Shown here: positions 1 through 28,435 of the stretch, one piece after another
Layout: the number at the start of each line of letters is the position of its first letter
How positions within the stretch are numbered: position 1 is the stretch's first letter
Virus record (IMG/VR): IMGVR_UViG_3300005253_000227
Location: 1-28,435 of that record
Reading direction: 5' to 3' (one strand)
DNA: 28,435 bases
Source: a virus
The notes under the pieces: generated by a model
Database searches by the model: none
The model's input: only the letters and a program-made list of their open reading frames with translations
What the model was told of the DNA's origin: nothing
Position numbers and translations under genes: made by a program

Positions 1-1
1 G

Positions 2-304
2 TTTGAGTGGCGACCTCTCAAAGTTATTAGGGAGGCACTAACTAGCAAAGGGGTTGCACCTGTTTATAGCCAATCTGGATGGTATCTCAATGGCAAATTA
101 TATAATTACAGGGACTATCCCCCAATAGACCTCAACAACCTATTCAAGTATGGTGTGCCGAAGTTAGTAGACATTGAAGGTAGACACAGAACAACACTGA
201 TACTTGAGAATTGGGCATTAGAAGTTGTCTATAAAGGAGACCCTGCCCTAGCTCTATTCTGGGCAATCTATCCTATACTAAAGGAGGCTAACAATGAAAA
301 ATAG
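2..304 (+). CDS. Hypothetical phage protein, 5'-truncated by window edge
   Basis: The frame is open from base 2 to a TAG at 302-304 and gives about 100 residues; the start lies outside the window. I do not recognise a function. The C-terminal part contains PPIDLNNLFKYGVP and later ALFWAIYPIL, and these two blocks reappear in the leftward gene at 3736-4126 (PPIDLNSLFEYAVP and ALFWTIY), so the phage carries two members of the family. The layout loosely recalls small phage proteins of the ABA-sandwich/BC1872 type, but that is a weak guess. The last codons contain the ribosome site for the next gene, which starts inside this one at 294. Confidence 0.7.
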   Translation, partial: FEWRPLKVIREALTSKGVAPVYSQSGWYLNGKLYNYRDYPPIDLNNLFKYGVPKLVDIEGRHRTTLILENWALEVVYKGDPALALFWAIYPILKEANNEK

Positions 305-404
305 AACCGCTTATGGTTTCTGGAAGGTTTGGGAGGCGTGTGATTACTACAATGTAGAACAGACATGCTGGATACCCGTCTGGACTGTTACTGTAGGAGG
401 CTAA
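294..404 (+). CDS. Small hypothetical protein, 36 aa
   Basis: ATG at 294 follows an AAGGAGG ribosome site at 281-287 and overlaps the end of the previous gene. The product begins MKNRTAYGFWKVWEACDYYN and is rich in aromatic residues (Trp, Tyr, Phe). Function is unknown. It ends three bases before the next gene, inside that gene's own ribosome site (GTAGGAGGCTAACAA). The spacing and the good Shine-Dalgarno sequence are the main support. Confidence 0.55.
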   Translation: MKNRTAYGFWKVWEACDYYNVEQTCWIPVWTVTVGG

Positions 405-407
405 CAA

Positions 408-980
408 ATGAGTGGTGAATATTACTGCCAATCTTGTGGCGCATCATTAACAGGCTTGTTCCATACTTGCAGGGGGGTGAGTGAGTTACTGACACCAGAG
501 GAAATGGAGAGTTTAAGAGCTTTTGGCCTACATGGCGAGCAAATCTCTATGTTGCATGTTGAGGAGATAGCCCAAGCCCAACTCGCAAAAGCCCACAAGA
601 CTATGGATGAACACAACTCTGAAGCTATCTCTAAGGCTTACTTCAGGGGTAGGGCAGACGGGCAGGTAATCAAAGAGTTTCAGAGTGGGCCTGATAGGAA
701 GAAGATAGCCAGAGTCCTAATGCAACAGGATAATTTGAATGATGATTTTTTCTTTGATAACCGTAGCGTAATGGTTGAGGCGGAAGAAACCTGCCAAGAA
801 TATGAAATAAAGGCTGACCAAATCTCTGCCCTTTTTGTCAGGGATAGACCTGAAAAATGCCCTACTTGTGGAGGGCAACATATGCTATACCGCAAAACAA
901 AGGGGATAGATTGCCCAACCTGTTTTGGTAAGGAAGGGGCAAGTATAACATCCTCTGAGGTAAAGGAGGCTAAGGAATGA
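408..980 (+). CDS. Zinc-finger hypothetical protein, 190 aa
   Basis: The ATG at 408 sits six to seven bases after AGGAGG. The protein has two probable metal sites: an N-terminal C7-x2-C10 with H19 and C21 (YYCQSC...HTC), and a C-terminal pair CPTC (about 151-154) and CPTC (about 169-172) separated by 14 residues, typical of a zinc ribbon. The middle is helical and charged with no recognised domain. Two terminal zinc modules around a helical core suggest a nucleic-acid or protein binding adaptor, but no enzyme motif is visible. The stop overlaps the next start (ATGA). Confidence 0.75.
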   Translation: MSGEYYCQSCGASLTGLFHTCRGVSELLTPEEMESLRAFGLHGEQISMLHVEEIAQAQLAKAHKTMDEHNSEAISKAYFRGRADGQVIKEFQSGPDRKKIARVLMQQDNLNDDFFFDNRSVMVEAEETCQEYEIKADQISALFVRDRPEKCPTCGGQHMLYRKTKGIDCPTCFGKEGASITSSEVKEAKE

Positions 981-1297
981 AGAAATTTTTACACTACATG
1001 CTTTGCCTACTATGGAAATTCTATTACAGGTGGTTAACATTAGGTGTTTATATGAGTGGGGATGGCTCTTTTCTCAAGATGTGCAGACGGACAACTTGGA
1101 AGTATGAGGAAGGGATTGGTGAATGTAACCAATTATGTTGTGATTTCATTACGGAAGAAGCCAAGAGGGAGGAGCTGGTGAGGATAATAGAATATCTAAA
1201 AGTCAGGTTTGTATGCTATGACGGGAACGACCATAGAAGCAGGGTTACTTTCAAACTTCCTGAGAATTGGGAGCAAGCCCTCAAGGCTGAGAAATGA
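977..1297 (+). CDS. Hypothetical protein, 106 aa
   Basis: It starts with a four-base ATGA overlap on the previous gene, behind AAAGGAGGCTAAGGA. The N-terminus is hydrophobic and aromatic (MKKFLHYMLCLLWKFYYRW), which could be one membrane-associated helix, followed by a charged body with five cysteines. The C-terminal half reads like a mixed alpha/beta domain (EELVRIIEYLKVRFVCYDG). No family is recognised. It is translationally coupled on both sides. Confidence 0.65.
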   Translation: MKKFLHYMLCLLWKFYYRWLTLGVYMSGDGSFLKMCRRTTWKYEEGIGECNQLCCDFITEEAKREELVRIIEYLKVRFVCYDGNDHRSRVTFKLPENWEQALKAEK

Positions 1298-1713
1298 AAG
1301 ATAAGAACAAGACAAAGGCTAAATGTAAACGAGATGCCTGGCAGGCGTTTGCCAAATTTATAAAACTGCGTGATGCTTGGAGGACTACTGGCTCTCCGGA
1401 ATACTGTGAGTGCTTTACTTGTAATTATTCTGGCCCCACCAATAGTTTCGATGCGGGTCACTTCATCCCCGGAAGGCATAATGCTAATTTATTCTCAGAG
1501 CGTGGGGTGAACGCTCAATGCAAGTCATGTAACGCTTTTCACGGAGGCCGTCCACTTGAATACCGCAGGCAGTTAATCAAACTTTACGGCGAAGGAGTTG
1601 ACGAGGAACTGGAAGCAGAAGAACGCAAGATAGTGAAATATTCCAAAGCCGATCTTATAGAAATCAGGGATAAATACAGGGAGAGGATTAAGGAGGTAGA
1701 GAATGGCTCATGA
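1294..1713 (+). CDS. ninG: NinG/Rap-like recombination protein
   Basis: The 139-residue product matches the layout of lambda NinG (Rap), a structure-specific endonuclease acting on recombination intermediates such as Holliday junctions in the phage Red pathway. Visible family marks are a zinc site built from C40-x2-C43 and C76-x2-C79, the AGHF block (residues 54-57), and NAQCKSCNAFHGG followed by PLEYRRQLIKLYG (residues 73-99). A charged helical tail follows. Lambda NinG is about 200 residues, so this form is shorter. The start overlaps the previous stop (ATGA). Its presence suggests a homologous recombination module, part of which may lie left of the window. Confidence 0.85.
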   Translation: MKDKNKTKAKCKRDAWQAFAKFIKLRDAWRTTGSPEYCECFTCNYSGPTNSFDAGHFIPGRHNANLFSERGVNAQCKSCNAFHGGRPLEYRRQLIKLYGEGVDEELEAEERKIVKYSKADLIEIRDKYRERIKEVENGS

Positions 1714-1840
1714 ATGTCCTGAGTGCGGTCAGATGTGCTACTGTAATGGCGATGTAGATGACTATTGCCATAACTTCGATTATTCATGTGATTGTGAGTC
1801 TACCCAACAGGGGGAGATAAGCAATGATAAAACTTTCTAA
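1703..1840 (+). CDS. Small Cys-rich zinc-binding protein, 45 aa
   Basis: ATG 1703 lies behind AAGGAGG (1690-1696) and overlaps the end of the ninG-like gene by 11 bases in another frame. The product starts MAHECPECGQMCYCNGD and has C5-x2-C8, further cysteines and HNFDYSCDC. Small proteins with the HECPECGQ...C.CDGD pattern are common in tailed phages; their function is not established. It contains the ribosome site of the following gene (GGGGGAGATAAGCA). Confidence 0.7.
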   Translation: MAHECPECGQMCYCNGDVDDYCHNFDYSCDCESTQQGEISNDKTF

Positions 1841-1991
1841 ATATGTTATAGGTTTCAAACTTAAAGGTTCTACAGACTCTGTGTTAATCAGTGAGGCATT
1901 AGAGAAAGCCAAAGAATTTGAATATATCTTACTCATACCCAAGTCAATAGTAGAGGAAATAAAGAAGGGGGTTACAGGTGAATGGGAATGA
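1824..1991 (+). CDS. Small hypothetical protein, 55 aa
   Basis: ATG 1824 is preceded by AGGGGGAGATAAGC and overlaps the previous gene by 17 bases. The product MIKLSKYVIGFKLKGSTDSV... is basic at its N-terminus and mixed strand/helix, with no known motif. It ends GEWE and a TGA at 1989-1991. The chain of overlaps shows it belongs to the same rightward operon. Confidence 0.6.
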   Translation: MIKLSKYVIGFKLKGSTDSVLISEALEKAKEFEYILLIPKSIVEEIKKGVTGEWE

Positions 1992-2329
1992 ATAAAGAGA
2001 TGAGAAAAAAGTTAGTCAGTGAATACTTGAAACCAATATTTGATAGAGGCATGGAAGCCCAACGGCTCAATATAAACTTGGGAACAGACGAGTTTTATTT
2101 TAATGTAGTTAGACTAATCCTATCTCTAGAAACCGATACCCACAGGATAGCGGTGATTAAGAAGGTGGAGCCCAACATACTGACGACAGAAGAAGCGAAG
2201 GAAGAAGTGCTTAAATATCATTGTAGCCCTGAAACAAGACCGCAAGATATAACAATAACTGACGTGGAAGAAACCCTCATGGACGCTCAGAGGTCTAGGG
2301 ATATAGAGTATTATGGGAGGAATGAATGA
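1982..2329 (+). CDS. Hypothetical protein, 115 aa
   Basis: Two starts are possible: ATG 1982 (MGMNKEMRKK) and ATG 1988 (MNKEMRKK). The second forms an ATGA overlap with the preceding stop, the usual arrangement in this operon, and is slightly preferred by context; the longer form is reported. The protein is charged and mainly helical (KKLVSEYLKPIFDRGMEAQR, EEAKEEVLKY). No domain is recognised. Confidence 0.6.
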   Translation: MGMNKEMRKKLVSEYLKPIFDRGMEAQRLNINLGTDEFYFNVVRLILSLETDTHRIAVIKKVEPNILTTEEAKEEVLKYHCSPETRPQDITITDVEETLMDAQRSRDIEYYGRNE

Positions 2330-2520
2330 CTACTCAGTCGCAAGTAAATATTTATGTAGAGCAAGCTATGGTTTTCCCAATAAGGGATAGGGAACAATTA
2401 GTAGCAATGGTGTTATTGCATTTTAGTGACCTTAATGTGGAGACAGCTAGAAGGCTAGTAAGCACACCATTAAAACGACTGAATCCTCCATGGTTAGCCA
2501 ACAGCAGAGCAACGATATAG
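2326..2520 (+). CDS. Small hypothetical protein, 64 aa
   Basis: It starts with an ATGA overlap on the previous stop, behind GGGAGG. The product MTTQSQVNIYVEQAMVF... looks like a compact helical protein (REQLVAMVLLHFSDLNVETARRL resembles a helix-turn-helix-like pair of helices, but this is weak). Function unknown. A 27-base gap with a ribosome site separates it from the next gene. Confidence 0.55.
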   Translation: MTTQSQVNIYVEQAMVFPIRDREQLVAMVLLHFSDLNVETARRLVSTPLKRLNPPWLANSRATI

Positions 2521-2547
2521 ATATAGAGTATTACAAGGGGGGATGAA

Positions 2548-2844
2548 ATGCCTAAATTTACTTTCGGAAACGCACTATATGAGATACCATTACCCAAGCC
2601 GCATAGATTAAAGCACTGGTTCCCTTTGCAAATTACTGAGTGCGTTACCAGTGTTGTTGTAGAGTGTCCTGCCTTTGACGAATATGGGTATGGGGAGGAC
2701 TATAATTCTGCCGTGAAGGACTTAGGGGAGAGTATTGTAGGTTTCTGGGAATCTCTAAAGCACTTGAAGAAACGGCGTAGGAATATGGGAGAGAGTATGC
2801 GGCGAATTTTTGACTTAATGGAAGAGCAGATAAGGGGGGAATAG
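2548..2844 (+). CDS. Hypothetical protein with HicB-like pattern, 98 aa
   Basis: ATG 2548 follows AAGGGGGGATGAA. The middle of the protein (TSVVVECPAFDEYGYGEDYNSAVKDL, split here as TSVVVECPAFDEYGYGED then YNSAVKDLGESIVGFWESL) resembles the strand-loop-helix of HicB-fold antitoxin-like proteins: a beta strand, a glycine-containing turn, then an amphipathic helix. No HicA toxin partner is adjacent, so this is probably a stand-alone phage derivative of that fold or only a chance likeness. The tail is strongly basic (LKKRRRNMGESMRR). Confidence 0.6.
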   Translation: MPKFTFGNALYEIPLPKPHRLKHWFPLQITECVTSVVVECPAFDEYGYGEDYNSAVKDLGESIVGFWESLKHLKKRRRNMGESMRRIFDLMEEQIRGE

Positions 2845-3039
2845 ATGAGGAGAAAGTGGTTAATATCAGAGTTACCAGATAAAAACAGATGCCCACACTG
2901 TAAGAAGCTAGGTTTAATTGATGATGAAGAAGGTGATATAGGTTGTTTATGTTGTGGTGAGAGAGTCTACAAAGTCCCACCCCTACCCTATATAAGAAGA
3001 ATTTATACAAAGCAGGGGTGGAGACCTAGTTTAGTCTAA
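2845..3039 (+). CDS. Zinc-ribbon protein, 64 aa
   Basis: The ATG at 2845 directly follows the previous TAG, with AAGGGGGG just upstream. The product has CPHC near residue 16 and CLCC near residue 34, with 14 residues between the pairs, a classical two-knuckle zinc ribbon, then a basic tail (RRIYTKQGWRP). It is the last gene of the rightward block and overlaps the 3' end of the leftward C2H2 gene by nine bases, tail to tail. Confidence 0.65.
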   Translation: MRRKWLISELPDKNRCPHCKKLGLIDDEEGDIGCLCCGERVYKVPPLPYIRRIYTKQGWRPSLV

Positions 3040-3150
3040 TTCTTTTAATACTATTTCATAGTCATGCTCCTTTATTAAATGCTGCATTAGTTTTTTGTGG
3101 CTAAAATACCACTGTCCGCATACTTTACATCTTAACATACCCTTGTTCAT
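3031..3150 (-). CDS. C2H2 zinc-finger micro-protein, 39 aa
   Basis: Read on the minus strand from ATG at 3150 behind GGAGGGGGTAAA to TAA at 3031. The product begins MNKGMLRCKVCGQWYFSHKK. It contains one complete C-x2-C-x12-H-x4-H finger (C8, C11, H24, H29), the classical C2H2 spacing, and little else. Single classical fingers of this kind occur in some phage and archaeal proteins, usually as DNA-binding modules. Its start overlaps the stop of the next upstream gene (ATGA), so it ends the leftward operon. Confidence 0.7.
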   Translation of the reverse strand: MNKGMLRCKVCGQWYFSHKKLMQHLIKEHDYEIVLKELD

Positions 3151-3335
3151 TTTACCCCCTCCTTATCCCTCAATATACGTTCTGCTTGCTGTAGTCCGGT
3201 GATAAAGCCCTTACCGCCGTTATCTGCTTGACAGGCATTATAACCCGCATTATAAGCAGCCTCGGCAAGTAAAGTTCGGCTCTCCCGTTCCTCCTTGAGT
3301 ATTCTATTGTGCTTCCGTTTTGTTATGAATAACAT
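3147..3335 (-). CDS. Small hypothetical protein, 62 aa
   Basis: Minus strand, overlapping its neighbours on both sides (32 bases with the DUF4326 gene, four with the C2H2 gene). The product MLFITKRKHNRILKEERESR... is a basic helix followed by an Ala/Gly-rich region (AEAAYNAGYNACQADNGGKG). A ribosome site (AGGAGGTAGATA) precedes the start. No family recognised. Confidence 0.6.
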   Translation of the reverse strand: MLFITKRKHNRILKEERESRTLLAEAAYNAGYNACQADNGGKGFITGLQQAERILRDKEGVK

Positions 3336-3681
3336 TATCTACCTCCTGATTAGCTAATTCCAGTAGGATGTCCGCATGACAGTATCTTGGATTTTCTCCT
3401 TTACCATCCCATGTATGACACCAGCAGGCTAAATCCTTACCCCTCAAATCCGACAAATGTGCTAACAAGCAGGGATTGTCCAATAAATAACTTTTATATT
3501 CATCGACTACTAATTTGTGCTTATCTTTCTTGGAGAGGCCATGAGGTAACAGCGGGTCTCTCACTGTAAAAGGATTGCCCCACTTGCTTGATAAATTATA
3601 ACGAGGCACAGCACGACCTACATATATCGCTCCATTAGGAACTTTGTAACCACAATCCTTAATGTTTAGCACCTTTGCCAT
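3304..3681 (-). CDS. DUF4326-domain protein
   Basis: The 125-residue product carries the family marks of DUF4326: GAIYVGRAVPRYNLSSKWGN (residues 17-36), with KWGNPF at 33-38, LRGKDLACWC at 79-88 and CHADILLELAN at 101-111. DUF4326 proteins are small and frequent in phages; their role is not established, and the conserved Cys/His pattern suggests metal binding or an enzyme site. It starts at ATG 3681 behind GGAGGCTACAA and is second last but one in the leftward operon. Confidence 0.85.
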   Translation of the reverse strand: MAKVLNIKDCGYKVPNGAIYVGRAVPRYNLSSKWGNPFTVRDPLLPHGLSKKDKHKLVVDEYKSYLLDNPCLLAHLSDLRGKDLACWCHTWDGKGENPRYCHADILLELANQEVDNVIHNKTEAQ

Positions 3682-3735
3682 TTGTAGCCTCCAAATACTT
3701 AAACTTTAATACCATGTGTAGCTGGCGCACAATTC

Positions 3736-4126
3736 CTAGTAAATTTCCATATCGATATAGATTGTCCAGAATAAAGCTTCTTCATCAGGTATTCCCTGCT
3801 CAATCTTTTGTAGCCACCATCGAAACAACTCTCGACGAGCACTCTCTAGGCTAATCTTGAATATCTTACTCATTTCGATGATAGCCTCTGGCACAGCATA
3901 CTCGAATAATGAATTTAGGTCTATGGGGGGGATACAACTCTTCTACTTGAAGTTTATCGCCTCGTAATCTTCCTATCCATATATTGTACTGTCCTCCCCT
4001 GTGATTTGGCTTCTCTTTATTTGGTTCGTATAGGACATAATAAGGTGTTTTGCCAGGTATTCTCTCTATCTTAAACCCACACCTCCCCCAAAATTCTTTT
4101 ACCTGTCCTTCTGTTGGTTCAGCCAT
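3736..4126 (-). pseudogene. Hypothetical protein, frameshifted in a C7 run; paralogue of gene at 2-304
   Basis: The first part starts at ATG 4126 (MAEPTEGQVKEFWGRCGFKI) behind GAGGAGGAGCGGAA and reads to ...VEELYPP, where it meets seven consecutive C (plus strand G7, 3925-3931). After that it runs into unrelated sequence and stops at 3866. Dropping one C restores a frame from 3924 to TAG at 3736 that reads IDLNSLFEYAVPEAIIEMSK and ALFWTIY. This joins seamlessly and matches PPIDLNNLFKYGVP and ALFWAIY of the gene at the left window edge. The restored protein would be 129 residues. The cause may be a sequencing error, a true mutation, or +1 slippage on CCC-C. An internal ATG at 3873 could still start a 45-residue fragment. 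Confidence 0.75.
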
Positions 4127-4131
4127 TTCCG

Positions 4132-4160
4132 CTCCTCCTCTATATGATTAGTGTTACTGG
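4132..4160 (-). repeat. Gene-junction repeat, copy 1
   Basis: These 29 bases match 5402-5430 with one mismatch (position 4146 versus 5416). On the minus strand the repeat runs from the stop codon of one gene (CCAGTAA) to the ribosome site of the next (GAGGAGGAG), so it is a complete gene-to-gene junction. Confidence 0.85.
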
Positions 4161-4333
4161 GTTCCGGTTTTGCTATATTCCTTGTCAATCATCCTTTGTA
4201 AACGGTCTATTCTGGCTAGTCTATTGCCTGCCATTTTGCCAGAGAAACGCCTAGTCTCGCCCCACCTGCTAGCCCTAGCGCAATCCTGATGCGCTTGTTC
4301 AAGTCTTTCATATAACCCTTTGAGTCTAGTCAT
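4154..4333 (-). CDS. Small basic hypothetical protein, 59 aa
   Basis: Minus strand, ATG 4333 to TAA 4154. The start overlaps the stop of the 96-residue gene (ATGA). The product MTRLKGLYERLEQAHQDCAR... is very basic and helical, ending RLQRMIDKEYSKTGTQ. A nucleic-acid or coiled-coil role is possible but unproven. Its stop codon lies inside the 29-base junction repeat. Confidence 0.6.
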   Translation of the reverse strand: MTRLKGLYERLEQAHQDCARASRWGETRRFSGKMAGNRLARIDRLQRMIDKEYSKTGTQ

Positions 4334-4620
4334 CTCATACCCTCCAGGGTAGACTTAGGTTTTAATATCCCTGACCATTCCCTTGTTATCTTGCCATTCC
4401 TTATCTCTCGCCTATCAGGATGGCATTTAGCCCACAATGCCATCCCTTCGGGACACCACATATCTGATTTTTGCCGTATGGAATCGCACCTGACACACTG
4501 CATCCCTTCCAGTGTAAAGCCGGTGTCCCAATTAATGGAGATAAAGCCCATATACTTTGCCCGATCACAACCACATAAAGGGCAATCAGGTTTAATTGTC
4601 ATAATTATAGGCATTCTCAT
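4330..4620 (-). CDS. Zinc-ribbon hypothetical protein, 96 aa
   Basis: Minus strand. Start ATG 4620 overlaps the TGA of the 22-codon ORF upstream (ATGA); ATG 4614 (MPIIMTIK) is better spaced from GGGGGG and is a real alternative. Two knuckles, CPLC and CVRC, are about 27 residues apart, followed by a third cysteine in DMWC and by C/H in AKCHPDRR, so one or two zinc sites are possible. No catalytic motif is seen. Confidence 0.65.
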   Translation of the reverse strand: MRMPIIMTIKPDCPLCGCDRAKYMGFISINWDTGFTLEGMQCVRCDSIRQKSDMWCPEGMALWAKCHPDRREIRNGKITREWSGILKPKSTLEGMR

Positions 4621-4685
4621 ACCCCCCTTTTCAATAGATATAGTTTAAGATAAGCTGTTAAGATCCTTTCAAAGTCATACTCCAT
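4617..4685 (-). CDS. Micro-ORF, 22 aa
   Basis: Minus strand ATG 4685 behind GGGAGGTAATATAT, ending TGA 4617 in a four-base overlap with the next start. The product begins MEYDFERILTAYLKLYLLKR, with a leucine/tyrosine-rich helix. It may be a real small protein or a translational coupler for the downstream zinc-ribbon gene. Only the ribosome site and the overlap support it. Confidence 0.4.
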   Translation of the reverse strand: MEYDFERILTAYLKLYLLKRGV

Positions 4686-4742
4686 ATATATTACCTCCCT
4701 TCTGCTTGAGTTAGTGCCTTAACTCCGTTAGTTGATGCCACT

Positions 4743-4829
4743 CTAACTGCACGGGCACTGCACCACATTACTGATACGAGGTATCCATTGATGCCCGCAG
4801 CGTTTACAGGTTAATCGTTTTATCTTCAT
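4743..4829 (-). CDS. Zinc-ribbon micro-protein, 28 aa, second knuckle compressed
   Basis: Minus strand ATG 4829 behind AAAGGAGGAGAGAGT. The product begins MKIKRLTCKRCGHQWIPR and ends VVQCPCS. The TCKRCGHxWxPR half is the standard start of a very common short zinc ribbon, whose second knuckle is normally CPxCxSxxW. Here the second knuckle is CPC and the protein stops two residues later, so it looks one residue short and truncated. It may be damaged or may fold with C25/C27. Confidence 0.55.
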   Translation of the reverse strand: MKIKRLTCKRCGHQWIPRISNVVQCPCS

Positions 4830-4860
4830 ACTCTCTCCTCCTTTGGGCTTATAGCCACTT

Positions 4861-4884
4861 ACCCTTTGTCATTTTTGAAAGGGT
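4861..4884 (-). other. Hairpin after the 163-aa gene
   Basis: ACCCTTT (4861-4867) pairs with AAAGGGT (4878-4884), a seven-base stem with a ten-base loop, just downstream of the stop at 4904 on the minus strand. No U-run follows on that strand, so it is not a standard terminator; it may be an RNA stability or processing hairpin, or chance. Confidence 0.3.
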
Positions 4885-4903
4885 TGTTTCGACTTTAGAT
4901 ACC

Positions 4904-5395
4904 TTATCTACAGCCTATACGCGAGGTACGGTTAACGCCAAAACTTCTATCACCATCTGATACATAAACATCCTGCCATAATTTATGCGCTTCCTTGTTG
5001 TACCTAATCCAGTATTCTCCTTCTTTAATCTTAAATATCTCAGAAAACAAATGCCCTAAAACCTCGTAATAATCATTCCAAGGTCTTCCTCTAACACATC
5101 CCATGTTTTGTTTTCGCATCAAAGCTATGTTGTACTGCTCAATGAACTTAACTTGAAAATAATCAGGGCATGCTCTTTCGGAGTCTCTCTTGTCTTTATA
5201 ACAACAGTTATCACAAGTAAACCTTTTCACCTTCTTGTATTTAGGCGTTAAGCAAAGGAAATAATTCGATGAGTACTCTGTCATTCTCGTTAGAGAGTGC
5301 CTTATGCCGTTCTCTTCATCATCTAAGTAAGCATCGTATAGTTCACTGCCATTATATTTATTATTTTTCCTTGCTTCGGAATTCATAAAACCCAT
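4904..5395 (-). CDS. Hypothetical protein with Cys cluster, 163 aa
   Basis: Minus strand ATG 5395 behind GGAGGAGGAGAAA. The centre holds CDNCCYKDKRDSERACPDY, four cysteines that could bind a metal ion, then an aromatic, charged C-terminal half (DYYEVLGHLFSEIFKIKEGE). No family is recognised. The upstream junction is the second copy of the 29-base repeat. Confidence 0.65.
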   Translation of the reverse strand: MGFMNSEARKNNKYNGSELYDAYLDDEENGIRHSLTRMTEYSSNYFLCLTPKYKKVKRFTCDNCCYKDKRDSERACPDYFQVKFIEQYNIALMRKQNMGCVRGRPWNDYYEVLGHLFSEIFKIKEGEYWIRYNKEAHKLWQDVYVSDGDRSFGVNRTSRIGCR

Positions 5396-5401
5396 TTTCT
5401 C

Positions 5402-5430
5402 CTCCTCCTCTATATAATTAGTGTTACTGG
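5402..5430 (-). repeat. Gene-junction repeat, copy 2
   Basis: Matches 4132-4160 with a single mismatch. It covers the end of the 39-residue zinc ribbon gene (CCAGTAA), a short A/T spacer and the GAGGAGG ribosome site of the 163-residue gene. Confidence 0.85.
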
Positions 5431-5543
5431 GGTTCGACCTCTCGAATGTCTTTATATAAACATTGTGGGCAAATAAATGTTAGTGAGTTTGCATCCTTGT
5501 TCAATCTATACATCATTTCGGTTCCGCACTTCGGGCAGTTCAT
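5424..5543 (-). CDS. Zinc-ribbon micro-protein, 39 aa
   Basis: Minus strand ATG 5543 behind GGGAGGGATTAAGAG, stop TAA 5424. The product begins MNCPKCGTEMMYRLNKDANS. CPKC (3-6) and CPQC (25-28) are separated by 18 residues, a complete small zinc ribbon followed by a short acidic tail. It has the form of a stand-alone phage zinc ribbon of unknown partner. Confidence 0.65.
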   Translation of the reverse strand: MNCPKCGTEMMYRLNKDANSLTFICPQCLYKDIREVEPQ

Positions 5544-5564
5544 CTCTTAATCCCTCCCGTTTAT

Positions 5565-5969
5565 TTAATTGGCTAGTTTATCTATCTCATATTGGTAGCC
5601 TTCGATTGTTCTTTGGTATGTTGGTCTTAGTTTCCCTCTCTTATTGTGTGACATGCAACCTAAGCCGTGTATGAAGTCAATCTTACCTTGCAATATAACT
5701 AGTGTAGCCTGGCGTTCTTTTTCCTCATTGACTGCGATACGCTTTTCATTAATGGCTAATTCCTCATCTGTTCTTCTGAGTCGCTTGATGGTGCGATCGA
5801 GTGTCATTTTAGCCATAGCATCAGATTGCCAGCGTGCTTTCTGGCGTGGTGAAAATAGACCTACCTGCATAGGGCTGATACTTCCCTCAGACATTAAAGG
5901 CGTGCTGAGTAGTGCTTGGTTATCTTTTGTTAGCCTCTCAGCCTCTTGTAATCTATCTTGGTAAGTCAT
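5565..5969 (-). CDS. Coiled-coil hypothetical protein, 134 aa
   Basis: Minus strand ATG 5969 behind GGAGGTAAGGAT. It is the first gene of the leftward operon, about 33 bases below the -10 of the predicted promoter (6003-6008). The sequence is rich in Arg, Glu, Lys and Gln with long helices (RTIKRLRRTDEELAINEKR and EEKERQATLVILQGKID), so a coiled coil is likely over residues 50-100. No enzymatic motif. Confidence 0.65.
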   Translation of the reverse strand: MTYQDRLQEAERLTKDNQALLSTPLMSEGSISPMQVGLFSPRQKARWQSDAMAKMTLDRTIKRLRRTDEELAINEKRIAVNEEKERQATLVILQGKIDFIHGLGCMSHNKRGKLRPTYQRTIEGYQYEIDKLAN

Positions 5970-6002
5970 ATCCTTACCTCCATTTATTCTATCTACCCTA
6001 AG

Positions 6003-6031
6003 AGTATGCCTATAAGGAAGGCACTTGTCAA
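6003..6031 (-). promoter_or_regulatory. Predicted promoter of the leftward operon
   Basis: On the minus strand TTGACA (6031-6026) is followed after 17 bases by CATACT (6008-6003), which matches four of six -10 bases. It lies just upstream of the first leftward gene. This is a motif match only. Confidence 0.55.
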
Positions 6032-6081
6032 TACCCTGAGCATCTATTTTGAGGTAGTTGGTAAAAATAGTTTACTAGCTA

Positions 6082-6109
6082 TTGACAAAGTATAGATATA
6101 TAGTATACT
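6082..6109 (+). promoter_or_regulatory. Predicted strong promoter for a short transcription unit
   Basis: TTGACA (6082-6087), 16 bases, TATACT (6104-6109). Transcription would start near 6116 and run into the hairpin at 6223-6250, giving an RNA of roughly 140 bases. The only coding potential is a two-codon minigene and a 12-codon ORF. Confidence 0.65.
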
Positions 6110-6156
6110 AATAAGGTAACACCACTTGAGAATGAATAAAGGGAGGTAGTCATGAG

Positions 6157-6195
6157 ATGAAAAAGAAGCTACATAGAACAATTCATAGGTTTTAA
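6157..6195 (+). CDS. Possible leader peptide (12 aa) coupled to a two-codon minigene
   Basis: A GGGAGGT ribosome site (6141-6147) is followed by ATG AGA TGA (6152-6160), a two-codon minigene. Its stop overlaps a second ATG (6157) that opens MKKKLHRTIHRF and TAA at 6193. Both lie inside the short transcription unit 6116-6257. Minigenes with AGA codons are known to trap peptidyl-tRNA in E. coli; whether this one is translated is unknown. Confidence 0.35.
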   Translation: MKKKLHRTIHRF

Positions 6196-6222
6196 TTAAC
6201 CGGCGCAGGGGAATTAGTTACT

Positions 6223-6257
6223 AAGGGGAGGTTTAAGGAGACCTCCCCTTCTTTATT
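6223..6257 (+). terminator. Rho-independent-type terminator of the short unit
   Basis: AAGGGGAGGT (6223-6232) pairs perfectly with ACCTCCCCTT (6241-6250), loop of eight bases, followed by CTTTATT. The ten-pair GC-rich stem is strong; the U-tract is short. Confidence 0.65.
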
Positions 6258-6295
6258 GACGCACTGTAGTCCAATTCTGAGCGTTTATATATGAT

Positions 6296-6324
6296 TTGTG
6301 TAGGATGGTATTAAGTGGTATAAT
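6296..6324 (+). promoter_or_regulatory. Predicted promoter of the packaging block, extended -10
   Basis: TTGTGT (6296-6301), 17 bases, perfect TATAAT (6319-6324) with the extended TG at 6316-6317. The core GTGGTATAATAGT recurs before the scaffold gene (17575-17587). The predicted start falls at about 6331, the first base before the outer stem of the RNA element at 6332-6437. Confidence 0.65.
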
Positions 6325-6331
6325 AGTGGTA

Positions 6332-6437
6332 TGAGTTGGTGTCCTACATAATCGATCAGTCGAAAGTGCAGAACTGAGGACTGCCATATAGACATAAGCC
6401 TCACTGAGTAGGGCAGTATAAAGATCGAGCCAACTCA
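6332..6437 (+). ncRNA. Candidate structured leader RNA
   Basis: The ends pair: TGAGTTGGT (6332-6340) with GCCAACTCA (6429-6437; one T-G pair). Directly inside on the 3' side, TCGATC (6352-6357) pairs with GATCGA (6423-6428), leaving an 11-base bulge. A third stem ACTGCC/GGCAGT (6380-6385/6412-6417) is nested inside. The outer stem begins at the predicted transcription start. No open reading frame of note runs through it on the plus strand. It could be a cis leader of the packaging block or a free small RNA; I do not match it to a known RNA class. Confidence 0.4.
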
Positions 6438-6496
6438 CATATAGCCTGAGAGTTTCATCGTCTTAGAGAGATGTAGGGAATGGGAGAGATGGATAA

Positions 6497-6563
6497 GCTT
6501 GTATTCAAGCGTGTATCATCGGCCACGTACTGAAGCATTAAAGAAGCATAAGAACTAATGCTT
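6497..6563 (+). other. Two further leader hairpins before the terS-like gene
   Basis: GCTTG/CAAGC with loop TATT (6497-6510), and AAGCATTA/TAATGCTT (6533-6540/6556-6563) with a 15-base loop. The second ends 24 bases before the terS start. Neither has a U-run, so they are not obvious terminators. The bases 6438-6586 otherwise hold nothing I recognise. Confidence 0.35.
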
Positions 6564-6586
6564 ATCAAATATAAAGAGAGGAACTA

Positions 6587-6952
6587 ATGAAAGGCTTTCA
6601 ACCAGGTAATAAGATAGGAGCTAAGGGTAGACCTAAAAAAATTAAATCCCAAGTCAAAGACTGGATACAAGAACACCCCTATGCCGTAGCTGAACTCATG
6701 CAAGCTCTATACGAAGCCGGTATTGAAGGTGATACTGAATCTGCTAAATACGTTATAGATAGAATCAAAGGTAAGCCTACGGCTCATACTGATATTACTT
6801 CAGACGGTGAGGCCCTGGGGGTCGGGGTTGTGACCAGGATTAATGAACTCATGGCAGTAAGGAGACGTGAATTAGGAATAGGATACAAGATGTTATCAGG
6901 AGGGGAAGATGCCACTATCAAAGAAGAGGATGAGGAAACGCAAGAAGACTGA
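6587..6952 (+). CDS. Terminase small subunit-like protein (DUF5681-type N-terminus)
   Basis: ATG 6587 behind AGAGAGGAACTA. The N-terminus FQPGNKIGAKGRPKK (4-18) is the basic GRP motif typical of DUF5681 and phage small-terminase-like proteins. It is followed by a helical segment (WIQEHPYAVAELMQALYEAG), a second helix with SAKYVIDRIKGKP (about 52-64), and a very acidic tail. It is the first gene of the packaging block and lies about 1.3 kb before terL. Small terminases bind the packaging-initiation site on DNA and regulate the large subunit; the role here is inferred from motif and position, since no crystal-structure-type HTH is certain. Confidence 0.65.
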   Translation: MKGFQPGNKIGAKGRPKKIKSQVKDWIQEHPYAVAELMQALYEAGIEGDTESAKYVIDRIKGKPTAHTDITSDGEALGVGVVTRINELMAVRRRELGIGYKMLSGGEDATIKEEDEETQED

Positions 6953-7172
6953 TAGAATTCAAACCCAAACAGGTTTGACTAAAGGGGAAGCTTTACTTAA
7001 AAAGATATTAAAACCTACTAAGAAGCGAGACTGTACAGGTTTGACAGCAGCACCATTATACAACCCCAGTATTCACAAGCCAGGTGATACAGTAATGATG
7101 TATAAAGGGAAAGGGTTAGTAACTACCATCATCCCTGAGCTTGATGCAGATGGTAATGTTATACCTGATTAG
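6909..7172 (+). CDS. Basic hypothetical protein, 87 aa
   Basis: ATG 6909 has a very good ribosome site (AGGAGGGG at 6898-6905) and overlaps the terS-like gene by 44 bases in another frame. The first 40 residues are extremely basic (MPLSKKRMRKRKKTDRIQTQ), suggesting nucleic-acid contact; the C-terminus (YKGKGLVTTIIPELDADGN) is beta-like. The overlap with the acidic tail of the previous gene explains the opposite charge bias of the two. Function unknown. Confidence 0.6.
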   Translation: MPLSKKRMRKRKKTDRIQTQTGLTKGEALLKKILKPTKKRDCTGLTAAPLYNPSIHKPGDTVMMYKGKGLVTTIIPELDADGNVIPD

Positions 7173-7200
7173 CTTTACGTAATGCTTATAGTGCGCCCTC

Positions 7201-7212
7201 GAACATATGTTC
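7201..7212. promoter_or_regulatory. Perfect 12-base palindrome before tRNA-Tyr
   Basis: GAACATATGTTC at 7201-7212 is a perfect inverted repeat, ending one base before the tRNA acceptor stem. It could be an operator or simply affect tRNA 5' processing. Confidence 0.35.
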
Positions 7213-7213
7213 T

Positions 7214-7301
7214 GGGTAAGCGGCAGAGACGGGGAGCTGCGCCAGTCTGTAGAACTGGTGGACTTGTGCCTGAGTAGATTCAAATCCTATCTTACCCACC
7301 A
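7214..7301 (+). tRNA. tRNA-Tyr (anticodon GTA)
   Basis: Acceptor stem GGGTAAG (7214-7220) pairs with CTTACCC (7291-7297); discriminator A 7298; CCA encoded at 7299-7301. D stem GCAG/CTGC (7223-7226/7237-7240); anticodon stem CCAGT/ACTGG (7242-7246/7254-7258) with loop CTGTAGA and anticodon GTA at 7249-7251. A 15-base variable region (7259-7273) fits the long-arm class of bacterial tRNA-Tyr. The T loop is TTCAAAT (7279-7285). Oddities: position 8 is C instead of T, and the closing T-stem pair is A-C (7278/7286). It probably supplements host Tyr decoding. Confidence 0.85.
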
Positions 7302-7450
7302 CATACTACTCATACCCTTGTGCCTACCCTGTCACGTGGACTACACAGCCTTAGACACTCACTTCATACATCATCACTAATACAATCAATACCCAATCAC
7401 CATATACCACTAATATTAACAATACTATCAATCTACCCCAATAAACGGAT
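7302..7450 (+). other. Non-coding, G-poor, C/A-rich stretch after the tRNA
   Basis: About 150 bases with very few G on the plus strand and many YC dinucleotides (CATACTACTCATACCC, TCAATACCCAATCACC). The open frame across it (MPTLSRGLHSL...) has no ribosome site and low-complexity composition, so I do not call a gene. An unstructured C-rich, G-poor RNA is what a Rho loading site looks like; this may be a Rho-dependent terminator for the upstream unit. Confidence 0.35.
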
Positions 7451-7482
7451 AAGTTATTTTTCCAATTTACTTAACATAATAC

Positions 7483-7511
7483 TTGACAGAGAATATAGAA
7501 AGGGATACGAT
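7483..7511 (+). promoter_or_regulatory. Predicted promoter of the 60-aa gene
   Basis: TTGACA (7483-7488), 17 bases, TACGAT (7506-7511; four of six matches). It is preceded by AATAC, as is the promoter at 7735. It lies 14 bases before the start codon at 7525. Confidence 0.5.
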
Positions 7512-7524
7512 AAGGAGGCAAGAG

Positions 7525-7707
7525 ATGGGAATGATTCAGATTCATGGTATGGAAGAGAAGCTTACTGCATGGATAGCGGAAAGGGACTGGTTGGAAATAT
7601 ACCACGAAAAGGATGAACAAGGGGATAAAATAAGGTACTTAACACCCCAGGGTAATATAGTATGGGTAGACATCTTGCCAGATGGGTCGATAGTCGTAAT
7701 GGCTTGA
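7525..7707 (+). CDS. Small hypothetical protein, 60 aa
   Basis: ATG 7525 has a perfect AAGGAGG site at 7512-7518, so this start is preferred over the in-frame TTG at 7483, which is part of the -35 box. The product MGMIQIHGMEEKLTAWIAER... is a compact alpha/beta protein ending in a beta-hairpin-like segment (GNIVWVDILPDGSIVVMA). No family recognised. Confidence 0.6.
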   Translation: MGMIQIHGMEEKLTAWIAERDWLEIYHEKDEQGDKIRYLTPQGNIVWVDILPDGSIVVMA

Positions 7708-7734
7708 CCCCATTCAGGTTATTTTTACTAATAC

Positions 7735-7763
7735 TTGACAGACCTTACAGGAAGGTATATGAT
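7735..7763 (+). promoter_or_regulatory. Predicted promoter of the 51-aa gene
   Basis: TTGACA (7735-7740), 17 bases, TATGAT (7758-7763; five of six). The flank TAATACTTGACAGA is nearly the same as at the 7483 promoter (CATAATACTTGACAGA), so the two small genes have matched promoters. Confidence 0.6.
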
Positions 7764-7784
7764 ACAAATAAGAGATATTTTGAT

Positions 7785-7940
7785 ATGAATAAACTTAATA
7801 GAGCCATCGGTTATATAATCGATAAAGACCATGAGAGGTTGACTAATAAGTTCCGAGAGATTATTTCTGTGCACAGAAATAAAAACGAGTACAATCTCGC
7901 TATATATTTAGAGTGGGACTGGTACGTAAGGGGGAATTAA
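7785..7940 (+). CDS. Small hypothetical protein, 51 aa
   Basis: The frame is open from 7662, but its upstream part crosses the promoter; ATG 7785 lies about 15 bases after the predicted transcription start and gives MNKLNRAIGYIIDKDHERLT... The protein is charged with an aromatic C-terminus (YLEWDWYVRGN). The ribosome site is weak (AAGAGAT). It abuts the next gene without a gap. Confidence 0.5.
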   Translation: MNKLNRAIGYIIDKDHERLTNKFREIISVHRNKNEYNLAIYLEWDWYVRGN

Positions 7941-8210
7941 ATGGAGAACGTATATTTTCACGGAGGCTGGTTTTTGGATGTTGCAATGGACGGTTATTGG
8001 TACAGACCTGCGGGAAACTATGTTGTGGGAGAGTTATCCGATAGGAGTGGTTGGACTTTCATTTCAAACACAGAGGCGATGCAACTTGTAAGGCGTTTAG
8101 ACGAAGACGGTTTGATAAAGCCACGGTTAGATGAGAGATTGCGGGGTGAAGACCTTAAAATTACTCACAGGCTTTTAGACCTTTTAACTCAATCTATAAA
8201 GGGTGGATGA
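7941..8210 (+). CDS. Hypothetical protein, 89 aa
   Basis: ATG 7941 immediately follows the previous TAA, with AAGGGGG upstream. The N-terminal half is rich in aromatic residues and glycine (YFHGGWFLDVAMDGYWYRPA), the C-terminal half is helical (LVRRLDEDGLIKPRLDERLR). No domain recognised. It precedes terL by three bases. Confidence 0.6.
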   Translation: MENVYFHGGWFLDVAMDGYWYRPAGNYVVGELSDRSGWTFISNTEAMQLVRRLDEDGLIKPRLDERLRGEDLKITHRLLDLLTQSIKGG

Positions 8211-8213
8211 TAA

Positions 8214-9644
8214 GTGAATAAATCAGAAAAAGAAAACACAATCATAGAAATGGGCAACGATATATTCGCCTTTCTTAAGTTTGTTAAGATACAAGAGCCC
8301 GGACATCTGGCGTTGCCTTACATATTATGGCCTCACCTGATCGACTTTTATAACATTCTTGAGAAGTATAAGTTAATTGATTTGATAAAAGCCAAACAAA
8401 TTGGTATTTCTTGGGCATTAGCGATTTACGCCCTGTGGAAGATTTACACTCTCCCTGGTTGGAATGTATTGGAAATCTCGAAGGGGCAATCCGAGTCCAT
8501 ACAACTATTAGATAAATCACGGATTATCTACCTTAATCTACCCGAATGGATGCAGGTGTATACATTGGAACCCAATTCAGCAGAGAAGTTTGGCTTTAAA
8601 GAGAACAGTTCAAGGATTACCGCACTGTCCTCAACTGAAACCGCAGGTATCGGTGAGACCGCTGGAACAGTAATACATGATGAATCTGATTTCCATGACT
8701 GTTATGAGGTGAATTTATCTCATACTCGTGCTACAGTCGCCGATAGTGCAGAAAGACAACTCATCTCCGTCTCAACAGTGGATAAAACCAAACCCGATAG
8801 TTATTTTAAGACTCATTGGAAAGCAGCCGAAAACGGAGAGAACGGGTTTAAATCTCTTTTCTATGGTTATGACGTCAGGCCTGACCGTGGAGAGGGGTTT
8901 TATGCACAATTAGTTAAAGAGAATAAAGATACCCCGTGGGTCGTGGAAGCCAACTATCCCAGAACTGTAAAAGAAGCCCTTTCACCCATGTCAGCACAAT
9001 CCTGCTTCGATGGGGATGTTATGGAGCAACTTTGGGATAATAGGATGGAGCAGCCCGAAGTAAAACAGAACCATATCTACATCTTGTGTCCTCGCAGTGT
9101 TGGAACACAATATATAGCGGGTATAGACGTTGGGGAAGGTGTGGGATTGGATTACTCCTGTCTTACTATTGCCGGTGTAAGAGGATTGACCGCAGAGGTA
9201 GTGGCGGCGATTTACACTAATACACTAGGAACGGACTCATTTGCCTTTGATTGTGATAAGTTATGCCATGAATATGATGCTCCCTTGTTAATCGTGGATA
9301 ACATCGGTGTAGGAAGGGCGGTATGTGATAAATTAGAGTCGTTGGGATATCCCAACCTCTATTTCGAGCATGAAAAGAAGGTGGGATATTCCTTGACTCG
9401 ACCTAAGAAAAGAGAACTAGCTGTTAAATTAGTTGAAAAAATAAATGACGGGAGTTTAGCAACTCGCTGGTCACCACAGATAAAGGAACTTATGGAATAC
9501 CAGTGGATAAACGGGTATCCAGAGCCTACTAGTAGAACACACGGTGATACAATCATCCCCTTAATGTTTATAAGCGAGTTCCTGGAAGAGATTGGTATTG
9601 CAGAGCCAGCATCTATGTATGTCGCGGGAAAAAAGATATGGTAA
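8214..9644 (+). CDS. terL: Terminase large subunit (ATPase and nuclease)
   Basis: GTG start at 8214 behind GGGTGG. The 476-residue product is the DNA packaging motor. ATPase domain: Walker A variant KAKQIGISW (59-67), Walker B TVIHDE (152-157) and coupling-type motif SVST (185-188). Nuclease domain of the RNase H-like fold: D305 in IAGIDVGEG, D362 in IVDNIGVG and D445 in HGDTII. Length and order of motifs are normal for tailed phages. Packaging strategy (cos or headful) cannot be read from this alone. Confidence 0.95.
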   Translation: MNKSEKENTIIEMGNDIFAFLKFVKIQEPGHLALPYILWPHLIDFYNILEKYKLIDLIKAKQIGISWALAIYALWKIYTLPGWNVLEISKGQSESIQLLDKSRIIYLNLPEWMQVYTLEPNSAEKFGFKENSSRITALSSTETAGIGETAGTVIHDESDFHDCYEVNLSHTRATVADSAERQLISVSTVDKTKPDSYFKTHWKAAENGENGFKSLFYGYDVRPDRGEGFYAQLVKENKDTPWVVEANYPRTVKEALSPMSAQSCFDGDVMEQLWDNRMEQPEVKQNHIYILCPRSVGTQYIAGIDVGEGVGLDYSCLTIAGVRGLTAEVVAAIYTNTLGTDSFAFDCDKLCHEYDAPLLIVDNIGVGRAVCDKLESLGYPNLYFEHEKKVGYSLTRPKKRELAVKLVEKINDGSLATRWSPQIKELMEYQWINGYPEPTSRTHGDTIIPLMFISEFLEEIGIAEPASMYVAGKKIW

Positions 9645-9651
9645 TGGCCTG

Positions 9652-9660
9652 TGTTATAAT
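9652..9660 (+). promoter_or_regulatory. Predicted extended -10 promoter after terL
   Basis: TGTTATAAT (TG at 9652-9653, TATAAT 9655-9660) in the context CCTGTGTTATAATGG, close to CCTGTGGTATAATAG before the scaffold gene. No clear -35 box. The predicted start falls at or next to the ATG at 9668. Confidence 0.5.
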
Positions 9661-9667
9661 GGAAGTA

Positions 9668-9835
9668 ATGGAAACTGTATATTGCCCTAAGTGTAGATGT
9701 GGACTCTTTAAACGAGGGTTCATGGGCTATGCTTGTCATATGTGCGGGGTTATCTGGTATATCGCACAGGAAGGGTTTATTTCAGAGAAGAGACTAGCTG
9801 AAATCCATGAGGGCGTTCCATTGGATATAGAATAA
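9668..9835 (+). CDS. Zinc-ribbon protein, 55 aa
   Basis: The frame opens at 9638, overlapping terL by seven bases, but ATG 9668 (METVYCPKCRCGLFKRG) gives the natural zinc-ribbon N-terminus and sits behind GGAAG. CPKC (6-9) and CHMC (23-26) form the metal site, followed by IWYIAQEGFISEKRLAEIHE. If the promoter at 9652-9660 is used, the mRNA would be nearly leaderless. The longer form from 9638 is possible by coupling to terL. Confidence 0.6.
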   Translation: METVYCPKCRCGLFKRGFMGYACHMCGVIWYIAQEGFISEKRLAEIHEGVPLDIE

Positions 9836-10278
9836 TTAGTAGTGGCGGAATAGGTAGACGCAAGCGGAACTCCCAGCCATATAAATGGTAGAGGATGTAA
9901 TGGATGGTAGTAAAATGCCAGAAAATCACAACTTAGGTTCAGAAGTTGCAAGGGAATCGCATCTTTCATACATAATAAAAGAGGTGAAAAAGGTGGAGAA
10001 GAGTGGCCCGCATGGATTATATGTGAGCGATTATCAATGTTCAACAGGAAACAATGTTTTGAGAGGGTGGAACCAAGCCTGTACCTACATTTTGAAACGA
10101 CTAAAAGAAATAAAGTCTGAAATAAAGAGCTAAACCTTGAGAAATTCAATCCAGTGGCTCGTTGGGATACTAACTATACAAACATAGGAGCCATTAACTA
10201 GGTATATCCTGCCCTAGCTGGAAGTGGGATGCGCATACTACATCACGCATCTAGGGTGCAAATCCCTAGCTACTAATT
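9834..10278 (+). ncRNA. Split tRNA-Leu-like element enclosing an ORF
   Basis: The 5' end reads TTAGTAG then TGGCGGAATAGGTAGACGC (9843-9861), the classical tRNA-Leu D-arm sequence. The 3' end has a T-arm-like hairpin CTAGGG-TGCAAAT-CCCTAG (10251-10269) and CTACTAA (10270-10276), which pairs with TTAGTAG; two flanking A-T pairs extend this stem to nine (9834-9842/10270-10278). After the D arm, ACTCCCAGC (9869-9877) pairs with GCTGGAAGT (10217-10225), eight of nine positions, where an anticodon stem should be. A variable-arm-like hairpin GATGCG/CGCATC (10228-10233/10246-10251) follows. The loop closed by that helix is about 340 bases and contains a small ORF. No anticodon or encoded CCA can be assigned. 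It may be an intron-bearing tRNA, a tmRNA-like RNA, or an inactive relic. Confidence 0.5.
9900..10133 (+). CDS. Small hypothetical protein inside the tRNA-like element, 77 aa
   Basis: The frame has ATGs at 9885, 9900 and 9915; 9900 is best placed after AGAGG. The product begins MDGSKMPENHNLGSEVARES, contains SGPHGLYVSDYQCSTGN and ends in a basic helix (YILKRLKEIKSEIKS). Composition looks like a real protein. It has no homing-endonuclease motif (no LAGLIDADG, GIY-YIG or HNH), so it is not a typical intron ORF. It lies wholly in the loop between the two tRNA-like halves. A six-pair hairpin CAACTT/AAGTTG lies within its coding sequence. Confidence 0.5.
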   Translation: MDGSKMPENHNLGSEVARESHLSYIIKEVKKVEKSGPHGLYVSDYQCSTGNNVLRGWNQACTYILKRLKEIKSEIKS

Positions 10279-10287
10279 GAACAAAAG

Positions 10288-10328
10288 GGGCGGGTAAAGC
10301 GTTAGGGCTTACCCGCCCTTATCTATTT
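10288..10328 (+). terminator. Terminator-type hairpin before the portal gene
   Basis: GGGCGGGTAA (10288-10297) pairs perfectly with TTACCCGCCC (10309-10318), loop of 11 bases, followed by TTATCTATTT. It closes the unit starting near 9667. The same GGGCGGGTA/TACCCGCCC stem occurs at 17623-17660. The portal ribosome site (AAGGAGATAGT) follows directly. TAGGGC in the loop (10303-10308) is complementary to GCCCTA at 10211-10216. Confidence 0.65.
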
Positions 10329-10339
10329 AAGGAGATAGT

Positions 10340-11974
10340 ATGGCATTAGACGCAGGTATAATAACAGCACAGGTCTCCACCAAGGAAAGCGAACTTAAAG
10401 ATAGAACCAACAGACAGGACAGGGATTTCAAGAGGTGGCAGTTGGAGACAACTACCAAGAGAGATAGCCTGCGTGATAACGATATAGATATTGTCTCCAA
10501 CGGGTTAAGAACATTTGCTGACGAAGTCCACTCCAAACTAGCATCTGCTGACATGACGATTGCGGTTAGGTTAGCCGAGGCTGAAGGAGATGATAAAAGA
10601 GATGATGTGGGGAAACTAGAGAGATTACTCCAGTTTGCTTTTGAGAAAGGCGATGAGAGGTTAATCTCTCTCCTCCTCCCCCCGCTAAGGGATTTTACAA
10701 TATGGTGTGCCTCTATTCGTGGCTGGGTAGCTGGGAGATATCTTGTTCGTAAGGAAGGGAATGATGTTATCTTTGATTTAATGCCGTGGGACCCTCGGTG
10801 GGTGACCTATGAGGTTAATAAGTGGAGGGCTTATAAGACCTTTCGCAGTAGAGAGGAATTAGAGGAAGATTACAAGAAGAAGATAAATATCCCATTGCAT
10901 TGGTTTAATCCCTTTTCAAAGACTCCTAATAATCTCGCTGTTATTGATTATTGGAAATACGAAAAAAAAGGAGCGACTAACGCAGTAGTTTGCAACAATA
11001 CCTTTCTTAAAGAACCCAAGCACTATGATATATCTATGCCTGTTTTGCTTATGCCTATCGCTACCAGTCCTCTGATTAGAGGACTTTCCCAGTCTGAAGA
11101 CGAGAATTACGGGGATAGTATCTTTGCTCCTATCAGGGACATTAGTAAAAAGCGTGACCAGTTTGGTTCTATAATCGCTACCCACGCTAATTTAAGGGCA
11201 AAACAACCATTACTTCACTATCATGATGCTGGTATACCTGAAATTAAGAGTACCATCCAAACGGCAGACGGGGTGCTTAATCTTGTTAGGGGGAAGCAGG
11301 AAATCAAACCTACCCCCATGGAGGATATTGCCCCTACTGTGATTGAGATGTTTAACTGGTTCGAGCGAGAGTTTGAAAAGGGTTCTCTGCCAACTGTGGG
11401 CATAAATAATCCCAATCCGCAGTCAGGAACACTACAAAATCTAGTACAGGAAGCACGGAATATCGTCTTTAACCCACAACTAAGATTATTGAATACCTAT
11501 TATGCAGGGATATGCCGTTTAATAGAGGAGCAGTTAATAAGTAATGGAATTAAAGTCGATGTTCAGACTATACAGGATAATAAATACTATACAACCCAGG
11601 TTACACCAGTTGATTTGAAGAAACCCCACATAATCAAGGTTGAGTTCTCCACAGGAACTCCGTGGTCACAGATGGATAAAGCACAGCAAGCCCAGATGCT
11701 TAGAGACCTCGGGTTACCTATTGAGTGGGTGTGGGAGAATATCCTGAAAATTCAAGACCCGAAGATGCTGGGTGATTTGGCAGCGATAGAACTCTTTGAG
11801 CATAGCCCGAAGGGTGCGAAGAAAAAGGCTGCCGAAGCTCTAATAAGATTGCGGGGTGACGAGGTAGCTGCGGAGTCCCTGGTCAGGGAGTTGGATAGGG
11901 AGGAAACACAGGAGGATATGGCTATTGAGCAAATGGCTTTCGGCGGGGAAGAAGAACCACCAGAGGGATTCTAA
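10340..11974 (+). CDS. Portal protein
   Basis: ATG 10340 behind AAGGAGATAGT. The 544-residue product sits directly after the packaging block and has the features of a tailed-phage portal: a helical N-terminus, a central wing with WDPRWVTYEVNKWRAYKTF (around 150-168), a region of PIRDISKKRDQFGSIIATHA near residues 255-275, where a stem/clip-type helix is expected, and an acidic C-terminal tail (EEEPPEGF). Portals form the dodecameric ring at the head vertex through which terL pumps DNA. Family assignment rests on size, order and pattern rather than one diagnostic motif. Confidence 0.8.
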   Translation: MALDAGIITAQVSTKESELKDRTNRQDRDFKRWQLETTTKRDSLRDNDIDIVSNGLRTFADEVHSKLASADMTIAVRLAEAEGDDKRDDVGKLERLLQFAFEKGDERLISLLLPPLRDFTIWCASIRGWVAGRYLVRKEGNDVIFDLMPWDPRWVTYEVNKWRAYKTFRSREELEEDYKKKINIPLHWFNPFSKTPNNLAVIDYWKYEKKGATNAVVCNNTFLKEPKHYDISMPVLLMPIATSPLIRGLSQSEDENYGDSIFAPIRDISKKRDQFGSIIATHANLRAKQPLLHYHDAGIPEIKSTIQTADGVLNLVRGKQEIKPTPMEDIAPTVIEMFNWFEREFEKGSLPTVGINNPNPQSGTLQNLVQEARNIVFNPQLRLLNTYYAGICRLIEEQLISNGIKVDVQTIQDNKYYTTQVTPVDLKKPHIIKVEFSTGTPWSQMDKAQQAQMLRDLGLPIEWVWENILKIQDPKMLGDLAAIELFEHSPKGAKKKAAEALIRLRGDEVAAESLVRELDREETQEDMAIEQMAFGGEEEPPEGF

Positions 11975-12147
11975 TGGTATTGGGTCCTTATAAGTTTGAG
12001 CGCAAAAGACACAGATTAGGTGAGTTCCCTAGACCACCTCAACCTGGTCTCCAGCCCAACCGTCTCCCTCCGATACAGGGATGGGGGAATGGTACTGATT
12101 ACTGGCAGGATGTGTTTGAAAGTTATAAAAAGAGGCAGAAGAAATGA
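11974..12147 (+). CDS. Small Pro-rich hypothetical protein, 57 aa
   Basis: Starts in a TAATG overlap with the portal stop and ends in an ATGA overlap with the next gene. The product MVLGPYKFERKRHRLGEFPR... is basic and proline-rich (PRPPQPGLQPNRLPPIQGWG) and probably extended. It is too short for the usual gene finders, but the coupling on both sides supports it. Function unknown; position suggests a virion or assembly accessory. Confidence 0.6.
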   Translation: MVLGPYKFERKRHRLGEFPRPPQPGLQPNRLPPIQGWGNGTDYWQDVFESYKKRQKK

Positions 12148-12344
12148 CAACTGAACGAGAAGTAGGCGGTGGTGGACTTAGGAAAGCAGAACGGGATAGA
12201 CAGAGGGAGCGGGAAAGGGAAGAAGAACGTGGCCCTAGAGAACGTGGGGAGTTCAAACGTGAGTTTGATATAGCTATCGGGCAAGAGAACATCGAGGAGA
12301 AAGCTATCTGCGCTGGTTGCAGGGAAACCTTAACCAGTTGTTAA
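12144..12344 (+). CDS. Arg/Glu-rich protein, 66 aa; probably the N-terminal part of the next ORF
   Basis: ATGA overlap with the previous stop. Residues 10-45 are almost purely Arg/Glu/Lys (RKAERDRQREREREEERG), a single charged helix. The natural-looking part ends at IGQENIEE (about codon 52). The rest (KAICAGCRETLTSC) looks out of frame. The -1 frame continues ESYLRWLQGNLNQLLKARE into the 254-residue ORF, so the two ORFs probably form one protein, joined by frameshifting or split by an indel. Confidence 0.55.
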   Translation: MTTEREVGGGGLRKAERDRQREREREEERGPRERGEFKREFDIAIGQENIEEKAICAGCRETLTSC

Positions 12345-13081
12345 AAGCAAGAGAAATAAGTGGAGAAGAACTCCAGCGTGTGTGGGCAGCGGAAGTTACA
12401 TATCTACAAGGTTTTGGTGTAACTCCCGAACTACGTGGCTATGAGGAGTGGAAGGCATCACCAAGTGAAAAGGAACGACCAGCCTTAGAACTTTATGAAC
12501 GTGTTAAATCTTTCTATCTAGCCTCTACGGATATGTCTTACTGGGATAAGGTTAAAGCGTTGGTGAGATTGCATCCCCAAGGGACAAGGGTAGACATCTT
12601 CCGCCAGATAAAAAACGAGGTATTCCCCACTATATCTGAAAAGGATATAGACCCAGGTATTCTTCGCCATTATCAATCACGATATGATAAATCAAAAACA
12701 GACGAGCCTTACGCACAATGGTTAATCCATCAAGGATTGGCATCTCTCGAAGGTGGGGCTGGTGTAGGTGAAGAAACTCCTAGCCGTTTAACAAGGGGAA
12801 CTACTACTCGACCCACGGGATTTGAGTTTGAACCCGCATTTGAAGAAGAGAGACTTGGGTTACAAGGTTCTCAAATATGGAAGAACTGGTATGAGGACAG
12901 ATTTGGGTTGGAAATAAGACGTTTCAAAGGTCAGGTGGAAGACCAAACCGAGGAAACGTGGGCTACGTTTCTAAAGGGGCAGACCCCGAAATTAAGAGAG
13001 GAATTCTTGAAGCAAGGTGAGTTTCGTAGGGGTGAGAGTTCTGCGAGGCAAGCTGGTCGTATTAAAACGGTGAGGTTTTAA
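12317..13081 (+). CDS. Hypothetical structural-region protein, 254 aa
   Basis: The frame is open from 12269 to TAA 13079-13081. The only starts near its beginning are TTG 12317 and CTG 12308, neither well spaced from a ribosome site, although AGGAGAAAG lies at 12295-12303. The protein reads naturally upstream of TTG (SYLRWLQGNLNQLL), which suggests that translation enters from the 12144 ORF. It has helical N-terminal and C-terminal parts around DMSYWDKVKALVRLHPQGTR; no known domain. It ends in a TAATG overlap with the giant gene. Likely a virion or ejection accessory, by position. Confidence 0.6.
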   Translation: MQGNLNQLLKAREISGEELQRVWAAEVTYLQGFGVTPELRGYEEWKASPSEKERPALELYERVKSFYLASTDMSYWDKVKALVRLHPQGTRVDIFRQIKNEVFPTISEKDIDPGILRHYQSRYDKSKTDEPYAQWLIHQGLASLEGGAGVGEETPSRLTRGTTTRPTGFEFEPAFEEERLGLQGSQIWKNWYEDRFGLEIRRFKGQVEDQTEETWATFLKGQTPKLREEFLKQGEFRRGESSARQAGRIKTVRF

Positions 13082-16000
13082 TGATAACTCCCGCAATGCT
13101 TAGGGCGGCTAGTAGGAAGTGGCGGGAACGTAAACCACTTCAACCATTTCGACAAGAACCTCAAGAGTTCCCTGCTGTATCTGGTAGGACTACACAGCCT
13201 TTGACGTTTGAAGAGGCTGGGCAGTTTAGACCTGAGTTAGAGAGGGATATACTAGAGAAGAATATTCGCACTCCCCAAGGTGTGTTGCTGGAGGAGTTTG
13301 AATCACGGGAAGATACCGAGGATATACTCAAACCAGGGGAATACCTCTCTGTATCTAGAGTCGGTGATGAGAGGCGTGTTCAAGTCCGAGGCTCTCCTAT
13401 TCCAATATATGAACTCGTCAATAAGGAAATTGTCAAACAGGTAGCGGAAGACCCTATGTTCAAGATAGGGGATATAGAAATAAGTCTTGCCGAAACAGCA
13501 ATGATACAATCACTTCTAATCGGTGGTGTTGCTGTAGCACAGGCAGGCTTCCGCAAGTTTCTCGATATAGCAGCCCGAAGGCTTATGGTCAAAGAGGGGA
13601 AAACTAGAGGAACTGTTTTCAGTGAGGAAGCACTTGATAACTTTGCTGTCTGGGCAGAGAGAAACCTGAGACCTTCCTTTCTTACCAAAGAGGCGATTAA
13701 GTCAGTATTTAGACCAAACAAAGAGGGTAAGATCCCAGCATCACAGGTCAAGAAAGTCTATCAAGATGTTTACGATGCTACTTCTGCGCTGGTAAAAGAC
13801 TACATTAAAATCCCCAGAGGCACACAGACAGGTGCTATGGCTTTTGGGGGGAAGATACCACCTAAACCTATGGTTATGTCATCAGCACGACAGGCAGAGG
13901 AACTATCACGTGCTAATGCCCAATTAGATATTCAACCAATAGCACCTAATACAGTTGGTTCCATCGGAGTAGGACAGGGCGAGCTTATTATACGCACAGA
14001 TGCCAATAACAAAGCTATGGTAACTGCATTGGTGCAACTACGTGATAATGTCCAGACCGTAACAATGATAGTCAAGGCACAAGGTCTCGGGGAAGAGGGT
14101 AAGGCAGCCGTTAAGGAAGTATTAGATTACAATAAAGAGCACGGGTTTGTTTCGTCTCCTGACGTAACGGAATACTCGGAAGCGGGATTAGCAAGGTTTG
14201 GCGCACCTGCAGTCACTCCAGAAGCACCAACCAAACCTTCTTTTGAGACACAACTAGCGGCTAACCTCAGAGTAGCAATGGAACAGCCTGAGAGATTGGG
14301 GATACCACCTATTGAACCCTCACCAGAAGCCCCTAGAGCCATACCAGAGGTTGCTAAGCCTCCAGTGACACCAGAGGCACGCAGAACTGAGATACAGGAA
14401 CTACTGGCTACGCCTGCCAAGCAATTACCAAAAGGCACAAGCAAAATAGAACTAAGACAGGAACTGGCGAAGATAAATAAATCCCTTGTCCCTGCCGAGA
14501 AGAAACTTCGCCAACAGATAATGGCTGTGAAAGCAGGTAAATTCCTACCTCAAAGCCAGTTAAGAGAGATAATAAAAGCTAATTCTGGTAAGACGCATCT
14601 TACAGATGTTTTTCTTACCGACCTTCAAAAGATACTCAAGGCTGTACAGGGAGCACGCCCCAAGAAGATTAAGGGGAAGAATATAATAACCAAGTCCACC
14701 GAGCAGAACATCCAATCTCTCAAGAAAGAGTTAATCGGTCAGGAGAAACTTAATGAAGAAACGTATCAGGCGATAAAGAAAAATCTTGGTTTAAAGCATG
14801 AGGGGTATATTAGTCCTTCTCAGTTCATATCTGAGGCTGAAGGTAGAAACTTAATCCGCCAGATAAACTACGAGTCTGAAGTTGGATTGATTGAGCGTGA
14901 TGTTAAAATAGCAAAGGCACTGGAGCAGAACGCACCGCTCCGCAAGGATATAGAAAAACTAAGAGCAGGTATGTGGGTAGATGATCCTAGTGTTGCAAGG
15001 GATATTTCAAATTTCTGGAGGCAGATTGCATCTTTTAAGAAAATGCCCGAAGGAGCTGATGTTAGTGGATTATGGAGCGCACGGTATAGGTTTGAGAAAT
15101 TAGGGATACGCACTAAGGACGTGAGATGGCATCGAATAGAACAACTTATTTCCAACCAGGCAAAGACAGGTGATTTTAAGGTTAAGGAAGCGATGCAACG
15201 TCTCAAATCCTCAACTCCTAGTTATACTGAAATATCAGGGGATGAGAAAGCACTTAAACGGGTTAGCGATTACATAGCCTCAAAGAACAATATGGGAGTA
15301 GAATCGCCAAAGGATATTAAACCAGGGGAGATTAAATTAGCTAAGATAATAGAGAAGGAGCTATTCAAATACAGAAATGATATAAGATATGCCAGATTCC
15401 AGACATGGTATGACCACTTTAATGGTGATACCACTCTTATGATGACAAAAATCAAAGATGCGCCGAAGGGGGATTTAGTAGAGGGTATCCGCATTTATGA
15501 ATCAAAGGGTGAAAAGGCATTAAGGGAATATCTCGATACTAAAGAGTGGGGTGTAATTAAAAGTGGGTTTGAACCACATATAGCTGTTAATCCTAGGTTA
15601 GTTGATTATAAGATAAGCGAGGCTGTTATCGGCAAGGGTAGATTAAGTAGTCGTGAGGGGATAGAGTTTACCGAACAGGATGTTGATATTCTTAAACGGA
15701 CGGAGAGCTATTTCTACTATATGGAGAAGTTGCATCTTAGACCATACTTTCAACATCTCTCTAGAGTTTATTCCGAGAATGTTCCCAAGTTATCTAACCC
15801 TCAAAGTATAAAGCGTCAACTCGAAGCCTTTATGTCTGAGGCTAAAGGCGGGAGACCGATAGAGCATCCTGTCTTGAAGTTGATGTCGAAGGTGGCTGCT
15901 GTGGGTTACAACACAATCTTTAAATTCCCGCATCTGTCCTTTCGTAATTTACACCAGTCCTTTGCTTTCCACAGAGACAAGAGTTCGCTTATCAATCCAC

Positions 16001-17571
16001 TCAACAAACGTCTACCTGATGATATAAAGAAGTTGTTTAATATTAGGGATAGCCAGATGGTAGGGACGAGGCGGGATTTACTCCTCAATGATGTGTTGGG
16101 TTCAGGTAGGCTTGCTCGATTTATGAAAAGAACCGACCACTATCCATGGAGTGACCAAATAGGCCGTATGCACACTTTCTGGGGGAGTTGGAATAAAGCG
16201 AGGAGGGCATTAGAGCGGTATCGTAAGACTGGGGATTTCCCTGAATTTCTCAAGGCATCAGGGGGGAATGAACTTACAATACAGCAGCAAATTGACATTG
16301 CGGAGAACATGGCATTAGAGAAGATATCTTATGCTGATGGTGCTGTTACTTTACCTAACCAAGAGTCAGGAGCTTATGAAGTAGCTTCTCAAATGGCAGC
16401 CAATGTTCATTTTATCTATGATAGATTAGGGCGTTCCACATGGGAGTATGGTCCCGAAGGAAGAGTTCTTACTAGCTTGTTTATCTTCCCTAAGTCTTAT
16501 TTTGAGCAATTATTACTCAATGCGAATCGCATAAAACCAGGTAGTCAAGCTAATCCTGCAGCAAAGGCAAGGGCATGGAAAGCCTTAATTGCTATTATCG
16601 TAGGGGGAATATTAGTTGGTAATGTTTATGAAAAGATTGCAGGTAAAGGGAGAAATCCCTATAATCCTCTTAATCTAATCGCTTATTCTGGTGGTCTTGC
16701 TATAGGATTGACATTAGATATCAGCCAAGGTATAAACCTTATGATACAGGCAGCGCAAGGCGAGGATTGGGCGAGGGCGGAACTAACCACACATCTACCT
16801 GGGATGGCTGATAGTTTCCTGCCTTTTTATAAAAGCACTATTGATATACTGGAGTCATTAACTGGCACGCAGTATATTGACAGGTTGGCTTTAAGGAAAC
16901 TGCGTGCTGCATTTGATAAGGATTATATGCCTAATGAGGAGTATTATCTTAAAGAGAGGGATATTCTTGGCAAGATAAAACATGCTTTATTTGGCGGTGA
17001 AGACCCTAAACCCGAGGGTATAGAAGCGGCGCAAACAACGATAGATGAGGCTATTGGGAAACTCGGAACAAACCAATTAGAGAAAATGGAGAAAGCGCTT
17101 GAGGGTGTAGAGAATCCTGCCAAGATTGCTGAGATACGGGCGAGGGACTGGACGTATACTACCAAGGATTTAGGCAGTGTAATAAATACACAGACCAAGA
17201 CACTCGATGAAGACGAGAAGTATGACTTCTTTGTAGAGAACGATTTAGCTAACTATTATTTCAATATAAAGCACATGAGGGATTTTTATTATGAAGAGTT
17301 GACTAATGACGAAAAGAAAGCTATGCGTGAGCAGTACCCTGATTTCCTATATGGCATGATATTCTGGGGGACTTGGCAGATAAGAACCCCGCAAGAGAAG
17401 TCAGCTATGGAGCAGTTAGCCCGACATTATGGGATTCCATTAGATGCTATACCTGCAGTAAGGAAGGAAGAACCCGTTGCACCACCTACCGCACCAAAGC
17501 CACCTACAAGGAGAACCCCCGTTGGAGGTGGTGGCGTGACTGACAGAATGCTACAAGAAGCACTGAAGTGA
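13081..17571 (+). CDS. Giant virion-type (polyvalent/internal) protein, 1496 aa
   Basis: It begins in a TAATG overlap. The N-terminal third has a hydrophobic helix at about 137-155 (ETAMIQSLLIGGVAVAQAGF), then Pro/Glu-rich linkers (about 375-440), long basic helical stretches (450-600), and a C-terminal region from about 930 with IFKFPHLSFRNLHQSF, KISYADGAVTLPNQ and SLFIFPKSYFEQLL, followed by two hydrophobic segments (about 1165-1185 and 1196-1222). This C-terminal layout resembles the large polyvalent-protein-associated domains of phage proteins that travel in the capsid and enter the cell with DNA. No protease, transglycosylase or ADP-ribosyltransferase motif is certain. The position between portal and scaffold fits an internal or ejection protein. 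Confidence 0.65.
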   Translation: MITPAMLRAASRKWRERKPLQPFRQEPQEFPAVSGRTTQPLTFEEAGQFRPELERDILEKNIRTPQGVLLEEFESREDTEDILKPGEYLSVSRVGDERRVQVRGSPIPIYELVNKEIVKQVAEDPMFKIGDIEISLAETAMIQSLLIGGVAVAQAGFRKFLDIAARRLMVKEGKTRGTVFSEEALDNFAVWAERNLRPSFLTKEAIKSVFRPNKEGKIPASQVKKVYQDVYDATSALVKDYIKIPRGTQTGAMAFGGKIPPKPMVMSSARQAEELSRANAQLDIQPIAPNTVGSIGVGQGELIIRTDANNKAMVTALVQLRDNVQTVTMIVKAQGLGEEGKAAVKEVLDYNKEHGFVSSPDVTEYSEAGLARFGAPAVTPEAPTKPSFETQLAANLRVAMEQPERLGIPPIEPSPEAPRAIPEVAKPPVTPEARRTEIQELLATPAKQLPKGTSKIELRQELAKINKSLVPAEKKLRQQIMAVKAGKFLPQSQLREIIKANSGKTHLTDVFLTDLQKILKAVQGARPKKIKGKNIITKSTEQNIQSLKKELIGQEKLNEETYQAIKKNLGLKHEGYISPSQFISEAEGRNLIRQINYESEVGLIERDVKIAKALEQNAPLRKDIEKLRAGMWVDDPSVARDISNFWRQIASFKKMPEGADVSGLWSARYRFEKLGIRTKDVRWHRIEQLISNQAKTGDFKVKEAMQRLKSSTPSYTEISGDEKALKRVSDYIASKNNMGVESPKDIKPGEIKLAKIIEKELFKYRNDIRYARFQTWYDHFNGDTTLMMTKIKDAPKGDLVEGIRIYESKGEKALREYLDTKEWGVIKSGFEPHIAVNPRLVDYKISEAVIGKGRLSSREGIEFTEQDVDILKRTESYFYYMEKLHLRPYFQHLSRVYSENVPKLSNPQSIKRQLEAFMSEAKGGRPIEHPVLKLMSKVAAVGYNTIFKFPHLSFRNLHQSFAFHRDKSSLINPLNKRLPDDIKKLFNIRDSQMVGTRRDLLLNDVLGSGRLARFMKRTDHYPWSDQIGRMHTFWGSWNKARRALERYRKTGDFPEFLKASGGNELTIQQQIDIAENMALEKISYADGAVTLPNQESGAYEVASQMAANVHFIYDRLGRSTWEYGPEGRVLTSLFIFPKSYFEQLLLNANRIKPGSQANPAAKARAWKALIAIIVGGILVGNVYEKIAGKGRNPYNPLNLIAYSGGLAIGLTLDISQGINLMIQAAQGEDWARAELTTHLPGMADSFLPFYKSTIDILESLTGTQYIDRLALRKLRAAFDKDYMPNEEYYLKERDILGKIKHALFGGEDPKPEGIEAAQTTIDEAIGKLGTNQLEKMEKALEGVENPAKIAEIRARDWTYTTKDLGSVINTQTKTLDEDEKYDFFVENDLANYYFNIKHMRDFYYEELTNDEKKAMREQYPDFLYGMIFWGTWQIRTPQEKSAMEQLARHYGIPLDAIPAVRKEEPVAPPTAPKPPTRRTPVGGGGVTDRMLQEALK

Positions 17572-17575
17572 CCTG

Positions 17576-17584
17576 TGGTATAAT
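17576..17584 (+). promoter_or_regulatory. Predicted extended -10 promoter of the capsid block
   Basis: TGGTATAAT with context CCTGTGGTATAATAGT; no clear -35. It lies just after the giant gene's stop (17569-17571). Predicted start near 17591, the foot of the first leader hairpin. Confidence 0.55.
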
Positions 17585-17591
17585 AGTAATA

Positions 17592-17680
17592 ACAGCCCAA
17601 TAACAAGAGGCTGTAGTTTAAAGGGCGGGTAGCAACCTGAAGTTTTTGGGTTACCCGCCCTTTTCTTTGGGTTGCTACAC
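17592..17680 (+). promoter_or_regulatory. Leader RNA with terminator/antiterminator alternatives
   Basis: Hairpin 1: ACAGCC/GGCTGT (17592-17597/17609-17614). Terminator form: GGGCGGGTA (17623-17631) with TACCCGCCC (17652-17660), then TTTTCTTT. Alternative form: GTAGCAACC (17629-17637) with GGTTGCTAC (17670-17678), nine perfect pairs that use the last three bases of the terminator's 5' arm and enclose its 3' arm. The two cannot fully coexist, which is the layout of an attenuator controlling scaffold and capsid genes. Confidence 0.5.
17623..17668 (+). terminator. Intrinsic terminator in the capsid leader
   Basis: Nine perfect GC-rich pairs (17623-17631/17652-17660), loop of 20 bases with some inner pairing, followed directly by TTTTCTTT. 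It would end transcripts from the giant gene and from the promoter at 17576 unless the alternative pairing forms. Confidence 0.65.
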
Positions 17681-17698
17681 CGCAGCGTAGGAGGAAAA

Positions 17699-18376
17699 AT
17701 GACTATAGAGGTGGAAGAACGGAAAGTGGAGGTTGCTGACCCGTCTAAAGAGAAGGGTAAGGAAACTGCGCCAAAGGATATTCCAACTGTAGATGTCACT
17801 AAAACCCCAGAGTTCAAGAAAGCACTTGATTCGGCTGTTGGGAAGAGCATGGCTTCGCTAAACGCAAAGGTAACTATTAGCAACCAAGCTACTCAGGCTG
17901 CCGAGGCTCAAGTGACGGTCATGGAGGCTACTCATACCAAAACCCTCTCGGATATAGAATTCCTTGAAGGGAAAATAGAGAATTTAGCTAGTGAGAAGTT
18001 TACAGATGACCCAGATGCAGCTAAGGGGTACAGGAATACCCTTGCTATCGAGCTAAGGGAGAGGAAGGCGAAGGCTAGAGAGGAAGCTGTCGGACTTAGA
18101 GAGGCGGAGCAAGAGAAAAGGGTGCTGTTTTACCAGTTAGGGGAAAAGGCACTTGAACTTAAAAAGGAATACGATGTTCCAGAAGGGATACTCGAATCCT
18201 GCTCAACTGTAAAACAGATGGAAACAATAGCCAAGGTTTTCCCCAAAGCAGGTGAAAAGAAAGAACCAGAAGAAGACAAGTTTGATTCTGGTAAAAACTC
18301 AGGTGGGGGAGTGGATTGGAGAAAGTTATCCCCACAAGCTAAAATCCAATACGGAATAGACCACAAGAAAAACTAA
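17699..18376 (+). CDS. Scaffold-like protein, 225 aa
   Basis: ATG 17699 behind TAGGAGGAAAA is preferred to the in-frame upstream start at 17672, which lies in the leader hairpin. The protein is very rich in Lys, Glu and Ala, with long helices (LRERKAKAREEAVGLREAEQ) and disordered ends, and sits just before the capsid gene; this is the usual profile and place of a capsid scaffolding protein, which organises coat subunits in the prohead and then leaves. The basic C-terminal segment (WRKLSPQAKIQYGIDHKKN) fits a coat-binding tail. Confidence 0.75.
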   Translation: MTIEVEERKVEVADPSKEKGKETAPKDIPTVDVTKTPEFKKALDSAVGKSMASLNAKVTISNQATQAAEAQVTVMEATHTKTLSDIEFLEGKIENLASEKFTDDPDAAKGYRNTLAIELRERKAKAREEAVGLREAEQEKRVLFYQLGEKALELKKEYDVPEGILESCSTVKQMETIAKVFPKAGEKKEPEEDKFDSGKNSGGGVDWRKLSPQAKIQYGIDHKKN

Positions 18377-18378
18377 CG

Positions 18379-19047
18379 GATCACGGGCGCACGACTGCGA
18401 CTTCAACGTACAACTCATCCAAGAACTTCAAAGGGCTTCTAAGACTGGTAGCCGAGCTTGAAGGCACCTCAATTACCGACTTAGATGGTGCTCTTACTGG
18501 TGATTCTGATAATGCCAACAACTCTCAGGTGCTCGTCAGGGCTTCTGCCGCATCAGGTGCACTGACACTGGCTTATGTCGATGAGTTGATGGACTTAGTT
18601 AGACCCAGCACTACTCACCTTTTATCGAGTAAGTCTTTCAGGCGCAAGATGAACGTCTTAGCCCGTGCCGCAGGTACTAACCTGGTGCATGACAACGATA
18701 AGCTCGGTATGCCTGTAACAATGTATGGGGATGTTGTGGTGTTGACCTCTGACGCTGTTCTGAACAACCTAGATGACCCGTCAACTCTTGTTACGGCACT
18801 AACTACTTACGATACCACTCAGACCAGAGCGGCTACAAACGACATCACCCCTCTTTTCGCTATGAGGATAGCTGATGATGGTGTATCTGGTATAACCAGT
18901 GCTCAGAACGGGATGATTCAGACTGAGGATATCGGAACACTACAGAACAAGGATGCAACCCGAACCAGGATTAAGTTCTATGCTGGTCTGGCTGTGTTTA
19001 ATAAGCTGTCGATTGCTGTAATGACTGCCTGTTGCATGACAGACTAA
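18379..19047 (+). CDS. Major capsid protein, 5'-truncated (N-terminal half missing)
   Basis: The frame is open from within the scaffold gene's end, with no start codon or ribosome site after the scaffold stop; a GTG at 18529 is the first internal candidate and has no ribosome site. The 222 residues match the C-terminal two thirds of HK97-fold coat proteins: SSKNFKGLLRLVAELEG, LTLAYVDELMDLVRP, KLGMPVTMYGDVVVLTSDAV, and the ending IGTLQNKDATRTRIKFYAGL then AVFNKLSIAVM. The usual N-terminal arm, E-loop region and spine start, roughly 100-130 residues, are absent. A deletion or an assembly misjoin near 18377-18395 is likely. The next gene follows after a normal ribosome site. Confidence 0.8.
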   Translation, partial: DHGRTTATSTYNSSKNFKGLLRLVAELEGTSITDLDGALTGDSDNANNSQVLVRASAASGALTLAYVDELMDLVRPSTTHLLSSKSFRRKMNVLARAAGTNLVHDNDKLGMPVTMYGDVVVLTSDAVLNNLDDPSTLVTALTTYDTTQTRAATNDITPLFAMRIADDGVSGITSAQNGMIQTEDIGTLQNKDATRTRIKFYAGLAVFNKLSIAVMTACCMTD

Positions 19048-19059
19048 AGGAGGTAAAAT

Positions 19060-19578
19060 ATGGGTGACCCAACGATTGCTGCAATAACTACCTATAACTC
19101 GCACAGGGGTACGTTCGATAACGGGGCATGTCGAGAGTTCTGGATAAAGATTCCAGGGCTTTCTGCGGCTTCGGATGCTGATGCTGCTAGTCCCATGTAC
19201 TATCTCTTGAATCCTTTTGCACAAGATATGGTGGTGCTGAACGCTCTGGCTGTAATCACTACTATAGACGCTCAAGATGGGGACATTGATGTGGGGTTAG
19301 GGGATAGTGCTGCGGGAGCGAATGACGGCGCGGAAATCATTGACAGTTTAGTCAATACCGCAACAGGTGTCTTTGAGTGTACCAATATCCAGGCTCTTGC
19401 GGGAGCTTCAAAGGCTATATGGAAGAAATCAGGGACTGCGACAGACTCGTATCTCTGTATAGCCCAAAATGCCGATGCCGATGTCTCAGCCCTTCGCTGG
19501 AACTTACTTCTAAAACTTATTCCCTACGAGGACTTAATCGGCAACGAAGGCGACCAAGCTGCTTTAGTAGTGGCGTAA
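19060..19578 (+). CDS. Tandem head-type protein, copy 1 (172 aa)
   Basis: ATG 19060 behind AAAGGAGGTAAAAT, 12 bases after the capsid stop. First of three consecutive paralogues sharing IAAITTY, YYLLNPF, NALAVITT, a glycine/aspartate-rich strand (DGDIDVGLGD) and PYEDLIGNEG near the end. The predicted fold is all-beta. Position after the coat gene and beta composition suggest a capsid decoration or head-vertex protein; this is inference. It ends DQAALVVA. Confidence 0.7.
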   Translation: MGDPTIAAITTYNSHRGTFDNGACREFWIKIPGLSAASDADAASPMYYLLNPFAQDMVVLNALAVITTIDAQDGDIDVGLGDSAAGANDGAEIIDSLVNTATGVFECTNIQALAGASKAIWKKSGTATDSYLCIAQNADADVSALRWNLLLKLIPYEDLIGNEGDQAALVVA

Positions 19579-19588
19579 AAGTAAATTA

Positions 19589-19611
19589 GAGGGGGGTGAT
19601 AAGCCCCCCTC
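19589..19611 (+). other. Strong GC hairpin between copies 1 and 2
   Basis: GAGGGGGG (19589-19596) pairs with CCCCCCTC (19604-19611) with loop TGATAAG. No U-run follows; the ribosome site AAGGGAG of copy 2 is immediately downstream. It may slow polymerase, protect the upstream RNA from exonucleases, or set the ratio of copy 1 to copy 2. Confidence 0.55.
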
Positions 19612-19626
19612 AAGGGAGAATAAACT

Positions 19627-20157
19627 ATGGCAAGTCCTACGATTGCTGCGATAACTACGTATGACCACCAGAAGGTAGGGGCTTATACAACGGGAGCAGT
19701 CCGTGAACTCTGGATTGGGATTCGAGGGTTATCCGCTGCGTCAGACCAGGATGCAGGCGGAAATGACCACCTCTACTATCTTCTAAATCCCTTCCCGCAG
19801 GACATGGTGATTATGAACGCCTTAGCGGTTATCACCACGTTGGATGCTCAAGACGGTGATATAGATGTCGGGTTGGCGAATGATGCTGTTGGAACAAGCA
19901 GTGCAGCCGAGGTTATCGATAGCCTTGTTAATACCGCTACTGGTGTATTTGAATGCACAGTAGCTCAGGCTATCGCTGGCACGGGTGCTAAGGGTATTTG
20001 GAGAAAAGAAGGGACGTCAACTGACTCTTACCTGACCTGGAAGCAGGCTACGGATGCTGATGTATCGGCATTGCAATGGCATTTGTTCCTCCAGCTCATA
20101 CCTTACGAAGACCTGATTGGTGGCGAAGGAACACAAGCTGCTGTAACGGTAGCATAG
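19627..20157 (+). CDS. Tandem head-type protein, copy 2 (176 aa)
   Basis: ATG 19627 behind AAGGGAGAATAAACT. Same architecture as copy 1: ASPTIAAITTYDHQKVGAY, RELWIGIRGLSAASD, HLYYLLNPFPQDMVIMNALA, then LQWHLFLQLIPYEDLIGGEG. A few extra residues (DAGGNDH) form a longer loop near residue 45. No cysteine-based or catalytic motif. It probably assembles with, or alternates with, its paralogues on the capsid. Confidence 0.7.
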   Translation: MASPTIAAITTYDHQKVGAYTTGAVRELWIGIRGLSAASDQDAGGNDHLYYLLNPFPQDMVIMNALAVITTLDAQDGDIDVGLANDAVGTSSAAEVIDSLVNTATGVFECTVAQAIAGTGAKGIWRKEGTSTDSYLTWKQATDADVSALQWHLFLQLIPYEDLIGGEGTQAAVTVA

Positions 20158-20181
20158 AACGAAAACAAAGGAGAATATATT

Positions 20182-20706
20182 ATGGCAAATCCAGTAATGG
20201 CTGCAATAACCACCTTCGACATAAAAAGGGATTCTTCGTCAGGCGGATGCTTGAGGGAGTTCTGGATAAGAATACCTGGGTTATCGGGCGCATCCGCCGC
20301 CACTAGCACAGACCAACCCTTGTACTACCTCCTGAACCCTATAAATGCTGATTTGGTAGTACTAAATGCCCTAGCGGTAATCACTACGGCATCTGGTGGT
20401 GTGGTTCAGTTAAACGTGGGGCTGGCGGATGATGCTGCGGGGACTAATGTGGGTGCGGAGATTTTCGACACTATCACCGATAGCGCAGCGGGCGTTCTTG
20501 AAGGAACTACACCTCAAGCTATTGCAGGCACAGGCTCTAAAGCAATATGGAAGAAGTCGGGAACGGCTACTGATTCTTACCTGACTGTTGTCCAGGGTGC
20601 TGACGCTGATGGCTCTGCAATGCGGTGGGGTCTCTTTCTGAAGGTTATACCCTATGACGACATGATTGGCAGAGAGGGCGAACAGGCCGCAGTAACAGTA
20701 GCATAA
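20182..20706 (+). CDS. Tandem head-type protein, copy 3 (174 aa)
   Basis: ATG 20182 behind AAAGGAGAATATATT. The most diverged copy: ANPVMAAITTFDIKRD, REFWIRIPGLSGAS, LYYLLNPINADLVVLNALA, then MRWGLFLKVIPYDDMIGREG. The middle strand pair differs (GGVVQLNVGLADD instead of GDIDVGLGD). All three end in AxVTVA or ALVVA, a conserved last strand. Confidence 0.7.
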   Translation: MANPVMAAITTFDIKRDSSSGGCLREFWIRIPGLSGASAATSTDQPLYYLLNPINADLVVLNALAVITTASGGVVQLNVGLADDAAGTNVGAEIFDTITDSAAGVLEGTTPQAIAGTGSKAIWKKSGTATDSYLTVVQGADADGSAMRWGLFLKVIPYDDMIGREGEQAAVTVA

Positions 20707-20716
20707 GGGGGAGCGA

Positions 20717-20956
20717 ATGGCGACACTAATACCTGAAGTCACAATCACCGACTTCAAGCGGTTGAAGGTTGACGAGATTAAACAACTGAAGTCTTGTGAG
20801 GTAACATCGGATGGGGAATACTTGTTCACTTTTCTAAACGCCCAGACTGACTATATCAGGGCGGTGGCAGAGGACACAGGGCAAACGAGTAATTCTGTAA
20901 GCGGTGAAACACTTGAGGAAATCAAGGGGGCTGAGCTTGCCACTGTATCAATATGA
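20717..20956 (+). CDS. Hypothetical protein, 79 aa
   Basis: ATG 20717 behind AAGGGGGAGCGA. The product MATLIPEVTITDFKRLKVDE... has a strand-rich middle (CEVTSDGEYLFTFLNAQTDY) and an acidic helical tail. No family recognised; located among virion genes. Its 3' end holds the ribosome site of the next gene. Confidence 0.6.
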   Translation: MATLIPEVTITDFKRLKVDEIKQLKSCEVTSDGEYLFTFLNAQTDYIRAVAEDTGQTSNSVSGETLEEIKGAELATVSI

Positions 20957-21161
20957 ATGTGCGTCATGCAAAGTAAAGGATAAACCTCTTAGATTTGATG
21001 TAGTGAAACCTATGGTGGAGGCATCCCATCCTGAGAACTGTGGTAAATGCGGGGAGAATGCCTTACGGATATTCTCCCCTACACCTAATAGCTTCGGGTG
21101 GCGATTAACGGATGCCAGCCATGAGGTGGGCAATCCAGACGAACTAGAAAGAGACATTTAG
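20937..21161 (+). CDS. FmdB-type zinc-ribbon protein, 74 aa
   Basis: TTG 20937 is chosen because AAGGGGG lies six bases upstream and because the product then starts (M)PLYQYECASC, the usual N-terminus of the FmdB/CxxC_CxxC putative regulatory family (MPLYEYxCxxC). The second knuckle is CGKCGENALRIFSPTPNSFG. An in-frame GTG at 20904 has no such support. FmdB-type ribbons are common next to phage structural genes; their role is unknown. It overlaps the previous gene by 20 bases. Confidence 0.7.
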   Translation: MPLYQYECASCKVKDKPLRFDVVKPMVEASHPENCGKCGENALRIFSPTPNSFGWRLTDASHEVGNPDELERDI

Positions 21162-21170
21162 GAGGATAAC

Positions 21171-22289
21171 ATGGCTGAGCTATTTAAGGATGGGAGACCG
21201 ATACAATTAGCAATATCTGATTGGGAAATCGGTGTGCCCTCGCTTACTTCTAGGAATAACGGTAAAGCGAGATGGATACGGGGTAGTACATCTCCACTAG
21301 ACCAGAAGGGTTCTACTGGTTGGTTGGCTGATTTATATGGTGGTGTTCAAAGTGGGTGGAATGACTATGCGAGAATAAACATACCGATTAACGAAAAACC
21401 TATCACATGGTTACAATCAGTGTTGTGGTCTTATTACATGACTGAAGCTGAGAGTTTCGGTATCAATATGGTTATCTTTATCCACGACCCAACTGACTTT
21501 GACAAGAGGGCGGAGATGACTCAACAGGCTGATATAGGCACTCTTGAAAAGGGAGCAGGATGGAATGCACATGAACTCGATGTCACTACCGACCAGTTTT
21601 ACTTTTATGGGGAGAACACAACCGGCACAGACTTAACTTCTGCTGCGCCAAATTATTACGGGTTAGACGACTTCCAGGGTGATGCACTGTTCAAGGATTG
21701 GACTATCTACAGAATCACATTCGATAATGGTTGGCAAACAGCGAATAATGAGTTTAAGAGTGCCTATGTAGCTGATATTAAAATAAACGGACAAATAGTT
21801 CCCCTTGGACCTCTAAGCGGCAAGCACAGGAAGACAGTTAAAACTTCTCAAACCATGCTTGCTACTGCAAAAACTACTGATGAGGTAATCGCACACCACA
21901 CATCTTCAGGAGTTGACTGGGACTTTGACTTTGGTGGAACGGGGTACATTACTAAAGCTTGGTTAGCCAATAGTGCAGACATAACACCACGACTTAGACT
22001 GTATCTCTTTAGTAGACCACCTACTGGTATGTTAAATGATGAAGGTGCTAATACTAATCCTGTTACCGCTGACCTACCTTACTTTTTAGGGGTGATAGAC
22101 TTTCCCGCCATGAGTCAACAGGGTACAGGCGATGCCTTCGCACTAGCTACACCCAACACAACGGGATATCTACCCTTAGAGTTTGATGCTCCTACTATCT
22201 ATGGGGTTTTGGTACAGCGAGATGCTACTGCAACATTCACAAACACAGCACTTACCATAAGCCTCACTGCGGATATGGAAGATAATTAG
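21171..22289 (+). CDS. Beta-rich structural protein, 372 aa
   Basis: ATG 21171 behind TAGGAGGATAAC. The sequence is rich in Trp, Tyr, Thr, Asp and Gly with no long helices: SLTSRNNGKARWIRGSTSPL near the start, WTIYRITFDNGWQTANNEFK in the middle, and a C-terminal beta domain (TGYLPLEFDAPTIYGVLVQR). It looks like a minor head or tail spike-type protein. No enzyme motif or known repeat is seen. Context with the LamG protein downstream suggests surface exposure. Confidence 0.6.
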   Translation: MAELFKDGRPIQLAISDWEIGVPSLTSRNNGKARWIRGSTSPLDQKGSTGWLADLYGGVQSGWNDYARINIPINEKPITWLQSVLWSYYMTEAESFGINMVIFIHDPTDFDKRAEMTQQADIGTLEKGAGWNAHELDVTTDQFYFYGENTTGTDLTSAAPNYYGLDDFQGDALFKDWTIYRITFDNGWQTANNEFKSAYVADIKINGQIVPLGPLSGKHRKTVKTSQTMLATAKTTDEVIAHHTSSGVDWDFDFGGTGYITKAWLANSADITPRLRLYLFSRPPTGMLNDEGANTNPVTADLPYFLGVIDFPAMSQQGTGDAFALATPNTTGYLPLEFDAPTIYGVLVQRDATATFTNTALTISLTADMEDN

Positions 22290-22298
22290 GAGGTAGGT

Positions 22299-23030
22299 AT
22301 GTCTATATTGGCAGAGCCATACTTTCGAGTTAGGAAGAATAATGGCGTTCTTTTTGAGCCTGATGTTAATACAGTCTTATGGCTTCCTGGGCAGGATGAT
22401 GCCTATAGTTCCATTATCAGAGACCGCAGCGGTAAGGGTAACGATGGCACAATAACTGGTGCTACTTGGGCTAGAACAGGACAGGGGCTTTGGTATCTGA
22501 GTTTTGATGGGGATGACAATGTAGATTGCGGATTGAACGTTGCTTCTTTAGAACTGACGACCCTATCTGTTCTCTGTTGGATAAATCCCACTACAAGTGC
22601 AGACCATAAGACAATATTTAATGTTGCTGATAACGCTGTGGTAGCATCTGGTTTTACATGTGCTGTTAGACAAAATGATGATGGGACTAATCCTGATGAA
22701 TTATATACTGTTGTGTGGTCAGGAGCCACGACTTTAAAATATGGTAGCGTAGTAACCTATGGTACTTGGCAGATGGTTACAATGACACTAGCAGGAACCG
22801 CACTTAAACTCTACCAAAATATAACTAACACCCTAGATGACACAGTGGCTGGGGTTCCTATATTCACAGGGGACAATAGGGTGGTCTATGGGTCAGGGTG
22901 GGCAAGCACCCCAGCCTACAATGTAGGTTTTCTCGGAGGGTTGGCCTTGCCCAGAGTTTTCCCTCGAATATTAACCCTTAGTGAAATAACGAATATCTAT
23001 AACCAAGAACGACATTTATTTGGAGTGTAA
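22299..23030 (+). CDS. LamG/concanavalin-like lectin-domain protein, 243 aa
   Basis: ATG 22299 behind TAGGAGGTAGGT. Residues 24-235 follow the LamG/pentraxin jelly-roll pattern: LWLPGQ..., RDRSGKGNDGTITGATW (42-58), LSFDGDDNVDCGLN, LSVLCWINPTTSADHKTIF, the strand-rich centre with WQMVTMTLAGTALKLYQN, and the typical ending (RVFPRILTLSEITNIYNQER). Such domains bind sugars or proteins and are common on phage virions, where they aid adhesion to cell-surface or mucus glycans. Confidence 0.8.
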   Translation: MSILAEPYFRVRKNNGVLFEPDVNTVLWLPGQDDAYSSIIRDRSGKGNDGTITGATWARTGQGLWYLSFDGDDNVDCGLNVASLELTTLSVLCWINPTTSADHKTIFNVADNAVVASGFTCAVRQNDDGTNPDELYTVVWSGATTLKYGSVVTYGTWQMVTMTLAGTALKLYQNITNTLDDTVAGVPIFTGDNRVVYGSGWASTPAYNVGFLGGLALPRVFPRILTLSEITNIYNQERHLFGV

Positions 23031-23032
23031 CT

Positions 23033-23269
23033 ATGAAATACCGAGTAATGGCCTTTGACGGAACTATCACTGACTTTGACAAAGAGTCTGAAGCACACAC
23101 TCTGTATATTGAGAAAAAGAAGTTGGTAGAAAAGGCTGAGGTTAAGGGTGATATAGTACCATCTTGCAGTCGCCATATATGTTACCACGATGAAGCTCCC
23201 CCAGGTGGGACTCCACCAAGACCTTGCGAACCAATAGAGAAGTTTACGAAACAAGTACGGAGTATATAA
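23033..23269 (+). CDS. Hypothetical protein, 78 aa
   Basis: ATG 23033, two bases after the LamG gene's stop; the ribosome site (GGAGTGTAA) is modest. The product MKYRVMAFDGTITDFDKESE... has strands at the start and a Cys/His/Pro-rich centre (CSRHICYHDEAPPGGTPPRP). C, H, C, H could bind a metal but no known pattern fits. Its end carries the ribosome site (CGGAG) for the adaptor. Confidence 0.6.
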   Translation: MKYRVMAFDGTITDFDKESEAHTLYIEKKKLVEKAEVKGDIVPSCSRHICYHDEAPPGGTPPRPCEPIEKFTKQVRSI

Positions 23270-24085
23270 TTGGCTCTTTATAGTAATACTTTAGAAATTA
23301 TAAGGAAGTATCTCGCCTCTACTGTGGGAGACCTTAACTATGGTCAAGCGGGTACTACAGGAGCGACTACGCAGAAAATCTACGCCCCCTTTCTGTGGAA
23401 GGCTAATGACTACTACAACAACAATCAGTACGAGGTCTATGTCTACGCAGGAACGAATATAGGCGTAACCAAACGTGTAACCGACTGGGTTTTAAGCACC
23501 TATCTGGCAACTGTCCACTCGGTTTACGATAATGCCTGTGATGCGACATCTTATCTTGAGATGTCTCGTATCTTCACAGAGGATGACAAACGCAAGGCAA
23601 TAAACCTAGCTATAGAGAGTATAGCAGGGAAGTATCTGGTAGACCTCAAAGATGAGACGACCATTACTTTAGTAGCTGATACCTATGAGTATGCTTTACC
23701 CACATCATTCTTATATCTCACCAAGGTCACAACCGAGAAGGTTGCTGCTGGTGGAGTGTTTGATGCCTCGGATGCAATAGACTCCCGTGACTGGAGTATA
23801 ATCAAATCCTATCCGCCTAAGTTAAAACTGCACGAAGACCACTACTCAATAAGCGCAGGTAAGGATTTACGATTAGAAGGACAGGGGACTCAGGCGATTG
23901 TAGATGATGATACGGATGTTATCGTTATCCCTCCCGACTGGTTGGTACAGAAAGCAATTACATTCTTACCTCAGAGTAAAATACAATCAAATAAATTAGA
24001 CGCAACTTATAGACAAGCGTTGCTTTTATCTGCAAGCGAACCGATGGTTGCGCCCGACCCAAGAACGCAGAGGATAATTGAATGA
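23270..24085 (+). CDS. Head-tail adaptor-type protein, 271 aa
   Basis: TTG start at 23270 follows CGGAGTATATAA; the previous stop abuts it. From about residue 100, TEDDKRKAINLAIESIAGKY is the typical first helix pair of phage adaptor (connector) proteins, followed by the beta insert DETTITLVADTYEYALPTSF and a C-terminal helix region (QKAITFLPQSKIQSNKLDAT). Adaptors bind below the portal and connect it to the tail. The first 95 residues are an additional beta-type domain (YYNNNQYEVYVYAGTNIGV). Confidence 0.65.
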   Translation: MALYSNTLEIIRKYLASTVGDLNYGQAGTTGATTQKIYAPFLWKANDYYNNNQYEVYVYAGTNIGVTKRVTDWVLSTYLATVHSVYDNACDATSYLEMSRIFTEDDKRKAINLAIESIAGKYLVDLKDETTITLVADTYEYALPTSFLYLTKVTTEKVAAGGVFDASDAIDSRDWSIIKSYPPKLKLHEDHYSISAGKDLRLEGQGTQAIVDDDTDVIVIPPDWLVQKAITFLPQSKIQSNKLDATYRQALLLSASEPMVAPDPRTQRIIE

Positions 24086-24255
24086 GGGATATAAGTTCAC
24101 ACGATAGTGAGGGATACCCCTACACCTATCCTTTAATATATGCCAATGAAGAGGGGTCGAGGGATATAAAAGCTTTTAATACAGACGGATACCCCTACAA
24201 TTACCCGTTCACTTATGCGAGTGATAACCCACGTAATATAAAAGACCCAACGTAA
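24082..24255 (+). CDS. Small internally duplicated protein, 57 aa
   Basis: ATG 24082 overlaps the adaptor stop (ATGA). The product consists of two copies of a 25-residue unit, RDIxxxxxDGYPYxYPxxYA (copy 1 RDISSHDSEGYPYTYPLIYA, copy 2 RDIKAFNTDGYPYNYPFTYA), and a third partial start NIKDPT. Tyr and Pro are abundant. Function unknown; such repeats suggest a short extended linker or peptide that binds a repetitive partner in the tail. Confidence 0.65.
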   Translation: MRDISSHDSEGYPYTYPLIYANEEGSRDIKAFNTDGYPYNYPFTYASDNPRNIKDPT

Positions 24256-24265
24256 GGAGATAGGT

Positions 24266-24811
24266 ATGGCAAATGAATTAGTTCACACTGATGCGGGAAC
24301 ACAGCTCTCCCGCACTGAGGATAACGCTACCACAAGGCATAAGTTTAACAGTCAAGCACAAGGGGATGTACTCTATGCTTCTTCAGCCACTCAACTAACA
24401 AGGTTAGGGGCTGGAACTGTTGGGTTACATTTAATCACTGGTGGTTCAAGTGCAAATCCTTCATGGTCTACCAGACAACAGTTGACCATAGAAGCTCATA
24501 CGGCTGACGACACGCTAACTATAGCGGAGTCTGGTTCGGTTCATACAAATCTAGGAGATACAGGGGCTCAGACCTTAACTCTCCCCCAAGATGCTGTGGC
24601 GGGAACTTTCTTCTACTTCGCTGTTATGGCTGCGTTTGAATTAAGGGTAGACCCTGGTGCTGCTGGAGCGATTTATATAAACGGGGCGAAGCAAACCGAC
24701 GATATGTATATCACCGCAAATGACGAAGGTGAATCAGTTATGTTGGTTTGTGACGGGAACGGTGATTGGGTAGCATTATTTACTCAAGGAACATGGGGGG
24801 TAGAAACATAA
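24266..24811 (+). CDS. Fibre-type structural protein, 181 aa
   Basis: ATG 24266 behind TAAGGAGATAGGT. The N-terminal half carries AQGDVLYASSATQLTRLGAG followed by ANPSW, a motif that occurs widely in tail- and head-fibre proteins as a trimeric stalk element. The C-terminal half is a compact beta domain (DAVAGTFFYFAVMAAFELRV, then NDEGESVMLVCDGNGDWVAL). Probably a short fibre or a trimerising tip. Confidence 0.65.
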   Translation: MANELVHTDAGTQLSRTEDNATTRHKFNSQAQGDVLYASSATQLTRLGAGTVGLHLITGGSSANPSWSTRQQLTIEAHTADDTLTIAESGSVHTNLGDTGAQTLTLPQDAVAGTFFYFAVMAAFELRVDPGAAGAIYINGAKQTDDMYITANDEGESVMLVCDGNGDWVALFTQGTWGVET

Positions 24812-24873
24812 TGCCTCATAAAAGCAAGGGAAAGATTTACAAGTCAACGCCCAAGCATAAGAAGAAGAAGTAA
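24811..24873 (+). CDS. Lys-rich micro-peptide, 20 aa
   Basis: Starts in a TAATG overlap with the previous stop and ends two bases before the next ATG. The product MPHKSKGKIYKSTPKHKKKK has nine lysines and two histidines in 20 residues. There is no separate ribosome site beyond GGGGGG at 24795-24800, so it would be translated by coupling. It may bind DNA or be only a spacer. Confidence 0.4.
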   Translation: MPHKSKGKIYKSTPKHKKKK

Positions 24874-24875
24874 TA

Positions 24876-25019
24876 ATGTCTGAGCTAGAAATAAGGGAAC
24901 TAAAAGATAGGCTGAAGAAAGAGAAGGATAAACGTATTGCTACAGAGGAGAAATTGTCTAAAGAGCAAAGTTCAAAATACCGCAGTATCGGCTTCTTTAG
25001 GCAAAGGTTTAATCAATGA
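24876..25019 (+). CDS. Small coiled-coil protein, 47 aa
   Basis: ATG 24876 follows TAATA; stop overlaps the next start (ATGA). The product MSELEIRELKDRLKKEKDKR... is a single charged amphipathic helix, then KYRSIGFFRQRFNQ. Likely a short coiled-coil partner of a neighbouring tail protein. Confidence 0.5.
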   Translation: MSELEIRELKDRLKKEKDKRIATEEKLSKEQSSKYRSIGFFRQRFNQ

Positions 25020-28018
25020 GGAGTATATTACTTAATGGAGTCCATCACCAATTGGCGCCTGAGTCCACAATCACCCAAAGAGCGATCAACCCGTGGAAAG
25101 CACAAGTCCGACAGACAGGAGGGAGAGAGTATTCAGATTTCGGTCAGGCTGAACTAGAAGAATACTTTGACTTCCGTAACGGGATAGGGAAGAACAGGGG
25201 TATAGGCTCTGACGCTAGATTAGACTTCTCCGAAGGTGTTGACTTCTCGATTGAAGGGCAGGCTGTTCTTGGTCCCCTAGTAACCTCAACTTCAATAAAC
25301 GCTCTCTCAGCGCCTTCTATTACCAATGAAGACTTCGAGACAGATGTTTCCCCTGCATCAGGTTTTGGGTGGACAGAAGGTAGTGGTGATTGGTTGATAG
25401 TATCCGACCCACGTACGGGGACTTATGCATGGCAAAACACTACTGTGGTTGTGGGCGAGAATATCTATCAAGACCTCACAGGATACATGGGAGGGGTGGA
25501 GTACACATTTACTATCTACATTAAGTGTTTAAACGCCAATGATACAGTTAAACTTGGTATAAATGATGGGGTTACCAGCACCACCTTCGGGACTGCGGTA
25601 GGGAATACTGGATATACACAAGTAACTGTCACCAAGGCTATATCCAGTGGTGCAACACAGTTAAGGATAATAGCGCAGATTGCCGTTGCAGGTGCAGGCG
25701 GTAATATTGTATTTGACGATGCTGCCATTTCTGTTACAGCAGCAGGCACATTCACCCCTGTAAACTTTATTGACTTCCAATCCGCTACCTACTGCTACGG
25801 AGACATCGGAATCTTGAAGTGGAATGGTTCTACCTGGGATTATGTAGTTTTATTTACCAACCCGATAGATGCGCTTGTCATTACCGACAGCACAGACGAA
25901 TACCTTGTAGTAACCGCAGCCCTAAGTGGCATTTACTCCATAGACGGGTCGGCATGGCTTGTGGCTTCGTCATTTTTCACTCCAAGCAGTACAAACGACC
26001 CCGACAGTGCATGGACTAATGAAGCTAATGCCATTGATGATGATGAGACCTCTTACGCTACTGTAAGTGGGGCGGATAAGTTTTTAGAACTCATTTTTTC
26101 CCCGCCTGTAACTGCTGACGAATGTAGAATTTACTGTTCAGATGGCGCATCTGGTGACGCCAACGCTAATATTGACTTCTACTACGACGGAGCATGGAAT
26201 GATGTGTTTGACGGAACTGTGGCTGGGGCCGAGTGGGTAACTAAAAAGAACGCTGCGGGTGTTAAATATGTGGAGAAGATAAGGGTTGAGAGTAGTGACG
26301 GAAATACCTTCCGCCTCTGGGAAATAGATATTGAAGCCCATATTCATGGTTATTTAGCCAATTATGATAATAGGCTCTATTATATACACAACGATGGGAC
26401 ACATGTTTGTTACTCTACGGCAAAAGATATAGACGATTATGTTGGGGGCTTTGAACTTACAGGAAATTACGGCACGGTCTACGATTTATTTGAGGGCAAG
26501 TTATTAGCCGATGGCTCTAATACATTATATTTCTGCGGAACTGAGGGTTTATTTACCATTGATACCGTCAATGAGTTAGCCTACAAACAGGAGGTAGCCT
26601 ACCCGCCATTAACTAACGCAGGGAACGTGGGGATTTACTGGAACGCTAACGTCTGGGTAGCTACGGGATATGGAATTCTAAAAGTAGCCCCCAGCACAGC
26701 AACCTTTGTCGGCCCCGACCAGGATGATGGACTACCCAGTACGTATCAGGGCAAGGTCTTCGACTTCGCTACTGTCAATAATTGGTTAGTATTCTGTGTC
26801 AATGGGGGAACTACGGATAAAAGCTCCATATTAAAACGCAACTCATCTCTAGGTGGGAACTTACAGGTCTACACCACCGCATCGACTAACAAACCCATCT
26901 CCGCTATACATCACTCCCCTTCGTCTTTGTATACCAACGGGAGATTATGGTTCAGAGAGGGGACTGATATTAAGTATATGATGTTCCCCGATACTACGTC
27001 TAATGTAAAGCAAATTTCAACCTATGAGTATAGTGGGGCTAACTTACTTGAGAATGGCAACTTTGAGGCAGGAGACCCACCTGCGAGTTGGACACTTGTT
27101 GGTGGTAGCGCAACTGTAAGCAGAAGTTCTACTCAAGCAAAGATAGGCACTTATTCCGCCCTACTAACCCGTGTTGGAGCTGATTGCCACATTTATCAGG
27201 GTTATTCTGGTTATGCTGACTATGCTGGTAAAACGGTTACGCTTGGATGCTGGGTATACGCTACAGTTGCAGCAAGAGCCCTCATTGGACTTGGTGATGG
27301 CGTTAGCTCTGCTTCATCAACTTTCCATACTGAAGTAGCAGGTTGGGAATGGCTCACCGTTTCTTTAGCCGTTGATGCAACCCCATCATATCTCCGAAGT
27401 TACTTAGAAATTGTTGATGGTAATACCAGTGCTTACTTTGATGGAGCTATCCTGATTGATAACGAGTCTAACGCCAAGCTACCGACATTCAGGAAACTAG
27501 CCATGATTTCAAAGACGGCTTTAGGTGTGGCTGCTATAACCAAGAGTTGTGATGACGATGAATACATAGAGGTCTTTTACGGATTAAACGGAGCAGCCCC
27601 CACTATATCACTGGGTACTTTTAAGACTTCCCCCAGACCCACCATTCTCACTTTCAATAGCGGATTGGGCACAGAGTTTTACACTATTCAATTTGCTATT
27701 AAGTTAAGAGGGGCACCGGGTACCGATAGCCCTGAGTTGGAGAGTCTGGTGTTCTATTATCTGGCAACCCCAGCCACTATCTCTGGCTTCCAGTTCCGTA
27801 TACAGGCGACCTTAGACGATGCCGAGGCTAAGATAGCTGCTTTTGAAACAATCCGTGGCACCAATACCTTAGTCGTTTTCTACCCTTCAGGAGATGCTAA
27901 TGTGGGGGCAAGTTACAATGTCAAGCTAACTACCATGCCTTTAAGATTTTACCACGAAAACCAGCAAGAGAGGGAGGGGTACATCCAGATAGATTTGGAA
28001 GAGGTTTTCAATGGTTGA
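25016..28018 (+). CDS. Modular tail/receptor-type protein, 1000 aa
   Basis: ATGA overlap with the previous stop. Residues 1-95 form a virion-anchoring-type region (MRSILLNGVHHQLAPESTIT...). Residues about 100-245 resemble a carbohydrate-binding jelly roll (EDFETD...W, YTFTIYIKCLNANDTVKLGI, IVFDDAAI). Residues about 320-443 resemble an F5/8-type discoidin domain (NAIDDDETSYATV, EKIRVESSDGNTFRLWEIDI). Residues about 445-660 are repetitive beta sequence like a propeller (YDNRLYYIHNDGTHVCYSTA). Residues about 676-818 are a second jelly roll (LLENGNFEAGDPPASW, AYFDGAILID). The rest is beta-rich. Repeated glycan-binding folds suggest host-surface recognition. Confidence 0.7.
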   Translation: MRSILLNGVHHQLAPESTITQRAINPWKAQVRQTGGREYSDFGQAELEEYFDFRNGIGKNRGIGSDARLDFSEGVDFSIEGQAVLGPLVTSTSINALSAPSITNEDFETDVSPASGFGWTEGSGDWLIVSDPRTGTYAWQNTTVVVGENIYQDLTGYMGGVEYTFTIYIKCLNANDTVKLGINDGVTSTTFGTAVGNTGYTQVTVTKAISSGATQLRIIAQIAVAGAGGNIVFDDAAISVTAAGTFTPVNFIDFQSATYCYGDIGILKWNGSTWDYVVLFTNPIDALVITDSTDEYLVVTAALSGIYSIDGSAWLVASSFFTPSSTNDPDSAWTNEANAIDDDETSYATVSGADKFLELIFSPPVTADECRIYCSDGASGDANANIDFYYDGAWNDVFDGTVAGAEWVTKKNAAGVKYVEKIRVESSDGNTFRLWEIDIEAHIHGYLANYDNRLYYIHNDGTHVCYSTAKDIDDYVGGFELTGNYGTVYDLFEGKLLADGSNTLYFCGTEGLFTIDTVNELAYKQEVAYPPLTNAGNVGIYWNANVWVATGYGILKVAPSTATFVGPDQDDGLPSTYQGKVFDFATVNNWLVFCVNGGTTDKSSILKRNSSLGGNLQVYTTASTNKPISAIHHSPSSLYTNGRLWFREGTDIKYMMFPDTTSNVKQISTYEYSGANLLENGNFEAGDPPASWTLVGGSATVSRSSTQAKIGTYSALLTRVGADCHIYQGYSGYADYAGKTVTLGCWVYATVAARALIGLGDGVSSASSTFHTEVAGWEWLTVSLAVDATPSYLRSYLEIVDGNTSAYFDGAILIDNESNAKLPTFRKLAMISKTALGVAAITKSCDDDEYIEVFYGLNGAAPTISLGTFKTSPRPTILTFNSGLGTEFYTIQFAIKLRGAPGTDSPELESLVFYYLATPATISGFQFRIQATLDDAEAKIAAFETIRGTNTLVVFYPSGDANVGASYNVKLTTMPLRFYHENQQEREGYIQIDLEEVFNG

Positions 28019-28343
28019 GTTGGTTGCGAGCGATATCGAGTTAATCGTGATAAGATGGCTGGAGCGCAGAAAGATTGCTTTTAAGTTCCAGACCTCATTT
28101 GCAGGTGGGTTTACCGAGTTAGGTGGGGCGGTGATTGATATAACTATAGGAGATTTACGCCTTGCATGGAGAATTAACGGGGAATACTGGCATCGAGGGG
28201 TTGTCCCCGAAGGCAAAGCAGCACTACAGAAAGAAGCTATCGAAGCTGACGGGTATATCGTGGTAGACTTAGAGGAACAGGACATAAAAGAACGGACAAA
28301 TGAAACTTTAACGAAAGCTTTACTGGGTCAAGAAATGTTATGA
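28011..28343 (+). CDS. Possible restriction-type nuclease-fold protein, 110 aa
   Basis: ATG 28011 overlaps the tail gene by eight bases, behind GGAAGAGG. The pattern of a small PD-(D/E)XK or Vsr-like domain is visible: an initial helix (ELIVIRWLERRKIAFKFQTS), GGAVIDITIG (38-47, with D43), then the strand AWRINGEYWHRG (52-63) and GYIVVDLEEQDI (81-92). Small proteins of this type often lie among phage tail genes. The catalytic lysine is not certain, so activity is unproven. Confidence 0.5.
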   Translation: MVELVASDIELIVIRWLERRKIAFKFQTSFAGGFTELGGAVIDITIGDLRLAWRINGEYWHRGVVPEGKAALQKEAIEADGYIVVDLEEQDIKERTNETLTKALLGQEML

Positions 28344-28435
28344 AACCCACAGAAAGAGATGCGCTACTGGTAAGATTAGACGAACGCAGCGTCAATACTT
28401 GGAATATGATGGAAAAGCAAGAGACGCATCTTAAT
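28340..28435 (+). CDS. Hypothetical protein, 3'-truncated by window edge
   Basis: ATG 28340 overlaps the preceding stop (ATGA); 32 codons are visible to the window end. The product begins MKPTERDALLVRLDERSVNT and continues WNMMEKQETHLN, a helical segment like the short coiled-coil proteins found near holin genes in many tailed phages. Assignment is only by likeness and position. Confidence 0.55.
   Translation, partial: MKPTERDALLVRLDERSVNTWNMMEKQETHLN

What the first reader, a model, noticed from the sequence alone, without database searches (positions are those of the whole stretch)
9834..10278. A tRNA-Leu-like fold split over about 440 bases with an ORF in its anticodon-side loop
The 5' end carries a nearly perfect tRNA-Leu D-arm sequence after TTAGTAG; the 3' end carries a T-arm-like hairpin and CTACTAA, complementary to the 5' end and extended to nine pairs. 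A long-range helix (9869-9877 with 10217-10225, eight of nine pairs) sits where the anticodon stem would be, and a variable-arm-like hairpin follows. The closed loop of about 340 bases contains a 77-82 codon ORF that is not a homing nuclease. The plan (tRNA-like end domain, long helix, internal reading frame) recalls tmRNA, but the end domain is Leu-like and no tmRNA consensus is present. An interrupted tRNA with an unusual intron, a tRNA-capped mRNA, or a decayed tRNA with an insertion are the alternatives. Deviations from a tRNA: six-pair T stem or one unpaired base, no anticodon found, no encoded CCA.
Basis: partly seen in the sequence, partly recalled or inferred. Interest (0 to 1): 0.85.

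Follow-up and report, generated by a model that had tools for sequence, protein, structure and literature searches.

The report
Widespread phage tRNA-like RNA family
The stretch encodes an outsized member of a widespread, so far unannotated family of virus RNAs that keep the folded core of a leucine transfer RNA but carry a rapidly changing domain, here possibly including a small gene, where the code-reading arm should be.

Summary
Window 9836-10276 has a 7-bp acceptor stem, a tRNA-Leu D-arm (TGGCGGAATAGGTAGACGC) and a T-arm with a 6-bp stem and UGCAAAU loop. The same ends occur in at least 145 distinct phage/prophage sequences, including SPP1, phi3T, LP65, EFDG1 and Leuconostoc Ln-9, in DNA mostly without annotation. 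Two independent pattern scans (D-arm, T-arm) recover each other. All seven acceptor pairs and four of six T-stem pairs covary; the D-stem changes with compensation. Rfam 15 does not match it. It is not a tRNA (no anticodon arm, G55, 13-bp acceptor/T stack), tmRNA or intron. The anticodon region is replaced by a hypervariable domain (23-213 nt elsewhere, 389 nt here), wholly replaced between near-identical Leuconostoc phages and holding a nested tRNA in two members. Sub-forms carry inserts between G18/G19 or G55/C56. The window copy is the longest and the only one with a long ORF (82 codons; coding status unresolved). Most likely mechanism: trimmed by host tRNA maturation enzymes into a stable RNA whose tRNA core displays a fast-evolving phage effector domain. 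The family is well supported; the function is inference. No prior description was found in the open-access library searched.

The parts
9834..9842 (+). 5' strand of the acceptor-like stem (AATTAGTAG; core TTAGTAG 9836-9842)
   Evidence: pairs 7/7 (9/9 with the two outer pairs) with 10270-10278; homologous stem covaries at all seven pairs
9843..9861 (+). U8-G9 and D-arm TG GCG GAATAGGTAGA CGC (G18G19 at 9853-9854)
   Evidence: identical 19-mer in 86 family loci; D-stem compensations GTG/CAC and GAG/CTC elsewhere
9862..10250 (+). 389-nt interior replacing the anticodon arm; hypervariable in the family (other single elements 23-213 nt)
9869..9877 (+).
   Evidence: 8/9 pairs with 10217-10225; chance 6% Watson-Crick only; unsupported
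10217..10225 (+). 3' strand of the proposed internal helix (GCTGGAAGT)
   Evidence: as above
9885..10133 (+). 82-codon ORF in the interior; alternative start 9900 (77 codons) preceded by AGAGGA at 9890-9895
   Evidence: P(length by chance)=0.0095; no homologue except a 100% identical contig; codon usage not gene-like: coding status unresolved
10228..10251 (+). variable-arm-position hairpin GATGCG...CGCATC
   Evidence: sequence; overlaps the conserved AU (10249-10250) and first T-stem base, so the real stem may be shorter
10251..10269 (+). T-arm: 6-bp stem CTAGGG/CCCTAG, loop TGCAAAT (G at position 55)
   Evidence: TGCAAAT in 79/86 D-arm-selected loci; stem covaries
10270..10278 (+). 3' strand of the acceptor-like stem (CTACTAA 10270-10276), then TT; no encoded CCA
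9638..9835 (+). 65-aa ORF whose stop codon ends at the base before the acceptor stem; probably co-transcribed
   Evidence: not seen after the terminase in the relatives examined
10286..10321 (+). G+C-rich hairpin followed by a T-rich tract: candidate intrinsic terminator before the downstream (probable portal) gene
   Evidence: sequence

Best explanation
The locus encodes a member of an undescribed family of phage non-coding RNAs with a tRNA-Leu-derived core: acceptor stem, D-arm, T-arm and the bases expected to form the D-loop/T-loop elbow. The anticodon arm is replaced by a domain of variable size. SHOWN: the family, its core structure by covariation, its spread in phages and prophages (in whole bacterial genomes seen in Bacilli), the hypervariable interior, and permissive insertion sites at the interior, between G18 and G19, and between G55 and C56. 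INFERRED: the RNA is transcribed with neighbouring genes and cut out by the host's tRNA maturation enzymes (RNase P at 5', RNase Z at 3'), giving a stable RNA. The 13-bp acceptor/T stack, G55 and missing anticodon arm keep it out of translation. The core serves as a scaffold displaying a phage-specific effector domain that binds or blocks a host or rival-phage factor, whose arms race makes the interior change quickly. In the window copy the domain is expanded and may contain a small translated gene.
For: Same ends in unannotated DNA of SPP1, Ln-9, PWc, BtpYZU01 and Gut-P1 and other named phages. 86 loci from a D-arm scan; 119 of 137 T-arm matches in held loci have the D-arm and acceptor partner upstream. 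Covariation score 0.660 against 0.166 +/- 0.013 in shuffles; 98.5% of cells paired, at most 42% when slid. 'AT' before the T-stem in 75/86, which with the constant A15 fits a tRNA-type 15-48 pair. Interior swapped while flanks stay nearly identical in Ln-9 against LN34/UCMA21115, with a D-stem C-G to A-T compensation. Many members have a helix closing the interior just before the AU. Nested tRNA-Lys in L087 and nested tRNA in L106. D-loop and T-loop insert sub-forms with 6-7 of 7 acceptor pairs. U at positions 74-75 in 73% against 47% locally (n=136), consistent with 3' processing by RNase Z, which trims CCA-less pre-tRNAs (PMC8549757, PMC4810234); that B. subtilis RNase Z is favoured by such a U is my own knowledge. 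No dedicated promoter signal, as expected of processed transcripts. Prophage setting in Lactobacillales. The window cassette is absent between terminase and the next structural gene in 12 of 13 relatives checked; the 13th contig ends there.
Against: No expression, processing or binding data. Inserts at the elbow tip in the sub-forms should hinder elbow-contacting enzymes such as RNase P. Interiors are only mildly more stable than shuffles (mean z -0.77), so not all need be structured. No target of the interior was identified.
Confidence: 0.5

Rival explanations
1. Cargo or selfish scaffold: the tRNA-like ends mainly stabilise or mobilise whatever lies between them (structured RNA, tRNA, ORF), and the interior has no common function.
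For: Unrelated interiors; nested tRNAs; an 82-codon ORF here; interior replaced wholesale in Leuconostoc phages; window cassette lies between terminase and portal gene where most relatives have nothing.
Against: Most interiors lack recognisable cargo; many share a closing helix before the conserved AU; near relatives seem to keep an interior hairpin through paired changes (L009/L028).
Confidence: 0.25
2. tRNA decoy: the RNA mimics the tRNA elbow or class II body to occupy a host tRNA-binding enzyme, modification enzyme, synthetase, ribosomal site or tRNA-cleaving defence enzyme.
For: Near-perfect tRNA-Leu D-arm; conserved elbow bases; often within or next to phage tRNA genes.
Against: No anticodon mimic, so not a decoy for anticodon nucleases; position 73 varies (A in 59%), against LeuRS charging; some members carry inserts at the elbow tip.
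Confidence: 0.15
3. tRNA-capped mRNA (window copy only): the ends protect an mRNA for the 77-82-codon ORF, superficially like tmRNA's plan.
For: ORF longer than 99% of shuffles; plausible AGAGGA ribosome-binding site.
Against: Unique to this phage population; codon log-odds 0.013 against 0.236 +/- 0.070 in large genes; no other long member has an ORF above 39 codons.
Confidence: 0.07
4. Decayed or intron-interrupted tRNA-Leu gene.
For: The 5' half obviously resembles tRNA-Leu.
Against: Strong covariation and constant features absent from tRNA-Leu (G55, 13-bp stack) in at least 145 distinct sequences; no intron family match.
Confidence: 0.02

Closest known systems
tRNA-Leu (class II tRNA)
   Same: D-arm sequence, acceptor/D/T arrangement, helix at the variable-arm position in many members
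   Different: no anticodon arm or anticodon; T-stem 6 bp; T-loop UGCAAAU with G55; 13-bp acceptor/T stack; interior up to 389 nt
tmRNA (RF00023)
   Same: tRNA-like end domain closing a larger domain in place of the anticodon arm; here an internal ORF
   Different: no tmRNA match; Leu-like D-arm with a D-stem; no tag frame or conserved mRNA-like domain in the family; EFDG1 carries a true tmRNA next to its own copy
Bacterial Y RNA YrlA
   Same: anticodon-less tRNA mimic with D-, T- and acceptor-like arms plus a separate domain (PMC8394870)
   Different: YrlA's 5' and 3' ends form the Ro-binding stem and its T-loop is modified by the pseudouridine enzyme TruB (PMC8394870); here the ends form the acceptor stem, position 55 is G, and no TROVE/Ro gene lies in the ten phage records tested
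Plant-virus tRNA-like structures (e.g. TYMV)
   Same: viral mimicry of the tRNA elbow (PMC4810234)
   Different: those belong to RNA genomes and use divergent topology elsewhere; this is a DNA-phage gene with ordinary acceptor topology
GOLLD / ROOL ornate RNAs
   Same: large structured RNAs of phages or mobile elements; from my own knowledge often near tRNA genes
   Different: no Rfam match; different size and core

Membership tests
tRNA | anticodon arm with an anticodon | tested here: not met
   ARAGORN none; no conserved anticodon stem in 53 aligned members
tRNA | 5-bp T-stem with U54-U55-C56 loop (12-bp acceptor/T stack) | tested here: not met
   6-bp stem and G55; TGCAAAT in 79/86, G55 in all 86
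tRNA | Rfam RF00005 match | tested here: not met
   no match at gathering score in the window; RF00005 hits in family loci are separate or nested tRNAs
tRNA | CCA 3' end | tested here: inconclusive
   not encoded here; encoded in 2 of 136 members; CCA could be added after transcription
tmRNA | RF00023 match or ARAGORN tmRNA | tested here: not met
tmRNA | tag reading frame conserved in the family | tested here: not met
   no ORF above 39 codons in other long-insert members
Group I / group II intron in a tRNA | match to an intron core model | tested here: not met
   no Rfam intron match even at E<=10
Group I / group II intron in a tRNA | spliced product of tRNA size | not testable with these tools
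   needs RNA from infected cells
YrlA Y RNA | Rfam match at gathering score | tested here: inconclusive
   none in window or six loci, but I did not verify that YrlA is among the 4227 models
YrlA Y RNA | linked Ro60/Rsr (TROVE) gene | tested here: not met
   0 of 10 phage records; control genome rings
Proposed phage tRNA-core RNA family | 7-bp acceptor + TGGCGGAATAGGTAGACGC + 6-bp T-stem with UGCAAAU loop | tested here: met
   window meets all; the full-length model scores it only 36 bits because of the 389-nt interior
Proposed phage tRNA-core RNA family | expressed as a discrete processed RNA | not testable with these tools
   no transcriptome data available

The most novel reading that the evidence does not exclude
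Phages encode an undescribed class of RNA in which an anticodon-less, translation-excluded tRNA core is a general scaffold with three expandable sites (anticodon position, D-loop tip, T-loop tip) for rapidly evolving effector or cargo domains; the window copy carries a translated gene inside a tRNA-capped RNA.
Probability: 0.3. Interest if true: 0.92.

Novelty: new variant of a known kind. Interest (0 to 1): 0.82.

Why it matters
Classic model phages (SPP1, phi3T, LP65) and many others seem to carry an unannotated tRNA-like RNA. A hypervariable domain on a constant tRNA core suggests an arms race, and SPP1 with B. subtilis makes the question directly testable. It would extend tRNA mimicry (tmRNA, YrlA, plant-virus tRNA-like structures) to a large set of DNA phages and would correct tRNA annotation pipelines, which miss it.

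Tried and rejected
Rfam at gathering and E<=10 thresholds: only chance-level hits. Tests of an intron, a decayed tRNA and tmRNA failed (see membership test). ORF homology: Pfam, PHROGs and phage tblastn gave nothing credible; viral contigs gave one 100% identical copy. Dedicated promoter: none above chance (3.7% against 3.5%); downstream terminator weak (39% against 26%). Apparent long interiors of L182 (443) and L156 (306) proved to come from neighbouring elements. Fixed genomic location: terminase and HNH genes are the commonest downstream matches but in few loci, so a late-operon leader role is not general. Literature: ten searches found no description; the library lacks subscription papers and most preprints.

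Full report
WHAT IS THERE. The window is an IMG/VR virus record of 28,435 bases. Between the terminase large subunit gene (8214-9644; PHROG terminase) and the next large gene (10340-11974, probable portal gene by position; no family match) lie a 65-aa ORF, the element (9834-10278) and a terminator-like hairpin (10286-10321). The element has a 7-bp acceptor stem (9 bp with two outer pairs), U8-G9, a tRNA-Leu-type D-arm, a 389-nt interior ending in A-U, a 6-bp T-stem with loop UGCAAAU, and the acceptor 3' strand. ARAGORN finds only a tRNA-Tyr at 7214-7301. Rfam 15 finds nothing at gathering score and only chance-level hits at E<=10.

IT BELONGS TO A FAMILY. A blastn search of named phages found the 22-24-base D-arm in unannotated DNA of SPP1, Latilactobacillus, Leuconostoc, Weissella and Brochothrix phages. 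Each proved to have the same T-arm and the acceptor partner downstream. The latter separate cleanly by 5-bp T-stem, UUC loop and anticodon loop. An independent scan for the T-arm, used without the D-arm, gave D-arm plus acceptor partner upstream in 119 of 137 matches in held loci. Pooled, 155 elements (145 distinct) were collected. These sets include near relatives and are not independent events.

COVARIATION. On 53 aligned members 98.5% of cells pair, against 74.3 +/- 1.0% in shuffles and at most 42% when slid. 207 cells change on both sides against 54.8 +/- 6.1, and the covariation score is 0.660 against 0.166. All seven acceptor pairs and four of six T-stem pairs covary. The D-stem is constant in that set because the set was selected on the D-arm, but the T-arm set shows GTG/CAC and GAG/CTC compensations, and Leuconostoc LN34 has the A-T exchange against Ln-9.

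DIFFERENCES FROM TRNA. The acceptor/T stack is 13 bp, position 55 is always G in the D-arm-selected set, the conserved AU before the T-stem fits an A15-U48 pair, and no anticodon arm is conserved. The interior runs 23-213 nt in the other single elements and 389 nt here. In many members a helix of about 5-8 bp begins after a linker of roughly 6-12 nt and closes just before the AU, the variable-arm position. Average interior folding is only mildly better than shuffles (mean z -0.77).

THE INTERIOR IS EXCHANGEABLE. In Ln-9 against LN34 and UCMA21115, near flanks and T-arm are almost identical while the interior is unrelated and differs in length. In L087 the interior holds a tRNA-Lys, and in L106 another tRNA-like gene. 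Two further insertion sites exist: between G18 and G19 of the D-loop (about ten examples) and between G55 and C56 of the T-loop (L025, L031, L052, L064, L076, L092, L115 and L130; a 9-nt case in L063). Both sites lie among the bases that make the tRNA elbow, so the core tolerates expansions at its tip.

DISTRIBUTION AND SETTING. The covariance model separates family members (about 52-85 bits with usual interiors; T-loop insert forms 29-56) from most tRNA-Leu genes (at most about 45); the ranges overlap, so loop and T-stem length were used as well. In whole genomes at E<=1e-10, 9 of 148 genomes of the order of Pediococcus have a copy, against none in about 590 genomes drawn around a clostridial, a Bacteroidota, a proteobacterial and an actinobacterial genome. 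Candidate lists per genome were capped and filters strict, so these are lower bounds. Several copies checked lie in prophages, beside HNH, terminase, tail or late-activator genes. Others sit in phage tRNA clusters (EFDG1, LP65).

THE WINDOW COPY. In 12 of 13 terminase relatives (57-76% identity) this cassette is missing between terminase and the next structural gene; the 13th contig ends there. Two relatives have family-like elements upstream of the terminase (L130, L133), so location is not fixed. The interior contains an 82-codon ORF (77 codons from a start with a good AGAGGA site). Its length is unusual (P=0.0095), but its codon usage is at shuffle level (0.013 against 0.236 +/- 0.070 for large genes), as it also is for the 65-aa ORF beside it (0.004). 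No homologue was found beyond a 100% identical contig. I leave its coding status open.

MECHANISM. Shown: a conserved, covarying tRNA-like RNA with exchangeable interior. Inferred: processing by RNase P and RNase Z from a longer transcript. Supporting hints are the lack of a promoter signal, the stop codon 9833-9835 abutting the acceptor stem in the window, and enrichment of U at positions 74-75 (73% against 47%). Also inferred: exclusion from translation and an effector role for the interior. I put about 0.93 on this being a real structured RNA family, about 0.7 on processing by tRNA enzymes and about 0.4 on the effector role.

NOVELTY. No Rfam family matched and ten literature searches found no description, but subscription journals and most preprints were not searchable. 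tRNA mimicry is a known kind of RNA; this architecture and this family appear new.

Noticed in passing
L155:1976-2326 (Enterococcus phage EFDG1): A tmRNA gene (Rfam 140.6 bits, tag AKNEELLAVA*) not annotated in the record lies immediately upstream of this phage's tRNA-like element.
   Followed up: partly
window 19060-20709: Three tandem paralogous ORFs of 172-176 aa (MxxPxxAAITTY/F... starts), probably a triplicated virion protein; the one tested has no PHROG match.
   Followed up: no
L002 (SPP1), about 1614-1660, just after the element: A tRNA-like sequence of about 45 nt with acceptor ends and a canonical GGTTCAATTCC T-arm but little room for D- and anticodon arms.
   Followed up: no
L160, L176, L183, L189, L222, L224, L161, L200, L209, L182: D-loop insert sub-form; several inserts share GGTAAAA in the middle and TAATA before GTAGAC, suggesting a second conserved domain.
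   Followed up: partly
L025, L031, L052, L064, L076: T-loop insert sub-form; inserts begin ACTAT and end CTCG(G/T), possibly an extra hairpin at the elbow.
   Followed up: partly
L087:4968-5040 (minus strand): A tRNA-Lys (UUU) nested inside a tRNA-like element.
   Followed up: yes
L130:1159-1415: Two adjacent divergent elements upstream of a terminase 72% identical to the window's.
   Followed up: partly
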